Shown here in pieces: positions 1-64,000 of a stretch of 64,000 nt of DNA. A program made the translations under genes and the position numbers. The notes below the pieces were generated by a model. That model saw only the letters and a list, made by a program, of their open reading frames with translations. It ran no database searches and was not told the DNA's origin. Positions within the stretch are counted from its first letter, which is position 1; each line of letters begins with the position of its first letter. Source of the stretch: Dyadobacter luticola (GTDB lineage Bacteria > Bacteroidota > Bacteroidia > Cytophagales > Spirosomataceae); the NCBI RefSeq assembly GCF_005860805.1, contig NZ_VCEJ01000002.1, positions 1,720,375 to 1,784,374 on the forward strand, written 5' to 3'.

Positions 1-24
1 GTTATACATTCTTCTCTCACCTTT

Positions 25-396
25 ATGAAACAGAAATATCTGATTGTAATCTTATTTTTTGCCCTGTTTTCCTGTGCCGGCGATGGCGAGGACAATAGGC
101 CGGTGCCGACCAACGAGATGGTGGGAACTGCCTGGAAGTGGAAGATGCAGCAGGACGGCAGCACGGAAATTTATTCTGCCCTTCGATTTAAAAATGCTTC
201 AACCCTGGAAATTTGGAGTAATCTCAATGATGAGCGCATTGAAAAGTTACAACAGACTTACTCCTACGAGTACAATGAAAATACCAAAACGGTAACTTAT
301 GCCATGACAGAAAGACCTTTCTGCGAAGGTAAAATTGCTGGCGACTCGATGGTGGTCACTTGCGGTATCCAGCGACTTTTCACGAGAATGCCATAA
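25..396 (+). CDS. Small lipoprotein of unknown function
   Basis: A 123-residue protein. It opens with a short basic and hydrophobic signal ending in a lipobox-like LFSC (Cys at about residue 17), followed by an acidic, Asp/Glu-rich stretch, as is common in exported Bacteroidota lipoproteins. The mature part (about 105 residues) has a beta-rich pattern (TAWKW near residue 35, then alternating strands) like small META/lipocalin-type lipoproteins, but no family is recognisable. Two further Cys residues near the C terminus (FCEGK and VTCG) could form a disulfide. It precedes the aminopeptidase gene by about 40 bases on the same strand, so co-transcription is possible. Function unknown. Confidence 0.7.
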   Translation: MKQKYLIVILFFALFSCAGDGEDNRPVPTNEMVGTAWKWKMQQDGSTEIYSALRFKNASTLEIWSNLNDERIEKLQQTYSYEYNENTKTVTYAMTERPFCEGKIAGDSMVVTCGIQRLFTRMP

Positions 397-437
397 TTTG
401 CGGGCAGTAATCAACATTCACATCCAAATCAACAACA

Positions 438-2060
438 TTGAACACATTTACACCCTCCCGATTTGCGGCAGCTTTAACATTTTTGTTGGCAATTTGCGCC
501 GCCGCCACTTTCGCCCAGCTGCCCGTCCCGACCGACTTTTTATCCAAAGAATTTCATAAGGGTCGCCGTGATGCTTTGCGCCAAATGATGCCTGCAAACT
601 CTGTGATGGCGGTTTTTGCTTCGCCGGTACGGAATTTTGCGAATGATGTGGATTATAAATATCACCAGAATCCTGACCTCTATTATTTCAGCGGCTACAC
701 GGAGCCTAACTCGGTGCTGCTGATTTTCAAGGACGCGCAGAAGGATTCAGCCGGACAGTCCTACAACGAAATGTTTTTTGTCCAGAAACGGAATCCCGAG
801 CGGGAGCAGTGGACCGGAAAACGGCTGGGAATTGAGGGCGTGAAGGCGATGGGTTTTTCCACGGTTTATAATGCAGAGGATTTCGCCCGGTATGCGCCGG
901 ATTTGTCGGATTTTTCCAAGATCACATTTGAATTCCCAAAAGCGCTGGCAGACAACATTACGCAGTCGGATGAAGTTTTTGATCTAGTCAATATTTTTAA
1001 GAAAAAGGCAGGTATGCCTGCTGATTTCGACGCGGATGTGATGGGCGACGTGATGTCTGTGAAACAATATCCCAGGCTGCTCGCATCGACGCAGATTTTG
1101 ACCGGATACTTTAAATCGCTGGCTGCGAGAAGTGAAAATTATTCGAAAAATCCACTGATTCAGCGACTTATGTCGGTGAAAGATACCAGCGAGGTGACCG
1201 CGATTCTAAAAGAAACCGCTGCCCTGAAATGGGATCCGTCACTTTACGACTACGCTACCAGGGAGTTAAGACAAATCAAAACCGCCGAAGAGCTGGTGCT
1301 GATGCGCAAAGCGATTGATATTTCGGCGCACGGACACAATGAGGCGATGAAGGCGATCAAACCCGATATGTCGGAGCTGGAATTGCAGGGTATCCAGGAA
1401 TTTGTACACCGGAAAATGGGCGCGGAATATGAGGGTTATCCGTCAATCGCAGGTGCCGGAAATAATGGCTGCGTGCTGCATTACATTGAAAACAATGTGA
1501 CAAAAGTTGGCGACAGCAAAATGATTTTGATGGACATTGGCGCTGAGTATCACGGTTATACCGCCGATGTGACGCGGACATTTCCGTCAAACGGAAAATT
1601 TACCGCAGAACAAAAACAGATTTACAACATTGTATACGAAGCGCAGGAAGCTGTTTTTAAAATATTAAAAGAAGGAACACCGTTTGCCGACATTGAAAAA
1701 ACAGCCCGCGATGTGGTTACGAATGGTTTGGTCAAACTCGGCATCCTGAAAGACGACAAGCAAAACCGGCTTTATTATCCGCACGGCTGCTCGCACTTTC
1801 TGGGTCTGGATGTGCATGACAAAGGGATTTATAACAAGCTGGCAGCGAACATGATCATCACCGTGGAGCCGGGAATTTACATTCCCGAGGGTAGCGATTG
1901 TGATAAAAAGTGGTGGGGAATTGCGGTGCGCATCGAGGACGATGCTTTGATCAAAAAAGACGGTTATGAGGTTCTTTCGGCCATGGCGGCGAGGAAATTG
2001 GAAGATGTTGAAAAAATGGCGGCCAAGAAAAGTTTTGTCGATAATATGGATTTGAAATAG
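438..2060 (+). CDS. Secreted Xaa-Pro aminopeptidase (M24B, aminopeptidase P)
   Basis: Predicted dinuclear-metal peptidase that removes an N-terminal residue preceding proline. The 540 residues comprise a signal peptide ending ATFA-Q near residue 26, an aminopeptidase P N-terminal domain (about 35-200), and a C-terminal pita-bread catalytic domain. Visible metal ligands are D366 and D377 (MDIGAEYHGYTADVTRTFP), the His of HGCSHFLGLDVHD near 449, the Glu of VEPGIYIPEG near 476 and the Glu of VRIEDDA near 502, so the full M24 set is present. The reading frame has no ATG before the signal peptide. The start is a TTG at 438, and the preceding in-frame stop is at 408. The signal peptide implies a periplasmic or outer-surface role in scavenging proline-containing peptides, unlike the cytosolic PepP of enterics. 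Confidence 0.92.
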   Translation: MNTFTPSRFAAALTFLLAICAAATFAQLPVPTDFLSKEFHKGRRDALRQMMPANSVMAVFASPVRNFANDVDYKYHQNPDLYYFSGYTEPNSVLLIFKDAQKDSAGQSYNEMFFVQKRNPEREQWTGKRLGIEGVKAMGFSTVYNAEDFARYAPDLSDFSKITFEFPKALADNITQSDEVFDLVNIFKKKAGMPADFDADVMGDVMSVKQYPRLLASTQILTGYFKSLAARSENYSKNPLIQRLMSVKDTSEVTAILKETAALKWDPSLYDYATRELRQIKTAEELVLMRKAIDISAHGHNEAMKAIKPDMSELELQGIQEFVHRKMGAEYEGYPSIAGAGNNGCVLHYIENNVTKVGDSKMILMDIGAEYHGYTADVTRTFPSNGKFTAEQKQIYNIVYEAQEAVFKILKEGTPFADIEKTARDVVTNGLVKLGILKDDKQNRLYYPHGCSHFLGLDVHDKGIYNKLAANMIITVEPGIYIPEGSDCDKKWWGIAVRIEDDALIKKDGYEVLSAMAARKLEDVEKMAAKKSFVDNMDLK

Positions 2061-2116
2061 AACCAATCCGGCTTTCCTGCGTTGCATTTGACAATAATCA
2101 CAATAAAAACAAACCA

Positions 2117-2938
2117 ATGAGCAAGATCACAGTAAGCGACGGAACCGAAATCTATTACAAGGACTGGGGCACCGGGCAGCCCATCGTTTTTCACCACGGC
2201 TGGCCGCTTTCAGGCGATGACTGGGACGGACAAATGATGTTTTTCCTGGAAAAAGGTTACCGGGTAATTGCCCACGACCGGAGAGGTCACGGCAGGTCAA
2301 GCCAGACCGACAAAGGCCATGAGATGGATACTTATGCAGCCGATGTTGCTGAACTGGTGAAGGCGCTGGACCTGACAAATGCGATCCACGTGGGACATTC
2401 CACCGGCGGCGGTGAGGTGATCCGGTATGTGGCGAAATATGGTCAGGGTCGTGTTGCCAAAGCAGTGTTAGTCAGTGCAGTTACGCCGATTATGGCGCAG
2501 TCGGAAAGTAATCCGGATGGTATCCCCATGTCTGTTTTTGATGAAATCCGCGAAGGTACCGCTATAAAACGTCCGCAGTATTTCCAGGATTTTACCATTC
2601 CCTTTTACGGTTATAACCGCGAAGGGGCGAATGTGTCGCAGGGCATCCGGGATAACTGGTGGCGCCAGGGTATGATGGGTGCGATCAAGGCGCATGTGGA
2701 TTGCGTGAAGGCATTTTCAGAAACGGATTTTACCGAAGATCTGAAAAGTGTGGACATACCGGTGCTGGTGCTGCATGGCGAAGATGACCAGATCGTACCA
2801 TTTGAACTGACGGCGGTGAAAGCTGCAAAACTGCTCAAAAACGGCAAACTGATCTCCTACCCCGGCTTCCCCCACGGAATGCCGACTACCGAGGCAGCGA
2901 CGATCAATGCGGATCTGCTGGCTTTTTTCCAGTCATAA
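2117..2938 (+). CDS. Alpha/beta hydrolase, non-heme chloroperoxidase-like
   Basis: A 273-residue cytosolic alpha/beta-hydrolase of the length and pattern of the bacterial cofactor-free haloperoxidase/esterase family. The oxyanion region is FHHGWPLSGDDW (about 25-36). The nucleophile elbow is GHSTGGG with Ser95, the acid is in HGEDDQIVP near 226, and the catalytic His is in PGFPHGMP near 254, so the triad is complete. Members usually hydrolyse esters or lactones; perhydrolase activity is often a side reaction. No signal peptide. It lies 56 bases after the aminopeptidase gene on the same strand, with no terminator seen between them. The true substrate cannot be read from sequence. Confidence 0.9.
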   Translation: MSKITVSDGTEIYYKDWGTGQPIVFHHGWPLSGDDWDGQMMFFLEKGYRVIAHDRRGHGRSSQTDKGHEMDTYAADVAELVKALDLTNAIHVGHSTGGGEVIRYVAKYGQGRVAKAVLVSAVTPIMAQSESNPDGIPMSVFDEIREGTAIKRPQYFQDFTIPFYGYNREGANVSQGIRDNWWRQGMMGAIKAHVDCVKAFSETDFTEDLKSVDIPVLVLHGEDDQIVPFELTAVKAAKLLKNGKLISYPGFPHGMPTTEAATINADLLAFFQS

Positions 2939-2980
2939 TATCTGGTTGCAACGACCATAACCCCGGCAAGCTTTTAAGAT

Positions 2981-3322
2981 ATGGCTTTCGACGAAAAATT
3001 GAGCGACAGGATCAGGGAGGCATTGGTAAATGTTCCCAATGTTACCGAAAAGCGCATGTTTGGCGGGATCTGTTTTATGGTCAATGATAAAATGTGCGTC
3101 GGGATTGCCGATGAAAAACTGATGTGCCGCATCGGCGAGGCGCAATATGGGGACGCATTATCGAAGCCGGGCTGCACGGAAATGGTGTTTACGGGGCGGC
3201 CTATGAAGGGTTACGTATATGTGGAGCCGGAAGGTATGCGGACGAACAAAGATTTCAAATACTGGATCGATCTCTGCCTGGCATTCAATCCGCTGGCGAA
3301 AGCGTCGAAGAAAAAGGCGTAG
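2981..3322 (+). CDS. TfoX/Sxy N-terminal domain protein
   Basis: A 113-residue protein consisting of only the TfoX N-terminal domain: KRMFGGICFMVNDKMCVGI (about 24-42), then the RIGEAQYGDAL and MKGYVYV segments. The C-terminal TfoX domain is absent. In gamma-proteobacteria full-length TfoX/Sxy activates competence with CRP, but stand-alone N-domain proteins are widespread in soil bacteria and have no established role, so a competence function should not be assumed. The tail is Lys-rich (KASKKKA). It is followed immediately by a strong terminator and is probably the last gene of the short plus-strand run beginning near position 25. Confidence 0.85.
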   Translation: MAFDEKLSDRIREALVNVPNVTEKRMFGGICFMVNDKMCVGIADEKLMCRIGEAQYGDALSKPGCTEMVFTGRPMKGYVYVEPEGMRTNKDFKYWIDLCLAFNPLAKASKKKA

Positions 3323-3336
3323 TAAATTAATTTGAA

Positions 3337-3376
3337 AACAGCGCGTCCCGAACATTTCAGGACGCGCTGTTTTTTT
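3337..3376. terminator. Bidirectional intrinsic terminator
   Basis: A perfect 12-bp inverted repeat, AACAGCGCGTCC at 3337-3348 and GGACGCGCTGTT at 3360-3371, with an 11-base loop. It is followed on the plus strand by a run of T to 3376, and on the minus strand by a shorter TTTT. It separates the TfoX-domain gene from the convergent DUF4153 gene, whose stop codon lies in the T-run. Confidence 0.9.
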
Positions 3377-4619
3377 ATTTAAACCCAAAAATAAAAGGAA
3401 ACAAAAACGTGACAATCGCGGCCCAGGCAGCGTAAACCGGCACGAACAAGACGATTGACTTCCCAACCTGCTCCAAGTTTCCCTTCTTTTTCAAAGCGCC
3501 AAACAGCCTGGCCGAAACAAGCAGCAAATGTATCAGCATCAGCACATTGGCTCCCAGGACGGCCGCACGATTGGGCGTAATCCCCCACTCTGAAATCCGA
3601 AAAAGTACGGCAGATAATGCAATACCATTCACAATGATGGTCACTGCTGAAAGCAGGAACAGCACGAGTCGCTGTACCGAATTTTTGGTACCCGAGTCAG
3701 CAATTGAAAAGAAAATCAACGCCATCACTCCTACCAGCAGCACATTAAAAAGCACCAGAAATTCGCGGTCCTGATAGGGATTTTTGCTTGAAAAAAGCAT
3801 CGCTCCGAGGTAGGCCAGCAATATCACCAGCGCGACCGGCGCGAAAAGTTTGGCGATCAACGGGGAGATTTTGCTAACGATCGCAGGCTGCGTCTGCGTC
3901 AGAAAAGTGGCTACCAGCGGTACGGCCGAGAGCCCGCAAATGACAATGTAGTTGAAGTAAAATTTCTGGATATCCAGCCCGATTAACCGGAACAGATTGA
4001 TCGTCAATGCCGTAGTAAGCCCGCCGGCAATGAGCAGCAGCGCCATCATCACGGCCAGTTCACCATTATAGCGCAGAAATCCCAGCCAGTTTGCCTCACT
4101 ATGGCCTTTTCCGCCGGCGAATGTAAAACCCAGCATTGACCATAGTAACAGCGGAAAATGTATGCATGACAGGCTCAGCGTATCAGCAGGCAAACCCTGT
4201 TTGTGCGGAAGGAGATTGATAAATATGGCACCCGCCAGAATCAGCGCAACCAGACCGGCGCCGGTTTTCATGGAAATGCTGTTTTTGCGGGCGAAAAATG
4301 CGATCAGTACCGGGAATATGATGAAGCCAATGTTGCGAGTGTAGAAAAATTCCGGGTCGATGGAAAATATTTCCGGCAGCTTGGCGATAAAAGCTGCGAC
4401 GAGGGCAGCGCCTACCACAAATGTCCGCTCGGCGGGTGTGCCCCAGAACATTTCTTCCTGAGCGTAGTTTAGTCTTTGGTACCATCCCTCGGCCAGCGGA
4501 TTTTCCCGCAGCTGGACGTACAGATCATTAAATGCCGACTTAAAAGTCGGCTTGTTGCTCCGGTACAACTTTTCAAGCTGCCCCGGATTGTCGATGTTCA
4601 ACAGGATTTTTTCTTGCAT
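3375..4619 (-). CDS. DUF4153-family polytopic membrane protein
   Basis: Predicted inner-membrane protein of 414 residues from the ATG at 4619 (MQEKILLNIDNPGQLEKLY). The reading frame stays open upstream to 4730, but that extension is Lys/Phe-rich and AT-rich and unlike coding sequence. A soluble N-terminal segment of about 55 residues (LYRSNKPTFKSAF, then WYQRLNYA) precedes roughly ten to twelve hydrophobic helices. The combination of the YRSNK...F start, WxxRL motif and multi-helix body fits DUF4153, a Bacteroidota family of unknown function. The stop codon sits inside the T-run of the convergent terminator. Confidence 0.75.
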   Translation of the reverse strand: MQEKILLNIDNPGQLEKLYRSNKPTFKSAFNDLYVQLRENPLAEGWYQRLNYAQEEMFWGTPAERTFVVGAALVAAFIAKLPEIFSIDPEFFYTRNIGFIIFPVLIAFFARKNSISMKTGAGLVALILAGAIFINLLPHKQGLPADTLSLSCIHFPLLLWSMLGFTFAGGKGHSEANWLGFLRYNGELAVMMALLLIAGGLTTALTINLFRLIGLDIQKFYFNYIVICGLSAVPLVATFLTQTQPAIVSKISPLIAKLFAPVALVILLAYLGAMLFSSKNPYQDREFLVLFNVLLVGVMALIFFSIADSGTKNSVQRLVLFLLSAVTIIVNGIALSAVLFRISEWGITPNRAAVLGANVLMLIHLLLVSARLFGALKKKGNLEQVGKSIVLFVPVYAAWAAIVTFLFPFIFGFK

Positions 4620-4785
4620 CTCGTTCACGTTTTTGGTGTTTAACAAAGTACTTTGTGTTTCAAAGTTAAATATTGTTTTGAATTTCAAGGAGGTTGTGGT
4701 GAAAAATTTTTTTTCAGATTTGATATGCACGCATGCAACGCTTTTTACGAATTACTTTGTCAGAGAAGTAGGCATGCGCCCAACT

Positions 4786-4793
4786 TAGCTTTG
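4786..4793 (+). promoter_or_regulatory. Candidate -7 box TAGCTTTG
   Basis: An exact match to the Bacteroidota -7 consensus TAnnTTTG, 31 bases before the start of the YWKNG-repeat lipoprotein gene. The nearest TTTG that could act as a -33 element is at 4756-4759, a 26-base spacing and longer than usual, so only the -7 box is convincing. Confidence 0.4.
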
Positions 4794-4823
4794 TAACCTT
4801 GATTAACAACTACTCAATTTTCT

Positions 4824-5813
4824 ATGAAAAAAATCTTCTATTCATCACTCATTTTGATTTCACTGTTTTCAGCGTCTTGCAGCTTGGAAGACCACGTTTT
4901 GCCCGGCGAGCCGGACGTGTACGTTGCAGGTCTTGAAAACACTGACAGTACCTTTGTGGCTAAGTATTGGAAAAATGGACAGGAAGTCGAGTTGACACAG
5001 TCTTATTACCCGCTTGCTGTCAATTCAATTGCGGTATCCGGCAATGACGTGTACGTAGTTGGATTCGGAGTTGACTCATCCAATACGCTCGTGACCGGCA
5101 GATATTGGAAAAACGGCGTCCTTGAAGATTTTTCAAAAGATATCTCGTCCTCATTTTTAAGTGATGTCGAAGTATCTGGCGGAGACATTTACGTAGCAGG
5201 CATCGGCGTTGATGGGCCAAATGCCTATCCTGCCTATTGGAAAAACGGTGTTTCCGTGAAGCTCGGAGAGAACGGATGGGCAAAAAGCATAGCAATTTCG
5301 GGAGGTGATGTATATGTCGCAGGCCAAACACAAACCGGGTCTCACGCAGTTGCGACTTACTGGAAAAATGGGGTCCAGGTAGATCTGACAGACGGCACAC
5401 ACGATGCCACCGCAAATGCTATCGCAGTACTTAACGGGGAGGTTCTGGTAGTAGGTTCTGAAACACTCAATGGCGTAGTATATTCCAGATATTGGAAAAA
5501 TGGCATTGAGATAGGAATTACAGGAAATAAGAATACGTCGGAAGCATCGGACATCACGACTTCAAACAATAGCATTTATATTGCCGGCACTGACGACTTT
5601 CATGCATTTATCTGGAAGAACAACATCAATAACCTCGATTTTGGCGCTAATGCCAGTGGCGTCAGAGTGCTGGATGGCGACGTTTACGTTTCTGGGGGAG
5701 GATATAATAATGGTTTTGCTATTGCACAATATTGGAAAAATGGGTCGCGCGTCATTCTGTCAAATGGGAAAAGCCATACCTATGCTACCTCGATTTTTGT
5801 GAAGAAACCATAA
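4824..5813 (+). CDS. Lipoprotein with seven YWKNG repeats, probable beta-propeller
   Basis: A 329-residue lipoprotein. The signal ends in FSASC (Cys at about residue 19), followed by an acidic linker. The rest is seven consecutive repeats of about 36-46 residues with the pattern (D/S)(V/I)Y(V/I)AG, a variable strand, (Y/I)WKN(G/N), a third strand and an (S/A)IAVSGG-like turn. Repeat starts are near residues 29, 73, 119, 160, 204, 248 and 284. Seven repeats of this size fit a seven-bladed propeller filling almost the whole mature protein. The repeats resemble extracellular propeller proteins but match no enzyme motif I know. It is monocistronic, between a -7 box and a strong terminator. A surface binding role is inference. 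Confidence 0.75.
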   Translation: MKKIFYSSLILISLFSASCSLEDHVLPGEPDVYVAGLENTDSTFVAKYWKNGQEVELTQSYYPLAVNSIAVSGNDVYVVGFGVDSSNTLVTGRYWKNGVLEDFSKDISSSFLSDVEVSGGDIYVAGIGVDGPNAYPAYWKNGVSVKLGENGWAKSIAISGGDVYVAGQTQTGSHAVATYWKNGVQVDLTDGTHDATANAIAVLNGEVLVVGSETLNGVVYSRYWKNGIEIGITGNKNTSEASDITTSNNSIYIAGTDDFHAFIWKNNINNLDFGANASGVRVLDGDVYVSGGGYNNGFAIAQYWKNGSRVILSNGKSHTYATSIFVKKP

Positions 5814-5835
5814 CAAACATTCCAAAACCACTTTC

Positions 5836-5869
5836 AAGGGACAAACAATCGTTTGTCCCTTATTTTTTA
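5836..5869 (+). terminator. Intrinsic terminator of the YWKNG lipoprotein gene
   Basis: A perfect 11-bp stem, AAGGGACAAAC at 5836-5846 and GTTTGTCCCTT at 5851-5861, with an AATC loop, followed by ATTTTTTAT. The T-run is only on the plus strand, matching the upstream gene. Confidence 0.9.
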
Positions 5870-5988
5870 TCCAACAAAAATAATCCGTCAGCTCGCTCAT
5901 GAATCCCATCAGCCGCTTGGCGATCTCCGGTGTGCGAGTCGCAAAAGTTTCAGCTACCTGCTGACATACGGCTGTCACTCGGTGCATT

Positions 5989-5996
5989 TAGTTTTG
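5989..5996 (+). promoter_or_regulatory. Candidate -7 box TAGTTTTG for the VOC gene
   Basis: An exact TAnnTTTG match 24 bases before the ATG at 6020. No TTTG lies at the expected -33 distance. Confidence 0.4.
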
Positions 5997-6019
5997 AATT
6001 TCATTAAACTAAACTTGCT

Positions 6020-6430
6020 ATGAATTTCGCATCGGTCAGAATTATCACTGAAAACATCAACAACCTTGTTCCGTTTTACGAAAAAGTTACCGGGGCAACA
6101 TTTATCCGGTATACCGAGGATTTTGCTGAATTACGTACTCCCGGCGCTACGCTGGCGATCGGCAGCACGCGCACTTTACAATTTTTCGGGGGAAATGACA
6201 TTGCAACACCTGCTTCCAACCAGTCGGTTATCATCGAATTCCGTGTAGAAAACGCGGATGCCAGTTACGAAAATCTGGCTGAATTTCTGGGTAACAACAT
6301 TGTTCAGCCACCGACTACCATGCCGTGGGGAAACCGCTCACTGCTATTCTTCGACCCGGATGGTAACTTGGTTAACTTTTTTACACCACTTTCGCAGAAC
6401 GCGAAGGCAAGGTCGGGGGAACAAAATTAG
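6020..6430 (+). CDS. VOC-superfamily (glyoxalase/dioxygenase-fold) protein
   Basis: A 136-residue single-domain protein with two babab modules: SVRIITENINNLVPFYEKVTG at the N terminus, and NRSLLFFDPDGNLVNFFTP near residues 107-125. This fits the vicinal-oxygen-chelate fold shared by glyoxalase I, extradiol dioxygenases and antibiotic-binding proteins. The Glu of the IEFRVENAD strand (about 77-85) is a possible metal ligand, but the full set cannot be confirmed by eye. No signal peptide. It lies between its own -7 box and a terminator, so it is probably monocistronic. Substrate unknown. Confidence 0.85.
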   Translation: MNFASVRIITENINNLVPFYEKVTGATFIRYTEDFAELRTPGATLAIGSTRTLQFFGGNDIATPASNQSVIIEFRVENADASYENLAEFLGNNIVQPPTTMPWGNRSLLFFDPDGNLVNFFTPLSQNAKARSGEQN

Positions 6431-6440
6431 GATTATGCCA

Positions 6441-6474
6441 AAAAGGCCGTGCATTACCAGAATGACGGCCTTTT
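6441..6474. terminator. Bidirectional terminator between VOC and DUF4249 genes
   Basis: Stem AAAAGGCCGT (6441-6450) and ACGGCCTTTT (6465-6474) with a 14-base loop. T-rich sequence follows on both strands (TTTTGTTTGTT on plus, TTTTT on minus). The stop codon of the minus-strand gene is in the loop at 6454-6456. Confidence 0.8.
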
Positions 6475-7656
6475 GTTTGTTCCTCCCGCCAGGCGGCAAT
6501 CGGTGCATTCCGGGGTTCCCGTGACGACAAATTCAGACCTTGGCCCGAAATAAGTGAGCAACAACTGCTGCGTATTGAAGGCGCAGGGGTCGTCGGGCTT
6601 GCCGTTGCATTGGACGGGAATGGTGTCTGTTTCCGTGCATCTTGGGAATGTGCCCAGTTTCGGCGCGATGGTAAGCCTTTTCGTCACCTCCGTAGACGCG
6701 CTGAAATAGCCGAAAACAAGCTCTTTGGGATCACTGGTGTTGTGGATGTTCCCGGTAACTTTCCCCGGCTGCGGATCGAAGAGGCTTCCGGTCAGCTGCG
6801 TAGATTTGGATAGGTCTGTCCAGTATTCAAAAGCCGGGCGCGACAAGCCATATTGTTTCACGAGCAGGCTATACCGGATAAAAAGTTTGTTGGTCTGGAT
6901 CGGCACAACATTGAGCGGTAAATCCTTGATCACATCCGCACTCAGCTTGACAGTGCTTCCAAGCAAAATGCTGCCGGATTTCTTGTTCGCCCAACATTTG
7001 TTAATGTTCTCGTTCCGGATTTTCAATGTATCATTCTCAATCACGAGGGCCGAATAATAAGTAGCCTCATACTCCCAGGTTTCCTCGAATTTCCAGCGGT
7101 AAAACTGCGTTTTGTTCGCCTCATCGTGGGTATTGACGTAAAAAACCATGGAATTTCGGTTGGCGTCAAACTTGTTGGTGAGGCTGTCGATGGCAGGTGT
7201 GCGGCTTACTTCCACATAATCGGAAAGATATTCTTTGCCATTATTGGTGTGGATCCTGATCCTGTACTTCCCGCCCAGATCGTAGCTGGCCGGTGCCAGC
7301 ACATATAAACCATCCGATGATTCCGTAAAAGGAAAAGTGCCACCAGACTCGCCTTCGACGGCGATCGACGCGCCGGTTTCAATGATAGGCTTGTCCTGCT
7401 GGTTTACATTCTGCGTCCGCCGCAACTCAATCCGGCTGGTATCGGTACCACTCACATTAAAAAAACCGTCGACTACCAGATACTGGTCATTATAACCTAC
7501 TTCCGGCGGAGTAAATTGCTGGATACAGCTTTCCAACATCACCGGCAAAGCAAAAAGGCCCACAGCCAAGCATGTAAGCCTTTTCACGTAATATCTTGAC
7601 TTATTAGATTCTACTAAATGCGCAATATATTTAAACCCTCTAAAAAATAACCTCAT
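6454..7656 (-). CDS. DUF4249-family lipoprotein
   Basis: About 400 residues from the ATG at 7656. Features are a hydrophobic signal ending MLESC, then YNDQYLVVDGFFNVS, an early Ig-like region (RIELRRTQNVN), and a Cys-rich C terminus (CTETDTIPVQC, CTDC). This matches DUF4249 lipoproteins, often found beside TonB-dependent receptors; none is adjacent here. The start is uncertain: the ATG at 7656 leaves a 23-residue leader before the signal sequence, whereas a GTG at 7587 gives a compact lipoprotein signal (VKRLTCLAVGLFALP). The last codons run into the terminator hairpin. Confidence 0.8.
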   Translation of the reverse strand: MRLFFRGFKYIAHLVESNKSRYYVKRLTCLAVGLFALPVMLESCIQQFTPPEVGYNDQYLVVDGFFNVSGTDTSRIELRRTQNVNQQDKPIIETGASIAVEGESGGTFPFTESSDGLYVLAPASYDLGGKYRIRIHTNNGKEYLSDYVEVSRTPAIDSLTNKFDANRNSMVFYVNTHDEANKTQFYRWKFEETWEYEATYYSALVIENDTLKIRNENINKCWANKKSGSILLGSTVKLSADVIKDLPLNVVPIQTNKLFIRYSLLVKQYGLSRPAFEYWTDLSKSTQLTGSLFDPQPGKVTGNIHNTSDPKELVFGYFSASTEVTKRLTIAPKLGTFPRCTETDTIPVQCNGKPDDPCAFNTQQLLLTYFGPRSEFVVTGTPECTDCRLAGGTNKRPSFW

Positions 7657-7774
7657 AACCAGCTCCGGTTCATTTAAAAACGCGTTTTTTGTCTTTGACA
7701 AACTTGTTGCTGTGATAAAGGATTTTTGTAACCGGTTTTACTGTAATAGGGTGGTTTGTTGATTTAAGTATGTC

Positions 7775-8566
7775 TCAAATCCTAACCCCCGTCCCGCCAA
7801 GCATATCCTTCAATTCCCGCACCCAGCTACACACCCCCATCACATTCCCGTCCTTCCCGATTACTAGATGCGTAGGGAATTGGTTGATCAGCAGCGTGTC
7901 GGCGACGTAGTCTTTTTTGTTGCCGACGGTCTTGTAGTCGAATTTCGTTTTGGCGAGGAATTTGCGGAGGTTGGGCTCGGGGTCGAGGGCGATGCTGAGA
8001 AAGAGGATGTCATTACGGTTTTTGTTTTTAGCGACGATTTCATTTAGTTCCGGCATTTCCTGCACGCACGGCACGCAGCCCACAAACCAGAATTTCATAA
8101 TTACAAATTTGCCACGCGTATTCTCCGGCGTGTATGATTTTCCGTCAAGATCCACATAATTGAAACCTACCAGCGGTTTGCCCTTTTTCTGATAAGAACG
8201 GTAGTCCGTAAACGCCTGCGCGCGCAGCTGGTTGATAATATTTTCCTCGACGTCCGGCTTTAATTTTTCCAGCTTGTATTGCACCACGGTATCACGCGCA
8301 ATGTATTTATACACCGCATATTTTCCGGTGCTATATTTTGCCATGAAACTATCCGCGGGCATTTGCCTCGCATCCGTGTCAAACGCCTCGAAGTTTTTGT
8401 AAAATTTTAAATGATTGGAATAGTATTGCCAGTAATTCGCAAAGTTCGCGTATGCCTCGCCCGAACCGACAACCGGCTTCCCAAGTTCCACTTTATCATT
8501 GGAACAAGCAGCAAAAATGACGCTTGCTACAAGCATCAAGCTTAGTTGGTTAAAAAATTTTCTCAT
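7775..8566 (-). CDS. TlpA-like thioredoxin-fold lipoprotein
   Basis: A 263-residue exported thiol-disulfide protein. From the ATG at 8566 the signal is MRKFFNQLSLMLVASVIFAAC, a clean lipoprotein signal. The frame is open further upstream to 8659, but that part crosses a 16-bp inverted repeat and is unlikely to be coding. About 120 residues of helical N-terminal domain precede an AhpC/TSA-type thioredoxin domain with the redox motif GCVPC (Cys164 and Cys167) and the cis-proline region NQFPTHLVIGKDG. Members reduce or isomerise disulfides, or receive electrons for cytochrome maturation, in the periplasm. No cytochrome biogenesis gene is nearby, so the partner is unknown. Confidence 0.88.
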   Translation of the reverse strand: MRKFFNQLSLMLVASVIFAACSNDKVELGKPVVGSGEAYANFANYWQYYSNHLKFYKNFEAFDTDARQMPADSFMAKYSTGKYAVYKYIARDTVVQYKLEKLKPDVEENIINQLRAQAFTDYRSYQKKGKPLVGFNYVDLDGKSYTPENTRGKFVIMKFWFVGCVPCVQEMPELNEIVAKNKNRNDILFLSIALDPEPNLRKFLAKTKFDYKTVGNKKDYVADTLLINQFPTHLVIGKDGNVMGVCSWVRELKDMLGGTGVRI

Positions 8567-8588
8567 AGCTGTCAGGTTTAGTACGAAT

Positions 8589-8625
8589 AAAGGCCAATAT
8601 ATAACAAAATTATATATTGGCCTTT
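8589..8625 (-). promoter_or_regulatory. Perfect 16-bp inverted repeat with embedded -7 box
   Basis: AAAGGCCAATATATAA (8589-8604) and its exact complement (8610-8625) are separated by CAAAA. On the minus strand the loop and inner stem contain TAATTTTG (8612-8605), an exact TAnnTTTG -7 box, 38 bases before the TlpA start codon. It could be an operator over the TlpA promoter, a terminator for the upstream kinase gene (its 3' arm ends in TTT), or both. Confidence 0.55.
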
Positions 8626-8689
8626 CTCTACTTATTACATCCGAAAATTTATCTGACATTTCGCCTCACGCGCAGATAACCTGGATACG

Positions 8690-11600
8690 TCACTGCAAAC
8701 TTGCCTGGTGGATCCTCTGAAATGCGCGTTTCAGCACTTCCTTGATTACTTCGAGCTTCACCGGTTTCACCATATAATCATCCATCCCGACGCCCAGGCA
8801 CCTCGCGCGGTCTTCATTTAAAGCATTGGCAGTGAGCGCCACAATGTAGGGCAGTGTCAAACTGGATTTACGGATGACCGTAGTCGCTTCCAGTCCATCC
8901 ATTTGCGGCATTTGCACGTCCATGAGGATCACATCGAAAACTTCCTGCTTCAAAATTTCCAGCACTTCCAGCCCGTTGCTCACGATGGAAATGTCGAAAC
9001 CCAGCTTCTTCAACACATAATCGATAAACTTCTGGTTGACAAGGTTATCCTCTGCCACCAATATCCGCATCGGGAATTGCAGGGAAAAATCACGTTCCAG
9101 TAATTTCGTATCTGCCTGTGGTTCAGCATGCAATTTGTCAGAACTTGAATTTTTGTCAACAAATTTGGTAACAATGTGAAAATGAAACGCAGACCCTTTC
9201 CCAAATTCGCTTTCGACCCGGATACTGCCGTCCATCAGACGCACCAGTCGCTCGCTGATTACCAGCCCAAGCCCCGTACCGCCGTATTTTCGGTTCACGG
9301 AGGAATCGACCTGTGAAAAAGGCTTGAACAAATTGGCCAGATGCTCCGGCTTGATCCCGATCCCGGTATCCCGCACCGTAAATCCGACGCCGATCTCGCC
9401 GTGCTGCGGCTCGGAATGTTTATACACATGCACCGAAACTTCCCCTTTCGAAGTGAATTTCAATGCGTTATTGATCAGATTTGTTAGAATTTGTTTCAGC
9501 CGCAGGCTATCGCCGATCAGGAAATTCGGCAGGTCCGGCTCGATCCGGTACAGCAGATCAATGTTCTTCCGGGACGCCTGGGACGCAAAAAGATCGGTCA
9601 TTTCTTTCACAGTCCGCCGAAGCTCAAACTCATGTGCTTCCAGATCGATCTTGCCGGATTCGATTTTGGAAAAATCCAGGATATCATTGATCACATTCAC
9701 CAAAGTTTCCCCGCAAGCAGCTATCGTTTTCGTATAATCCTCCTGCTCCTCAGTGAGTTCCGTCTCCGCCAGCAGCGCCGTCATGCCAATTACCCCGTTC
9801 ATCGGCGTCCTGATTTCGTGGCTCATCGTGGCGAGAAAAATACTTTTAGCCTGGTTGGCCCGCTCCGCTTCTTCCCGCGCCGCCTCCGCCTGCTCGTGCT
9901 GCTCGTACAATTCCTCGGTCTGCGTCCGCAGCTCTTCCGACTGCGATTGCAGTTCCTCATTCAAAGCCTGCAAATGATCCGACTGGGCATGCAGCTCTTC
10001 CGCCTGCCGCTGCACCATCATCGTGCGCTCCTCCACCAGCCTTTCGAGCTGTGCTTTTTGCTTGACGATCGCATTCAGGCGGTAATTATAAAAGAGATAC
10101 ACCCCGCAGATAATCAGGCTGACCATCAGCAGCCTGAACCACCAGGTAGCCCAAAAAGGCGGTTTGATGATAATAATAAGCGCCTGCCGACCCATCACCC
10201 AGGTACCTGAAATGTTCTGCGCTTTTACATAAAAAGTATAGGTACCCGGCGGGAGATTGGTGTAAACCGCCGTATTCTTGCCGCCAACATCATTCCAGTC
10301 CTCGTCAAAATTTTCCAGCTTGTAAGCGTAATTCTTGGCAGAAGAAACAAAATCCAGCGCCGCGTAATCCAGTGTAATGAAGGATTGGTTGTAGGATAAG
10401 GTGATTTCTTTTGCCTCCGAAATATCGCCTGCGAAGACCGGCTGGTGACGCTTGTCCGCCGCTGACGTCACATCCTTGTTGAAGATCCGCAGCCTCGTGA
10501 CCACAATCGGATAGTCGCCCTGCTCCTGCCTCAGCTGGCGTGGATTGAATTTGTTAAAACCGTTCACCCCACCGAAATACAAATTCCCCTCATGGTCTTT
10601 GAATGTTGATTTTTGCTTGAATTCGCGCGCCTGCAGGCCGTAAGCTACCGAGTAATTCTGAAACTTTTCCAGGGTTGGGTCAAACATGGAAAGCCCGCCC
10701 GTGGCGCTCACCCACAACATGCCCATATCGTCGATGATCACGGCCTGGGTCACATTATTGATGAGCCCGTCTTTTGTAGTGTAGTCTTTGTACCGGCCGG
10801 TAGAAGGATCGAAACGCACCAGGCCTTTCAATGTTGCCAGCCATAAAATGCCGTTTTTATCCTCCGTCATGCAGTTAATCGAACTGTTTGCCGCACGTTT
10901 TGCATCAGAAATCCTGAACCGGTTGAAAGAATCCGTAGCCGGGTTGTACCGGTTCAGCTGACCTTCATCCGTGCCCATCCAAAGATTTCCTTTGCTATCA
11001 TTCAAAAAACAGTTGACGGTATTTCCCGACAAAGCCTTCTGATCCTTTTCGTTGCCCAGATAATGCCTGAAAACCTTCTTGACAGGATCGTAACAATCGA
11101 CACCCTCACCGAATGTACTCAGCCAGATTTTACCATCCGGTGTGCGGGCAATTGCATAGATGTTATTGGAATACAAAGAATTAGCAACACCCTGCTGATG
11201 TTTGAACATTTCCGAGCGGCCAGTCTCCGGATCAAAAACACTCAACCCGCTGCCCCAGGTACCTACCCACAATTTTTGCTGCGCATCCGCTACGACGGCC
11301 AGCACAAAATCACCGGAAATACCTTTGCCTGGTCCCACGTAATGATGCGCCGTGAACTGCTGCGTTTTGGGATCCAGCATATCCAGGCCGCCGCCATCGG
11401 TCCCGATCCACAAATTGTTTTTCGGGTCTTCGTAAAAGCAGAGGACAAAATTGTTGGACAGGCTGTTTTTCGAAGAATTATGCCGGTAATGCTGGAAACT
11501 GTTGTCGCTTTTGTAAATGCTAACACCTGCTGCATACGCGCCCAGCCAGAAATTTTGCTGCCGGTCCTTATAAATGTAGTCCACCGAATTCCCGCCGATG

Positions 11601-12562
11601 CTGCTGGGGTCAATCGCATCGTGCGCCTGGGTCCGGAATGTTCCGGTTGCCTGGTCAAGAATGTTCAGCCCGCCATTTTCCGTACCGACCCATATCTCGC
11701 CCTGGTTCTCGCTGATGCTCATCACATGATTGTTGGACAAGCTGGCGGCATTTCCCGTCTCATGTCCAAAATGCCGGAAAGAGCCGTCGGAAGGCCGGTA
11801 TACATGCAGGCCGCCACCGTAAGCACCTATCCAGAAATTGCCCTTGCTATCCTGAAAAACCGTACGCACATCTTCACGGTCGAGCGTGGCGGCCAGCTCG
11901 GTGTTATTGTCAAATCTCCGGAAAGCACCCGTCTTGGGATCACGTACCTGCAAGCCCGCCGCAGTACCCGCCCACAGCCGGCCTTCGCGGTCGCAGAACA
12001 CCGTATTGACCCGGTCACCGTGCACGCCGCCGGTTTGTTTAAGGCCAAATTTATAGTGAGTAATTACTACACCTTTTTCAGGATCAAAAAGATCGAGGCC
12101 GTTGGTGGTGGCCAGCCATAATTTTCCATTTTTATCAAAAACTATCCGGCTGATAAAATTGCCCGAAATGCTCTTATTGTTATTCAGGTCAGAAGCATAA
12201 GCCTTGAAATGTTTCCGGCTGCGGTCCAGCACATTGAGCCCGCCGCCTGCCGTCGCGATCCAGAGATTCCCGGATTTGTCTTCGGTAATGTGCGATATGT
12301 GATTGCTGCTCAGGGTGTTTTCGTCCTGCTCATCATTTTTATAAACTTTGAACTCATGACTGTCGTACCGGTTGAGCCCGCCGTTCGTACCGATCCAGAT
12401 AAATCCTTTGCTGTCCTGAAAAATGCAGTTTACATTGTTGTCGATTAATCCGTTCTCCGCGGAAATATGTCTGAAATGGATGGGTTTACTCTGAGAAAAT
12501 GCGGTTGACGCAAAGAGCTGCATCAATAAACAATAAAAAAGACAGCAAATATTCCGCGTCAT
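8690..12562 (-). CDS. Hybrid sensor histidine kinase with periplasmic propeller domains and receiver
   Basis: A 1290-residue one-protein phosphorelay. Order: signal peptide to about residue 23 (TAFSQ); about fourteen two-component-regulator propeller repeats ([16 protein letters not shown] type) to about 700; Y_Y_Y domain about 720-785; one transmembrane helix near 800-820; a coiled coil rich in EELxxQ heptads (about 840-905); HisKA with His915 in [11 protein letters not shown]; HATPase_c with N box [10 protein letters not shown]1 DTGIGI and G2 GGTGLGL; C-terminal receiver with phospho-acceptor D1215 ([11 protein letters not shown]) and the expected KPV Lys. It lacks the AraC DNA-binding domain of the classical Bacteroides hybrid systems, so output must pass through a partner or another receiver. 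Such propellers usually sense glycans or other envelope signals. Ligand unknown. Confidence 0.93.
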
Positions 12563-12692
12563 GCTTTTCCTAGAGGCATAAAACTACTTTGTAAATTTGT
12601 AGAAATATACGGCTTACTTAGGACTATCCCCTAACATTTGGGTAATCGCATGAAAATTAGAACTGTTCTTCTCAACCCCTCATTTCGGCGCG

Positions 12693-13796
12693 CTAAATTT
12701 TGACACTTTTCCCCGTCGCAACCGACTTGTAAATCGCCTCCACGACCCGCGTATCCCGCAATCCCTCCTCGCCTGGCGCAATCAGGTCGGTGTTGTTGAT
12801 GATCGCCAGACAGTCCTCGTCCATCTGCTTGGCCTGCTGGCTTTTAATAGGTACATCAATGATCGTCCCGTCCGACATACTGCCTTTATTGCCATTATAA
12901 GCCGAAGCAGGTTCCATTTTAAGCCAGCCTTTTTCGTAATTTACCTGCAAGAAATTCATGTTGATCCCGTAGCTGGTCTGGCAGGAAGCACGTGCGCCGC
13001 TGGGGAAATCGAGCATGAACATCATCGTTTCTTCTACTTCCTTGTAAATTTCCGGCCGGGTGGTAGAAGCCTGGGCAATTACGCTGATCGGCTCCTCGCC
13101 CGTCGCCAGTCTCGCGCCCTGCAATGCATATACGCCCATATCGCCCATCACGCCACCGCCGAGGGCTTTTTTCTGTTTCCAGTGATCTGTTCGCGCATCG
13201 AAGTAGCCTGCCGCGCTGGTAATCATTTTTACTTTTCCAAACTTCTGGTCCTTCGCCACTTTCATAAAAGCTTGAATGTTCGGGTCGTGCTGGCAGCGGT
13301 AGCCGATCGCCAGTTTTACCTTATTGCTTTTGCAGGCACTGATCATCGCCTCACAATCCGCCACCGAAGGCGCCATCGGTTTTTCACAAAAAACATGTTT
13401 CCCGGCCTTCGCTGCCCGTACCACATATTCCCGGTGCATCGACGGCGGCAAAACTACGTACACAATGTCGATATCGGGATTGTCGGCGATCTTGTCGAAA
13501 TTCTGATAGTTATAAATGTTCTTTTCAGGAATGTTGTATTTCTTTTTCCAGGCTTCCGCTTTGGCCGGCGTGCCCGTCACAATGCCCGCGAGGTAACATT
13601 TCTCCGTGATTTGCAGCGCAGGAGCCAGCAGGTCTGTACTGTAATATCCCAAACCGACCAATGCAACGCCCAGTTTTTCCTTGGCGGGTCGGGGTAAAAC
13701 TGTTGCCCAGGCATTTGACAAAAGCGTCGGTGCCCCGGCCAGGGCTGCACTCGCGAGGGTTAATTTGGACAAAAAATCACGTCTTTCAACTTGCAT
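12693..13796 (-). CDS. Tat-exported Gfo/Idh/MocA oxidoreductase
   Basis: A 367-residue NAD(P)-dependent oxidoreductase. The twin-arginine signal ERRDFLSKLTLASAALAG is followed by a cleavage region near residue 30. The Rossmann motif is VALVGLGYYSTD (about 44-55). CEKPMAPSVADCEAM holds the family EKP lysine, and GDMGVYALQGARLATGEEP is typical of the C-terminal domain. Tat export of a folded, cofactor-loaded dehydrogenase is common in this family in Bacteroidota, including glycoside-processing members that use bound NAD. It is monocistronic, divergent from the MscS gene. Substrate is probably a sugar or sugar-derived acid, not identifiable from sequence. Confidence 0.9.
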   Translation of the reverse strand: MQVERRDFLSKLTLASAALAGAPTLLSNAWATVLPRPAKEKLGVALVGLGYYSTDLLAPALQITEKCYLAGIVTGTPAKAEAWKKKYNIPEKNIYNYQNFDKIADNPDIDIVYVVLPPSMHREYVVRAAKAGKHVFCEKPMAPSVADCEAMISACKSNKVKLAIGYRCQHDPNIQAFMKVAKDQKFGKVKMITSAAGYFDARTDHWKQKKALGGGVMGDMGVYALQGARLATGEEPISVIAQASTTRPEIYKEVEETMMFMLDFPSGARASCQTSYGINMNFLQVNYEKGWLKMEPASAYNGNKGSMSDGTIIDVPIKSQQAKQMDEDCLAIINNTDLIAPGEEGLRDTRVVEAIYKSVATGKSVKI

Positions 13797-13966
13797 AGCT
13801 CGTTTGGATTAGGGAGTGGAGAAAAATGTGTCGGCAGGACACGTAGCGCCGTCGTCACATTCAGACCAAAACATTCGGGAGCCTCTTATCTACTGATTGT
13901 CTCATTCAAAAAAATAGTCGGCATGTAATTTGCTGGTTTCCGGCGATGACACCCGATTAATCCACT

Positions 13967-16327
13967 ATGAAGCAATGCATTTGCCGGAAGCCGCTGGTAC
14001 CCAATCAGCGGTGGTTCCTTCTTTTATCTTTCCTGATAATCCGCATCTCCGGGCCGGTTTTGGCACAAAATCAGCCGGTTCCCACCGATTCTAGCAAGCT
14101 CATTCCTGATACCCTATTGTTCCGTCTGGAAAAATACCAGGCTGCGATCACTGAAATGAACGGTGCCAACAAAAAGGGGTATGATGGGGATAAAATACGC
14201 GGTGAACTTGCCGGAATCAAAACCAATGTAACGCAGATCGATTCGGCGATGCAGGTTACCAAAACCATCCCCGACAATAAAAGCCTGCTCAACTACCGTC
14301 TGATCCTCTCCGATGCCCAGCTGAAAACGGCCGAGTGGCGTAAATCGCTCTCGAAATATAACATGCAGCTGCAACGTATGTCCGAGCAGGTGATCCGGTT
14401 CAGCCGTGATTCGCTGCTCATGACTGACGGTACTGATACCACCCAGCGAAAGCTCTACGCCCAACAGATTTCCGACCTGCGAACCCGTCTCCAAAACACC
14501 GGAAAAGTGACGGTAGCCAACCTCGATACAGTCAGTAAGCTGCTTGCTGACGTATCTGCCGTGTATTTTCAAACTATTGACCTTCAATCGATTGTTGATG
14601 ATTATGTAGCCGAATCAGGCAGGAATGTGCTCAGCCGCGAGTACCGGCTGCTATGGAATGCGCCGCGGACAAACAGCTCCGACAACATTGGCGAGCTCGT
14701 CAAAACTTCCTACCTCGGGCAGGACAAAATCTTACGTTATTTTCTCAACTCTACGTGGGACAACCGGATTTTTTTGCTGCTGGTATGCGCCGGTTTTTTC
14801 TGGTGGATTTATATTAATTTCCGCCTCGCTGCCCAGCCAAAAATCGCAGCCGACCTCGGCACCATGCAGTTGAGCTACCTCACCCGCATCCCGATCCTTT
14901 CCACGCTGGTCGTTTTATTCAACCTCACCCCGCTTTTCGAACCCGGCTCACCCTCGATTTACATTGAGGTCAACCAGTTTTTCCTGCTGGTCACACTTAC
15001 TGTTTTTTTATATAAAAGGTTACCCAAGAACCAGTTACAAGTCTGGTTCAGGATTCTGGGTTTATATGTACTGGTGATTTTTACGAATGCATTTGTCAAC
15101 GATACCTTCCTGCTCCGACTCCTGCTGATCCTGCTGAATGCGGTTTCGATCTACTTCGGGATCTGGCTATACCACAAAATGAAAGAGGCGAGTTTTGACA
15201 AAAGATTTATCAAACCTGTCGTCATCATTTATGTTATCCTGAATGTCGGCGCGGTTTTGCTGAATGTGCTGGGGCGGATCAGCCTGGCGAAATCTTTTAA
15301 CATGACGGCCATCAGCGGGCTTGTCCAGATCCTGAGTCTGGCGGTTTTTGTCGAAATTGTTACCGAGGCGCTGGAACTGCATATCAAGGTCAGCTCATGC
15401 TCCGGCGGGATTTTTTCGCGGGTCAATGTGCCGCGCACGCGTGCTAAATTTCGTAAAATGCTGGCGTTCATTTCGGTGCTGCTGTGGATCATTGTGTTTT
15501 CCATCAACCTCAGTATCATCGATTTCATCGTCAATTTCTTTGAGCACCTGCTGATCAAACCACGGACGTTCGGGAACATTACTTTCACGCTTGCCAACAT
15601 TCTGTTTTTCGCGGTGATCATTTATCTTTCCAATTTGCTGCAAAAAAACATCGGCATCGTTTTCGGAGAAACCGACAATACTTTCGGCAGCACCACAAAA
15701 ATTGAAAAGACCTCCAAGCTGGCACTGGTCCGCCTGCTGGTGATCGTAGTTGGCTTCCTCTTTGCCGTCATGGCGTCGGGTGTGCCGCTGGACAAAATCA
15801 CCGTGCTGATCGGCGCGCTGGGCGTCGGTATCGGGCTGGGTTTGCAGAACATTATCAACAATTTCGTATCCGGTATCATCCTGATTTTCGAAAAACCATT
15901 TACGATCGGCGACTACATTGAGCTGGCGGATAAAAAGGGAAAAGTGCTCGATATCGGCATCCGGTCAAGCAAAATGCTTACTTCCCAGGGTTCGCGGGTG
16001 ATCATTCCAAATGGTGATCTGCTCTCCGGGCGGCTCGTGAACTATACCCAGAAAAATACGCAGCTGAAAAGCGAGATCATTTTCAAGGTCAATGTAGAAT
16101 CGGACCTGGACCTTGTAAAAAAACTCGTGAACGAAACCATTGAAAAAGGTGAGGACATTGTCAAAAATGCCCCGGCACAAATTCTTTTCAACAGCATTGG
16201 CGCGGATAATGTAGAACTGAAAATTCTTGTTTGGGTAAAAAGTGTTTATGCCGACGCTACTTTCAAGAGCTACGTTCTCGAAACGCTTTACAGAAAATTC
16301 AAGGAAAATAATATCAAGGTTATGTGA
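13967..16327 (+). CDS. MscS-family mechanosensitive ion channel with periplasmic N-terminal domain
   Basis: A 786-residue inner-membrane protein. The signal peptide ends near VLAQ (about residue 34). A helical periplasmic region of about 230 residues follows, then about ten transmembrane segments (from about 265), and the MscS core: pore helix LIGALGVGIGLGLQNIINNF, then the beta domain VSGIILIFEKPFTIGDYIEL (about 633-652) and NGDLLSGRLVNY. The C-terminal cytosolic domain carries RKFKENNIKV. The size and periplasmic domain resemble the long MscK/YbdG-type channels. It opens on hypo-osmotic shock to release solutes. It is divergent from the Gfo/Idh/MocA gene and convergent with the barrel gene. 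Confidence 0.92.
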   Translation: MKQCICRKPLVPNQRWFLLLSFLIIRISGPVLAQNQPVPTDSSKLIPDTLLFRLEKYQAAITEMNGANKKGYDGDKIRGELAGIKTNVTQIDSAMQVTKTIPDNKSLLNYRLILSDAQLKTAEWRKSLSKYNMQLQRMSEQVIRFSRDSLLMTDGTDTTQRKLYAQQISDLRTRLQNTGKVTVANLDTVSKLLADVSAVYFQTIDLQSIVDDYVAESGRNVLSREYRLLWNAPRTNSSDNIGELVKTSYLGQDKILRYFLNSTWDNRIFLLLVCAGFFWWIYINFRLAAQPKIAADLGTMQLSYLTRIPILSTLVVLFNLTPLFEPGSPSIYIEVNQFFLLVTLTVFLYKRLPKNQLQVWFRILGLYVLVIFTNAFVNDTFLLRLLLILLNAVSIYFGIWLYHKMKEASFDKRFIKPVVIIYVILNVGAVLLNVLGRISLAKSFNMTAISGLVQILSLAVFVEIVTEALELHIKVSSCSGGIFSRVNVPRTRAKFRKMLAFISVLLWIIVFSINLSIIDFIVNFFEHLLIKPRTFGNITFTLANILFFAVIIYLSNLLQKNIGIVFGETDNTFGSTTKIEKTSKLALVRLLVIVVGFLFAVMASGVPLDKITVLIGALGVGIGLGLQNIINNFVSGIILIFEKPFTIGDYIELADKKGKVLDIGIRSSKMLTSQGSRVIIPNGDLLSGRLVNYTQKNTQLKSEIIFKVNVESDLDLVKKLVNETIEKGEDIVKNAPAQILFNSIGADNVELKILVWVKSVYADATFKSYVLETLYRKFKENNIKVM

Positions 16328-16352
16328 TTTGAAAACGCTGGCATTAACTGGT

Positions 16353-18941
16353 TTACAGCCTAAGTCCGAGCGAAATGTAAGCAATCGTCCGCTCTTTGGA
16401 AGTTCCGACAATCGCTTCCAAAACCAGCATTTGCGCCGGGATCACATAAATGCCGCCGCCATAGCCATCGTGCCATCTGGAAGAATTTTCTTTCGGGACC
16501 CACACGCGGCCCACATCATTAAACCCAATAATCCCGACCGAGCCCGGCAGCAGATAAGACCGGAAATCAAAGATTTTGAGACGCATTTCCAGGTCATTAT
16601 AAACCATTTTGTCCCCTGTGAACCGGCCGGTATTGAAGCCGCGCAAAGTCGTCTGGCCGCCCAATTTCACCTTTTGAAAAAACTCCGGCGCGCCAAATAC
16701 AGCCCCTACACCCGTCCTGTTGATAATGATCCAGGTCGAATCTCGCCCCGGGTTTAATGTAAATCCGAATTCCGATGATAATTGCAGGTATTTTTTACTG
16801 GTGCCCGAAATGCCGGTGAATGTGCTGGCCGTGTTGTTCCAATAAATGCCGCCCAGCCGCTGAATGCCCTTGTTGCGCGTATCGAGGTTTGCGGAGACCG
16901 TAGCGCCGAAATAACCTTTGTCCGTAAATACCTTTTCCTGAGGGTTTTGAATGTTGTATTCGCTCAAAAATTTCTTCCTGTTGTTTTCAGGATTGCTGCC
17001 ATAAAACTGGCCTGCAAACCCGCCGCTGAAACGCCAGTTTTTTAAGTCGCGGTACACCGAAACATCGCCCGTCACATACTCGTAGCGGTTGCGGTAATAG
17101 TTAATGTCCTTGAAACCCTCATTCACAAAAACCGTCTCATTCCCGATCCCGAAAAAGTTGCTCACATTGTTCGGGCCCCGCGATCGGACATTGATCATCA
17201 GATTGTGATAATCTCCCAAAGCTTTTTTGAAATCACCATTATAGGTAATCAGAAACGATTCCCGCGCAATGGAATATTCCGCCAGAAACTCGTGGCGATA
17301 GGCATAAGGTTCTTTCCGAAAGCCATGTTTTTCATAACTAAACCCGCCCAGCAGCGACACGCCTTTGTCCACGCCATAAGTAGCGCTGGTCACCAATGCA
17401 AAACGATCGTACCTGAAACTTTTAGTGTCATAACTATTTACCAGTGAATCATTTGACAGCCTGAATGTGGCTTGACTGCGCCTTGGAAAATTGTTTTCAC
17501 TTCCTTTTTTATCATAAATAAAAATGCGCTTTTTATCATGTAAATCTGGGTCTATGCTGACACTATCCCGACCTTCTCCCGCAACAATGCGGACCTTGAT
17601 CGGCGATGGCTTTGTGCCGGAAATGTTGAACCGGTCGCTGTTATCAAAGCCGTATACATGCACTTCCTTGGTGATTTGCGGGTAAAAAGTGCGGTTGTAA
17701 GTTGCATGATCAATGCTGCCGTCATTTTTTATTTTATTGACGGCCACTTTCATGCTGCCATCCGCATTGTTTTGAATGTCAAAATTGTCATGCTTGTCGG
17801 TGCCCGGAATGTCCACATCTTTTGCCAAAAAACGGTAATATTCAAGTCCCTGCCAAGTCAAATTTTCCCGTCGTGCTTTAAATTTAGCAATGATATCCTC
17901 TCCCGAAATCTTGAAAATCGTATCGGGCATCAGCCGCATCGCATTCGTAAAAACCTCGTCTGTCAATGTTTTCTGGACGTATTCGATTTGTTCCTTCCAG
18001 TCATTTTCACCTATCTGGCTCAGAAAATATCGGTCAAAAGACTGGTTTTGCAGATTCCAGCTTTTAATGTCCCTGATCTCCTTGTCATAAGCCTGAAACT
18101 TGGAGCGGAGCCAGCCGTGCGAAACGATCCACGGCAGGAGACCATTTGTTTTGTAAAAAACCTGGTCACGGTCGCGCGGTACCGGCAGGTAAGTATCGCC
18201 TTTTTTGCCCTTGATGCGTTCCCAGCGCCACTGGTCTTCGTGCCGGTCCCAATCGCCAAGCAGCATATCCAGCAGCCGCGCGCGCAGCACCAGCTTGTCG
18301 TCGATCCAGTTATCATTATCGTCACGGATTTTTTCCTGGACTTTCTGGGTATTCACCGTTTTATCCGCATCCAGCGGCGCACGTTCCTCGAAGAGGAAAA
18401 CCTGATTGGCAAAGTCGGCACTGTATTTGCCCAAAACAGGATCCGGCGCCAGAAAAACGATCTCCGGATTTGCATGCGGAATGCCCAACGCCTGGGCCAG
18501 CGGCGGTACCACCAGCGCGCTGAAAGGATGCGTAGCCGAAACCTGGTCTTTGAGAATGTCGGCAGCGATGGTATTTTTCAAGTCGCTGGACAACTTGCGA
18601 TCGGGAAATTTTTGCAAAGTCCGCAGCACCCACTGATGACCCGAAGTATCCGCCAGGCGCAGCGAGCGCGTCTGATTTCCGCCGCCAAGCTGCAAAATCT
18701 TCATCCCGCCTTTTTCCTGGAATAAATGTAAAACCCGCATCTTCACCGGCGCACCCCAAACCGCACGGTTATGACTACCCAGAAAAAAACGGTGCAATTT
18801 TCCAACATCATTATACTCCGGCCCAACTGCGACAGATATGCTGTCATTTTCAGTTTGTGCTAATCCAGGGAGTGCTATGAGCCAGGCTGGCAGCAGAAAA
18901 AGAAAAAAACAACAGCTTTTGGCGCGTAAAAAACAAGGCAT
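16353..18941 (-). CDS. Omp85/BamA-type outer-membrane barrel fused to a kinase-like domain
   Basis: An 862-residue protein from the ATG at 18941 (MPCFLRAKSCCFFLFLL, signal to LAQ near 29). Upstream frame to 19088 looks non-coding. Residues about 80-420 carry an unusual domain: LQLGGGNQTRSLRL with VLRTLQ (glycine-rich loop and possible Arg107 in place of the usual Lys), FLFEERAP as a hinge-like strand, LLGDWDRHEDQW (229-238) and PVPRDRDQVF (253-262). The DRH segment resembles the catalytic loop of FAM20/PI4K/HipA-type kinases. The C-terminal about 400 residues form a surface-antigen/Omp85 barrel (TTLRGFNTGRFTG is the lid-like motif; terminal ISLGLRL). No POTRA domains are obvious. Barrel call is firm; kinase activity is inference. 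Confidence 0.8.
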   Translation of the reverse strand: MPCFLRAKSCCFFLFLLPAWLIALPGLAQTENDSISVAVGPEYNDVGKLHRFFLGSHNRAVWGAPVKMRVLHLFQEKGGMKILQLGGGNQTRSLRLADTSGHQWVLRTLQKFPDRKLSSDLKNTIAADILKDQVSATHPFSALVVPPLAQALGIPHANPEIVFLAPDPVLGKYSADFANQVFLFEERAPLDADKTVNTQKVQEKIRDDNDNWIDDKLVLRARLLDMLLGDWDRHEDQWRWERIKGKKGDTYLPVPRDRDQVFYKTNGLLPWIVSHGWLRSKFQAYDKEIRDIKSWNLQNQSFDRYFLSQIGENDWKEQIEYVQKTLTDEVFTNAMRLMPDTIFKISGEDIIAKFKARRENLTWQGLEYYRFLAKDVDIPGTDKHDNFDIQNNADGSMKVAVNKIKNDGSIDHATYNRTFYPQITKEVHVYGFDNSDRFNISGTKPSPIKVRIVAGEGRDSVSIDPDLHDKKRIFIYDKKGSENNFPRRSQATFRLSNDSLVNSYDTKSFRYDRFALVTSATYGVDKGVSLLGGFSYEKHGFRKEPYAYRHEFLAEYSIARESFLITYNGDFKKALGDYHNLMINVRSRGPNNVSNFFGIGNETVFVNEGFKDINYYRNRYEYVTGDVSVYRDLKNWRFSGGFAGQFYGSNPENNRKKFLSEYNIQNPQEKVFTDKGYFGATVSANLDTRNKGIQRLGGIYWNNTASTFTGISGTSKKYLQLSSEFGFTLNPGRDSTWIIINRTGVGAVFGAPEFFQKVKLGGQTTLRGFNTGRFTGDKMVYNDLEMRLKIFDFRSYLLPGSVGIIGFNDVGRVWVPKENSSRWHDGYGGGIYVIPAQMLVLEAIVGTSKERTIAYISLGLRL

Positions 18942-19353
18942 AGGCAAGACTTCAAGTGGAGCCGGGCCGCAATATAAGCGAAATGCAACGCTTATAAATG
19001 GTTGATCGGCTTGTGACCGGTTGCATTGCCCGAACCAGCCGAGTTTTATGTTCGTAGAATTTCCGCAAAGCCACCGGATCATTGGCACCTAATGTAACGA
19101 TGCCCAATCATTGGTACATGCTATTGTGTGGTTTTGGTTTTGGGAAATGGAAACACAAACATTCCAACCACGAGTTACTTCTACGAGCACTTAGAATGTC
19201 ACAAAATCACTGTTCCCATTTTTTCGCAGACCTCTTCAGCTGAAAACCGTTAGTTAACCCACATCTACCGAAGGAAAGGTATACGCTCAGTGTAAAGAAG
19301 ATATAGCTCATTTTCGCATCGGTAATATTTTTAACAAAAACCATTTTTAGAAA
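18942..19353. other. Long intergenic region, no gene seen
   Basis: About 410 bases between the divergent barrel gene and the next lipoprotein gene. It holds a small palindrome CCAATCATTGG (19104-19114), but no convincing ORF, RNA gene or TAnnTTTG box. Promoters for both flanking genes must lie here. Confidence 0.6.
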
Positions 19354-20058
19354 ATGAACAGTTTATCAAAAATTTCCCGGTTGGGAATAAGTGCAGTTTT
19401 TATGGGAGCGGCTATGTTTATGAGTAGTTGCTCGAAGGAGGAGGCGCAGGCGCCGGAGCCACGGATTGATCTTACATCAGATTTAAATGACCTTGATGGT
19501 AATGCAAAAATCAATGACCTTGCTCCCAGTATTCCCCAGACAGCGGGACTTGCTTGCAAAGGTTGCCAAGCTGTGGGCTGGACAAACTCAAATTGGAATG
19601 CAAACGTACCAACCGGCACTTCAACATCGACCAGCTTATGGGGTATAGCTCCGTGGATAAAGGCACTCCGAGGCAATGATGAAACCGCTTCATTTATTAC
19701 GACATCGGCAATCGAATATGCAGGCGGCGGGGCACGTTCATATGTTGATGCAACAATTAAGAATCTTACACCAGGCAAGACTTATGCTATCAATGTACTT
19801 ATATCGACAACCAAGACCTGGGATACTGATTATGTAAAGTCCGCCATTCTTACAATAACGCATTTCAACCTGGCTCCGGTAAATTACTTTGAAACGAATT
19901 TTCATGGTAAGACAGGTCAGTGGATACCACAAACAATAGTTTTTAAGGCCGTAGCTGATAAGGCAAAATTAGGGTTTGGTGTGAATGTGGCAGGAGCAAA
20001 TGTTACTGGCTATGCAAACATTTCAGTTGGGCCGAACGCAATTAAGCAGCTGGACTGA
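19354..20058 (+). CDS. Lipoprotein of unknown function
   Basis: A 234-residue protein with a lipoprotein signal ending MFMSSC (Cys near residue 27) and an acidic KEEAQAPEP linker. The mature part contains a CKGC pair (about 68-71) and is otherwise beta-rich, with YVDATIKNLTPGKTYAINVLISTTK resembling a fibronectin-type or jelly-roll strand pattern. The C terminus repeats Gly-Asn-Val strands (GFGVNVAGANVTGYANISVG). I do not recognise a family. AT-rich codon use relative to neighbours (many AAT, ATT and TAT codons) suggests a less conserved or acquired gene. A GC-rich hairpin follows. Confidence 0.65.
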   Translation: MNSLSKISRLGISAVFMGAAMFMSSCSKEEAQAPEPRIDLTSDLNDLDGNAKINDLAPSIPQTAGLACKGCQAVGWTNSNWNANVPTGTSTSTSLWGIAPWIKALRGNDETASFITTSAIEYAGGGARSYVDATIKNLTPGKTYAINVLISTTKTWDTDYVKSAILTITHFNLAPVNYFETNFHGKTGQWIPQTIVFKAVADKAKLGFGVNVAGANVTGYANISVGPNAIKQLD

Positions 20059-20092
20059 TTTAGCGCTTGAAACAAGGCTAGTATATTTATTG

Positions 20093-20125
20093 GAACCGGG
20101 CAACCTTGGAAGTCCGGTTCTTGTT
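20093..20125 (+). terminator. Probable terminator after the 19.4-20.1 kb lipoprotein gene
   Basis: Inverted repeat GAACCGG (20093-20099) and CCGGTTC (20114-20120), followed by TTGTT. The stem is only seven pairs and the T-run is broken, so the call is moderate. Confidence 0.5.
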
Positions 20126-20162
20126 AAAATCATCCTGGTGAAGTTAATCGTATTGTCCCTAC

Positions 20163-20885
20163 CTAATTCAAATTCAACCCCACAGTCAACCCCAAATAAG
20201 GCTTTCCCTGGTAAATCCAGTACTTCTTATTTGATTCCAGCAAATGATCCATGCCGAGGGCTAAACCGAAATTTAGTTTTTCGACTGCGGCCATGATGAC
20301 GAGGGCTTTGGACCAGATGAAGCCGTCGTATTCGACGTTAATGTTGTTTTGGGTTACCCAGGGATTCATGGGTGTGACGCCGATGCCGGTTGCGAAGCCG
20401 CCCGAAAGTCCGAGGTGGGTGATGTGCTGGCTTACCTGGCCGATTGGATTTTGGTTGTACGAAAGTTGGTAGGCGTCGCGGCGATAGCCGATGTAAATTG
20501 CACCGTTGAGGTGGTTGCTGAGCTGGGGCGAAAATGATCTGGTCGAAGGCCGGTACTTAAATGGCATCGTCAGCACATCCAGGTCGAAGGCACTTTTGCG
20601 GTAATTGCTCGACTCGATCTCCTTATCTCCTTTTCCGACGGCGTAAACGGTTGGTTTTAAACGTTCGGGCTGGGGTTTCAGCTGCTTCCAGCCTTTTTCG
20701 ACTTTGTAAACAAGGATCGAATCGCCATCATTCTTGACATATACCCGAGACTTTTTCCCTTGGGTTTTGGTTTGGTACAATCCGTCGGTCAACTTGTATT
20801 TCGGACTGTCTTTCAAAGCGTTGCAAGACATGAAAACAGTGGACAAGAACAAAAGCCATAGAAATCTATGCATTCTCCTGCCCAT
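20163..20885 (-). CDS. Outer-membrane lipoprotein-like protein of unknown function
   Basis: About 240 residues from the ATG at 20885 (MGRRMHRFLWLLFLSTVFMSC). An ATG at 20873 gives the same signal minus four residues. The lipobox is VFMSC. The first half has TDGLYQTKTQGKKSRVYVKNDGDSI, a modular beta region. The second half (LNGAIYIGYRRDAYQLSY, HLGLSGGFATGIG, VEYDGFIWSKALVIMAA, PYLGLTVGLNLN) alternates like amphipathic barrel strands. No family recognised. Its start overlaps the end of the iron-permease-family gene by about 20 bases, so the two are almost certainly one operon and translationally coupled. Confidence 0.7.
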   Translation of the reverse strand: MGRRMHRFLWLLFLSTVFMSCNALKDSPKYKLTDGLYQTKTQGKKSRVYVKNDGDSILVYKVEKGWKQLKPQPERLKPTVYAVGKGDKEIESSNYRKSAFDLDVLTMPFKYRPSTRSFSPQLSNHLNGAIYIGYRRDAYQLSYNQNPIGQVSQHITHLGLSGGFATGIGVTPMNPWVTQNNINVEYDGFIWSKALVIMAAVEKLNFGLALGMDHLLESNKKYWIYQGKPYLGLTVGLNLN

Positions 20886-21336
20886 TTTTTTCCCGCAGCT
20901 TTTGCTTGGCTTCCTGCAATCTTTCCGCACTATCGATGCTGTGAGAGCGGTGAATGTCATCATCCGCCTCTGACTCGTCGGAAAGTCGCTGGTAGAATTT
21001 GTGCAAAACATCTAGCTCAGCCTCTGACAAATCCTCAATGTCAACCATCCGGTTACTAGCGGACTTACTTGCCGCAATCAGCTCGTTGAGTTTCAGCTGA
21101 ATAGCTTTCGAATCTTTGTTTTGCGATTTTTGAATAATAAAAACCATCAGGAATGTGATGATGGTGGTACCGGTATTGATGACGAGCTGCCAGGTGTCGG
21201 AATAATGGAAGACGGGGCCGGTAACTCCCCATACAATAATGATCAAAAAGGCAGTGATGAATGCGACTGAACTGCCTGTCCAGCAGGTAATTTTGGTGGA
21301 AATATCCTCAAATATTTCGCTGACTTTCTTAGCCAT
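20866..21336 (-). CDS. Low-affinity iron permease family protein
   Basis: A 156-residue small inner-membrane protein. ITCWTGSSVAFITAFLIIIVWG and WQLVINTGTTIITFLMVFIIQ are two transmembrane helices joined by a short periplasmic loop, followed by QNKDSKAIQLKLNELI, a conserved cytosolic stretch of the family (named after yeast Fet4). The C-terminal 75 residues are acidic and predicted coiled coil. Bacterial members are rarely studied, and transport has not been shown for most, so the name may not give the substrate. First gene of a two-gene operon with the overlapping lipoprotein gene. Confidence 0.85.
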   Translation of the reverse strand: MAKKVSEIFEDISTKITCWTGSSVAFITAFLIIIVWGVTGPVFHYSDTWQLVINTGTTIITFLMVFIIQKSQNKDSKAIQLKLNELIAASKSASNRMVDIEDLSEAELDVLHKFYQRLSDESEADDDIHRSHSIDSAERLQEAKQKLREKNGQENA

Positions 21337-21575
21337 ATTTGTAGAGTGTAAAGATTATCCCTGATTCTCAAACTACGTGCCAGTTTTCTTTAAAAAAAAC
21401 AAGCAGAACTATTTTAATTGAAATTTAACTTAAAAATATGCCCTTTCCGGCCCGCAAATTACCCATACGCTACTTAAAAGAGACGCGCGCCACACTTTGA
21501 TTTCTGCATACATTTAACCATCTTCGGTTACAAATGTTTTATGCATTTTTCAACATTCAAAATCTCATTAAAGCC

Positions 21576-22094
21576 ATGAAATCCAGACAACTTCTACTCC
21601 TGATCTTGGTGACGGCAGGCTGTGTGACTATACCCGAATTTGGTGATGCACCGGCGATTTATTACAATGGTATTAGCCAGTCTACCGAGGTAGATGCGAG
21701 TGGCAAAAAAATTAAAGAGCGGGTAACCGTGATGATTGATTTTGAAGATGGTGATGGTGATCTGGGCGCTAGTCCCGAGGAATATTCCGACCCGGTATTC
21801 CGGGCGCGCTATGGCAACCGGGGAAATTATGAGCTGGTTACGGTAACGAGAGCGCTGGACGGCACCTGGTCGGAAAGAATAGCCGATGTGGATTCGGCCA
21901 AATGGATGCCGCTTTTAAAACCTACCAAAACCAAAGGCCCCATCAAAGGCAAGCTGGATTTCAACGCTTACTGGCCTTACGGAAACAGCACGCAGCCGAT
22001 TGAGATTAAATACAAAGTGAGGATCAGGGATAGGGCGCTGAATGTCAGCAACCAGATCGAAACCGACGTGATCACCGTACCCGGTTACCGGTAG
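21576..22094 (+). CDS. Small lipoprotein of unknown function
   Basis: A 172-residue protein from the ATG at 21576 (MKSRQLLLLILVTAGC; lipobox VTAGC). The frame is open 42 bases upstream, but the internal ATG gives the cleaner signal. The mature part has VTVMIDFEDGDGDLGASPEEY, an Asp-rich segment that could bind calcium and is common in Bacteroidota surface lipoproteins near TonB receptors, then a beta-rich domain ending VSNQIETDVITVPGYR. No family assigned. It is convergent with the glycan operon end at 22107, with no clear terminator between them. Confidence 0.7.
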   Translation: MKSRQLLLLILVTAGCVTIPEFGDAPAIYYNGISQSTEVDASGKKIKERVTVMIDFEDGDGDLGASPEEYSDPVFRARYGNRGNYELVTVTRALDGTWSERIADVDSAKWMPLLKPTKTKGPIKGKLDFNAYWPYGNSTQPIEIKYKVRIRDRALNVSNQIETDVITVPGYR

Positions 22095-22106
22095 TTTATT
22101 CAAAAA

Positions 22107-23219
22107 TCAACCCTCATTTGGGACAGGATCGAGGCCGTGATTCCTGAGCACGATCAGCCTGGACACAGCGGCGGCAATATCAGCTGGCTCCGGGTAAGGA
22201 ATTTCCTCCTGATATAACCAGCTGGCAACATCGCGGATAATCGGGTTGCGACTTTGAAGATGTTTGGGTACCGAAAATGGCAGGATTTCATGCGGACTTT
22301 GCCAGGGTGTGTGCTGCGGATTGGTTTGTGCGTATAAAACCACCACCGGCGTTTGCGTAGCAGCAGCAATGTGAATCGTAGAAGTATTGACCGACACCAC
22401 GCAGGCTGCATGCGCGACCACTTCAATAAAACCTCCCAAAGAAAACATTCCGGCCACATTAATGGCGTTTATCCCGATCCCGGCCGCAATGTGACCCGCC
22501 AGCTCCCTTTCCGAAGCCGAGCCTGAAATCAGCAAGGGAATGTTAAATCGTTCTTCGAGTAATTTGCCGGCCGCTATCCATAAATCAACCGGAAACCGGC
22601 GCTTTTCTTCGGATACTCCGGGGTGGAGGAGCAAAAAAGGTGTTTCCAGCCTGAGATGAAAAGGCGCCAGCTTCTCATGTACCAGTTTAAAATCCGCTAC
22701 ATTCCGCTTTAACCTGATGTGAATGTCAACCGGCTTGGCGCCCAATGCTTTAACCAGGTTCAGATCGCGGTCTACCTGGTGCAGGATCTGCTGGTAAGGT
22801 TCCGTATCGGGGAGCCAGGTAGTGAGCAGATCGTATGGATTTTCGCGTGAATAAGCCGCGCGGATGTTGACGCCAGCGATCGAAACGAGCATGGCGGCCG
22901 GTAGTGAACTTTGGCTGTAAACCGTAAAAATAATCGCTGCGTCAAAGTTGCGGGAGGCAATATCTGCGGCAAGTACCTGTAAATCGGGCGCATCTTCGGC
23001 AATACTTTTTACCCAGGGCAGCTCTGCAATGATCAGTTCGTCCACACAGTTGAGGTAAGGCGCTACCAGCGACCCGGCCTGCGAGGTAAGCAAAGTAATT
23101 TTGCTGCCAAAAGTATCCTTCAATGCACATAAGGCTGGTGAAGACATGAGTACGTCGCCCATATTGTCGGCTCTGATGCACAGCACATTACGCAAAGGTA
23201 TGCTATCAGATACTGTCAT
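22107..23219 (-). CDS. GT9-family glycosyltransferase (heptosyltransferase-like)
   Basis: A 370-residue GT-B enzyme from the ATG at 23219. NVLCIRADNMGDVLMSSPALCALK (about 12-35) is the GT9 N-terminal motif, LLLHPGVSEEKRRFP the central motif, and VSVNTSTIHIAAATQTPVVVLY the nucleotide-binding C-terminal motif. The family transfers heptose or related sugars from ADP-sugar onto lipopolysaccharide or other glycans on the cytosolic side. The start overlaps the HAD phosphatase gene by 14 bases. Last gene of the four-gene minus-strand operon. Confidence 0.88.
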   Translation of the reverse strand: MTVSDSIPLRNVLCIRADNMGDVLMSSPALCALKDTFGSKITLLTSQAGSLVAPYLNCVDELIIAELPWVKSIAEDAPDLQVLAADIASRNFDAAIIFTVYSQSSLPAAMLVSIAGVNIRAAYSRENPYDLLTTWLPDTEPYQQILHQVDRDLNLVKALGAKPVDIHIRLKRNVADFKLVHEKLAPFHLRLETPFLLLHPGVSEEKRRFPVDLWIAAGKLLEERFNIPLLISGSASERELAGHIAAGIGINAINVAGMFSLGGFIEVVAHAACVVSVNTSTIHIAAATQTPVVVLYAQTNPQHTPWQSPHEILPFSVPKHLQSRNPIIRDVASWLYQEEIPYPEPADIAAAVSRLIVLRNHGLDPVPNEG

Positions 23220-23784
23220 CGGATATGGTTTGACTGGTAATGTAATCCGCGGCATCGAGGAAAGAGCGGGTGGTGTAGTCCGGAACACGCGCAGGGCCTT
23301 CGAGCCACTCGGTTTCGTTTCCGTTGTCGATGAGCACCGTGCGGCAGCCCGCGCGGTTCCCCGCCTCCACATCATTGAGAATATCGCCGATCATCCACGA
23401 ATGTTCCAGGTCAATGTTCATTTCGCGGGCTGCACGGAGGAGCAGGCCTGGCTCCGGCTTCCGGCAGTCGCAGGCCAATGTTGACTCATTGGAAGGCGCG
23501 TGCGGACAGTAATAGAACCCCGCCAGTACCAACCCATTTTCAGCAAATTGGTCTTCAAAAAACCGGATCAGCGCGTCCAGCTCGGTTTGGGAAAACAGGC
23601 CCATCGCCAGCCCCGGCTGGTTGGAAACGATTACCAGCTGGTAACCATCGCCATGCAAAGTGCGCAGTCCCTCGAAAACATCTTCTTCGAAAACCACTTT
23701 TGCCGGGTCAGCATTATAAGGTTCGTCCCTGATAAGTGTCCCGTCTTTGTCGAGAAATACCGTTTTGTTAGCTTGTTGCTGCAT
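23206..23784 (-). CDS. HAD-IIIA phosphatase, GmhB-like
   Basis: A 192-residue HAD hydrolase: VFLDKDGTLI with nucleophile D12 and acid D14, VIVSNQPGLA (motif II Ser), RKPEPGLL (motif III Lys) and MIGDILNDVEAG (motif IV). YYCPHAPSN...ACDCRKP is the zinc-binding loop diagnostic of the D-glycero-D-manno-heptose-1,7-bisphosphate phosphatase group and histidinol-phosphatase relatives. With two GT9 enzymes in this locus, heptose-bisphosphate dephosphorylation on the way to an NDP-heptose is the best guess. No sedoheptulose isomerase or heptose kinase is in the window. It overlaps both neighbours (14 and 17 bases). Confidence 0.87.
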   Translation of the reverse strand: MQQQANKTVFLDKDGTLIRDEPYNADPAKVVFEEDVFEGLRTLHGDGYQLVIVSNQPGLAMGLFSQTELDALIRFFEDQFAENGLVLAGFYYCPHAPSNESTLACDCRKPEPGLLLRAAREMNIDLEHSWMIGDILNDVEAGNRAGCRTVLIDNGNETEWLEGPARVPDYTTRSFLDAADYITSQTISDDSI

Positions 23785-25099
23785 AAGTTAAAACGCTGCT
23801 TGGAAAATTGCTCCTGTTTTGGGTACCTGATTTATCCAGCATGATCAGATAAGTAGCAGGATGCGTTTTCACGCGGCTGCCGATGCGGTTGTAAAGCTGA
23901 TCAGCCTTTTTTGCTACAAAAGACCAGGTGAAGTACCTATTTACGCGTTTTAATGCATTTTCCCTTAATTGCCCATATTTTACCGGACATTTAATCCCTT
24001 CTAAAACCGCTTTTGCCAGCGCTTCCGGATCATGCGGCGGCACCAGAAAGCCTGTTTCTCCGTCGCGGACGGTGTATTTGATACCACCTACTGCCGAGCC
24101 GATCACTGGCGTACCGCAGGCCATCGCTTCCAGAGGCGTGATGCCAAAGGGTTCGTACCAGGGCGTGGAAATGAAAAAGTCGGCTGCCTGATAATAGTAT
24201 TTCAGCTGCTGGCGGTTTCGTCTTCCTGTAAACTCGATCTGAGGCAAAACACCGTCGGCTTCGGCGATATTTTTCAATCTTTTAAATTCTGCATCTTTCT
24301 CAAAATCAGGCGCATCGTCGGGACCACCTACTACCAGCAGCCGCAGCTTTGGAATGTGTTTCAGATAGCGCAGCGCGCGGATCACATTGTCGATACCCTT
24401 TCTCGGCACAATCCTGCCCAGCTGTAAAAGTACGAGTTCGTCCTCTGCCAATCCCAGCCGTTTCCGGGCTTTCGGCCTCGCCAGCGGATGAAATTCGTCG
24501 GCGCTAAAACCGCAGGGAATGATGGTAATGCGCGACGGATCGGCTTGGTAATGTTCGATCAGGTCGTCGCGGTCCTGCGGACATTCTGCAATGATATAAT
24601 CTGCATCTTCCACGATCATCTGCTCAATATCGAGCCGGGTGACAGGAAATGCATCCTTTTCTTTCTGGTGGATCATCCTGATTTTTCCCAAAGCATGGAA
24701 TGTGATCACATAAGGAACGCCCAAAGCTTCTTTGATCCGCGACGCAACCAGCCCCGACATAAAGAAATTGGCATGGACCAGTTCATAAGAATTACCCAGG
24801 TTTTTGATAAACCGGATCATGTTTTCGGAAAACTCATCCATAAAACCCAGCAGCTGCTCTTTGGGTACTTCCTGCGCAGGGCCGGCGGCTACATGCACGA
24901 CGCGGATACCTGGCAACCATTGTACGATCTCCGGCAGGTCCTCGCTGTCGCGGCGCGTAAAAATGTCGATGATATAACCCAGGCGCGCGAGTGATTTGCA
25001 GATTTCCGCTACATATACATTCTGACCGCCACTGTCTACGCCGCCTAAAACGGCCAGCGGAGAGGCGTGTTCGCTAATGAATGCTATTTTCCTTTTCAT
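23768..25099 (-). CDS. GT4-family glycosyltransferase, sucrose-synthase/MshA-like
   Basis: A 443-residue GT-B enzyme from the ATG at 25099 (MKRKIAFISEHASPLAVLGG). GGVDSGGQNVYVAEICKSLA is the acceptor-side motif of the sucrose-phosphate-synthase-like GT4 group. LLQLGRIVPRKGIDNVIRA begins the C-terminal Rossmann domain. WYEPFGITPLEAMACGTPVI holds the E-x7-E catalytic pair for the donor sugar. The frame is open to 25225, but that part overlaps the next gene and does not look coding. It starts 26 bases inside the preceding gene and ends 17 bases inside the phosphatase gene. Confidence 0.9.
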   Translation of the reverse strand: MKRKIAFISEHASPLAVLGGVDSGGQNVYVAEICKSLARLGYIIDIFTRRDSEDLPEIVQWLPGIRVVHVAAGPAQEVPKEQLLGFMDEFSENMIRFIKNLGNSYELVHANFFMSGLVASRIKEALGVPYVITFHALGKIRMIHQKEKDAFPVTRLDIEQMIVEDADYIIAECPQDRDDLIEHYQADPSRITIIPCGFSADEFHPLARPKARKRLGLAEDELVLLQLGRIVPRKGIDNVIRALRYLKHIPKLRLLVVGGPDDAPDFEKDAEFKRLKNIAEADGVLPQIEFTGRRNRQQLKYYYQAADFFISTPWYEPFGITPLEAMACGTPVIGSAVGGIKYTVRDGETGFLVPPHDPEALAKAVLEGIKCPVKYGQLRENALKRVNRYFTWSFVAKKADQLYNRIGSRVKTHPATYLIMLDKSGTQNRSNFPSSVLTYAATS

Positions 25100-26069
25100 G
25101 ATGGTTAAGTTGAATAGTTTGTCTGAAAGTGTTTTCCCAATCGGCTGCAAACCGGCTGATATTGAATTTTTCCATCGCCACTTCCCTCGCTCCCTCGCCC
25201 AGCTTGCGCGCCTGTGCGGCATCATTGATCAGCGCATTCATGCCCGTGATCAGTTTTTCAATATTGGTATCGATAATCCCATTTTCTCCGTTTTTGATCA
25301 CCGTCACATATTCCGTGGTCGCCAGTGCGACGATCGGCATACCCGTCATCATCGCTTCGCAGACAGCCAGACCAAAACTGGTATAGCGGATCGGGTTGAA
25401 GAAAAACCGGTAACGACTGATAAATTCCGGCAGCTGCGGATTGAGCACCTCTCCCAGCCCGCCCGAATCCGTGGTACCCATCCCGATCAGGTCCAGCGGC
25501 ACGTGCTTGCGCACCTCGTCGAAAACATCCCAGCCGGTAATGCGTCCCCGCTGCTCAATGTGGTTGATCACCACAATACCTCTTGGAATATCACCCTGGT
25601 AATGCACCGGCGGAATGCAGACGCCATGCTCGATGACGCGCACATTGCGGCTGCCGCCATTGTCCCACATCAGCTTGTTGAAATGCGTGACATGCACCAT
25701 CGTCACTGCCGGGTCGGTTACTACGTGGCGGGTGTTGGTGGGGTGGCGCTCCGGCGTGTTATGCTCGACGTAGATTTTCGGCAGCGATTTTTGCCTGTCG
25801 GACAAAACTTCATGCTGATCGATAAGATAATTGCGCTCCGATTGGAAAAGAATACAGTCAAATTCCATGTCACGGAGGTCGGCCACATCCACTTCGATCA
25901 CATTATTGCCAAACGGAAATGTTTCGCCGCGGCCGTAGTAGCCTTCGGTCTTGGTACCATTTACAGGAATGAAAATATCATAAGTGCCTTGGGATAAATA
26001 AAATAGATAACTGCCGTGAATATGCCAGGTGAAAATTCTCAACCGGCCCTGACTGCTTATTCCGCTCAT
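25074..26069 (-). CDS. GT4-like glycosyltransferase, first gene of the minus-strand glycan operon
   Basis: A 331-residue GT-B protein without signal peptide. The N domain has IFTWHIHGSYLFYLSQG, FDCILFQSERNY and KIYVEHNTPERHPTNTRH. The C domain has TSFGLAVCEAMMTGMPIVALA with an E-x7-type donor site, and YVTVIKNGENGIIDT, as in GT4 enzymes. The protein is shorter than usual (about 330 instead of 370-420) and the donor domain is compact. As promoter-proximal gene of the operon it is divergent from the carbamoyltransferase, sharing a 259-base upstream region with it. Sugar and acceptor cannot be predicted. Confidence 0.85.
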   Translation of the reverse strand: MSGISSQGRLRIFTWHIHGSYLFYLSQGTYDIFIPVNGTKTEGYYGRGETFPFGNNVIEVDVADLRDMEFDCILFQSERNYLIDQHEVLSDRQKSLPKIYVEHNTPERHPTNTRHVVTDPAVTMVHVTHFNKLMWDNGGSRNVRVIEHGVCIPPVHYQGDIPRGIVVINHIEQRGRITGWDVFDEVRKHVPLDLIGMGTTDSGGLGEVLNPQLPEFISRYRFFFNPIRYTSFGLAVCEAMMTGMPIVALATTEYVTVIKNGENGIIDTNIEKLITGMNALINDAAQARKLGEGAREVAMEKFNISRFAADWENTFRQTIQLNHHEKENSIH

Positions 26070-26239
26070 GTAATGTTAACGTTAGTTAGAATCGCGGGCG
26101 GCTTGTCAAAAACGGTGCCATCCGGAGAAACGCTTCTCTGACCGACAGACTTTTAGCTAAACACGACAGAAGTGAGGCTATTGGGTAAAGTTTTCAAGGA
26201 AGAATGTCCACACCGGGCAAAGAAGCATTCACATTCCAT

Positions 26240-26267
26240 TTTAATAAGATGCTAATCCGGCTCTAAG
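26240..26267 (+). promoter_or_regulatory. 11-bp-phased direct repeats upstream of the carbamoyltransferase operon
   Basis: Three TCTAAT-like hexamers, TTTAAT (26240), GCTAAT (26251) and TCTAAG (26262), start exactly 11 bases apart. The same motif, in four better copies with the same 11-base period, occurs at 51127-51165. Direct repeats with one-turn spacing are typical sites for tandem-binding OmpR/PhoB-type regulators. They lie about 60-90 bases before the ATG at 26329. Confidence 0.45.
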
Positions 26268-26274
26268 GGTTACC

Positions 26275-26290
26275 TGGCATGATAGTTGTC
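26275..26290 (+). promoter_or_regulatory. Possible sigma-54-type promoter (imperfect)
   Basis: TGGCATG-ATAG-TTGTC resembles the sigma-54 -24/-12 consensus TGGCACG-N4-TTGCW, with the correct spacing, 38 bases before the carbamoyltransferase ATG. The -12 GC is GT here, a substitution that often weakens such promoters, so this is only a candidate. Confidence 0.2.
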
Positions 26291-26328
26291 CGGCTGCCGC
26301 CGGCACTTCAAATAATGATCATTTGCTT

Positions 26329-28044
26329 ATGTATATTCTCGGAATTAATGCAGCTTTCCACGATACTGCTGCGGCCCTGGTAAAAGACGGACGTATCATC
26401 GCAGCCGCCGAAGAAGAACGTTTTACCCACATTAAGCACGGCAAGCGGCCGGTGCCTTTTTCAACCTGGGAACTCCCCTTTCATGCCATCGATTACTGTC
26501 TTAAAACCGCAGGGATCAGTTTGAAAGATGTGGACCACATTGCTTATTCCTTCGACCCGGAAGGTGTTTCGCAAGGATCGGTGTACGAGAGTCCGCTGGA
26601 CGAAGACCTGGGCACTTTGGTAGAAACCAATGTCTATAATGGCTGGGATACCTTGTTTTTGAATTATATCAAAAAATCACCCGAGCAGCTCCGCGACGGT
26701 TATCCGCACCATTTGCAAAAAAGACTGGCCAATGGCGGCGACATTGCCGGTAAATGGTCTTTTGTCAACCACCACATTGCCCATGCCGCAAGCGCATTTT
26801 TCCCGTCGCCCTACTCAGAAGCTGCCGTGCTTACCTTGGATGGCCGCGGTGAAAAAGCCACTACCGGTTATTTTTTAGGTAAAAATAATGAGCTGACGCA
26901 GCTCGCGACGGTAGATATGCCGCATTCTCTTGGGATGCTGTATGAAAAAATGACGACCTACCTGGGCTTCCTGCATTCATCAGACGAATACAAAGTGATG
27001 GCGCTGGCTTCTTACGGAAAACCGGTTTACCTTGAAGACTTCCGCTCGATCATCCAAGTGGGTGAAGACGGCCAGTATACCATTGAAGACTTTGATCCCG
27101 AGCAGCTCTGGGGACCGGGCCGGACCAAGGAAGATCCTTTCGAGCAGCTGCACCACGACATTGCACATTCGCTTCAAAAAGCACTGGAAGAAACCGTTTT
27201 GAAACTGGCACACTGGCTGCACGCACAAACCGGCTCCGAAAATCTGGTGATGGCTGGTGGCGTGGCGTTGAACTGTGTGATGAATGCAGTGATCCGGGAT
27301 AATGGGCCTTTCAAAAATGTGTGGGTGCAACCCGCAGCCGGTGATGCAGGCACTGCCCTGGGCGCCGCGCAGTGGCTGGACGTCCAGTTGAACGCTACCT
27401 CAAACGATATGCGCTATACGCAGCCGATGGACCATGTGTACTGGGGACCGGAATATACCGATGATGAAATAGAGAAATTCATGATCTGGGCAAAAACGCC
27501 GTACAAGCGCCTGACCAACATTGCGAAGGAAACCGCCGAGATCCTGGCGCAGGATAAGGTGATTGCCTGGTACCAAGGACGCATGGAATTTGGCCCGCGC
27601 TCGCTGGGCGCCCGCTCGATCCTCGCCTCGCCTATCCACCCCGACATGCAGGCCCGGCTGAATGATATTAAAGACCGGGAGGATTTCAGACCGGTAGCGC
27701 CCGTGGTGCTCGAAGAAGCTGCCAATGATTGGTTTGAACGTGCTAATGTTTCGCCATTTATGCTTTTTGTATACCCGGTGAGGGACGAGAAAGCGGACCA
27801 GATTCCGGCCGTGCGACATACCGACGGTACTGCGAGGGTGCAGACTGTCAATCGCGACCAGCACCCACTTTATTACGACCTGATCACGGAATTTAATGCA
27901 CTGACCGGCGTTCCGGTGCTTGTCAATACTTCTTTCAACACCCGCGGCGAGCCGATTGTATGTTCGCCCCGCGACGCAATCGAATGCTTCTGGACTTCCC
28001 CTTTTGATGCACTCATTATCAATTCATTCATTTTGGAAAAATAA
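26329..28044 (+). CDS. NodU/CmcH-type carbamoyltransferase
   Basis: A 571-residue cytosolic enzyme transferring the carbamoyl group of carbamoyl phosphate, via carbamoyl-adenylate, onto a sugar or natural-product hydroxyl. Start is the ATG at 26329 (MYILGINAAFHDTAAALVKDG), although a TTG lies six bases upstream. Family motifs: AAAEEERFTHIKHG, VNHHIAHAASAFFPSPY (metal-binding His residues), LTLDGRGE, MAGGVALNCVMN, MEFGPRSLGARSILASP, and VNTSFNTRGEPIVCSP in the YrdC-like carbamoyl-adenylate domain. All are intact and the length is normal. It shares an operon with GT2 and GT9 genes: its stop overlaps the next ATG (TAATG). This implies carbamoylation of the glycan assembled by the locus. Confidence 0.93.
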   Translation: MYILGINAAFHDTAAALVKDGRIIAAAEEERFTHIKHGKRPVPFSTWELPFHAIDYCLKTAGISLKDVDHIAYSFDPEGVSQGSVYESPLDEDLGTLVETNVYNGWDTLFLNYIKKSPEQLRDGYPHHLQKRLANGGDIAGKWSFVNHHIAHAASAFFPSPYSEAAVLTLDGRGEKATTGYFLGKNNELTQLATVDMPHSLGMLYEKMTTYLGFLHSSDEYKVMALASYGKPVYLEDFRSIIQVGEDGQYTIEDFDPEQLWGPGRTKEDPFEQLHHDIAHSLQKALEETVLKLAHWLHAQTGSENLVMAGGVALNCVMNAVIRDNGPFKNVWVQPAAGDAGTALGAAQWLDVQLNATSNDMRYTQPMDHVYWGPEYTDDEIEKFMIWAKTPYKRLTNIAKETAEILAQDKVIAWYQGRMEFGPRSLGARSILASPIHPDMQARLNDIKDREDFRPVAPVVLEEAANDWFERANVSPFMLFVYPVRDEKADQIPAVRHTDGTARVQTVNRDQHPLYYDLITEFNALTGVPVLVNTSFNTRGEPIVCSPRDAIECFWTSPFDALIINSFILEK

Positions 28045-29024
28045 TGATCCCAGTGAACATCAGCGTGGTGATTCCGACATTCCGGCGTCCCACGCTTTTA
28101 CAAAAATGCCTGGCGGCCATCTGCAACCAGACTTATCCCGGCTGCTATTTCGAGGTACTGATCGTATCCGACGGGCCTGATCCTGACACGGAAAAGCTGG
28201 TGGATGAACTTACCTGCGGTAATTCGGACTGCATCAGATATACGCATCTCGAAAGTAAAAAAGGCCCGGCTGCAGCGCGTAACTATGGCTGGAAAATTTC
28301 ATCGGGCGAGCTGATCGTTTTTACGGATGACGATACCATCCCCGATCCCGACTGGCTGGCTTCCTACTGGCGCGCCTACCGGTTTCACGACCGGCAGGAA
28401 ATTGCTTTCACCGGCCGTGTGCACGTGCCGATACCGGAGCTGCCGACAGATTACGAAAAGAATGTTGCGAACCTTTCCACAGCCGAATTTGTGACGGCCA
28501 ACTGCGCATGCAGCCGTGAGGCCCTGGAACTGACCGGCGGCTTCGACGAATCATTTCCGGCCGCCTGGCGGGAGGATTCTGACCTGCAATTCAAGCTGCT
28601 GGAAAATCAGATACCGATTGCGCGTGTGCCCGAAGCGTCTATTTGTCACCCGGCGCGGGAGGCAAGGTGGGGCGTAAGCCTGGCCGAGCAAAAGAAAAGT
28701 ATGTTCAATGCATTGCTTTTTAAAAAACACCCTGATTTTTACAGAAAACGCATTTCCTCCGGGCCAGTCTGGAATTACTACACCATCATTGCAGCCAGTA
28801 TACTGGCGATTTTAGGTTACGCCATGCATATTCCTTCGCTGGGTTTTGCAGCATTGGCTGTATGGATCTTCTCGGTAGGAGTTTTTATTGTAAAAAGGCT
28901 CAGGGGTACCAATGCGTCCTTTTCACACCGGATGGAGATGATCGTCACATCCCTGCTGATACCTTATCTTTCTGTATACTGGACCATCCGCGGCGCACTG
29001 CGTTATAAAGTTTTTTTCCTATGA
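28044..29024 (+). CDS. GT2-family glycosyltransferase with C-terminal membrane helices
   Basis: A 326-residue GT-A enzyme. NISVVIPTFRRPTLLQKCL is the N-terminal motif, GPAAARNYGW the nucleotide site, IVFTDDDTIPDPDW the DxD metal site, and AWREDSDLQFKLLEN the acceptor/catalytic ED-like motif. Two hydrophobic segments near residues 245-285 anchor it to the inner membrane. GT2 enzymes of this type add a sugar to lipid-linked or polysaccharide acceptors. Its ATG shares a base with the carbamoyltransferase stop, and its stop overlaps the next ATG by four bases (ATGA), so translation of the three genes is coupled. Confidence 0.9.
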   Translation: MIPVNISVVIPTFRRPTLLQKCLAAICNQTYPGCYFEVLIVSDGPDPDTEKLVDELTCGNSDCIRYTHLESKKGPAAARNYGWKISSGELIVFTDDDTIPDPDWLASYWRAYRFHDRQEIAFTGRVHVPIPELPTDYEKNVANLSTAEFVTANCACSREALELTGGFDESFPAAWREDSDLQFKLLENQIPIARVPEASICHPAREARWGVSLAEQKKSMFNALLFKKHPDFYRKRISSGPVWNYYTIIAASILAILGYAMHIPSLGFAALAVWIFSVGVFIVKRLRGTNASFSHRMEMIVTSLLIPYLSVYWTIRGALRYKVFFL

Positions 29025-30025
29025 AATTTCCAGCAGAAACTACCCGCCGCATCGCGGTTTTCAGGGCATTGCAGCTTGGCGATATGCTTTGCACCGTACC
29101 CGCTTTCCGCGCTTTACGGCACGCGTACCCCGAAGCCGAAATTACTTTGCTCGGACTTCCCTGGGCGGCTTCTTTCTGTGTGCGCTTTTCAAAATACTTC
29201 GATCATTTCATCCACTTCCCCGGTTTCCCCGGCTTGCCCGAGCAGCCTTTCGAGGAAGCTGCTTTTCATGAATTTGAACAAAGACTTCAAAAGCAATCTT
29301 TTGACCTCATTTTACAAATGCAGGGAAATGGCAGTATTGTGAATGACATGCTGATCAAACTGGACGCGGGGCCGGTTGCTGGTTTCCACAGCGAAGGCAG
29401 TTACTATGATCCCGCACTTTTTTTGGAATATCCGACAGGTATCTCTGAAATCGAGCGGCATTTGCTGCTGATGGAACATTTGGGGATTCCGTCACAGGGT
29501 ACTGATCTCGAATTTCCGGTCAGTGAACAGGACGCTGCGCAATTGCATGAAAAAAATGATATGCTCGAAAAAGGCCGGTATGTATGTGTGCATCCCGGCT
29601 CGCGGGGTGCCTGGCGGCAGTGGCCTCCCTCCCACTTTGCAGCGCTGGCCGATCAATGTGCGGGCATGGGACTCGACATTGTAGTGACCGGCACCGAAAG
29701 TGAGGCGCCGATCACCAGCCAGGTACTGGAAGCGATGGAATATCCGGCGATCGATCTGACCGGCAAAACCAATCAAGGCGAAATTGCCCAGTTGATCCGT
29801 GAAGCCGCCCTGCTGATCAGCAATTGTACCGGCGTGTCGCATGTTGCTTCTGCCACACGCACGCCGAGCATTGTCATCAGCATGGACGGCGAGCCCGAGC
29901 GCTGGGGACCTTTGAATAAAGATATTCACAAAACGTTCGACTGGACGGTCGAGCAGAATTTCGACCAGGTACTGGCTTCCATGATACAGCTGCTCGAAAA
30001 AAGCAACATGCAGCCCGCAGAATAA
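29021..30025 (+). CDS. GT9-family glycosyltransferase
   Basis: A 334-residue GT-B enzyme: RRIAVFRALQLGDMLCTVPAF (about 10-30), YVCVHPGSRGAWRQWPPSHFA (about 186-206) and LLISNCTGVSHVASATRTPSIVI (about 265-287), the three family signatures. It is the second GT9 in the locus, divergent in sequence from the one at 22.1-23.2 kb, so they probably add different sugars or act at different steps. Last gene of the plus-strand glycan operon. It ends six bases before the convergent thioredoxin-fold gene, and no strong terminator is visible between them. Confidence 0.88.
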   Translation: MKFPAETTRRIAVFRALQLGDMLCTVPAFRALRHAYPEAEITLLGLPWAASFCVRFSKYFDHFIHFPGFPGLPEQPFEEAAFHEFEQRLQKQSFDLILQMQGNGSIVNDMLIKLDAGPVAGFHSEGSYYDPALFLEYPTGISEIERHLLLMEHLGIPSQGTDLEFPVSEQDAAQLHEKNDMLEKGRYVCVHPGSRGAWRQWPPSHFAALADQCAGMGLDIVVTGTESEAPITSQVLEAMEYPAIDLTGKTNQGEIAQLIREAALLISNCTGVSHVASATRTPSIVISMDGEPERWGPLNKDIHKTFDWTVEQNFDQVLASMIQLLEKSNMQPAE

Positions 30026-30031
30026 ACTTGA

Positions 30032-30628
30032 CTATTTGGCTACTGCGGCTTTTACTCTCTGCGACATGTCCATCAACCGATGAATGTTCTGGGCAAGCTG
30101 CTGATAAGTGCTTAATCCGGTCATTTTAAGTCCTGTACCAGCGGTAGTCATCGTGATGGTCGGGAATTTTTCAATGCGGTTGCAGTAAATTCTTTGCAGG
30201 TCCGCCTGCAAGGCCAGCCGCGCCGGTTTTGCGTCAAAGTCACTGCCAAAACGCTGAAAGTCGAAGAAGCCGCGGTGGGCTTTGTTCACGTCCCGTGCAA
30301 GTTCCACCAGGACATTCATTTTCGAAACATCGCGATCTTCTACAAAAGCTGCTTCACGAAGTCTTTCCAGGTACAAATCCGCAGCAAGCGGCGATTGCAG
30401 ACCCGCTGCCTTTACAGCCAGGCAGGCAGCATGCGGCGACGTGACGGGTTCTTCCTCCGTGGCCGATGCCGGCGTTTCTTTTGAAATACAAAACTGATAA
30501 GTCATGTAGCTCGCAAAAGTGTCGGCAAACCGGCGCCAGTGTTTTTGCATGTTCCAGCTGGTGCGGCAAAACGGGTGTGTGTACAAAACAATTTTAATAG
30601 GTTGGGGCAGGGATTCTGATCTGTACAT
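30032..30628 (-). CDS. Thioredoxin-fold protein of the DsbA/SpxH type lacking the second active-site Cys
   Basis: A 198-residue cytosolic protein (no signal). IVLYTHPFCRTSWNMQKHW near residues 13-31 is the active-site strand. The motif reads C-R-T-S rather than CxxC, so only one redox Cys remains. SPHAACLAVKAAGLQSP, YLERLREAAFVEDRDVSK, and FPTITMTT (cis-Pro region) match the helical insertion and fold of the DsbA/FrnE/SpxH group. SpxH adaptors are cytosolic and help degrade Spx in Firmicutes; a degradation role here would be speculation. A single-Cys form could bind rather than oxidise thiols. Divergent from the chemosensor kinase gene. Confidence 0.7.
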   Translation of the reverse strand: MYRSESLPQPIKIVLYTHPFCRTSWNMQKHWRRFADTFASYMTYQFCISKETPASATEEEPVTSPHAACLAVKAAGLQSPLAADLYLERLREAAFVEDRDVSKMNVLVELARDVNKAHRGFFDFQRFGSDFDAKPARLALQADLQRIYCNRIEKFPTITMTTAGTGLKMTGLSTYQQLAQNIHRLMDMSQRVKAAVAK

Positions 30629-31057
30629 AGTAAAATCAATATTGTTGATGGTTAGGTGATTTCATCGATGCATCATTTCCGATTAGGCCGCCTTTTGCTA
30701 AAAATCCATACCCCAAAAGCTTGCCACGGGTTTTAAATCCCACTTCCGGCAGATTCAGTAGAGGATATTGCCGATTTGCACGGAATTAAAAAAGCGGTTA
30801 CTTAGAAACGTTGCGGAAGGATCAGACCTTAAAAAAGGCAATGCAACAAAATTGGCAACTACTTCCGCAGTAGGCACTAACTATCGTGGAATATACGCTA
30901 CGATTTTTCCACATCCTGGCTAGAACAGATTTTGCTTATTGGGGCGCCCCTTCGACAAAAATCTACACCGCCACAGCCACTGCAAATGCACTTTCTCGCA
31001 CATTTCTGGCTGAGTACTTCATTAAAACGATAAATTGCGTTTCAATCGAACGCAATA
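30629..31057. other. Long intergenic region upstream of the CheB-CheR kinase
   Basis: About 430 bases between divergent genes. I see no RNA gene, no TAnnTTTG box and no convincing ORF. An open frame from 30886 has poor composition and would run into the kinase gene in another frame. The only clear structure is the hairpin next to the kinase start codon, listed separately. Confidence 0.6.
31034..31056 (+). promoter_or_regulatory. Inverted repeat abutting the kinase start codon
   Basis: ATTGCGTT (31034-31041) and AACGCAAT (31049-31056) are exact complements separated by TCAATCG, ending one base before the ATG at 31058. In mRNA the hairpin would occupy the ribosome-binding region; in DNA it is a possible operator. 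Confidence 0.4.
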
Positions 31058-34000
31058 ATGGCAAAAGAGGAAAATACGCATTACACGAATCTCGAACCGC
31101 ACGACCGGCCCGTTCCCGTGGTGGCGATCGGCGGATCGGCCGGGGGACAAAAGGCCATTTCCGAACTCCTGGAACACCTTCCTCCCAGCACCGGCCTAGC
31201 ATTTGTGTACATTCAGCACCTCTCGCCGACGCACGACAGCCGCCTTCCCGAAATATTGTCGAAACTTACCCCGATGCCGGTAGCAGAGGCCGAGCCGCTG
31301 ATGCACGTGAAACCAGATCATTTGTACATCATCCCGCCAAACCGCGACATGGAGATCGTTGACGGCGTGCTTGTGCTGATGCCCCGGAAGCCCCGGCCGC
31401 ACATTCACTTGCCTATCGATCAGTTTTTTATATCTCTTTCCGAAAGACAAAAAGATGGCGCGATCGGCATTGTGCTTTCGGGTATGGCCAGCGACGGTAC
31501 GCTGGGCTTGCAGGCTATCAAGGTAGCCGGTGGGATTACCTTCGCGCAGGATGAAACGGCGGAATATCCGAGTATGCCAGAGTCTGCCATCCGCGAAGGT
31601 GTGGTGGATATGGTGCTCTCTCCCAAGGAAATAGCCAGCGAGCTCAACCGCCTCAGCAAACATACCGACATTTTTCAGCTAACCCAGGAAACCGAAGACA
31701 GCAAGCAGGAAGACGAGCCCGACAAGGACCTGGACAAGATCCTGATGTTCCTGAAAACCACCGTGGGGATGGATTTCGGGCATTATAAAAAAAGTACGAT
31801 CCGAAGAAGGATCATCCGGCGCATGCTGCTTTTCAAGCTCGAAAAGCTGAGCCAGTATGTGGAATATATCAAGCTGCACCCGGGCGAGGCAGCCACGTTG
31901 TACGACGATCTGCTCATCAATGTCACCAGTTTTTTCAGGGACGAGCAAACGATGGTATATGTCAGAAAACAGGTTATCCCATCTGTTTTAAAAAACAAGG
32001 CGCCCGGCGAAGCGATCCGTTTCTGGGTAGCTGGCTGCTCTACCGGCCAGGAAGCGTACTCGCTGGCCATGCTGCTGACCGAAATCCTGGGCGACCGGGT
32101 TACCAGCACACCAATCCAGATTTTCGCCACGGACCTCAGCGAGACGGCGATTGCCAAGGCGCGGCTGGGGGTTTATACCAAAAGCGAAATGAAAGATGTG
32201 AGCGACCAGCGGCTCGCGCGTTTTTTTACCAAAATAGACGACCATTATCGTATCAACAAGTCGCTCAGGGACTTATGCGTTTTTGCGCAGCACAATCTGC
32301 TCAGCGATCCGCCTTTTTCCCGCATCGATCTGGTCAGCTGCCGGAACCTGCTGATTTACCTCGACGATATTTTACAGAAAAAAGCGCTCGCAACATTTCA
32401 CTACGCCCTGACGCCCGACGGCGTGCTGCTGCTCGGAAAATCGGAATCAGTAGGTACCGCTTCATCACATTTTACACAAACAGATAAGGATTTTAAAGTT
32501 TTTGCCAGAAAAAACCGTACGCTCGCGCGGATACCGGGCAACATTGGTTCACCGGACGAAATCAACTATACGGACGCCAGAAGATCTGTCAAAAATGAGG
32601 AAGTATTATCAGCAGCCCAGCTTGATAAACTCGTGGATAACTGGCTGTTGAGCAACTTTGTACCGCCCAGTATTATCGTGGACCAGGACATGGAGATCCT
32701 CCAATTCCGCGGATCAACCAGTCTTTTTCTGGAACCCGCACCAGGCAAGGCCAGCCTGAATTTATCAAAAATGGCGCGGCCGGGACTGGTGCTGGAACTG
32801 CGCAATGCCATTCACAAAGCCAGAAAAACGTCACAGCCCGCAGGGAAAAGCGGGCTCGAAATCGTGGTGGCGGATGAGACACGTTACGTGAGTATCAAGG
32901 CGATCCCACTCACGAATCCCGATAATCAGCAACTGTTTCTGATCCTTTTTGAAGAGACCAAAGACCATCCGGTACAAGCTGGAATCTCGACCGAGGACGC
33001 AGACAAGCGGGTTTTGATGCTGGAAGCGGAACTGGCCGCGCTCCGGCAGGATATGCACTCGATTATCGAGGAGCAGGAAGCGAGTAACGAGGAATTGCAG
33101 TCGGCGAACGAGGAGATTTTGAGCAGTAATGAAGAGCTGCAAAGCATTAATGAAGAGCTGGAAACCAGCAAGGAAGAGATAGAATCGGCAAATGAGGAAT
33201 TGCAAACCATTAACCAGGAATTGCAGATCCGGAACGATCAGCTGACGGAATCATACAATTACTCCGAGGCGATCCTTTCCACAATCAACGAAGCGACACT
33301 GGTTGTGGACGAGCAGCTGCGGATCAAAGTGGCTAACCGGGCATTTTATAAGGTTTTTCAGACCAACGAAGCCAATACCGAAAGTAGTACGATTTATGAG
33401 CTGGGAAACCGGCAGCTGGATTTTGAAGAATTCAGGAACATTATGCACGGCCTGGTACACGGCGGTTCGAGCATTTCGGGTTATGAGGTAAAAATCATGG
33501 TCCGGCCCGAGGAAGAACGTGTGATGCGCATTCACGCGCGGCGGGTTTTATTAAGCCGGCGGCAAACTATACTACTTGTTTTTGAGGATATTACCGAGCA
33601 CCGGAAGGCTCAGAAACTGGCCCAGGAGCGGCAAGAATTTCAGGAAACATTGAATGAACGCCTGAACCAGCGCGTGGAGGAACGTACCGCGGATCTGAAA
33701 ACTGCTTATGCCCGGTTGGAGCTTGTGAATGCGGAACTGGGCAGGACTGCGGAGAGCTTGCAGGCGGTACTCGACAGTTCTCCGGCATCCATCGGCTTTT
33801 TCAAAACGGTCTACGACGAGCATTCCGTGCCCGTAGATTTTGTGCTGATTGTCTGTAACCGGAAGTTTGCCCATGTTTTTGGAAAAGACGTAAGCGCACT
33901 GACCGAAAAGACCGCTTCGCAATTGTATCCTGTTGAGCGCGTGGATATTATGCTCAAAGTGGCAATAAGCCAGGTCGGACATTATGAAGAAATATTTTCG

Positions 34001-34879
34001 GAGCAGGAGAAAAAATGGGTGGGCGTATCGATCACCCGCCACGACCACGGCATTGCAATTACTGAGCTGGATATCAATACATTAAAGCATGCGCGGCTGG
34101 AACAGGACGAGCTCATGCACCGTCTGAACGATTCTTACGAGCTCATCGAATCGCTCTCTGCGTTAAAGGAATATGTGCATCATCGCGGCTCCATCCTCCG
34201 CTCTGCATTTCACGATCTCCGCAGCAGTTTTGGCATCATCAGCGGCGCAGCCTCCCTCCTGAACTTGATGGAAACAGAAGATGACAGGAGAAAAAACCTT
34301 GAAATGATCCAGCGAAACCTTCGTGTGGTGGCGGCGATGATGAACCAGCTGCTTGATTTTGCGCGACTGGAAACCGGCGAGGAAGAGCTGGAAATTTCCT
34401 CTTTCAATGTCTCGGAAACATTGCGTAACCTGATCGAAAGTTTGAAAAGCGCTATTTCAGCAAAAAGATTGTCCTTTGATTACGACGGCCCAGCCGAACT
34501 ACCCATTGAAAGCGACGCCCCAAAAATCGCGCGGCTGGCCCAAAACCTGATTACCAATGCCTTAAAGTATACGGAAACCGGTCATATCAAAGTTGAATGG
34601 ACAGATGCCGAACTGATGGGAGACCGGCCGCAGTGGCGCCTGGTGATCAGTGATACCGGCTCTGGCATTCCCGGCTGGCTGGTGGACAGGGTAATAGAAA
34701 ATGATGGTAATGATAACCTGCGCGAAACGAGTGTTGAAGACCCTCCGCTGAAAATGGATGATAGCGTCGGTTTGTTTATTGTAAAACAGCTGGTGCGGAT
34801 TCTGGGCGGCAAGCTGCAGGTGGAGACCAGTTCTTCGGGCACCAGGTTTGATATTCTTTTGCCCAAAAATCACCAGTAA
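31058..34879 (+). CDS. CheB-CheR-PAS-histidine kinase fusion
   Basis: A 1273-residue cytosolic sensor. CheB methylesterase domain first: AIGGSAGGQKA with Ser27, YIQHLSPTHDS (His), GIVLSGMASDGTLG (Asp). CheR methyltransferase about 225-490: KKSTIRRRIIRRM, then VAGCSTGQEAYSLAM as the SAM motif. PAS-like region about 530-625. A long coiled coil about 655-735 built of EELQSxNEE heptads. One or more PAS domains about 740-1000. HisKA with His1052 in AFHDLRSSFG. HATPase_c (NLITNALKYTETG, SDTGSGIPG, SVGLFIVKQL). No transmembrane segments. Found as a lone signalling protein in many Bacteroidota without flagella or classical chemoreceptors, none of which are in this window. The receiver genes that follow are likely partners. 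Confidence 0.93.
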   Translation: MAKEENTHYTNLEPHDRPVPVVAIGGSAGGQKAISELLEHLPPSTGLAFVYIQHLSPTHDSRLPEILSKLTPMPVAEAEPLMHVKPDHLYIIPPNRDMEIVDGVLVLMPRKPRPHIHLPIDQFFISLSERQKDGAIGIVLSGMASDGTLGLQAIKVAGGITFAQDETAEYPSMPESAIREGVVDMVLSPKEIASELNRLSKHTDIFQLTQETEDSKQEDEPDKDLDKILMFLKTTVGMDFGHYKKSTIRRRIIRRMLLFKLEKLSQYVEYIKLHPGEAATLYDDLLINVTSFFRDEQTMVYVRKQVIPSVLKNKAPGEAIRFWVAGCSTGQEAYSLAMLLTEILGDRVTSTPIQIFATDLSETAIAKARLGVYTKSEMKDVSDQRLARFFTKIDDHYRINKSLRDLCVFAQHNLLSDPPFSRIDLVSCRNLLIYLDDILQKKALATFHYALTPDGVLLLGKSESVGTASSHFTQTDKDFKVFARKNRTLARIPGNIGSPDEINYTDARRSVKNEEVLSAAQLDKLVDNWLLSNFVPPSIIVDQDMEILQFRGSTSLFLEPAPGKASLNLSKMARPGLVLELRNAIHKARKTSQPAGKSGLEIVVADETRYVSIKAIPLTNPDNQQLFLILFEETKDHPVQAGISTEDADKRVLMLEAELAALRQDMHSIIEEQEASNEELQSANEEILSSNEELQSINEELETSKEEIESANEELQTINQELQIRNDQLTESYNYSEAILSTINEATLVVDEQLRIKVANRAFYKVFQTNEANTESSTIYELGNRQLDFEEFRNIMHGLVHGGSSISGYEVKIMVRPEEERVMRIHARRVLLSRRQTILLVFEDITEHRKAQKLAQERQEFQETLNERLNQRVEERTADLKTAYARLELVNAELGRTAESLQAVLDSSPASIGFFKTVYDEHSVPVDFVLIVCNRKFAHVFGKDVSALTEKTASQLYPVERVDIMLKVAISQVGHYEEIFSEQEKKWVGVSITRHDHGIAITELDINTLKHARLEQDELMHRLNDSYELIESLSALKEYVHHRGSILRSAFHDLRSSFGIISGAASLLNLMETEDDRRKNLEMIQRNLRVVAAMMNQLLDFARLETGEEELEISSFNVSETLRNLIESLKSAISAKRLSFDYDGPAELPIESDAPKIARLAQNLITNALKYTETGHIKVEWTDAELMGDRPQWRLVISDTGSGIPGWLVDRVIENDGNDNLRETSVEDPPLKMDDSVGLFIVKQLVRILGGKLQVETSSSGTRFDILLPKNHQ

Positions 34880-34897
34880 ATTGTTCCCGGGCCGGAT

Positions 34898-35773
34898 TCA
34901 GACGGCCCTGGGGAGGCTGGCAGCATTGGACCAGACATCGCAAAGATTTTGCAGGTACACTGGCCAGAGGCTGACATCCAGTGGCTTAACGAGATAAGCA
35001 TTGGCCAGCTCACTGATGGCCGCGTTGACATCCTGCGAAGAATTGGAATAACTGAAAACAATAACGGGAATGTTCGGAAGCGACTTTTCGACCAGGTAGC
35101 GGCGAATTTCCCGTAGCAAATGCAGGCCATCTTCCCGCTCAGGCACATACAGATCCAGCAAAATGATCTCCGGCCCGGCGGGTCCATCGATGTAACCTTT
35201 CATATCTTCCAGGAGCGTGCCTTTTTCCGCTATACGTTGAAGCCGAACGTCGGGCATGCTGCGTTTGAGCGAAAAGTTCATCAGCTCCCAGTGATCATCA
35301 TTATCCTCGATCACCAGCACGTTTTTCCATCCCGGACTGATCTTGGAAGACGGCAGACTGCCCAGCGCAAAATTGGTAACAAAGCAGAAATTGATCATTT
35401 GCGCCATCCACTCAAACTCCGCCATCATGGTGGGTTTGACCAGAAATGCGTTGATTCCCAGCTCGTAAGCCCGGTTTACCAGTTGAAGATTGGAAGTAGT
35501 GGAAAGCATGATGACGGGAATCGTGCTGCATTTCGGCTCACCTTTGAGGATCGCCAGCAGTTCCAGCCCATTCATGCGCGGCATATTCATGTCAATAAGG
35601 ATCAGTCGCGAACTGTCGGAAGACGGGTTTTCGTCGAGGTGCTGAAAAAGCTCCGTACCACTGGCTACCTCCACAATATTAATATTTTCGACAACGCCCC
35701 TGATCGCGTCACCCATCATTAACCGATCGTCTTCATCGTCATCGACAATAAAAATTGTACTGGATAATTTCAT
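34898..35773 (-). CDS. Double-receiver response regulator without output domain
   Basis: A 291-residue protein of two complete CheY-like receivers. Receiver 1 (about 6-130): D11/D12 acidic pocket, phospho-acceptor D61 in LILIDMNMPRMNG, LVKP Lys. Receiver 2 (about 150-275): IEDNDD, D207 in EIILLDLYVPERED, LVKPLDVSLW. No DNA-binding or enzymatic domain, so it would relay or sequester phosphate. It converges on the CheB-CheR kinase gene (18 bases between stops) and is divergent from the next single-receiver gene. A short CG-rich hairpin with no T-run lies near 34889-34908. Confidence 0.88.
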   Translation of the reverse strand: MKLSSTIFIVDDDEDDRLMMGDAIRGVVENINIVEVASGTELFQHLDENPSSDSSRLILIDMNMPRMNGLELLAILKGEPKCSTIPVIMLSTTSNLQLVNRAYELGINAFLVKPTMMAEFEWMAQMINFCFVTNFALGSLPSSKISPGWKNVLVIEDNDDHWELMNFSLKRSMPDVRLQRIAEKGTLLEDMKGYIDGPAGPEIILLDLYVPEREDGLHLLREIRRYLVEKSLPNIPVIVFSYSNSSQDVNAAISELANAYLVKPLDVSLWPVYLQNLCDVWSNAASLPRAV

Positions 35774-35965
35774 CTATAAGATTTTCCCTTTTAGCCTGAT
35801 CGGGTTCCGAGAGCGCCCGGCACCGTATAGTCATGAGCGCATAAGAATTGTGCCAAAAACCATTCAGTAAGTTTAAATGGCAGGATTGTTGCTTGGAATA
35901 ATTTTTTCTGGAAAGATATACGCAGCGTGTAGCGCTGAATAAAAACCCAATACGAACCTATCCCG

Positions 35966-36448
35966 ATGACAACGCAGAGAAAAGAAATTTACATCGTGGA
36001 GGACTCTCCCGATTTCCGACATCTGGTCAGAAGTATTTTTAAGAAGTTCTTGCCGGAATACGACATCCGATTTTTTCAGGGAGGAAGTGAACTCTACCAA
36101 TTTATCATTCTACAATCGACCGAAGAGTACAGCGGCAAGCTGCCGGGACTGATCATTATGGACCTGGAACTTCCGACGATCGACGGTTTTGAAATGATCA
36201 AACTTTTGCGGCGCAGTCCTTCCAACAAAGCCACCGCCTGGAACACCATCCCAATCGTGGTACTGAGCAACAACAGCACCCAGGCCGACATTGACAAAGC
36301 CTACCGGTCGAGCGTGAACTCCTTTTTTATCAAGCCCGTAGACTTCGATGAGTTGCGGCTGCTGCTTGAAACCATCTGCCGGTACTGGATCGATTACAAC
36401 CGCCTGGCACTGCCCGATCAGGAAACGTCGGAGTTGGAAGAAGCGTGA
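35966..36448 (+). CDS. Single-domain response regulator (CheY-like)
   Basis: A 160-residue receiver-only protein: VEDSPDFRHL acidic pocket, D66 in GLIIMDLELPTIDGFEM, the VVLSNNSTQ Ser/Thr switch and FFIKPVDFDELRLLLETI with the conserved Lys. The C-terminal tail is acidic. With the double receiver and the CheB-CheR kinase it forms a compact signalling cluster of one sensor kinase and three receivers, none with an output domain. Sigma-factor or protein-interaction outputs, as in other Bacteroidota, are possible but not encoded here. Confidence 0.87.
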   Translation: MTTQRKEIYIVEDSPDFRHLVRSIFKKFLPEYDIRFFQGGSELYQFIILQSTEEYSGKLPGLIIMDLELPTIDGFEMIKLLRRSPSNKATAWNTIPIVVLSNNSTQADIDKAYRSSVNSFFIKPVDFDELRLLLETICRYWIDYNRLALPDQETSELEEA

Positions 36449-36451
36449 GTG

Positions 36452-36488
36452 AGGCCATTTCCTTGTAATTAGGCGGCCTTTCTTTTTT
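36452..36488. terminator. Convergent terminator between receiver and MFS genes
   Basis: A short stem AGGCC (36452-36456) and GGCCT (36475-36479) followed by TTTCTTTTTT on the plus strand. The stem is weak (five pairs). The MFS stop codon (36469-36471) lies in the loop. Confidence 0.45.
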
Positions 36489-37677
36489 CCAGATTAGGTA
36501 AAAACCACGTTACCAGACCGATCAGTAGTAAAAATGGCGTGATCGAGAAAACGTAAATGATGCCCCGCATATCGGCCAGCCAGCCCAGCAGTGCCGAGCC
36601 GATACCGCCCATACCGAAAGACAATCCGAAGAAAAGTCCTGCAATTGCACCGACTTTTCCGGGGATAAGCTCGGTGGCGTATACCAGGATCGCCGAGAAT
36701 GCGGAGGCTATCAGCAGACCGATGATCACCGCCAGGACGATGGTTAGTTGCAGGCTGACGTAAGGCAATGCCATGGCAAAAGGAGCGGCGCCGAGGATTG
36801 ACGCCCAGATCACAATTTTTCGTCCATATTTGTCGCCGATCGGCCCGCCGGCAATGGTACCTGCGGCCACGGCGGCGAGAAAAGCAAACAGATAAATCTG
36901 CGATTGCTGCACGGTAACGTGGAATTTTTCGATAAGGAAAAAGGTAAAATAATTGGTCATCGAAGCCATATAAAAGAACTTCGAAAACATAAGCAGGAGT
37001 AAAATCAGGATCGAATACGCGATGGTAGCATTACTAAACCTGCGCGCAATAGCCGGGCTTCCTGACGTACCCGGTGCAGGTTTCGGCGCCATATTGCCAA
37101 TGTACCAGTTGCTGACATAGCCCAAAATAATGATCGCAAAAATGGCCAGGCAAGCGAAAAGGCTGATATAAGATTGCCCCAGCGGAACCACGATCAATGC
37201 CGCCAGCAGCGGTCCGATAGCGCTGCCGAGATTCCCTCCTACCTGGAAAATGGATTGCGCCAATCCTTTTTTCCCACCCGAAGCCAGGTGCGCTACCCGT
37301 GACGCCTCAGGATGAAAAATTGAAGAGCCAACCCCTACCAAACTTACTGCACCTAAGATGGTGTGAAATGTGCGTCCGAATGCCAGGATCAGCAGACCGG
37401 CGAGCGAAAAACACATCCCGAACATTACTGCTCTCGGGAACGGCCGGCGGTCGGTGTAAATGCCTACGAAGGGCTGTAAAATGGAAGCCGTAAGCTGGTA
37501 AGAAAGCGTAATGATCCCGATTTGCGCAAAGCTGAGGCCATAATTAACTTTCAGCATGGGGTAAATCGCGGAGATCACCGACTGGATCACATCATTGAGC
37601 ATGTGAGAAATGCTGATCGCGAAAAGGATGCTGTATGTGGTAGCTCCGGCGTATTTTAAGGTAGCTTCGTTTTTCAT
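36469..37677 (-). CDS. MFS exporter of the Fsr (fosmidomycin resistance) type
   Basis: A 402-residue inner-membrane transporter with twelve predicted helices. ISISHMLNDVIQSVISAIYPMLK, GIYTDRRPFPRAVMFG (MFS motif A) and VGVGSSIFHPEASRVAHLASGGKKGLAQS are the most specific matches to the Fsr subfamily; the FHPEA segment is its hallmark. Fsr of E. coli exports fosmidomycin and other compounds, but the native substrate is usually unknown. The gene lies 39 bases after the GntR gene, and a 13-bp palindrome identical in sequence to that in the regulator's promoter sits 8-20 bases before its start codon, so the regulator probably controls it directly. Confidence 0.88.
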   Translation of the reverse strand: MKNEATLKYAGATTYSILFAISISHMLNDVIQSVISAIYPMLKVNYGLSFAQIGIITLSYQLTASILQPFVGIYTDRRPFPRAVMFGMCFSLAGLLILAFGRTFHTILGAVSLVGVGSSIFHPEASRVAHLASGGKKGLAQSIFQVGGNLGSAIGPLLAALIVVPLGQSYISLFACLAIFAIIILGYVSNWYIGNMAPKPAPGTSGSPAIARRFSNATIAYSILILLLLMFSKFFYMASMTNYFTFFLIEKFHVTVQQSQIYLFAFLAAVAAGTIAGGPIGDKYGRKIVIWASILGAAPFAMALPYVSLQLTIVLAVIIGLLIASAFSAILVYATELIPGKVGAIAGLFFGLSFGMGGIGSALLGWLADMRGIIYVFSITPFLLLIGLVTWFLPNLEKRKAA

Positions 37678-37684
37678 ATTTACA

Positions 37685-37697
37685 TCAGATCATCTGA
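37685..37697 (-). promoter_or_regulatory. Operator 1: TCAGATCATCTGA before the MFS start
   Basis: Perfect inverted repeat TCAGAT-C-ATCTGA, 8 bases upstream of the MFS start codon. The flanks also agree with operator 2 (CATCAGATnATCTGACR in opposite orientation). A likely binding site of the GntR/FadR-family protein encoded just upstream. Confidence 0.65.
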
Positions 37698-37716
37698 CGA
37701 CTTAGGGTAAAAAAAT

Positions 37717-38364
37717 TTAAACAGTTCCGATTATTTTATTGACGATTTTCAGGGCTTTGGCAGGATTTTGCGCCCTCACCTGGGCAAGAAGCTCTTCATG
37801 CCAGGGCTGGCTTTTCAGAAAAGTTTGTGTATCGGTAAATTGTTCAATAAAAAACTGCGTGAGCTGCACGGAAATGATTTTGTAAAGCTCATGTAAAAGA
37901 TGGTTACCGCAGCTCTCGGCCATAATGCTGTGGAATGCCACATCGGCTTTGACACAACCATCAAGCTGTCCGTCGACGGCATTTTGTCCCCGCTTTTGCA
38001 GTTCCGCTTCCATCCGCTGCAACTGTTCATCATTCCGGTTCAGCGCAGCTTTCTCGGCAATGCGGATTTCTAGCAATTGCCTCACTTCAAACAAATCAGC
38101 AAATTCCGACCGCTTCAAGGTATGTTCCAGCGACGCATTTCCGGTAGTACTTACCACCCGCGTCCCGACGCCCTGCAGCACATTCACAAAACCCGAATGT
38201 GTCAAAAACTTAATCGCCTCCCGCACCGTAGAGCGCCCCACACCAAACTTTTTCATCAGCTCCGGCTCAGCCGGCAGCTTTTCATCCACCGCATAAATCC
38301 CCGACCTGATATCCTGCCGGATCAGCTCAGCCACCTCCTGCGCCAGCGATTTACGTTGCAACAT
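37717..38364 (-). CDS. GntR/FadR-family transcriptional regulator
   Basis: A 215-residue regulator from the ATG at 38364 (MLQRKSLAQEVAELIRQDI). The winged helix spans about 5-70 (EKLPAEPELMKKFGVGRSTVREAIKFLTHSGFVNV). The FCD ligand-binding helical domain (about 85-210) contains EVRQLLEIRIAEKAAL, and DVAFHSIMAESCGNHLL with the His expected to help bind a metal or carboxylate. Most members are repressors released by a small acid or sugar acid. A TAnnTTTG box and a 13-bp palindrome lie upstream, and a second identical palindrome precedes the MFS gene, suggesting auto-repression plus control of the exporter. Confidence 0.9.
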   Translation of the reverse strand: MLQRKSLAQEVAELIRQDIRSGIYAVDEKLPAEPELMKKFGVGRSTVREAIKFLTHSGFVNVLQGVGTRVVSTTGNASLEHTLKRSEFADLFEVRQLLEIRIAEKAALNRNDEQLQRMEAELQKRGQNAVDGQLDGCVKADVAFHSIMAESCGNHLLHELYKIISVQLTQFFIEQFTDTQTFLKSQPWHEELLAQVRAQNPAKALKIVNKIIGTV

Positions 38365-38385
38365 TGATTTCAAGATAGGCAGATG

Positions 38386-38398
38386 TCAGATCATCTGA
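38386..38398 (-). promoter_or_regulatory. Operator 2: TCAGATCATCTGA at the regulator promoter
   Basis: Same 13-bp palindrome as at 37685-37697, here 22 bases before the GntR start codon and 7 bases downstream of the -7 box, so it would cover the transcription start. Confidence 0.65.
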
Positions 38399-38405
38399 TG
38401 TTTGG

Positions 38406-38413
38406 CAAATGTA
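38406..38413 (-). promoter_or_regulatory. -7 box TACATTTG of the GntR gene
   Basis: Exact TAnnTTTG on the minus strand immediately upstream of operator 2. No TTTG at a standard -33 distance was seen. Confidence 0.5.
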
Positions 38414-38569
38414 TGGGTTTATTTTGAGAGATGAATGATAGCGGTTCGAGTTTTACTTTAACCTAATTTCTGAATCACCGCACGATTTTGCTTTCGATCT
38501 AACATTTACATTTCAGACTACATTCTAACCATATCAGTAACAGGAAATTACATTCCATACGAAAAGCGG

Positions 38570-38600
38570 TTTCGGTCTTGTTTGGGCGGGGCTACTTTTG
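38570..38600 (+). promoter_or_regulatory. Bacteroidota-type promoter of the 38.6 kb lipoprotein gene
   Basis: TTTC at 38570-38573 (one mismatch to the -33 TTTG), a 19-base spacer, then TACTTTTG at 38593-38600 (exact -7). The start codon is 28 bases downstream. Spacing and position are both standard. Confidence 0.5.
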
Positions 38601-38627
38601 AGGCATCAAAACAAAAAAATATTAGCT

Positions 38628-39062
38628 ATGAAAAACTTGTTCACGCTCAAAAGTCTCGCAGCATTGCTGCTCCTGTGCATTTCACTCACTTCCTGCAAGG
38701 ATAAAAAAGAAGATGATCCCGCGCCGCAGGATCTGGCGACGAGAAGTCTCGGTACCTACGTTTTTTCTGAACTGGAATTCGACGGGAAGAAAATCCCGGC
38801 TGAGAAAAGTGATTTGAAAGGCGATATCCGCATTGTAAAAAAAACGCCGACCAGCGTCGATGTGGAACTGGATATCCGCTCCAAATCTTCCGGCGACGAA
38901 TTTATGGTCCTCGACGCCAGCGACATTCAGCTCATCGAAAATGGCAGCAGCATTGATCTTGTTTACGATAACGAAAAAGTCGGCACGATCAACGGAAAGA
39001 AAATTACCGTCAATGGTACCGACGCGGAAGGCATTGATTTCAAACTTTCAGCAACACGCTGA
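38628..39062 (+). CDS. Small lipoprotein of unknown function
   Basis: A 144-residue protein from the ATG at 38628 (MKNLFTLKSLAALLLLCISLTSC; lipobox SLTSC), then a charged KDKKEDDPAP linker. The mature domain is a single beta-sandwich-like repeat (LGTYVFSELEFDGKKIP, DIRIVKKTPTSVDVELDIRS, IDLVYDNEKVGTINGKKITV) of about 100 residues, similar in pattern to small lipocalin-type Bacteroidota lipoproteins. It sits between a good promoter and a strong terminator, so it is monocistronic. No family recognised. Confidence 0.75.
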   Translation: MKNLFTLKSLAALLLLCISLTSCKDKKEDDPAPQDLATRSLGTYVFSELEFDGKKIPAEKSDLKGDIRIVKKTPTSVDVELDIRSKSSGDEFMVLDASDIQLIENGSSIDLVYDNEKVGTINGKKITVNGTDAEGIDFKLSATR

Positions 39063-39103
39063 TTTTAAATTTGACAAACAAGTCCGGTAACGGATTTTGA
39101 AAG

Positions 39104-39144
39104 AATACTATCCAGCTTCAAAGAGCCTGGATAGTATTTTTTTT
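39104..39144 (+). terminator. Strong terminator after the 38.6 kb lipoprotein gene
   Basis: A 12-bp stem, AATACTATCCAG (39104-39115) and CTGGATAGTATT (39127-39138), followed by eight T (39137-39144). The convergent AraC gene ends in its loop (stop at 39118-39120). Confidence 0.9.
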
Positions 39145-39966
39145 GCTTTCCAAGTCACCCCGCGTCTCCGTAGGCGCTACGCCGAACTTCTTTTTAAAGG
39201 AATAGGAAAAGTGCGAGAGGCTCTCAAAACCGAGGTCGAGGTAGATAGCGGAGGGCTTTTTGTGTTTGGTTTCGATGAGGTGGCGGGCTTCGGCGAGGCG
39301 TCTTTCCTGCAACCAGTGCCGCGGCGCCATGCCGAAAATCTTCTGAAAATCGCGCTTGAAACCGGCCAGGCTCCGTCCGGTAAGCCTGGCAAATTTTTCG
39401 ACCGGAATGTTATAGTGAAAATTGCTGTGCATGAACCTTTCGAGGTCCATTTTGTAAGGCTCCGAAAAATCGAACAGAAATTCTTCCAGCTCGGGCATGG
39501 TGTGAAGGAGGAGGTGTACCGCCTCCTTCACCTTCAAAACGCCCATCGTATGCGTGATTTTCTCGTCGGGATGACGTACGTAAGGAATAATGGACTGGAA
39601 AAATGCGCGAAGATAATCGTTGCCGGGGATCAGGATATTTTGCGGACCGACATACTTCTGACCGAGTTCTATCTGTTCTTCGAGCGCAATTTTTCGGAGC
39701 ATATCTTCCTGCAAAGTGATCACAATCGTCTGATAATCCTGCCCATCCACCGGCGTTTTGGTGAGTTCGCCCAGCTGGTTTTTCTGTATCAAAAGCATTT
39801 GGCCCGGCCCCATGGAAACCTGCTCGCTGGCAGTTTGCAGTGAAAAATGACCGGCAATCTGCAGCACCAGGGTATTGTGCTCCATGAATGCTACTTTGTC
39901 TTTCCTGACCGTCGAAAGGTAGGAGTAAAACAGGATGCCGGGAATGATTTCAGCTGGATTTGTCAC
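39118..39966 (-). CDS. AraC-family transcriptional regulator
   Basis: A 282-residue protein with a GTG start at 39966; an in-frame stop lies 15 bases upstream, and there is no ATG before residue 28. The N-terminal part (HNTLVLQIAGHFSLQ, VSMGPGQMLLIQKNQLG) is a cupin-like sensor. The C-terminal 100 residues are a double HTH: VEKFARLTGRSLAGFKRDFQ and AIYLDLGFESLSHFSYSFKKKFG, with the canonical GF-x-S-x3-F motif. The gene is followed at 40006 by an aldo/keto reductase in the same direction, and the reductase has its own neighbouring regulator. The end of the gene lies in the shared terminator. Confidence 0.88.
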   Translation of the reverse strand: MTNPAEIIPGILFYSYLSTVRKDKVAFMEHNTLVLQIAGHFSLQTASEQVSMGPGQMLLIQKNQLGELTKTPVDGQDYQTIVITLQEDMLRKIALEEQIELGQKYVGPQNILIPGNDYLRAFFQSIIPYVRHPDEKITHTMGVLKVKEAVHLLLHTMPELEEFLFDFSEPYKMDLERFMHSNFHYNIPVEKFARLTGRSLAGFKRDFQKIFGMAPRHWLQERRLAEARHLIETKHKKPSAIYLDLGFESLSHFSYSFKKKFGVAPTETRGDLESKKNTIQAL

Positions 39967-40005
39967 GCCGTAAAGGTATTAAAATGGGACTTGCAAGTTA
40001 CCCGG

Positions 40006-40977
40006 TTATCGTTGAAGATACGTACTTCCCAAAATTTCACCGACAGCAAAATGTTTGTTCAATGTATCGAGCTCTTCCGTGGTGAACGTAATGTCCATCG
40101 CGGCCGTATTCTCTGGCAGCCTCGACCTGCGGCTCATGCTTACCAGCGGCATTATGTGCTTGCCCTGTACATTCACCCAGGCAATCGCCAGCTGCGTCGG
40201 TGTAAAACCTTTGTCTTTTGCCATTTGCTTCAAAAGCTCAACCTTTTCCAGATTCCTGATTAAATTTTCACCCTGAAAACGTGAAAAATGGCTATGATAG
40301 TTGCCTTCGGGAAGCGGCGCTTTCATGTCGCCGGTAAGCAATCCTTCGGCTGTGTTTGCAAATGCTACAACACTGACGCCCAGCTCCTTTGCAGTCGGCA
40401 GCAAGTCGGCTTCGATCTGGCGGTCGGCGAGCGAGTAGCCGATTTCCAGGGCAGATACCGGGTAAATGCTGTTTGCCTGGCGCAGCTGATCGGCAGTAAT
40501 TTCTGACACGCCGAGGTGGCGCACTTTTCCTTCTTTGATCAGATCGGCAATCGTCCCGATCACATCTTCCACCGGTACGCTGCCATCGAGGCGGCAGGGT
40601 TGGTACAGATCAATGTAGTCCATACCGAGACGCACCAGCGAGTAGCTGATAAAATTTTTGATCGCACTCGGCCGAAGATCCAGCCCCAGCATTTGACCAT
40701 TATAAAAAATAGCACCGAATTTCACACTGATAAATGCATCGCTACGCCTTCCTTTCACGGCTTTTCCAACCAGTAATTCATTATGACCGGCCCCGTAGAA
40801 GTCGCCGGTATTCAGGAAGTTAATTCCGTTATCGAGCGCTGCATGAATGGTTGCTACGCTTTCCGTTTCATCATTTGTCGGCCCGCCCCAGACCGAGGAC
40901 ATGCGCATGCAGCCCAATCCAAGTTTGGAAACCAGCGGGCCGTTTTGGCCAAAATTTATTTTTTTAATCGTCGTCAT
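40006..40977 (-). CDS. Aldo/keto reductase
   Basis: A 323-residue NADPH-dependent reductase from the ATG at 40977 (MTTIKKINFGQNGPLVSKLGLGCMRMS). Catalytic Asp/Tyr are in NTGDFYGAGHNE, catalytic Lys in FISVKFG, and the motif GMDYIDLYQPCRLDG holds Cys where many family members have the catalytic His, as also in AKR13-type proteins. GKVRHLGVSEITADQLRQAN, then the C-terminal LPENTAAMDI segment, complete the barrel. Divergent from the AraC-type gene at 41.1 kb, with 114 bases between starts. An imperfect -7 box (CACCTTTG, minus strand, 41006-41013) lies there. Confidence 0.9.
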   Translation of the reverse strand: MTTIKKINFGQNGPLVSKLGLGCMRMSSVWGGPTNDETESVATIHAALDNGINFLNTGDFYGAGHNELLVGKAVKGRRSDAFISVKFGAIFYNGQMLGLDLRPSAIKNFISYSLVRLGMDYIDLYQPCRLDGSVPVEDVIGTIADLIKEGKVRHLGVSEITADQLRQANSIYPVSALEIGYSLADRQIEADLLPTAKELGVSVVAFANTAEGLLTGDMKAPLPEGNYHSHFSRFQGENLIRNLEKVELLKQMAKDKGFTPTQLAIAWVNVQGKHIMPLVSMSRRSRLPENTAAMDITFTTEELDTLNKHFAVGEILGSTYLQR

Positions 40978-41091
40978 CGCTTTTTGGTTTAATGTTTGAA
41001 TGTTACAAAGGTGCAGAATTCCGTACCTCGGCGTATTGCGCGCACGGCTCAAATAACTTGCCTGTACGGATCAGGCTTCGTAACTTTCAAC

Positions 41092-41913
41092 ATGCTGCAC
41101 CAGGAATTTGATTCACCCGAAACGCTCCGCGATACCATTAAATGTTTTTGGTATGATAAAAGGGAAACTGGCGATTCCGGGGCCGAGTTTGACGTCATGC
41201 CCGACGGTTCTGCGGAAATTATTTTCTACTTCGGCGTACTTTACAGCAAAAGCTACTACGCTGGCCAGCAGCCGCTTCCCTCGCCTTTTATCATGGGGTT
41301 ACTTAATGAACCCGCGGCTTTTTACACTAAAAATACATTGGAAATTATCAGCGTCCGCTGCTTCCCCTGGACGGTTTTTGACTTGCTGAACCTGCCGTCC
41401 GGAAATGACCGCGTGCGATTTTTCGAGCATCCTATCGCGCAGCTTCAAGCGACATTACAGGATTTGGTAAATGTTCAAAAAATAGACGGGGCGGTGAATG
41501 TTTTGCAAGAATACTTCTTGAATGTGCGAGCAGAAGTAGCGGTGGATCGTCAAATGTTGTCCAAAGCTGGCACAGCGATGCAGGAGGCCAATGGTACGAA
41601 ACCGGTGAGCGAGGTAGCGGCGGCCGCGCATGCCACGGTGCGGACATTGGAGCGGAATTTCAAACAGTCGTCCGGGCATACCGTGAAAGATGTTTCTGCA
41701 CTCATCCGCTTCGAGCAGGTGCGCAACCAGCTTTGGATCGACCCAGACGCCAACATTGCCGGCCTTGCCTACGAATTTGGCTATACCGATCAATCGCACC
41801 TCAGCAGGGAATTCAAAAAATTCAGCGGTACCACACCGGCCGCATTTGCCCGCAAAGCCAGAAAAAGCCGACGGGTTTTCAGTAGCGATTTTGTCGCGTT
41901 TGTACAATCCTGA
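41092..41913 (+). CDS. AraC-family regulator with DUF6597-like N-terminal domain
   Basis: A 273-residue regulator from the ATG at 41092 (MLHQEFDSPETLRDTIKCFWYD). The first 130 residues match the DUF6597-type sensor fold (CFWYDKRE, VMPDGSAEIIFYFG, SVRCFPWTVFDLL). The C-terminal AraC domain has PVSEVAAAAHATVRTLERNFKQ and IAGLAYEFGYTDQSHLSREFKKFSG. The frame is open upstream to 40996, but the ATG fits the family start. Divergent from the reductase, and 43 bases upstream of the monooxygenase gene on the same strand, so it may regulate either. Confidence 0.87.
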   Translation: MLHQEFDSPETLRDTIKCFWYDKRETGDSGAEFDVMPDGSAEIIFYFGVLYSKSYYAGQQPLPSPFIMGLLNEPAAFYTKNTLEIISVRCFPWTVFDLLNLPSGNDRVRFFEHPIAQLQATLQDLVNVQKIDGAVNVLQEYFLNVRAEVAVDRQMLSKAGTAMQEANGTKPVSEVAAAAHATVRTLERNFKQSSGHTVKDVSALIRFEQVRNQLWIDPDANIAGLAYEFGYTDQSHLSREFKKFSGTTPAAFARKARKSRRVFSSDFVAFVQS

Positions 41914-41956
41914 GCGACGCACATTCCGGAATTTTGTGTAACAATCATAAACCAAG

Positions 41957-43471
41957 ATGAACACTACACAAAATCAAACCTCCTACGATGTAATCATTTC
42001 CGGCGCCGGTCCGGTAGGACTTTTTCTTGCCTGCGAGCTGGCTTTGGCCCAATGTTCGGTGCTCGTCCTTGAAAAAGCCGGAGATCCGCATTCTCCTTTA
42101 AAACAACTTCCTTTCGGCATCCGCGGACTTTCCTCTCCAACCATTGAAGCATTGTACCGACGCGGCTTGTTGGATGAACTGGAAATTCATAAAAGGTTGA
42201 AAAATCCGCATTTAACTGCCATAACAAATGGTCCCCGCCGCCAGGTAGGGCATTTTGCAGGTATCCCTTTTCTTGACGGAAACGTAGACCGGTCCAGCTG
42301 GAAATATCGGCTTCCGGGTTCGCCGGAGACGAGTTTAATGTCGGAAATGCAGGAGCTGGAAAAGATTTTCGCCCGCCGCGCCGCTTCACTGGGGGTAGCA
42401 ATCCTATATGGACAGGCAGTCAGCAGTTTTCAACAAAATGCGGACGGCGTGCATGTGGAATCCGGTGAGCAGATTTTTTCTGGAAAATGGTTGGTGGGTT
42501 GCGACGGTAGCCGCAGCATTGTCAGGAAATTGGGTGGCTTTGAATTCGTCGGCACCGAGCCGGAATTTACTGGTTACACGACGATGGTAGACCTAGCCGA
42601 TCCCGAAAAGCTGCGTCCGGGCCGCAACCTGATGTCCAAAGGCATGTACCTGCAATCGCAGCCGGGCTATCTGATTATGCAGGATTTTGACGGCGGGGCG
42701 TTTCACGGTTCCGGCGCGCCGCTTACCCGCGAGCATGTGCAGGAAGTGCTGCGCCGCATTTCGGAAACGCATGTGATGGTTACCGCACTCCACACCGCCA
42801 CCACCTGGACCGACCGGGCTCGGCAAGCCACCACGTACCGAAACGGCCGTATACTACTAGCCGGTGACGCCGCGCACATTCATTCTCCGCTCGGCGGGCA
42901 AGGGCTGAACCTCGGTTTGGGAGATGCCATGAACCTCGGCTGGAAACTCGCGGCCACGATCCACGGCTTTGCGCCGGAAGACTTACTGGATACATACTTT
43001 ACAGAACGCCACCCGCTCGGCGCTCAGGTACTCGACTGGTCGCGTGCGCAGGTAGCCATCATGAAACCCGAGCCGTCAGCCCGCGCCTTAAATGCCATTT
43101 TCCGAGACTTGCTCGACACCCGCGACGGCGCTACCTACATAGCCGGAAGGGTTTGGGGCATACACACAAAATATGATCTCGGCGGCACGCACCCGTTCAC
43201 CGGTCGCAGCGTACCGGATTTTGAATTTGAAAATGGCACGAGAGTGGGCGAGCTCTTGCGGGAAGGCAAGGGTGTTCTGGTTGATTTTGATACCAATGTT
43301 GAACTTCGCAACTGGGCAGGAAATCAGAAAAACCAGATCAGATATTTTTCAGGAAAAGCAAAAGATCAGCTGGGCTTGCATGCATTACTAGTCCGCCCAG
43401 ACGGTATTGTTGCCTGGGCGACGGACGGTGAAATCAGCATTTCTGAACTGGAAGCAGCCGCACTTTACTGA
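41957..43471 (+). CDS. FAD-dependent aromatic monooxygenase (PheA/TfdB type)
   Basis: A 504-residue flavoprotein. DVIISGAGPVGLFLACELA is the GxGxxG dinucleotide motif (about 9-27). GRILLAGDAAHIHSPLGGQG has the GD motif with D304, followed by LNLGLGDAMNLGWKLA. The C-terminal 130 residues resemble the thioredoxin-like domain of phenol hydroxylases and polyketide hydroxylases, ending with the usual LVRPDGIVAWATDG. It hydroxylates an aromatic or polyketide-like substrate using NADPH. A perfect 10-bp palindrome ATTCCGGAAT (41923-41932) lies 24 bases upstream and may be a control site. Confidence 0.9.
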   Translation: MNTTQNQTSYDVIISGAGPVGLFLACELALAQCSVLVLEKAGDPHSPLKQLPFGIRGLSSPTIEALYRRGLLDELEIHKRLKNPHLTAITNGPRRQVGHFAGIPFLDGNVDRSSWKYRLPGSPETSLMSEMQELEKIFARRAASLGVAILYGQAVSSFQQNADGVHVESGEQIFSGKWLVGCDGSRSIVRKLGGFEFVGTEPEFTGYTTMVDLADPEKLRPGRNLMSKGMYLQSQPGYLIMQDFDGGAFHGSGAPLTREHVQEVLRRISETHVMVTALHTATTWTDRARQATTYRNGRILLAGDAAHIHSPLGGQGLNLGLGDAMNLGWKLAATIHGFAPEDLLDTYFTERHPLGAQVLDWSRAQVAIMKPEPSARALNAIFRDLLDTRDGATYIAGRVWGIHTKYDLGGTHPFTGRSVPDFEFENGTRVGELLREGKGVLVDFDTNVELRNWAGNQKNQIRYFSGKAKDQLGLHALLVRPDGIVAWATDGEISISELEAAALY

Positions 43472-43480
43472 ATTTTGCAT

Positions 43481-44128
43481 TCAGGAAGCCATCGTCTGGT
43501 TTTTGAAAAAATTGACTTTCCGGTAAAGCTCGATCACATTTGAGACGTGCAGTTTGCCAAAAATCCGCGCTTTGTAAGTACTGACAGAGCTTTCAGTGAG
43601 ATTGAGCTGGTGGGCAATTTCTTTTAACCAAAGACCTTCCACCAGCAAATCCATCACTTCTACCTCCCTTGCCGAAAGTCCTTTAAGCGGATCTTCGGTT
43701 TTTGGGCGCGGCACTTTCAAGTTGCTGATGAGCTGGCGGCTCACGGCGTTGCTCAGGTAATTTCCGGTATCCAGCACCGTGCTGATGGCGCACTCGATCT
43801 CATCCCGCGCCGCATTTTTAGAAAGAAAACCGTTCGCCCCCGCTTTAAGATAAAACGTCGCGTAAAAGCTTTCATTAGCAGTCGAAAAAATGAGGATGCG
43901 CGCATCGGGCTGGACCTTTTTGATCCGCTCAATGATGCTGATGCCAGAACCTTCCGGCATAAATGCTTCCAGGATCACCAGGTCATATTTTTTGGCTGAA
44001 AGTTCAGCAAACATTTCTGTAAGAGAAGTCGCCTCGGCCGTCGAAATATCCTGCGGTAATCCCTCTACGATAGCGCTAAGTGCTGCCCTAACAATATAGT
44101 AGTTGTCGAAAATCAGGATATGTTTCAT
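43481..44128 (-). CDS. NarL/LuxR-type response regulator with Glu at the phosphorylation site
   Basis: A 215-residue protein. The receiver (about 1-120) has FDNYYIVR (acidic pocket reduced to D8-N9), and YDLVILEAFMPEGSGI with E54 where Asp is expected. The Ser (LIFSTANE) and Lys (GFLSKNA) switch residues are kept. The C-terminal HTH (about 145-205) is intact: LSAREVEVMDLLVEGLWLKEIAHQL and SSVSTYKARIFGKL. With Glu in place of Asp, phosphorylation is doubtful, and the protein may be constitutively active or controlled otherwise. It is transcribed alone, behind an exact -7 box with a TTTG at the -33 position, and no kinase is adjacent. Confidence 0.88.
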   Translation of the reverse strand: MKHILIFDNYYIVRAALSAIVEGLPQDISTAEATSLTEMFAELSAKKYDLVILEAFMPEGSGISIIERIKKVQPDARILIFSTANESFYATFYLKAGANGFLSKNAARDEIECAISTVLDTGNYLSNAVSRQLISNLKVPRPKTEDPLKGLSAREVEVMDLLVEGLWLKEIAHQLNLTESSVSTYKARIFGKLHVSNVIELYRKVNFFKNQTMAS

Positions 44129-44146
44129 AAAATAGTTCTATAAAGA

Positions 44147-44181
44147 CAAAAATATGTCCTACGTCAGTTACTTGAAACAAA
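44147..44181 (-). promoter_or_regulatory. Promoter of the NarL-type regulator gene
   Basis: On the minus strand TTTG (44181-44178), a 23-base spacer, and TATTTTTG (44154-44147), an exact TAnnTTTG. The start codon follows after 18 bases. Confidence 0.5.
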
Positions 44182-44220
44182 TCGGGGTTTTTTCGCAGGT
44201 AGAAACTATTTCGAACAAAC

Positions 44221-44260
44221 CCGCTATAAATAGCGGGGGTAGGTCTACTAGATTTAGTAG
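44221..44260. repeat. Two adjacent palindromes upstream of the NarL-type gene
   Basis: CCGCTAT-AA-ATAGCGG (44221-44236) and CTACTA-GATT-TAGTAG (44245-44260), both perfect. They lie 90-130 bases upstream of the regulator gene and may be control sites or processing hairpins. Confidence 0.5.
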
Positions 44261-44308
44261 CTGGGATTCATATTGAAGAGGTTAACCAAAAGTCCCGAAA
44301 ACGAAAAA

Positions 44309-44336
44309 GGGCGACCAGCCCGTAAGCCAGTCACCC
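44309..44336 (-). terminator. Hairpin terminator of the FAS1 gene (copy 1 of a repeated hairpin)
   Basis: GGGCGAC (44309-44315) pairs with GTCACCC (44330-44336), with one G-T type mismatch. On the minus strand it is followed by TTTTTCGTTTT, after the FAS1 gene. The sequence is nearly identical to 45096-45123. Confidence 0.7.
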
Positions 44337-44394
44337 CTTCTTCCTCACTACCTATCCCCACATTCTTTTTTTTAATCACCTCAAAATGTACAAG

Positions 44395-44949
44395 TTATTG
44401 TGGCATCAGCACCGTGTCGATCACGTGGATCACACCATTCGACTGGAACACGTCGGCAGTAGTAACTGTCGCTGTGTTGCCTTTTGCGTCGGTCAAAACG
44501 ATCTTTTTGCCTTTTTGCATGGCAGTAAGGGTTCCGCCGGCTACGGTTTTCAATGTGGCTTTACCTGAACCGCTTTCAATGGCTTTCATCAGGTCTTCGG
44601 CGCTCATTTTGCCAGCTACGACGTGATAAGTCAGGATGCCAGTCAACATTTCTTTATTTTCAGGCTTAACCAGATTGTCAACAGTTCCTTTTGGAAGTTT
44701 GTCAAATGCTTTGTTGGTAGGCGCAAATACCGTGAAAGGTCCTGGTCCTGACAACGTTTCCACCAAACCGGCCGCTTTCACAGCAGCAACCAGCGTCGTG
44801 TGATCTTTGGAATTTACCGCATTCTCAATGATATTTTTGGAAGGGTACATAGGAGCCCCTCCAACAGTAACAGATTTTTCCTGTGCAAATGCTTGCTGGC
44901 CGAACATCACGGCAACAATAAGTCCGAAAATTAGTTTTGCGTTTTTCAT
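44395..44949 (-). CDS. Secreted FAS1 (fasciclin) domain protein
   Basis: A 184-residue protein with a signal peptide cleaved near AFA-QEK (residue 22) and one fasciclin domain filling the rest: KDHTTLVAAVKAAGLVETLSGPGPFTVFAPTNKAF (H1 region), LVKPENKEMLTGILTYHVVAGK (H-box) and NGVIHVIDTVLMP (H2). This is the form commonly secreted or periplasmic in environmental bacteria, where it may bind surfaces or other proteins; the molecular role is not established. Monocistronic with a hairpin terminator downstream. Confidence 0.93.
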   Translation of the reverse strand: MKNAKLIFGLIVAVMFGQQAFAQEKSVTVGGAPMYPSKNIIENAVNSKDHTTLVAAVKAAGLVETLSGPGPFTVFAPTNKAFDKLPKGTVDNLVKPENKEMLTGILTYHVVAGKMSAEDLMKAIESGSGKATLKTVAGGTLTAMQKGKKIVLTDAKGNTATVTTADVFQSNGVIHVIDTVLMPQ

Positions 44950-45094
44950 TTTGAAATTGTCTTTGTGTTAAGATATGATAGTGTGCGATCGATCAGCACA
45001 ATCAATCTACGCTAGCCAGATGCGGTTTGGATTGATGACGGCTTGAAATGTGTGAAATAAGATTTTTGAAGCGATAAGATTGCGCTAAATAACT

Positions 45095-45130
45095 AGGGCG
45101 ACCAGCCCGAAAGCCAGTCGCCCTATTTTT
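45095..45130. terminator. Hairpin terminator, copy 2 of the repeated hairpin
   Basis: A perfect stem AGGGCGAC (45095-45102) and GTCGCCCT (45117-45124), followed by ATTTTTT on the plus strand; on the minus strand it lies just downstream of the 86-residue gene. The core is the same as copy 1 apart from a few bases. Confidence 0.75.
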
Positions 45131-45148
45131 TCTAGCAGCTCGCCTTAC

Positions 45149-45409
45149 CTAGGCGGCCTTTTCCATCTTCTCGATCTCCTGAAAGAAGAAGACCATTGTC
45201 TTGAAACTAACGAACTTGTCGTGACCTTGCGGATCATATCCGGACTGTTGCGCGAAGAGCGTGTAGCCCGTGTACATATCCCAGAGATCATTGATCCAGG
45301 TCGAAGCCCTGCTTTGTGATAGCAGCTCCTGAACCATCCGCCCGTAAGCCAGTTGCTTTGAGTCCGCGGACATGCCGTCCTGCGACTCGTTCTCTTTGTT
45401 TGTGTGCAT
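45149..45409 (-). CDS. Small protein of unknown function (86 residues)
   Basis: Charged N terminus (HTNKENESQDGMSADSK), then ayGRMVQELLSQSRASTWINDL, WDMYTGYTLFAQQSGYD and FVSFKTMVFFFQEIEKME: predicted mostly alpha-helical, aromatic-rich, and soluble, with no signal peptide. No family recognised. It is preceded by a 27-residue reading frame whose upstream leader is an almost exact copy of this gene's own leader, and followed by a hairpin terminator. Real coding is supported by the context and by an amino-acid composition unlike random frames. Confidence 0.6.
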   Translation of the reverse strand: MHTNKENESQDGMSADSKQLAYGRMVQELLSQSRASTWINDLWDMYTGYTLFAQQSGYDPQGHDKFVSFKTMVFFFQEIEKMEKAA

Positions 45410-45427
45410 AACTATGATTTTTGGAAA
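45407..45427. repeat. Leader repeat, copy A
   Basis: CATAACTATGATTTTTGGAA on the plus strand. On the minus strand this is a TTCCAAAAATCATAGTT leader ending in the ATG of the 86-residue gene. Copy B is at 45529-45551. Confidence 0.7.
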
Positions 45428-45447
45428 GGTTATAAAAATGCCTTGTC

Positions 45448-45531
45448 TTAGGTGTCCAAACGCTCATAGAAGCGCTTAGGGGGCTTTCGCCGATCCTCAC
45501 CATAACAAGGCAAAACTTTGAAATTTTTCAT
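45448..45531 (-). CDS. 27-residue small ORF upstream of the 86-residue gene
   Basis: ATG at 45531 to TAA at 45448-45450, 27 codons: MKNFKVLPCYGEDRRKP then PKRFYERLDT, a strongly basic peptide with one Cys. It is too short to judge by composition, but its leader, TTCCAAAAATCATAGAGTT before the ATG, nearly duplicates the leader of the next gene. TGCCTTGT/ACAAGGCA inverted repeats (45439-45446 and 45504-45511 approx.) flank most of it and would let the transcript fold, with GGC-GAAA-GCC as an inner tetraloop. It is either a translated leader peptide or a small protein. Confidence 0.45.
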   Translation of the reverse strand: MKNFKVLPCYGEDRRKPPKRFYERLDT

Positions 45532-45551
45532 AACTCTATGATTTTTGGAAT
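45529..45551. repeat. Leader repeat, copy B
   Basis: CATAACTCTATGATTTTTGG followed by AA, differing from copy A by a two-base insertion. On the minus strand it ends in the ATG of the 27-residue ORF. Confidence 0.7.
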
Positions 45552-45698
45552 GCGAATATTTGCAGGATTTTTTTGAGAAGCAAATTTTGGGTGGGGGGAG
45601 GTTGTACTGTTTGTAGGTGCGATTTTCTAAGACTCTTTTTTTCCTTTAATTTGTTGTCCGGTGTAGTGAGACCGCCGAATCGAGATAAACCTTGCACT

Positions 45699-46166
45699 AT
45701 GATCGCCACAAAGCCAAATTTCCAAACTCTTTCCCAAGGACTGAAAAAGGTTGTTGCTACGTCGAAATCTGTAAAAAGCGCAAAAGATCAAAAAGATCTG
45801 GTTTCTTCTTTGAGCTTGGCCATCAATAAATTACAAGACGGCCTAGTACGCAAAACTTCCAGCGCGAAAACGGTCAGCACCTACCTAGACGAACTTACCT
45901 GGGTCGAAATCAAGGAAGAAAAAGACAGAGAAACGATCGTCGGGTTGCTCAATTCATCATCGGCCTGGTACAAATTGGAGCTGGAATATTTAGAAACAAT
46001 TCAGCCTGTCATAGACAGCGGAATCGCCGCAAAAGAATTTGAGGCCTACAAAGAAGCCATAGAGGATTTAGGGGAAGCGATTTCCGACCTGACATCGGCA
46101 GTCATCACATTGCCCGATTCCAACGAATTCAATGATGCCATGAAGGAGCTTTCCAATCTTTTATGA
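45699..46166 (+). CDS. Putative antitoxin-like helical protein (155 residues)
   Basis: From the ATG at 45699 (MIATKPNFQTLSQGLKKVV). The frame is open upstream to 45573, but that part is Cys/Phe-rich and not coding-like. Predicted almost wholly helical with Lys/Asp/Ser-rich segments (SKSVKSAKDQKDLVSSLSL, KTVSTYLDELTWVEIKEEK, EAYKEAIEDLGEAISDL). No helix-turn-helix or ribbon-helix-helix motif and no known antitoxin signature. It overlaps the next gene by ATGA, which carries a RelE/HigB-like fold, hence the proposed antitoxin role. Inference from gene pairing only. Confidence 0.55.
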   Translation: MIATKPNFQTLSQGLKKVVATSKSVKSAKDQKDLVSSLSLAINKLQDGLVRKTSSAKTVSTYLDELTWVEIKEEKDRETIVGLLNSSSAWYKLELEYLETIQPVIDSGIAAKEFEAYKEAIEDLGEAISDLTSAVITLPDSNEFNDAMKELSNLL

Positions 46167-46567
46167 AAATCTTCTGCACGGTCGAGTTTGAAAAAATATT
46201 TAAAAGGCTTGCAAAGAAGAATGCTTACCGGGATTTAGAGAAAGAGATCATTGACTATTTCTTCGCAGAACATATAGATTTAGCCGGAGGCAAAAGAATC
46301 GGAGGGCACCCAGAAAATCCCTACATCAAAAAGCGCCTCAGCGGATCTGGCGGTTACCGCACTTATTTTTACATTATCGTCAAAGAGGACAATCTATATC
46401 TCATGTTTCTCCATCCCAAAACCGGCCCGGATGGCTCACCGAACATTACGGATAATGCAAAGACGGAGCTCTTGAAAAATTTGATTTCGGATCTTAAAAC
46501 GGGCCGGGTGCTCTCGGTAAGGATGGATGAGAACAAGCAGAAGCTGGTATTTAAGAATATGAAGTAA
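46163..46567 (+). CDS. RelE/HigB-like toxin-family protein
   Basis: A 134-residue basic protein. It starts with TVEFEKIFKRLAKKN, a RelE/ParE-like N-terminal strand and helix, and continues with IKKRLSGSGGYRTYFYII, then LYLMFLHPKTG and PNITDNAKTELLKNL. The KxR...SGGYR...LxxxFxxxK...NIT order is the pattern of the HigB/RelE superfamily ribonucleases that cleave mRNA on the ribosome. The C-terminal about 35 residues (LKTGRVLSVRMDENKQKLVF) are an extension beyond the core. It begins inside the stop of the upstream gene. Partner-first order is the usual toxin-antitoxin arrangement. Activity not shown. Confidence 0.6.
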   Translation: MKIFCTVEFEKIFKRLAKKNAYRDLEKEIIDYFFAEHIDLAGGKRIGGHPENPYIKKRLSGSGGYRTYFYIIVKEDNLYLMFLHPKTGPDGSPNITDNAKTELLKNLISDLKTGRVLSVRMDENKQKLVFKNMK

Positions 46568-46600
46568 CGCTAAGAAATCCAGAGTCGGAATCTAGCACAA

Positions 46601-47029
46601 TCATTCCTCCAACACCCAAACCCCAAACTCCCCCTCCCCACTCATTCCAACATTCTCCAACGTCCAACCCTGCCTTCTGTAAAACTCCATTGCATTCAGA
46701 TTCGCTGTAAGACATTTCAATTTGGCTGGCCGGGAAATTTGGGAGAGGCAGTGTGATAGCAATGCTTTGCCGATGCCCTGGTCGTGGAAATCGCTTGCCA
46801 TGAAGAGGTTGTGGATGAAGTTGTCTGGCGGCCACCAGGAGATGAAGCCGACGGGGTTATTTTCGATCAAGGCGACCAAAATACTTTCGCCTGCAACGGA
46901 TTGATCGAAATCTTCCGGCTGGAATGTAAGTGGGTCGGCCCAGGTGAATGTGTCCCGGCGCGATTGCAGGAAAAGCTCGCGCAGATCGTCGATATATTCA
47001 TCCGAAAAAGCGACTATTTCAAAATTCAT
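46601..47029 (-). CDS. GNAT-family N-acetyltransferase
   Basis: A 142-residue cytosolic enzyme from the ATG at 47029 (MNFEIVAFSDEYIDDL). Substrate loop RELFLQSRRDTFTWADP; central strands SILVALIENNPVGFISWW; motif A with the acetyl-CoA loop LFMASDFHDQGIGKALLSHCL; motif B LNAMEFYRRQGW. The fold is complete. Small GNATs of this kind acetylate amino groups of small molecules, antibiotics or protein N termini; the substrate is unknown. Monocistronic, convergent with the toxin-like gene, no strong terminator between. Confidence 0.88.
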   Translation of the reverse strand: MNFEIVAFSDEYIDDLRELFLQSRRDTFTWADPLTFQPEDFDQSVAGESILVALIENNPVGFISWWPPDNFIHNLFMASDFHDQGIGKALLSHCLSQISRPAKLKCLTANLNAMEFYRRQGWTLENVGMSGEGEFGVWVLEE

Positions 47030-47129
47030 TTTGATTAGGTGAATTATGCCCAAACTTACTCTTTTACAGGCGCCCTGGCTTACTAAAGACGGACTTTAGG
47101 TGCTACCTGGAAAAGGTCAGTCTCCTAAC

Positions 47130-48587
47130 TTATTCCCGAATCACCCCCGCCTGATAATACAAATCTGCCAAAGATTGCTGATACTTCGTTACCAGCTCCG
47201 CCCTTTTCATCATCATATCGATCAGCTTCGATTCGCGGCTGTTGATAAGGAATAATGTGCTTTCGCCGAGCTCGAATTTTTGTAGTTCGCCGCGGAGTAA
47301 TGTTTCCTGGTTAATGATGCTTTGGGTTTGAATTGCCAGCTGCGACTGGTAGGCTTTCAGGTCGTTGAACGAGCTGCGAACGTTGGTCAGGATCGAGCGG
47401 GTCTGGTGCTGCAAGTCCAGTTTCAGGTCCAGCTGTTTCACCCGGTTTTCGTTCAGCTTGCCGCGTGCCGAGCGGAGGAACAGCGGGAACGAAAAATCAA
47501 AACCGACTTTATAGTTATTCCAGCCAATATCATAGTATTCAGGAACATACGATGTAAAATCCCGTCGCGTGGCCAGCAGCGAACCGGTAAGGTTTAGCTT
47601 GGGTTTCAGCATTTCGCGCAGGTAGTTTCTCTCGATGGCGAGCTGTACGCTTTTACTGCGCAGCATTTGCAACTTCGGATGATTGTCCTCGGCGGTGTGC
47701 AATAAGGTATCGAGCTGAAAAGACGACATTCCGGCCGCGACCGAGTCGGCGTGCACCGCCACGGCGTCTTCGGGCAGTTCCAGCGGGTTACCTTTTTCAT
47801 CCCAAAGATGGTTTGATACCAGCAGCCGCGTATTCTGCACCTCAATGCCGATTTTCGCCAGCTGGATTGACCTTTCCTGCACCGTAATAAATGCTTCCAC
47901 GGAGTCAATCGCAGGTTTATCGCCCAGTAAGGTCTGGTTGCGCGTGGCAATGTAGCGGGTGTTGGCCAGCTCCACGCCGCGGCGGATCAGTGCGTACTGC
48001 TGGTGCGCGTAAAACCAGTTCCAGTAGTCTTTGATCGCCTGAAACCACACTTTGTTGATCTCGTTCACCCGCTCGGCTTCGGCATAATTCACCATTACCC
48101 GCGACTGCCGCAATGTATTCCGCCGTGCGTCAATCAGCAGCCCCTGCCCGATCGGCAAGCTGAGGCCCAGGCCCGAAAGTCCCGACACCGGCGTGGTGGT
48201 TTCGGGATTGGTATAAGTCCCCACATTCCGGTCAAAACCGATTTTAAGATCAGCGCCGGCGAGCCAGAGCGGCACTTTCAATTCGCTGGCCCAGCGGTTG
48301 TAGTAGTCCGTCCCGCCAAATTGTTTGCGGTCGAAGGAGGCTTTCAAAGTTGGGTCAAAGCTGCCCAGCGCCTGGGCCACTTTCGCGCGCGCAGCATCAC
48401 TGAGCAGGTCGGCCTGCCTGATGACCGGGTTGTTCCGCAGCACCAGTTCCTGCAGATCTTTGATCGAAAATATTTTTACAGAATCCTGGGACTGAATGTT
48501 TTCTGCGTGCACATTTGGTATAAAAACCCAGATAAGCAGCAGCAAGCCTGTCAATCCCACTTTTATCATTGCATTCATCGGCGTCAT
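47130..48587 (-). CDS. TolC-family outer-membrane efflux protein
   Basis: About 485 residues from the ATG at 48587 (an ATG at 48578 is also possible). Signal peptide ends near NVHA-EN. Two structural repeats of the OEP family follow: LRNNPVIRQADLLSDAARAKVAQALGSFDP, and later DNHPKLQMLRSKSVQLAIERNYLREMLKPKLNL. It should form the trimeric beta-barrel/alpha-tunnel exit duct. The start lies one base after the stop of the HlyD gene, so it is the third gene of the operon. Confidence 0.9.
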   Translation of the reverse strand: MTPMNAMIKVGLTGLLLLIWVFIPNVHAENIQSQDSVKIFSIKDLQELVLRNNPVIRQADLLSDAARAKVAQALGSFDPTLKASFDRKQFGGTDYYNRWASELKVPLWLAGADLKIGFDRNVGTYTNPETTTPVSGLSGLGLSLPIGQGLLIDARRNTLRQSRVMVNYAEAERVNEINKVWFQAIKDYWNWFYAHQQYALIRRGVELANTRYIATRNQTLLGDKPAIDSVEAFITVQERSIQLAKIGIEVQNTRLLVSNHLWDEKGNPLELPEDAVAVHADSVAAGMSSFQLDTLLHTAEDNHPKLQMLRSKSVQLAIERNYLREMLKPKLNLTGSLLATRRDFTSYVPEYYDIGWNNYKVGFDFSFPLFLRSARGKLNENRVKQLDLKLDLQHQTRSILTNVRSSFNDLKAYQSQLAIQTQSIINQETLLRGELQKFELGESTLFLINSRESKLIDMMMKRAELVTKYQQSLADLYYQAGVIRE

Positions 48588-48588
48588 T

Positions 48589-49956
48589 CTATTTTTCACT
48601 TCCTGCATCCGCCTTTTTGGGCTCACTTTCCAGGCTTGGCGGGAAGCCGTTCAGCAATCGCCATATTTCGTACCAGATTGGCACGGGCCGCAAAATCACC
48701 CGACCGTACACGCCCGAACCCTGCCGCAGCTGCTTGGGCCAGGGCTCATCATTGTGCGGCACCGGGTCCGTAGGGGTCACCAGGAGGCGATATTTACCAT
48801 TTTCACTGCTTACCAGGTCTATCACCGTCACTTTTCCGGCGAATGTCCCCACCGCCACCGACGGCCACCCGGCAAACTGTACCGAAGGCCAGCCCTCAAA
48901 TTGCAGGCGCACATCGCTTTTATCCAGAATCAGCGGCACGTCCATCGCATCCACATAAATTTCCGCAGCAACCCGCGGCCTCAGCGGCTGCAAGGTGGCG
49001 ATGGATTCGCCTTCCTTAATGTTCTCACCGATACCGGCTTTCAATGTTTTTACCACAAAACCATTTTGCGGCGCGCGCACCACATACAGCCCGCGACGGA
49101 TATCAATGTTGGAAATCTCATTCCGAAGCTTTGCAATTTCACCCTGCGCAGTCACCCGGCTTGACAATGCTGAGCTCAGATCCGAGCGTGCTTTTGCAAC
49201 CGATTCGCGGTATTTGGCGGCAATGTTGTCCAGCTCGATCCGGGCATTCTGCAGCGATTGCTGGCTGGTATTCAGCTTGTTCACCTGACTTACCACCTTC
49301 GCATTATCCTCCTGCAATTTCAGCCTGCGCGTTTCAATGTCGGTAAGTGAAAACAGGCCGTTTTTATAGCCATTTTCGTAACGTTCGAGCCGGGCTTTGC
49401 TGGTTTCGTAAAATTTCTGGACCGCCACCAGGTCGGCACTGTCGGCCTGGACGTAGTTAATCGCCTGCTCCACTTTGTTTTGTGCCGAAGTCAACTGAAT
49501 TTTCAAGCCCTGCGTCATCGCATCGATCTGTGCATTGGTCGCTTCCATTTTTTGGGCTGCGGCACTTTCGGAACCTTCTTTGGCGCGTAGCTGCTCCTGC
49601 AATCGCTGCGGCAGCTGCGGGTCGAAGTACGACTGGCTGGTTTCCGAGATCACCAGAATCGTATCGCCCATTTTCACCTCCTGACCTTCACGCACCGCCC
49701 AATGTTCAATGCGGCCACCAATCTGGTTCTGAACCGTTTGCGGCCGGTCTTCCGGCGCCAATGCAGTTACGGTACCCCGGCCGGGAATGGTTTGTCGCCA
49801 CGGCAGGAAAAGTACGATCATAAACAAAAACAGCAGGATCAGCATGATGCGGCCGAGGAGCCGGGTGCTGCGGGTTTTCAGGATTTGCTGCTCCGAAAGG
49901 ATCCCCAGCTCTTCCCAATCCATGCGTCGGGTGAGGTCGTGTGCATGTCTAGCCAT
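48589..49956 (-). CDS. HlyD-type membrane-fusion protein
   Basis: A 455-residue periplasmic adaptor from the ATG at 49956 (MARHAHDLTRRMDWEELGIL). One N-terminal transmembrane helix (LLGRIMLILLFLFMIVLFL), then a lipoyl/barrel-sandwich part (IPGRGTVTALAPEDRP, GGRIEHWAVREGQEVKMGDTIL), a long coiled-coil hairpin (about 115-270), and a second barrel half (YVVRAPQNGFVVKTL, GENIKEGESIATLQPL) with a C-terminal beta domain. The pattern fits type-I-secretion or peptide-export adaptors. It starts 8 bases inside the ABC-membrane-domain gene. Confidence 0.9.
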   Translation of the reverse strand: MARHAHDLTRRMDWEELGILSEQQILKTRSTRLLGRIMLILLFLFMIVLFLPWRQTIPGRGTVTALAPEDRPQTVQNQIGGRIEHWAVREGQEVKMGDTILVISETSQSYFDPQLPQRLQEQLRAKEGSESAAAQKMEATNAQIDAMTQGLKIQLTSAQNKVEQAINYVQADSADLVAVQKFYETSKARLERYENGYKNGLFSLTDIETRRLKLQEDNAKVVSQVNKLNTSQQSLQNARIELDNIAAKYRESVAKARSDLSSALSSRVTAQGEIAKLRNEISNIDIRRGLYVVRAPQNGFVVKTLKAGIGENIKEGESIATLQPLRPRVAAEIYVDAMDVPLILDKSDVRLQFEGWPSVQFAGWPSVAVGTFAGKVTVIDLVSSENGKYRLLVTPTDPVPHNDEPWPKQLRQGSGVYGRVILRPVPIWYEIWRLLNGFPPSLESEPKKADAGSEK

Positions 49957-50953
49957 GGCGCACCTCACTTTCTTCCAGTTCCAGGTCGGTAACCGCGGCT
50001 ATTTTTTCACTTCCTGTTACCATATCAAAAATCGTATCCAGACTGGTCATAAACTTTTCAATCGCGTAGCTGATCTGAACAATGATCACCTCCGCTGCCA
50101 CAAACTGCCCGAGCGTCATTTGTCTTTGAACTACATAATAAGAACCCAGAAAAAGCAGCCCGCCCATCAATAATGTTCTCACAATCACCGAGCTGGCAAA
50201 AAATTTCCTTAAAATTTTGAAATGGTCATTTCTTGCCCGCAGGTAATCCGAGGTAATGCGGTCGGTTTCCACGATCACTTTCCGGAGCTTGTCGGGCTGG
50301 CCGCGGTACCGGTCGAGGTCGGCTGCAACTTCTTCGAGATATGCCACCACTTCGTATTTATAATGTGATTCCTCGATACTGGTTTGCACGCCGCGGCGGT
50401 AGTAAAGTAAAAGCACCACCACTGTCGCTACGATGGTCATCAGCCCGAAAATCATGAAAATCGGGTGGTAAAAAGACAGCAGAATTGCCGATAATGCGAT
50501 CTGCACACCAGCCGCCACAATGTCGACCAGCAATTTGGTCAACCCTTTCTGGATCGTGATCACATCAAAAAACCGGTTTACCAGCTCCGGCGGATTTTCA
50601 CCTTCCAGCTCTTCTCTTTTGATCCTTGGAAAACGGTAGGCGAATTCCAGTGTCGCTTTTGTAAAGATTTTCTGCTCGATCAGCTCCACGAGCGAAAGCT
50701 GCCCGATCAGCAGCACGCCGCCCACAATGATACCAATCAGCACCACGCCGATCAGTACGTAGGTTGAACTATATAGTGCACCGTTGGAAAGCAGGTTAAA
50801 AACCGCCGTCGTGCCAAGCGGAAGCGTGAGCCCGATCAAGCCGATCAGGATGGCGTAGATGAAAATGTAGTTGATGGTCGACCGTTCGACGTAAAGCATT
50901 TGAACAAGGCGCTGCCAGGGGGTCGGGACTTCGGCCTTATGAATTTTACCCAT
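49949..50953 (-). CDS. ABC-transporter transmembrane domain protein lacking an ATPase domain
   Basis: A 334-residue protein with six predicted helices of the ABC exporter (type-I-secretion/HlyB-like) membrane domain: NYIFIYAILIGLIGLTLPLG, LIGVVLIGIIVGGVLLIGQL, AAGVQIALSAILLSFYHPI, MTIVATVVVLLLYYRRGV and TLGQFVAAEVIIVQISYAIE. The sequence ends ITDLELEE-type (TDLELEESEVRHG), the linker where an exporter's nucleotide-binding domain normally begins. No Walker A/B or ABC signature motif appears, and no separate ATPase gene is in the operon. It is the first gene of ABC-HlyD-TolC. Either the ATPase is encoded elsewhere, or the domain works in another way. Confidence 0.85.
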   Translation of the reverse strand: MGKIHKAEVPTPWQRLVQMLYVERSTINYIFIYAILIGLIGLTLPLGTTAVFNLLSNGALYSSTYVLIGVVLIGIIVGGVLLIGQLSLVELIEQKIFTKATLEFAYRFPRIKREELEGENPPELVNRFFDVITIQKGLTKLLVDIVAAGVQIALSAILLSFYHPIFMIFGLMTIVATVVVLLLYYRRGVQTSIEESHYKYEVVAYLEEVAADLDRYRGQPDKLRKVIVETDRITSDYLRARNDHFKILRKFFASSVIVRTLLMGGLLFLGSYYVVQRQMTLGQFVAAEVIIVQISYAIEKFMTSLDTIFDMVTGSEKIAAVTDLELEESEVRHG

Positions 50954-51263
50954 TAATATTAAAAGTAAATCGCGTTGGTTTTGAGTAGTAGACGTAAATA
51001 CAACCCTAAGAATTCCCTAAAATTGTTCCAATAAATTCACTTTCTTTATACAGTGCAGGACTTTTTTTATATAGTACTAAAAAAAGAGCAATTGCTTCCG
51101 GTAACCGGTAGTGACCAAACGCAAGCTCTAATTTGTCTCTAATGAGCCTCTAATCCGGTTCTAATAAGTAGTCGATTCAAATTCAGAAAAAATTCAAAAT
51201 TAAGAAGTAGGTTCGATCCGGAATTGTCCATCAAACTCTGACCGACACCAATCTTTTTCAGTA
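50954..51263. promoter_or_regulatory. Shared upstream region of the export operon and the LTA-synthase-like gene
   Basis: A 310-base divergent intergenic region. Besides the phased repeats at 51127-51165 (listed separately), it holds an exact inverted repeat CTTTTTTTA/TAAAAAAAG (51061-51069 and 51078-51086, loop TATAGTAC). No ORF or RNA gene was seen. Confidence 0.6.
51127..51165 (+). promoter_or_regulatory. Four TCTAAT direct repeats with 11-bp spacing
   Basis: TCTAAT begins at 51127, 51138, 51149 and 51160, four exact copies exactly 11 bases apart. The linkers are TTGTC, GAGCC and CCGGT. They lie 99-137 bases before the LTA-synthase-like gene start and about 175-210 before the export operon start. 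A weaker three-copy version with the same period lies at 26240-26267. OmpR/PhoB-type regulators bind such helical-phased direct repeats. Confidence 0.7.
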
Positions 51264-53210
51264 ATGCGTACTTTATTTTCGGGCACAAAACCCACGCCCA
51301 AAACATCACCCCATGCCAGTTTTCTGGCGCGCCCCGTGCTGGTTGCGCTCTTCCTGGTCATCATTTCCACATTGACCCGGCTACTGCTTTTGTTCAAGAC
51401 AAGTATCGATATCGATTATAGTACGCGGAATGTGCTCGGGCTTTTCGGGATCGGGTTGTTTTATGATGTGATCAATGCCTTGTACTTCGTTTTTCCGCTG
51501 ATGCTGCTCGGCTGGCTGGTACCTGTCGGCTGGCAAAATAAGAAGGGTTTCAGGATCACGGCCAATGTGCTGGTTTTTATCATGGTTTTCCTCCTGCTGC
51601 TCAATGCAGTGTCCGAGTGGGTTTTTTGGGATGAATTCAGTTCGAGATTCAATTTCATCGCCGTCGACTACCTGATCTACACCCAGGAAGTGATCGGCAA
51701 CATCCGGCAATCTTATCCGGTCGGCATCATTATCAGCATACTACTGCTCCTTACTGCCATTTTCACCTTTCTCCTGGCGCGACTTGCAGAGCAATCGGCT
51801 TTCCGGTCTTTTCGGTTTGGTATGCGGTCGCTGGTGATGGTTGGTTATGTAGTGATTGTCGCGGTGACGGTTTTATTTGTCGATAATAAAGTCAGGCAGT
51901 TCAGCAGCAATGTGTATGTCAATGAGCTCGCGGGAAACGGGATGTATGAGCTGTTTTCTGCTTACCAGCATAATGAGCTGGACTATAATCAGTTTTATCT
52001 CAAATCCGACGATGGAAAAGTTTCAGCTGAAATCCGCACGCTGATCAAAACACCTGAAAGCCATTTTATCAATAACAAACCTTTTTCCATTGAAAGGAAC
52101 ATTGTAAACCCCGGCCCCGAGCAGCGCAGGAATATTGTGCTCATCAGCGTCGAAAGCCTCAGCGCCGATTTTCTGGGCGGCTTTGGAAATACGCAGGGCA
52201 TCACGCCATTCCTCGATTCGCTGGCCGGCAGCAGCCTTTTCTTCACCAATCTTTACGCCACGGGTACCCGCACCGTCCGCGGCCTGGAAGCCTTGTCCAT
52301 CTGCACCCCGCCTACGCCCGGCCAGTCCATTGTGCGGCGGCCGAAAAATGAAGGGCTTTTTTCACTGGGCAGTGTTTTAAAAGGTAAAGGTTACCAGACG
52401 CGCTTCATTTACGGCGGCTACGGTTATTTTGATAACATGGGTTATTTCTTCGGCCACAACGATTACAAAGTCGTCGACCGGACAGCGCTTTCCAAAAAGG
52501 AAATCGACTATGAAAACATCTGGGGCGTGGCGGATGAAAATCTTTTCCAGCTGGCAGACAAAGAAATCAGCGGTGCTGTGAAATCCGGAAAACCTGTTTT
52601 TGCGCACATTATGACGACTTCCAACCACCGGCCCTACACTTACCCCGAAGGCCGGATCGACATTCCGTCACATACCGGGCGGGAAGGTGCGGTGAAGTAT
52701 ACCGACTTTGCGATCGGCCAGTTTATCCGCCGGGCAAGAACGCGGCCGTGGTTTAAAAATACATTATTTGTGATCGTAGCCGATCATTGCGCGTCCAGCG
52801 CCGGGAAAACCGATCTGCCCGTCGACCGCTACAAAATTCCCCTCCTGATCTACGCCCCTGGTTTCGTCAAACCTGCTGTCATGCCGAGACTGATGAGCCA
52901 GATCGACCTCGGGCCGACGATCCTGGGCCTGCTCAATTTTTCCTACCGCAGCAAGTTTTTTGGCTACGATATTTTCAAGCTGGAACCCGGTCGCGAGCGT
53001 GCATTTGTGAGTACTTACCAAAGTTTGGGCTATATTAAAAACGATTCGCTGATCATTTTAAAACCACAAAAACTGGCGGCAACATTCCTTCCGGATTTCA
53101 AAAATGGCGCGGCGCGGCAGGCGCAGCAAAACAAACATCTGGTGGACGAAGCCGTGGCCTGGTACCAGTCGGCGAGTTTCCAGTTCAGGCAGGGAATGAT
53201 GAAAAAATAG
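51264..53210 (+). CDS. LTA-synthase-family phosphoglycerol/phosphoethanolamine transferase-like protein
   Basis: A 648-residue inner-membrane enzyme: five predicted N-terminal helices (about 25-230), then a periplasmic sulfatase-fold domain (about 290-640). NIVLISVESLSADFLGGFG carries the metal-binding Glu, GTRTVRGLEALSICTPPTPG the catalytic Thr, HIMTTSNHRPYTYP and VIVADHCASSAG the metal-binding His and Asp-His. LTA-synthase relatives in Gram-negative bacteria often modify periplasmic glucans or lipids with phosphoglycerol or phosphoethanolamine. Substrate here unknown. Divergent from the ABC/HlyD/TolC operon. Confidence 0.88.
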   Translation: MRTLFSGTKPTPKTSPHASFLARPVLVALFLVIISTLTRLLLLFKTSIDIDYSTRNVLGLFGIGLFYDVINALYFVFPLMLLGWLVPVGWQNKKGFRITANVLVFIMVFLLLLNAVSEWVFWDEFSSRFNFIAVDYLIYTQEVIGNIRQSYPVGIIISILLLLTAIFTFLLARLAEQSAFRSFRFGMRSLVMVGYVVIVAVTVLFVDNKVRQFSSNVYVNELAGNGMYELFSAYQHNELDYNQFYLKSDDGKVSAEIRTLIKTPESHFINNKPFSIERNIVNPGPEQRRNIVLISVESLSADFLGGFGNTQGITPFLDSLAGSSLFFTNLYATGTRTVRGLEALSICTPPTPGQSIVRRPKNEGLFSLGSVLKGKGYQTRFIYGGYGYFDNMGYFFGHNDYKVVDRTALSKKEIDYENIWGVADENLFQLADKEISGAVKSGKPVFAHIMTTSNHRPYTYPEGRIDIPSHTGREGAVKYTDFAIGQFIRRARTRPWFKNTLFVIVADHCASSAGKTDLPVDRYKIPLLIYAPGFVKPAVMPRLMSQIDLGPTILGLLNFSYRSKFFGYDIFKLEPGRERAFVSTYQSLGYIKNDSLIILKPQKLAATFLPDFKNGAARQAQQNKHLVDEAVAWYQSASFQFRQGMMKK

Positions 53211-53312
53211 GTTGCAGGGAACATTCGCGCCACAGTTAAATTATCGTTAACAACCTGCCTTGCGGGCAGCGATTTTGTAATTTGCTGTCAGAAATTTCAT
53301 AGCATTGCCCGC

Positions 53313-54230
53313 ATGAATACCCGGCTGCAAAGACTTCAGGAAAGAAAGCTCATCAAGGTTTCGATCGGCATCGGCTCGGTGCTCACGATCTGGGCCATCG
53401 TCGTCGGGATTGCGGGTGACTCGAAATCGATCATTTTCGATGCGCTTTTTTCCATGGTCGGCCTCAGCCTTTCCGGGGTTTCGCTGCTCGTCAACAACTT
53501 CATCCGGAAGCCCGACGACGATAACCTGCCTTTCGGGCGCTCTCAGTTTCAGCCTTTTGCGATCACATTACAATCTTCTGTCATCATTTTCCTCTGCCTC
53601 TATTCTTTGGCTACTTCCATCATGGATATGATCGGGGGCGGCAAGGCGGTGGAGCTGGACCTGGCATTCCCCTACCTTGTGGCGTCGATCCTGGTTTGTT
53701 TTGCGCTCTGGATTTTCTTTAAAAACAAAGCCGTTTCACTGCAATCGGAATACCTGCGGATCGAGTCGACCGAGTGGCAGCTCGACGCATTATTGAGCTT
53801 CGGCGTACTGGCCGTACTATCATTGGGTTACTTCCTGAAATCGACGCCGCTCGCCTACCTGATCCCCTATCTCGATCCCGCGATGGTTGCGGTTATTTCC
53901 GTGATTTTCCTACGGATCCCGGCACAAACTTTCCGGAAAAATGTGCGCGAGCTGCTGCAATTTGCGCCCGATGACGAGGTGGAAGATAACATTCATGAAG
54001 TTTCGGAGCAGATATGCCGTGACTATCATTTCCTGGATTCGTGGGTACGCGTAGCCAAAACCGGCAAAAGCTACACCATTGAAATTGACTTCTTACTCCC
54101 TAAAAACCTCTCGGATATGCCGGTTTCCAAAATGGACGAAATCCGCGAGCAACTCCACGACCAGATCAAAGGCGACTACGAAATGTGGCTGAACATTTCG
54201 TTTACGACCGAGCGGAAGTGGATGATTTAA
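53313..54230 (+). CDS. Cation diffusion facilitator family transporter
   Basis: A 305-residue inner-membrane protein: five to six helices (about 15-215) with SIIFDALFSMVGLSLSGVSLL (helix with metal-binding Asp) and DNLPFGRSQFQPF, the counterpart of the HG-x-x-R/E-x-E segment but without the usual His. The C-terminal cytoplasmic domain (DFLLPKNLSDMPVSKMDEIREQL) is the family's dimerisation fold. Members exchange Zn2+, Fe2+ or other divalent ions for protons. The changed motif makes the metal uncertain. Its TAA stop is in the same frame as the sigma-factor gene that follows. Confidence 0.82.
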   Translation: MNTRLQRLQERKLIKVSIGIGSVLTIWAIVVGIAGDSKSIIFDALFSMVGLSLSGVSLLVNNFIRKPDDDNLPFGRSQFQPFAITLQSSVIIFLCLYSLATSIMDMIGGGKAVELDLAFPYLVASILVCFALWIFFKNKAVSLQSEYLRIESTEWQLDALLSFGVLAVLSLGYFLKSTPLAYLIPYLDPAMVAVISVIFLRIPAQTFRKNVRELLQFAPDDEVEDNIHEVSEQICRDYHFLDSWVRVAKTGKSYTIEIDFLLPKNLSDMPVSKMDEIREQLHDQIKGDYEMWLNISFTTERKWMI

Positions 54231-54302
54231 TTTTTTGCCGGACGCAGGCAACCAATTGAATCATTTCGTTATTCTAACCAGGAGAAACATTCGCAAGCAA
54301 CT

Positions 54303-54860
54303 TTGGTCACTCTTTCGGTTATTCATCAGGCCCGGCAAAAAGACGTCTGTTCGCAGCGGGTTATCTTTGATGTTTACGGAAAAGTAGCACACCGGATCGC
54401 GAGGCGGTATTTGTCGGATAAGGCAAAAGTGGACGACGCAGTGGCAAATGCCATGTTTAAGGTATTGGTCAACATGAGCACCTGCCAGTTTGAAGCGGTC
54501 GCGGCGTTTGAAGGCTGGGTAAAAAGGATCGTCGTCAATGAATGTCTGGCAATCCTGAAAAAAGAAAAACCTTTCGAATCTTTCGATCAAGCGGACATTG
54601 AAACGGTTTACATCGACGAAACGATCATTGAAGACCTGACGGCCGAAAAGATCCTGGAAGTCATTTATAGTTTGCCGCCGGGCTACCGGGCCGTTTTCAA
54701 CCTCTACGAAATAGAGGGATACTCGCACGCCGAAATTGCAGAAATGCTGGGAATCAGTACCGGTACTTCTAAGTCGCAGCTGAGCAAAGCCAAGGCACTG
54801 CTGCAAAAGAAAATCATTGAATTAGACCCATCTTATGGAAAACGAAGATTTGTATTGTAA
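54303..54860 (+). CDS. ECF-type RNA polymerase sigma factor
   Basis: A 185-residue sigma factor: region 2 about 20-95 (VIFDVYGKVAHRIARRYLSDKAKVDDAVANAMFKVL, with the -10 recognition helix), linker, and region 4 about 115-170 (LPPGYRAVFNLYEIEGYSHAEIAEMLGISTGTSKSQLSKAK, the -35 helix). The frame has no ATG before region 2. The most likely start is the TTG at 54303; the frame is open back to the CDF stop at 54228-54230. Followed, with a 26-base overlap, by a single-pass membrane protein that is probably its anti-sigma factor. Confidence 0.88.
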   Translation: MVTLSVIHQARQKDVCSQRVIFDVYGKVAHRIARRYLSDKAKVDDAVANAMFKVLVNMSTCQFEAVAAFEGWVKRIVVNECLAILKKEKPFESFDQADIETVYIDETIIEDLTAEKILEVIYSLPPGYRAVFNLYEIEGYSHAEIAEMLGISTGTSKSQLSKAKALLQKKIIELDPSYGKRRFVL

Positions 54861-55446
54861 AATCAGGGAACTGCTCGACGCCCCTGACGAGCAGCAGGAT
54901 TGGAACCCTGAGAAAATCTGGGCGATGGTGGAAGCAAAAAATCAAAAACGTGTGACATTCAGCTGGACTTATTACGCCGCAGCCGCTGTGTTACTTTTCA
55001 CATTTGGGTATTTTGTTTTAAATAAAACGAATTCCTCCGGACAAATCGAAGCGAAAGAGCCAATCATAACACAGCCTGAAACCAGTCAAAAAACTGATAA
55101 AACGTTTATAGCCAAGCGTGATAGTGACATGCAAGTCAACATGAACAATCCCGAGGTTTTTACAGGAAAAAAATTAAAGAAAAAAAGCTGTCACAAAACA
55201 TATAAGCTCGCCTCTAACAAACATTTCAGGACACTAAAGAAAAGATCGGATTTAGCAGCTATGAATGTTGCTTTGTCTCAAAATGATCAGGACAGCCCTT
55301 CCTTATATCAAATGTACAAACAGGCGCAAAAAGAGCGCGAGCTGCGAAACCTAAGCGTAAAACTCGACGACAGCGAAGATTACAATCGCTTTTGGCTGGC
55401 TGTAAATCAACATTTGCTGGCCAATAAGTTTAGTGGTCGGAACTGA
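54835..55446 (+). CDS. Probable anti-sigma factor (single-pass membrane protein)
   Basis: A 203-residue protein: cytosolic N terminus (MENEDLYCKIRELLDAPDEQQDW), one hydrophobic helix (YYAAAAVLLFTFGYFVLN, about 44-61), then a Lys/Ser/Asn-rich periplasmic region without a known domain. It overlaps the sigma-factor gene by 26 bases, so the two are translationally coupled. Position and topology fit an anti-sigma factor; the N-terminal part lacks the usual zinc-binding His/Cys motif, so the binding mode would be different. Confidence 0.65.
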   Translation: MENEDLYCKIRELLDAPDEQQDWNPEKIWAMVEAKNQKRVTFSWTYYAAAAVLLFTFGYFVLNKTNSSGQIEAKEPIITQPETSQKTDKTFIAKRDSDMQVNMNNPEVFTGKKLKKKSCHKTYKLASNKHFRTLKKRSDLAAMNVALSQNDQDSPSLYQMYKQAQKERELRNLSVKLDDSEDYNRFWLAVNQHLLANKFSGRN

Positions 55447-55499
55447 TTAATTTCTAGTTCGCCGCACATTCCTTTTAATTACAAAACCCAAAATTGGAC

Positions 55500-56054
55500 A
55501 TGAAACATGTATTTCCATGCAGTATCCTTATTGCCTTCCTGATCATTTTGAAAGCCCAGGCGCAGGTGGCCGACAAGGCTGCTGCGATGAAAATCGGCTA
55601 TACCAGCTCGGATGTGGTGCTGGGCAGACTGCCGGAAAGCAAGGCCATGCAGAGCCAGCTGGAAACGACGCGGGTGCAACTGGAAAAGGCGATCGACGTA
55701 TCGATCAAGGAGTTTCAGGGTAAGGTGGATATTTATCAGAAAACAGGTGCGCAAATGACCGAGATTATTCGCGCCGATAAGGAAAAGGAGCTGGAAAATC
55801 TGCAAACGCGCATCCAGGACATGCGCGCCAAAGCTCAGGAATCGCTGCTGATCAAACAGGATCAGCTCATGCAGCCGATCATTCTCAAAGTAAATACGGC
55901 GATCCAGGAAGTCGGGAAAGAGAATGGATACACTTACATTTTCAACATGGACGGTGGCCAGGGAACCACGCCGTTTATTCTTTTCACGGCGACCAATGAG
56001 CACGATGTGACGAATCTGGTCTTAAAAAAGCTGGGGGTAGCGCCGAAGCCATAA
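55500..56054 (+). CDS. OmpH/Skp-family periplasmic chaperone
   Basis: A 184-residue protein from the ATG at 55500. Signal peptide MKHVFPCSILIAFLIILKAQA, then KIGYTSSDVVLGRLPESKAM, the start of the tentacle domain, and a long helical hairpin (QLETTRVQLEKAID to AKAQESLLIKQDQLMQPI) rich in Lys/Glu, ending in the beta core (AIQEVGKENGYTYIFNMDGG). Skp/OmpH trimers escort unfolded outer-membrane proteins across the periplasm. Its place behind an ECF sigma/anti-sigma pair fits an envelope-stress regulon. A terminator follows. Confidence 0.92.
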   Translation: MKHVFPCSILIAFLIILKAQAQVADKAAAMKIGYTSSDVVLGRLPESKAMQSQLETTRVQLEKAIDVSIKEFQGKVDIYQKTGAQMTEIIRADKEKELENLQTRIQDMRAKAQESLLIKQDQLMQPIILKVNTAIQEVGKENGYTYIFNMDGGQGTTPFILFTATNEHDVTNLVLKKLGVAPKP

Positions 56055-56055
56055 A

Positions 56056-56090
56056 AAAGCGGCCGGGCAAGTGCCTGGCCGCTTTAAGTC
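56056..56090. terminator. Terminator pointing both ways, stronger on the minus strand
   Basis: AAAGCGGCC (56056-56064) and GGCCGCTTT (56077-56085), with inner pairs in GGGCA/TGCCT. On the minus strand it is followed by TTTTTT, on the plus strand only by AAGTC. It therefore looks like the end of a minus-strand transcript, consistent with the small ORF at 56108-56209. Confidence 0.75.
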
Positions 56091-56107
56091 TATTTACTCA
56101 ACGTTAT

Positions 56108-56209
56108 TTAATTGTCTACCATTTGATGGGCAAGATAGATGTAGAATAGCAATCCTGCAAGTAGAATTATTTCTAATTCAACCCACCAAATATAAGGGAT
56201 AGCGATCAA
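56108..56209 (-). CDS. Putative 33-residue membrane protein
   Basis: On the minus strand from a TTG at 56209 to TAA at 56108-56110: a 33-residue peptide, MIAIPYIWWVELEIILLAG then LLFYIYLAHQMVDN, one hydrophobic helix with charged/polar ends. The frame extends about five codons upstream (RILYN) without ATG or stop. The clearly membrane-like composition, and a hairpin with a strong minus-strand T-run just downstream, support a real gene; the lack of an ATG argues against. Could be a small membrane regulator or toxin-like peptide. Not recognised. Confidence 0.45.
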   Translation of the reverse strand: MIAIPYIWWVELEIILLAGLLFYIYLAHQMVDN

Positions 56210-56302
56210 GATGTTATATAAGATTCTTTAATATTTTCTTTAAAAACGCGGGTAATTTGGACTGTGACTGGCTTTTGTTAAGTCAAGCAGATAAAAAAGT
56301 CC

Positions 56303-58684
56303 ATGAACATACTAGACTTCAAAATTGCACTCCGCGCTTTTCTCAAAGGCAAATGGTATAATCTCCTGAACATTGCCGGGCTGGCGCTGGGCCTGGCGAC
56401 ATTTATTTTTGTTTCATTGTACGTTGATAATGAGACAAGTTATGACCGGTGGAACCCCAATACGGACCGGGTTTTCCTGATCGAGCGGGAAATGCCCAAC
56501 GGACCTTCACCCTACACGCCGGGCAAGCTGGCGGCGGAAATTCAAAGACAGTGTCCCGAAGTGGAGGAAACCGGGCGGATGAATACGGCGCTTTTTCAGC
56601 TGCCCTTTTTTACAAAGTCGGGTAAGTTCCTGATCAAGAAGTGGGTCGGGGCGGATTATTCTATCGCACGGATTTTAGGTATTAAATCCAAAGATTTTAA
56701 TCTCAATCCTGCCAGCGAGGCACCGACAGTCTTGCTTTCGCCTCAGACGGCCAAAGTACTTTTTCCAGGCGAAGACAACATTCAGAAACAGACGGTAAAT
56801 ATGATGTCGCGGAGCGGCATGCCGATGGAAATTGCCGGCGTGGCGGATGAATTTCCTGGAAACACGAATATCAGTTTCGACTGCATTGGGTTCAGCCAGG
56901 ACATTACCGCAGGCAAAGACCAGAGTTATGCCAACCAGATTTACCAAACTTATATCCTGGTACGGCCCGGTTCCGACATTGGTCGGCTTTCCAAAAAGAT
57001 TGACAAGATTTACAAAGAAGCCGCCCTGGCCGACAGCAGTCTCGTCACAAAGGAATCGCTGGCCATATCTTCGGCTCCGGCGATTTATCTGGATCCGCTC
57101 AAAAATTTGCATCTCAAACCACATTATGCCTCGCACGTCAATGATCAGATCGTGAATGGTTTGGTGATTTTGGCACTGATTATTCTGGTCGTGACCGGCG
57201 TTAATTTTACCAATCTTTATGCGTCGCAAGCCAGCCGGCGCGCAAAAGAAGTGGGCATTAAAAAAGTGAGCGGGATCAACCAGCGGCAGATTATTTTTCA
57301 ATTTCTGACTGAAATCCTGTTTCAATGTCTGATCGCGCTGGTAATTGCTTTCGGTTTAGCATTGATCGGGCTGCCGTATTTCAGCCGGTTGCTGGGCGTG
57401 GATTTGTCGGTTTCTCATATCAATGTTGAGATCATTGTCCAGCTGATTGCCGCTTTACTGGCGCTGACGCTGCTGGCGGGCGTATATCCGGCACTGGTGA
57501 TGGCTGGTTTCAGGCCCGCGGAAGTTTTGCGCGGCAATCCGCTCGGAAAAGGTGGCAAGCTTTCCTGGGCGAGAGGCCTGGTTCCCGTCCTGCAATTCAC
57601 TTTTGCCATCGGTTTTGTGATCACTCTAATCATTGTCAACCAGCAGGTTAGCTTCATGAAATCCGAAAATCCGGGCTTTGAGGCGAAGCAGGTACTGTAT
57701 ATCGACAACATGGGGATTTACAATGATCCTTTGAAATTTGAACCGGTCAGCGCGCGTATTCACGCAATTCCCGGCGTGAGGAATGTGTCCGTCGCTTCGA
57801 ATGTGCCGGGCGGGATTTTGCCTGCGTCTTACGAATATGTTGTTCAGAATAAAGCCTTTGCCATGCAGACGATCGCCGTCGGCTACCAATATTTCGAAAC
57901 ATTAAACATGGGTTTGAAAGCAGGGCAGACTTTTTCTTCAACGTTCGCGGCTGATTCAACGCAAGCCGTGATCAACGAAACTGCGGCAAAATCTTTGGGC
58001 CTGGCAAAACCGATCGGCAGCATTATTCAGGGCCGCGGCGGTAATTATGAAGTGATAGGCGTGGTCAAAGATGTGAAAACCGGCGGTTTCGAGCAGTACA
58101 TTCAGCCGACCATTTACCTCATGCACGATCCCCTCGGACTGCCCAAAACCCAGATCCTGATCAGCGCAGAAAGTAAGGCTATACCTGCTCTGCTCACAAC
58201 ATTAGGCAAAAATTGGAGCAGCATCAACAAGCTCGACGGCGATAATTTCAACTACCATTTCCTGGACGAACTCTACGGAAAACTGTTCACCAAGCAGGAG
58301 CAGCTACAATCCGTCCTTACCTATTTTTCAGCATTAGCCATTTTCATCGCCTCTCTCGGCTTTTTTGCCTCGGCTGCACAAGCGATTCATGCAAGAATGA
58401 AAGAGATCGCACTCAGAAAAATTTTCGGCGCGAAAGGTCAGCAGCTTATGCTCACATTGGGCAAACCTTTTTTCTACATTATGCTGATCGCCAACCTGAT
58501 AGCCTGGCCCGCAGCATTTATGACCGCCTCGAAATGGCTGGAAAATTTCGCCTACCGGATCGACATTTCCGCGACGCCTTTCATCCTGGCCGCCTGCATG
58601 TCAGTAGCCATCGTCAGCATCACCGTTTGTCTGCAAATCCTCCGGGCTGTCAGTTTCAATCCGGCGACAAAGTTGAAAACGTAA
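56303..58684 (+). CDS. MacB/FtsX-type ABC permease
   Basis: A 793-residue inner-membrane protein with the classic layout: N-terminal helix (KWYNLLNIAGLALGLATFIFVSLY), MacB-like periplasmic domain about 45-260, three FtsX helices about 285-420 (LVILALIILVVTGVNFTNLY), a fourth near 425-445, a second periplasmic domain, and a C-terminal helix set with EIALRKIFGAKGQQLMLTL. Normally paired with an ABC ATPase and often involved in antimicrobial-peptide export or signalling; no ATPase gene is adjacent, so the pair may be split. Confidence 0.9.
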   Translation: MNILDFKIALRAFLKGKWYNLLNIAGLALGLATFIFVSLYVDNETSYDRWNPNTDRVFLIEREMPNGPSPYTPGKLAAEIQRQCPEVEETGRMNTALFQLPFFTKSGKFLIKKWVGADYSIARILGIKSKDFNLNPASEAPTVLLSPQTAKVLFPGEDNIQKQTVNMMSRSGMPMEIAGVADEFPGNTNISFDCIGFSQDITAGKDQSYANQIYQTYILVRPGSDIGRLSKKIDKIYKEAALADSSLVTKESLAISSAPAIYLDPLKNLHLKPHYASHVNDQIVNGLVILALIILVVTGVNFTNLYASQASRRAKEVGIKKVSGINQRQIIFQFLTEILFQCLIALVIAFGLALIGLPYFSRLLGVDLSVSHINVEIIVQLIAALLALTLLAGVYPALVMAGFRPAEVLRGNPLGKGGKLSWARGLVPVLQFTFAIGFVITLIIVNQQVSFMKSENPGFEAKQVLYIDNMGIYNDPLKFEPVSARIHAIPGVRNVSVASNVPGGILPASYEYVVQNKAFAMQTIAVGYQYFETLNMGLKAGQTFSSTFAADSTQAVINETAAKSLGLAKPIGSIIQGRGGNYEVIGVVKDVKTGGFEQYIQPTIYLMHDPLGLPKTQILISAESKAIPALLTTLGKNWSSINKLDGDNFNYHFLDELYGKLFTKQEQLQSVLTYFSALAIFIASLGFFASAAQAIHARMKEIALRKIFGAKGQQLMLTLGKPFFYIMLIANLIAWPAAFMTASKWLENFAYRIDISATPFILAACMSVAIVSITVCLQILRAVSFNPATKLKT

Positions 58685-58687
58685 CAT

Positions 58688-59131
58688 TTATTCCTCAATC
58701 TCCGCCCCGCCCTGCGCTTTCAGCCGGGCCAGCCCGTCTTTCATTCCCTGGATCTGCTCGGGTGTATGTCCTTGCCAGACCGTCACCTCGCCGACAACCT
58801 TAAAAGGCTCCGTCGAGCGGTATGATTTGGTGGGATTGCCGGGAAATTTTTTGTTGGTCACATTCGGATCGTCTTCGAGTGGGCCGGTGGCTTCCACAAG
58901 ATAAATTCTTTCCTTCCCCTCGCCCATCGCCAGCTCGGCGCCCCAAACTGCTGCGTTCAGCGTCGCAGTGAGGTAAATGTGTTTTAATTTTCTTTCAATA
59001 AAATTGGAATTATACCCTACCGTAATCAAATCCCCGATTTTCAAATCGGCCTTCGTGCCATGAAAAAAAGTTTGTGTAAAAGGATTTTGAATAGGTACCT
59101 GAGGTTGCTGCACAGTTTCACTCGCGTCCAT
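58688..59131 (-). CDS. arr: Rifampin ADP-ribosyltransferase
   Basis: A 147-residue cytosolic enzyme that inactivates rifamycins by ADP-ribosylation of the 23-OH with NAD. Highly specific motifs: QTFFHGTKADLKIGDLI (His of the active site), YNSNFIERKLKHIYLTA, AAVWGAELAMGEG and LEDDPNVTNKKFPGNPTKSY with the catalytic Asp, then KVVGEVTVWQGHTPEQ. All fit Arr with normal length. Chromosomal Arr genes are common in environmental bacteria. No mobile element is near. It starts 4 bases after the permease stop on the opposite strand. Confidence 0.93.
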   Translation of the reverse strand: MDASETVQQPQVPIQNPFTQTFFHGTKADLKIGDLITVGYNSNFIERKLKHIYLTATLNAAVWGAELAMGEGKERIYLVEATGPLEDDPNVTNKKFPGNPTKSYRSTEPFKVVGEVTVWQGHTPEQIQGMKDGLARLKAQGGAEIEE

Positions 59132-59192
59132 TTTCTTATAGCTTTTGGTGGATGGTTTTGGAAAAGTACACTTCTGTCACGGCAATTGCTAC

Positions 59193-59825
59193 TCAAACCA
59201 GCCGCTCCCGGATCGCCAGACTCACGGCCTCCGTCGCGCTGTTGACATATAGCTTGTCATAAATGTTCCGGATGTGGTTGTTGACGGTGTTGTAGGAAAT
59301 GTTGCATTCGAAGGCGATGAGCTTGTAGCTGTAACCTTTTACGAGCAAGCTCAGGATCTGCTTTTCGCGGTCGGTGAGGTGGTAGTCTTTTTTGGCCTGC
59401 GGCTCGGCGGCGAAATAGCGCAGGACTTTGGAGGCAATGCTGCCGGTCATAGGCGCGCCGCCTTCAAGGGCTTCGGTCAGACTTTCCAGGAAACGCTCAG
59501 GGCTGGTTTTTTTGAGCAGGTAACCATTGGCCCCGGCCCGCAGGCTGTCAAAAATGCGTTCGTCTTCTTCAAAATTGGTTTGGATCAGCACCGGCAGGGC
59601 GCCGAAATGCTTGCGGATCAGCCGGGTGGCTTCGATGCCGTCGATGCCGGGCATATCAATGTCCATCAGCACCAGGTCGGGTTTTGAGTCGGTAATGTCG
59701 GCGACCAGGTTAGCGGCATTATAGAAAGTGCCGCCGCAGGTGAAAAGCGGGGAAAGGTTCAGGAGCATGGCCACACTGTTGAGCCGCTCCTGATTATCGT
59801 CAAAAATAATAATCCTGGAAACCAT
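59193..59825 (-). CDS. NarL/LuxR-family response regulator
   Basis: A 210-residue regulator: FDDNQERL acidic pocket, D55 in DLVLMDIDMPGIDGIEA, Thr in VLIQTNFEE, and Lys in GYLLKKTSPE, so the receiver is complete. The C-terminal HTH (about 145-205) is LTDREKQILSLLVKGYSYKLIAFEC and TVNNHIRNIYDKL. It follows the HisKA_3 kinase gene by 52 bases on the same strand, a classic pair, so D55 is probably phosphorylated by that kinase. An exact -7 box CAAAATTA (minus TAATTTTG) lies only four bases before the start, too close to be used conventionally. Confidence 0.92.
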   Translation of the reverse strand: MVSRIIIFDDNQERLNSVAMLLNLSPLFTCGGTFYNAANLVADITDSKPDLVLMDIDMPGIDGIEATRLIRKHFGALPVLIQTNFEEDERIFDSLRAGANGYLLKKTSPERFLESLTEALEGGAPMTGSIASKVLRYFAAEPQAKKDYHLTDREKQILSLLVKGYSYKLIAFECNISYNTVNNHIRNIYDKLYVNSATEAVSLAIRERLV

Positions 59826-59877
59826 GCTGCAAAATTAGCAACTCCTGATAAGAATTACATAGCAAATATTTGCCATA

Positions 59878-62800
59878 CTAATTCGGCTTGAAAACCAGCG
59901 TGATCGTCGTGCCCTCTCCTTTGCCGGACTCGATTTTCAGATGCCCATGCATTTGCGCCGCACGCTGCTGCATATTGGTAATACCGTTTCCACGCTTCCC
60001 TACGCTGCTGTCGAATCCTTTCCCATTGTCCCGGATCACCATTTTCACCCGGTTTTCTTCCTGCATAATCTGCACATGCACGGCGCTGCACTCGGCATAT
60101 TTGGCTGCATTATTCAATGCTTCTTTAAAAACCAGATAAAGGTTTTTGCGCACCTGCATGGCGAGTTTACGATTTTCCAGCCGTGGGTCGGGCTCAAAAT
60201 GAAAGGCGATGCCTTTGGATTCCGCCAGGCTGCTGCCGAAGTGGAACATGCGCGCAAAAACATCTTCGATTTCGTCGGTACCGGCTTTGACACTCCATAC
60301 AATGTCGCTGAGCCCCTCCTGTACTTGCTGTGCATTCTCCTTGATTTTCTGCACCACCTGCTGATGTTCGGCTTTGTCCATCTGCATCAGCAGCGCCTGG
60401 CTGTAAAAGGTAATGCTGCTGAGCGTGCTGCCAATTTCATCGTGCATATCGGCGCTGATGCCATTCCGGATCTGCTGAATGTGCAGGATCTGCCCCAGCC
60501 GGTAGCGATAAAAAAGATAGGATATCAACCCGACAGCCGCCAGAATAAAAACAAAAAACCAGATAGACCTGTACCAGGGTGCATTCACCTTGATCGGCGC
60601 CTGCCACGCCAGAGTGCTCCAATCCGCACCCGCCACTGACACCTCCACACTCAGGTTATACTCACCTGGAGGCAGGCTGTTGAAAAGCAGCTTATTACCA
60701 TTTTCAAACGTATGCCAGCTGTCATCATTCCAGCCTTCCAGCTTGTAGCGAAACCGGTTGAGCGCCGTTTCGTGGTAGTCGGGGCTCATAAAAGAAAACG
60801 CAAACAGACGGTCGCCGGGGCCGAAAACGATTCTTTTCCCAGGCAAATGCGTGATGATCGTATCTGTCCGGTTTTGCTCCGAATCGTATTTGGAATATGA
60901 AATCAGCTGTGGCGCATGCTCCTTCTGTTCTCTGTTATCCAGCCGCGTCGGGTCGATGACGACGATACCATTCAGCCCACCGAAATACAGCCTGCCGTCA
61001 CGCGCTTTCAGGTACGAACCGTGGTTGAACTCCATGTGCGGCAGGCCGTCGGACACGCCGTAATTATGAAACCGCTGCGTGCGGGTGTTGAACCGTGACA
61101 AACCTTTGTTGGTACTCAGCCAGAGATTCCCCTGCTCGTCGGGCAGCGCGGCGTAAATATTGTTATCGGGCAGGCCGTCTTCGGTCGTGAAAAGCCGTGT
61201 AGTTTTATTGGTGGTATCCACCCGAACCAAGCCTTGTCCCGAACTGACCCACAATGCTTTATCGTGCCAGACAGTATGAAAAATTTGAAGGGCAGGCAAC
61301 TTGATCCGGTCGCCGGCAGCCTGTCCGTAATGTTCGTGGATGGTCGCGTCCCGGTTCAGCACATACAAACCATTTATGGTACTCACAAGAATGCGGTTTC
61401 CGGACCAGGGCATAAAGTAGTTGACCCGCTCGTTTTTAATGTACCTGCCCGCCTTGTCATTGAGCAGCACCGGTTTCAGGTTTTTTGTATCAATCATCCC
61501 CATCCCGCCCCATGTACCGACCCAGAATGTCTGCTCATTCAATTTGTAAAAAGCAGTAAAACCGCGGCCGCTAACAAAAGGAAATTCCACGGGCTGATAT
61601 TCTTCCGTCTCGGGATTTATTTTCAGGAACTGTGTACCGTCCGTCACAGCATATACCTGATTATCAGCAAACAAAATTTTATAAGGGATCACATTGTCGC
61701 CGGGATTCGTTTTGGGCCCGTGCAGCTGCATATGCCGCGTCCTACCCAACAGCGGGTCGATCTGGTGGAGCAAGAACGGTTTTCCATCCACTTTGAAACC
61801 ATAAGAACAAACCCATATCATCCCCGAACTTTCTTCCGTCATTCCACGGATGCTGCTGCCGATGTCTGCGGGTTTTTCCAGTGCCACGCTCAGGTATTTC
61901 CAGAAGACTTCTTCCGCCAATGTGATCTTGAAAAGTCCGTCCGCACCGGAAATCCAAAAACTGCCGTCGAGGCTCAGATAGGAGGTAAAAAGATAGATTT
62001 TGGCTCCTGATTTTTGCGTCAGACGACCGGTCAGGTCTGTAAACTTGCCCGTTTTTTTATTTAAAAAGCCAATTTCCTCCGACGACTTATACCATACGAA
62101 TCCTTGATTATCAGGGAAAAGAAACTCCGGCGCGATGGGCGTATCCATGTTTGTCAGCGGTCCGAATGTTTGTCCTTTGAAAAAGTATTTACGCATCAGA
62201 CATTTCTTCCTGTCCTCTTTTTCATAATAAACCATCACGCCGTCAGTACCCGACTGCACTACGCTGAAAACCCGGAAATTTTTGGCTTTCAAATCTGCAT
62301 TTAGCAAATCGATCCGGCGGGTAAATGTGGCCCTCTCGGTAATCTGGTCCAGGTAGTGAAGTTCGCTGAACACATACCCGCGGTTTTGATCATCATAAAA
62401 AAATCGGGTAACCTGACTTTCCGCGGACAATGCTTTCGCCGAATCCGCCGGCGGGATGTAAGCAGCTACCGGCACATTATTCTTGTTCAATTTGATCAGC
62501 TTACCCCAGGGAACCGCCACCCAGGCATTGTCATTTTTATCAAAGAAAATATCCAGGTTCTGCCGCGATTTTATTCCTTTCAAATGCCGCGACGGATCGA
62601 TGGTCTGGCAGGTCAGATTTACAGGGTCTATAATGCTGATACCATTATTATGCGCTACCCAGATATGCCCATGCGGCCCTGTCCGCATCTGGTTGATCAA
62701 GGTCAGGCGACCGATGGAGCGGGTGAGGATTTTGGTAAAATTCTGAAAAGTATATCCATCATAGCGCCAAAGGTCCCCACCGGTAGCCACCCACATAAAT

Positions 62801-63003
62801 CCCCGCCCATCCTGCGCCAGGCAGCGTGTATTTCGGCTCGGCAAGCCCTGCTCAGGTCCCAGCAGCTGGATGTTGATGCGCGTCTGCGGTTCCTGAGCAA
62901 AGCAATCGCTAACAATAGAAATGCATATAAAAAAGAGCAGTATCGGAATGAAAATTCTTTCTGGCAATCCAAAAAACTCGGAACGTATAAGTCGGCGCGG
63001 CAT
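59878..63003 (-). CDS. Propeller-domain sensor histidine kinase (HisKA_3 type)
   Basis: A 1041-residue membrane sensor from the ATG at 63003 (MPRRLIRSEFFGLPERIF). An ATG at 63060 would add 19 residues, but a -7 box between the two favours 63003. Signal peptide to DCFA-Q, then about fourteen propeller repeats (RCLAQDGRGFMWVATGGDLWR type) to about 690, a Y_Y_Y domain about 700-775, one transmembrane helix (IWFFVFILAAVGLISYLFY), HisKA_3 with His854 in SADMHDEIGSTLSS, and HATPase_c (NNAAKYAECSAV, DNGKGFDSSVGKRGNGI). The periplasmic propeller probably senses a glycan or polymer; the cognate regulator is next in the operon. Ligand unknown. Confidence 0.92.
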   Translation of the reverse strand: MPRRLIRSEFFGLPERIFIPILLFFICISIVSDCFAQEPQTRINIQLLGPEQGLPSRNTRCLAQDGRGFMWVATGGDLWRYDGYTFQNFTKILTRSIGRLTLINQMRTGPHGHIWVAHNNGISIIDPVNLTCQTIDPSRHLKGIKSRQNLDIFFDKNDNAWVAVPWGKLIKLNKNNVPVAAYIPPADSAKALSAESQVTRFFYDDQNRGYVFSELHYLDQITERATFTRRIDLLNADLKAKNFRVFSVVQSGTDGVMVYYEKEDRKKCLMRKYFFKGQTFGPLTNMDTPIAPEFLFPDNQGFVWYKSSEEIGFLNKKTGKFTDLTGRLTQKSGAKIYLFTSYLSLDGSFWISGADGLFKITLAEEVFWKYLSVALEKPADIGSSIRGMTEESSGMIWVCSYGFKVDGKPFLLHQIDPLLGRTRHMQLHGPKTNPGDNVIPYKILFADNQVYAVTDGTQFLKINPETEEYQPVEFPFVSGRGFTAFYKLNEQTFWVGTWGGMGMIDTKNLKPVLLNDKAGRYIKNERVNYFMPWSGNRILVSTINGLYVLNRDATIHEHYGQAAGDRIKLPALQIFHTVWHDKALWVSSGQGLVRVDTTNKTTRLFTTEDGLPDNNIYAALPDEQGNLWLSTNKGLSRFNTRTQRFHNYGVSDGLPHMEFNHGSYLKARDGRLYFGGLNGIVVIDPTRLDNREQKEHAPQLISYSKYDSEQNRTDTIITHLPGKRIVFGPGDRLFAFSFMSPDYHETALNRFRYKLEGWNDDSWHTFENGNKLLFNSLPPGEYNLSVEVSVAGADWSTLAWQAPIKVNAPWYRSIWFFVFILAAVGLISYLFYRYRLGQILHIQQIRNGISADMHDEIGSTLSSITFYSQALLMQMDKAEHQQVVQKIKENAQQVQEGLSDIVWSVKAGTDEIEDVFARMFHFGSSLAESKGIAFHFEPDPRLENRKLAMQVRKNLYLVFKEALNNAAKYAECSAVHVQIMQEENRVKMVIRDNGKGFDSSVGKRGNGITNMQQRAAQMHGHLKIESGKGEGTTITLVFKPN

Positions 63004-63034
63004 GCAGTAACGAAAAGCGTTTAGGAGTAGATAC

Positions 63035-63042
63035 CAAAAGTA
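63035..63042 (-). promoter_or_regulatory. Candidate -7 box TACTTTTG of the kinase/regulator operon
   Basis: Exact TAnnTTTG on the minus strand, 31 bases before the ATG at 63003. An inverted repeat GGAGTA/TACTCC (63024-63029 and 63043-63048) brackets it. Confidence 0.45.
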
Positions 63043-63087
63043 TACTCCAAAAAACGACATTTAGATTAAAGAAAACCTCTTTTTTAT

Positions 63088-64000
63088 TCAAAACTTCAAC
63101 TCTGCTGTCAGACACAAAAACAGCAGGTTTTTGCCCGGCCCTGCCTGCTTCAAAAAATCACCGGTAGCGAAGTAAGTCAGCTCGCAGCCGAAACGCAGGA
63201 AGGGATTGGTGGTATAATCCGCCGCCATCGAATATTGGTGGCCAATGAATTTGTCGGAAGTGCCGGAGCTGGAATAGATCATCGCCGCATTTGGACCGTA
63301 CACGCCATCGTGGCTGCTGTACCGCCAGAAAACATCGTAATCAAAATCTACGGACAGTTTTTCGGTGAAATTCATGGTCAGCGAAGGATGCAGATCCACT
63401 AAATTCGCCGGCCCGATCAATGCTGCCAAGCCAAAATAACCGCCGCGGGGAAACAGTGGATTGAAGGTATTCAGCCGGTTGTCGCCCAGGTTCTTATCGC
63501 CGCTGATCAGCTCTGTTTTCAACCCGATTTCCGGTTCAAATTTCAAATGATCCAGTTCATAGTCAATGTGGGCCGAGGCGGTCCAGGCGCTGATGGTTTT
63601 TTCAGCAAAGCTGCCGAACTGGTAAATTGCCTCCACGTCGTACCGCCACTGTTTGCTCCGGCCCCAGATCCGGCTGCCGACCGAATGCCGCATTTCCTTG
63701 CCTTTGCCGTCGTCGTAGCTGTTTGATTTTTTGTCCAAACCAAAATAATAGAGATCAACATTTTGCAAAACCGGCACCTTGTTTCGCACCGTGTAAGCGC
63801 CCCAAAGCTTGGTGCTTTTGTTGTAACCATCATCAAAAACGCCCTTTTTAGAAGCAACATAATGCGAGTAAAGCAAGTCGGTTTTATAGTTCGGCCCAGA
63901 AAACATCACTTTCGCACCGTCGAAAGCGTGCCGGTTGTTCGGCCCTTCCCGCACCGAGATCAGCCGCTGCGAACCGTAAAGCAATTCCTGCCGGCCGACG
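63088..64000 (-). CDS. Alginate-export-type outer-membrane porin, 5' end cut by the window edge
   Basis: The C-terminal part (at least 303 residues) of an outer-membrane barrel. The frame runs off the right-hand edge; the visible beginning reads VGRQELLYGSQRLIS, typical of the alginate-export family rather than of an N terminus. Alternating amphipathic strands continue to the C-terminal LTAELKF ending in Phe, as barrel proteins usually do. RHAFDGAKVMFSGPNYKTDLLYS and WRYDVEAIYQFGSF are family-like. Members are passive or substrate-specific pores. Upstream of the kinase/regulator operon on the same strand; the two may be functionally linked. Confidence 0.85.
   Translation of the reverse strand, partial: VGRQELLYGSQRLISVREGPNNRHAFDGAKVMFSGPNYKTDLLYSHYVASKKGVFDDGYNKSTKLWGAYTVRNKVPVLQNVDLYYFGLDKKSNSYDDGKGKEMRHSVGSRIWGRSKQWRYDVEAIYQFGSFAEKTISAWTASAHIDYELDHLKFEPEIGLKTELISGDKNLGDNRLNTFNPLFPRGGYFGLAALIGPANLVDLHPSLTMNFTEKLSVDFDYDVFWRYSSHDGVYGPNAAMIYSSSGTSDKFIGHQYSMAADYTTNPFLRFGCELTYFATGDFLKQAGPGKNLLFLCLTAELKF

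Follow-up and report, generated by a model that had tools for sequence, protein, structure and literature searches.

An open reading frame in the window, the 64,000-nucleotide stretch of Dyadobacter luticola DNA analyzed here, encodes a protein (P0001) in which a domain predicted to have a two-lobed kinase fold precedes an outer-membrane barrel of the Omp85 superfamily. Fold, motif conservation, architecture and gene association are shown by computation. The reading that we draw from them, an atypical kinase tethered to the outer membrane and facing the periplasm, is one that we favor over its rivals by a modest margin. A first-pass annotation had proposed a kinase-like domain on a barrel at 16353-18941; this is confirmed, with the coordinates exact and the strand (minus), which it did not state, now added. 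The parts of the gene and protein are listed in the table, where the roles given to single residues of the kinase-like domain are inferred.

Features of P0001, with positions in the window
Feature	Position	Strand	Content or basis
Open reading frame P0001, 862 aa	16353..18941	minus	Signal peptide, kinase-like domain, beta-rich linker, Omp85 barrel
Signal peptide, residues 1-29	18855..18941	minus	By eye: basic n-region, hydrophobic core, ALPGLAQ
Kinase-like domain, residues about 34-373	17823..18842	minus	AlphaFold2 model and structural matches
Glycine-rich turn, residues 84-94	18660..18692	minus	Joins first two strands of the N-lobe sheet
R107-K111	18609..18623	minus	On and after strand 103-108, place of the kinase VAIK lysine
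D132, in helix 125-134	18546..18548	minus	Candidate alphaC-Glu-like partner of R107/K111 (inferred)
E185-E186-R187	18381..18389	minus	End of strand 180-186, hinge-like position
Catalytic-loop motif R222..D225..GDWD232RH..DQWRW, residues 222-240	18222..18278	minus	Conservation and alignment to CotH
Metal-binding motif PRD257RD259Q, residues 255-260	18162..18179	minus	Conservation; aligned to CotH PYDYD
Beta-rich linker, residues 375-477	17511..17819	minus	In the place of POTRA domains; conserved G454-G455
16-stranded Omp85 barrel, residues about 513-862	16356..17405	minus	Model, structural matches, PF01103
LRGF motif, residues 766-769	16635..16646	minus	G768 invariant, L766 at least 90%

Predicted fold and relationship to kinases

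Modeling of residues 32-392 by AlphaFold2 without templates, from 79 sequences, gave a pLDDT of 93.9 and a pTM of 0.92. The elements of the model follow one another in kinase order: a sheet with the glycine turn, R107 on its strand and the helix with D132, then a pair of strands (E185-E186 closes the second), helix 215-228, the loop with DWDRH, another strand pair and the PRDRDQ motif. D232 comes after helix 215-228, and D257 and D259 come after strands 238-244 and 249-255, as expected of alphaE and of beta7-beta8 in kinases.

Comparison with solved structures returned kinases. Foldseek found eight PDB matches under E 0.001, all of them kinases and including CtkA (the best, 2.1e-5), Rio2 and PI4KII, with modest TM-scores (0.33-0.45 by query length); CotH (E 1.9e-3) and the FAM20 kinase 4kqa (E 9.3e-3) stand further down. 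VIA-align ranked CotH of Bacillus cereus (5jd9) at Z 14.6 (rmsd 4.0, 246 aligned), PI4KII-beta at 14.4, CtkA at 13.5 and HipA at about 11, and all 50 listed entries are kinase-like, those without a telling title being ones that we take to be so. In a viral structure library the first match is a phage protein named PI3/4-kinase, and more kinases of large viruses are listed. Because the structural matches are to kinases, the P0001 domain has a two-lobed kinase fold, as far as prediction can say. The non-kinase match that would have refuted the first-pass annotation did not appear, and the likeness it had drawn to FAM20, PI4K and HipA held for all three, FAM20 only at the lower rank just given; as to the closest family, the best VIA rows are CotH and PI4KII, effectively tied.

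Profile comparison is weaker and points the same way. With hhalign, the family profile aligned to CotH at E 8e-4 with a probability of only 24%, pairing LLGDWDRH..PVPRDRDQVF with CotH LTGNWD..VIPYDYDNTLG, and to HipA at E 1.2e-3 (20%). Ten controls (reversed profiles and the family's phosphoesterase and barrel parts) gave E 0.11-0.63 and probabilities of 0.5% or less; CotH against HipA gave E 6e-5 and 65%. Pfam Fam20C (PF06702), run against 148 Bacteroidota genomes, produced one hit at E 0.001 or better (4.8e-4), which lies inside a member of the kinase-barrel family (genome G190) and, at 20.4 bits against a cut-off of 26.8, is below threshold. P0001 itself matches neither Fam20C nor HipA_C (PF07804), and HipA_C is not among 25 of the 32 weak Pfam models found across 79 family members.

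Several apparent links were set aside. Pfam CotH (PF08757) matches two of the 79 members, P0001 not among them, and its best E of 0.013 is at chance level, no better among the 32 weak families than NAD_synthase (0.0022) or EnY2. The family profile searched against PDB sequences had four hits; an unrelated EF-hand protein ranked first (0.12) and CtkA second (E 0.34, over the catalytic loop), and the CtkA hit was therefore not counted. P0001 alone gave two chance hits in PDB sequences (E 0.2 and 0.35), and the phosphoesterase part of its paralogue gave none. We conclude that the domain belongs to the protein-kinase-like (PKL) superfamily, without our being able to assign it to a listed family; nucleotide binding and phosphotransfer are inferred only.

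Conservation of the putative active site

P0001 was aligned with 23 homologues whose identity to it across the domain is 33-71%; the invariant positions are G86-G88, Q90, R107, K111, E185-R187, D225, G229, D230-H234, D236-W238 and D257-Q260. The 48 motif columns, whose ranges were chosen after inspection of the alignment, hold 17 of the 35 most conserved among 359 scored domain columns (hypergeometric P 7e-8). Invariance and enrichment together mean that the motifs are not chance. The motifs and residue numbers that the first-pass annotation had given are right (GGGNQTRSLRL from G86, R107/K111, E185-E186-R187, D232-R233-H234, D257 and D259), as is its spacing, the last motif starting about 20 residues after DRH; DRH and D257/D259, whose lack of conservation in orthologues it had named as a refutation, are conserved there.

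A wider census covers 129 distinct domain sequences, with no gene counted twice. Its sampling was not random: some loci were included for their low scores, which inflates degeneracy, and close relatives inflate conservation. The full set D232, D257 and D259 is retained by 112 of the 129; singly, D232 is present in 115, D257 in 119, D259 in 117, R107 in 115, K111 in 117, D132 in 121 and D225 in 125. R107, which the model places on its strand, and K111 just beyond it are both conserved in the census. All three aspartates are present in 68 of 69 members with an N-terminal extension and in 33 of 41 barrel members without one. Of the 17 non-canonical rows, three (L068, L072, L145) are truncated and carry no information, and at least one of the three aspartates has been lost in 14 of about 126 informative relatives, through five changes on a tree; some lineages therefore need no catalysis. 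A kinase fold with a conserved active site is, as a model-based prediction, very likely.

In three genomes of one genus, barrel-less copies adjoin, one with DWDRH and the other with DWSRR (L074-L076). Such pairs recall FAM20C and its pseudokinase activator FAM20A (PMC7948968).

Barrel, linker and N-terminal phosphoesterase

The full-length model (pLDDT 90.4, pTM 0.85; residues 1-31 under 50) ends in a 16-stranded barrel, at 513-858, that superposes on TamA 4n74 (Z 26.0, rmsd 2.8, 288 aligned); BamA also matched. Of 55 members, 38 match PF01103 (Omp85) with an E of 0.1 or lower, the best at 8.7e-19. P0001 alone matches no Pfam model at E 10, and among NCBIfam models only Omp85_fam (residues 602-859, E 3.6e-18), whose 66.2 bits fall below the cut-off of 200. 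The C-terminus, as predicted by the model, is an Omp85-superfamily barrel with an RGF loop-6 motif, which we take the LRGF of P0001 to be; the barrel had been claimed at first pass, and the 16 predicted strands and the TamA match uphold it. No POTRA domain is seen in the P0001 model, where residues 375-477 are without helix; Omp85 subfamilies without POTRA were already accepted in a 2014 survey (PMC4104836).

Among the 129 census members the commonest architecture is an N-terminal extension followed by kinase-like domain and barrel (67); 41 are built like the window protein, 10 are barrel-less and 11 are truncated or unclear. The extended class, labeled MPE+, was defined by an N-terminal part of 300 aa or more and not by a Pfam match, and one MPE+ row scored barrel-less (L163) may be a boundary error. 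The extension of the paralogue L002 matches PF00149 above the cut-off (E 1.4e-6), making it a calcineurin-like phosphoesterase; P0001 has no PF00149 match. Metal motifs of the phosphoesterase are found in 58 of 66 extended members by looser patterns and in 43 of 69 by a stricter first set. A quick tree of 114 rows, with long branches flagged, has ten changes in the extension label and four in the barrel beside the five losses of catalytic or metal aspartates. By regular expression, five of the ten barrel-less forms have lipoprotein-like signal peptides. This phosphoesterase-like part of most relatives, and the recurring neighbor genes described below, were beyond the reach of the first-pass annotation.

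Distribution and neighboring genes

Members of the kinase-barrel family turned up at E 1e-20 in 20 of the 61 genomes from the window's taxonomic family and, by profile at E 0.001, in 144 of 395 Bacteroidota genomes, a count that includes a few weak hits. A scan of named genomes with the single protein found four Mucilaginibacter loci.

Clustering the genes around 44 loci chosen across families revealed recurring neighbors. An HD-domain protein with a C-terminal two-transmembrane PycTM part (HD-PycTM; PF18967, PADLOC models PycTM and "2TM Effector") is present at 29 of the 44, within two genes of the kinase gene at 20. An SdiA-regulated-like beta-propeller protein occurs at 19, 18 times on the same strand. 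A large protein whose family signal is at best a weak GAF match is likewise found at 19, the polyphosphate kinase PPK1 at 9 and SixA at 5. Four loci (L173, L176, L179, L183) share the order HD-PycTM, PPK1, SdiA-like, kinase, all in one direction. PycTM is known elsewhere as a phage-defense effector.

Across the 61 genomes of the window's family, HD-PycTM and the kinase family are present in the same 20 and absent together from the other 41 (20/20, P 1.6e-16); in 18 of these 20 genomes the two are no more than 10 kb apart. In the phylum sample, where HD-PycTM was called at a best E of at most 1e-75 and distances were taken between match starts, 85 of 87 HD-PycTM genomes carry the kinase family, 74 of the 85 within 10 kb. 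Another 59 genomes have the kinase family and no such HD-PycTM match; in some of these a short PycTM-only match lies near it (G086 and G098, 4-5 kb between match starts). Matches over the PycTM part only were also seen in G212 (phylum scan) and G021 (scan of the window's family). As a control for ancestry, an MscS channel gene was compared with the kinase family in the same 61 genomes (9/11, P 3.5e-4). Neither P value allows for kinship. Shared ancestry thus contributes to co-occurrence, but the MscS association is far below that of HD-PycTM. In the two genera that show both presence states, moreover, the two genes agree (G036 against G052; G004 and G039 against G055). It is likely, by inference from gene association, that the kinase-barrel protein and HD-PycTM form one system.

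The MscS gene beside P0001 (13967-16327) was considered as a source of ATP, mechanosensitive channels being listed among ATP-release routes (PMC7432876), and was dropped. It is convergent with the P0001 gene and belongs to the native genes of the genus (78% identity in G032); of the 44 loci, only the window locus and, one gene away, that of M. roseus have MscS near the kinase family. For these reasons it is not used as an explanation.

The window copy and its paralogue

The window genome has two members of the family. The other, L002 (also L201, in C5), is the phosphoesterase fusion, 1,261 aa long, and is preceded by GAF-like, HD-PycTM and SdiA-like genes in one direction; P0001 has neither the phosphoesterase nor the recurring neighbors, and its role may therefore differ from that of the rest of the family. 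Its nearest relatives are Mucilaginibacter proteins, which share as much as 71% identity with it across the domain. The best figure from other sampled genomes of its own taxonomic family is 45%, and the two other sampled genomes of its genus have only the fused type, in a 1,266-aa frame. Horizontal acquisition of P0001 from a Mucilaginibacter-like donor is likely and remains unproven. Three of the four Mucilaginibacter loci carry another family member upstream, separated from the first by the GAF-like gene.

Proposed function and alternatives

We prefer to explain P0001 as an Omp85 protein that incorporates an atypical kinase domain of CotH/FAM20/PI4K-like type, which would replace the POTRA domains and be tethered to the outer membrane, facing the periplasm. 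The periplasmic placement is inferred, and probable, because of Omp85 topology; the related Omp85 protein PlpD keeps its N-terminal domain periplasmic (PMC11116518). The phosphorylation would be undone or processed, in most relatives, by a calcineurin-like phosphatase that is part of the same polypeptide, and the protein would act with the HD-2TM membrane protein and often with the beta-propeller protein. The window copy would be a derived paralogue without phosphatase or neighbors. That most of the family are active phosphotransferases seems to us the better bet, if not by much; catalysis, donor and substrate are all inferred. Against activity stand the usual beta3 lysine apparently replaced by Arg107 (with Lys111 four residues on) and the invariant D230, which occupies a place where FAM20-type kinases have Asn. 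The hhalign probabilities are low, the TM-scores modest and no substrate is known, and the periplasm is poor in ATP, although a review notes ATP reported in the Escherichia coli periplasm and the existence of extracellular ATP (PMC7432876).

The main rival, which remains possible, is a pseudokinase or ligand sensor that binds a nucleotide or phosphorylated ligand without phosphate transfer, binding that would gate the phosphatase, the barrel or a partner. It is favored by the Arg where the beta3 lysine would be expected, by scarce periplasmic ATP and by the existence of degenerate relatives (such as 8 of the 41 barrel members without an N-terminal extension). Against it, the columns of the catalytic and metal aspartates, Arg and His rank with the best conserved across the phylum, and a predicted Legionella kinase family has the identical Lys-to-Arg change (PMC9758233). 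The question of kinase or pseudokinase, raised at first pass, is left undecided by this analysis too. An active phosphotransferase with a non-protein substrate (a lipid, LPS or another outer-membrane glycan) is also possible and, as to chemistry, is a sub-case of the preferred explanation. PI4KII stands beside CotH atop the structural list, phosphatidylinositol and other lipids have been suggested as possible substrates of Legionella kinases in the FAM20/CotH group (PMC9758233), and the barrel holds the domain at a membrane; but CotH, equally close, is published as a protein kinase, and no lipid- or LPS-synthesis gene is among the annotated recurring neighbor clusters (three listed clusters of 4-5 loci have no family and fall outside that count). 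CtkA, too, is a protein kinase.

Other rivals carry less weight. Were the barrel a translocator, the kinase-like domain could sit on the cell surface and act on external nucleotides or other cells. Surface display was first proposed for PlpD (PMC4104836), and there is ATP outside cells to act on; but the later report of a periplasmic PlpD domain and the resemblance of the barrel to TamA and BamA make this unlikely. Still harder to sustain is an assembly factor of BamA/TamA type in which the domain merely substitutes for POTRA in holding client proteins. The TamA-like barrel and the lack of a POTRA in the model fit it, yet client binding needs no conserved catalytic signature, and phosphoesterase motifs are also kept in most extended relatives. 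A bolder reading, speculative and improbable on present evidence, is an envelope-spanning phosphorylation system of the Bacteroidota. Inner-membrane HD-2TM (PycTM) would gate or sense nucleotides and supply a phosphate donor to the periplasm, or the donor would be polyphosphate from the neighboring PPK1. How far the envelope is phosphorylated would be set by a kinase and a phosphatase sharing one barrel, and some lineages would pair an active kinase with a degenerate one, like FAM20C with FAM20A.

Relation to known systems

Of the known systems, CotH is close in that it heads the VIA list, tied with PI4KII, and its catalytic and metal motifs align with those of P0001; it differs in being only 12% identical, and P0001 has no Pfam match over threshold. 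To our knowledge, neither a barrel nor a phosphoesterase occurs on CotH proteins. FAM20 is alike in that D451 and R459 of FAM20C, both disease residues (PMC7948968), have the spacing of D225 and R233. PI4KII, CtkA and HipA are only 10-14% identical to P0001, and none of them is known to sit on an outer-membrane barrel.

On the barrel side, the "Metallo" Omp85 subfamily (Heinz and Lithgow 2014, PMC4104836) has the N-terminal PF00149 and barrel architecture of the fused relatives, in one of which (L003) PF00149 and Omp85 Pfam models both hit, PF00149 below cut-off. The likeness rests on architecture, as the 2014 sequences themselves were not compared, and P0001 differs in lacking PF00149. The sections of that survey that bear on "Metallo" treat PF00149 as a metalloprotease domain, and the word "kinase" is not found in its main text. 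PlpD, a patatin-Omp85 protein, likewise has an enzyme domain N-terminal to the barrel on the periplasmic side (PMC11116518), but with a patatin lipase and POTRA in place of the kinase-like domain and beta-rich linker of P0001. OMP76 of Riemerella was ruled out as a relative, being TonB-receptor-like. The terms "kinase" and "metallophosph" are absent from two papers on Bacteroidota BAM complexes and from the TamL paper. In the open-access literature searched, we found no description of a kinase-like domain in this Omp85 family or of its association with HD-PycTM genes; on that basis the parts are of known kinds and their combination is apparently new.

Implications

If the preferred reading is true, regulated phosphorylation would take place in a compartment thought to be without ATP, through a family that roughly one in three of the sampled Bacteroidota genomes carries. 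It would also give new meaning to an Omp85 subfamily whose published description apparently rests on PF00149. Because a phosphatase is fused to it and an HD-2TM gene is tightly linked, the family can be tested as a system. A kinase-like domain, a frequent phosphatase and recurring partner genes suggest an unstudied phosphate-handling system in the Bacteroidota cell envelope.

Neighboring genes

The most widespread partner noted here is the HD-2TM (PycTM) gene, which co-occurs with the kinase-Omp85 family and whose Pfam label is Pycsar effector. Because no cyclase appeared among the annotated recurring clusters near kinase-Omp85 genes (neighbors clustered over 44 loci), it is possible that this label misleads in these genomes.

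The MscS-type channel beside the kinase-barrel gene has a homologue (50% identity) in M. roseus, one gene from a family member, and the recurrent 1290-aa protein looks, by eye, like a two-component sensor. At L023, L024, and L026, a gene for a ~780-aa GAF-like protein sits between two kinase-Omp85 genes; neither copy tested (L023, L026) gave a Pfam match. Polyphosphate kinase (PPK1) shares a gene run with the kinase-barrel gene at L173, L176, L179, and L183.

Coordinates of features in the window and at family loci
Feature	Position	Remark
MscS-type channel	window 13967-16327	convergent with kinase-barrel gene, 25 bases apart
MscS-type homologue, M. roseus	L026:8842-11211	
1290-aa protein	window 8693-12562	cluster found again in 8/44 loci
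Beta-rich linker	window 17511-17819	
HD-2TM (PycTM) gene	L201:4577-5794; L164:5967-7262; 27 further loci	co-occurs with family
Fused paralogue	L201:6684-10466 (= L002)	
Neighboring barrel-less kinase-like genes	L074:1436-4775; L075:2001-5351; L076:1259-4648	three genomes, one genus

Variation within the family

Relatives occur on five PLSDB plasmids (CP012852.1, NZ_CP037921.1, NZ_CP049908.1, NZ_OY725747.1, and NZ_CP094537.1) from Persicobacter, Hymenobacter, and Parabacteroides distasonis, annotated as hypothetical in four and lacking an annotated gene in the fifth. Within the kinase-like domain of the window genome's fused paralogue, residues 609-637 gave a weak PADLOC match (PDC-M03A, E 0.0011). 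The linker contains a conserved GGxGxD-like stretch, which we take to be reminiscent of a calcium-binding RTX turn; the linker's function is unknown. In the barrel-less pairs, one gene carries the catalytic-loop motif DWDRH and the other its degenerate version, DWSRR; these pairs may represent a kinase and a pseudokinase.
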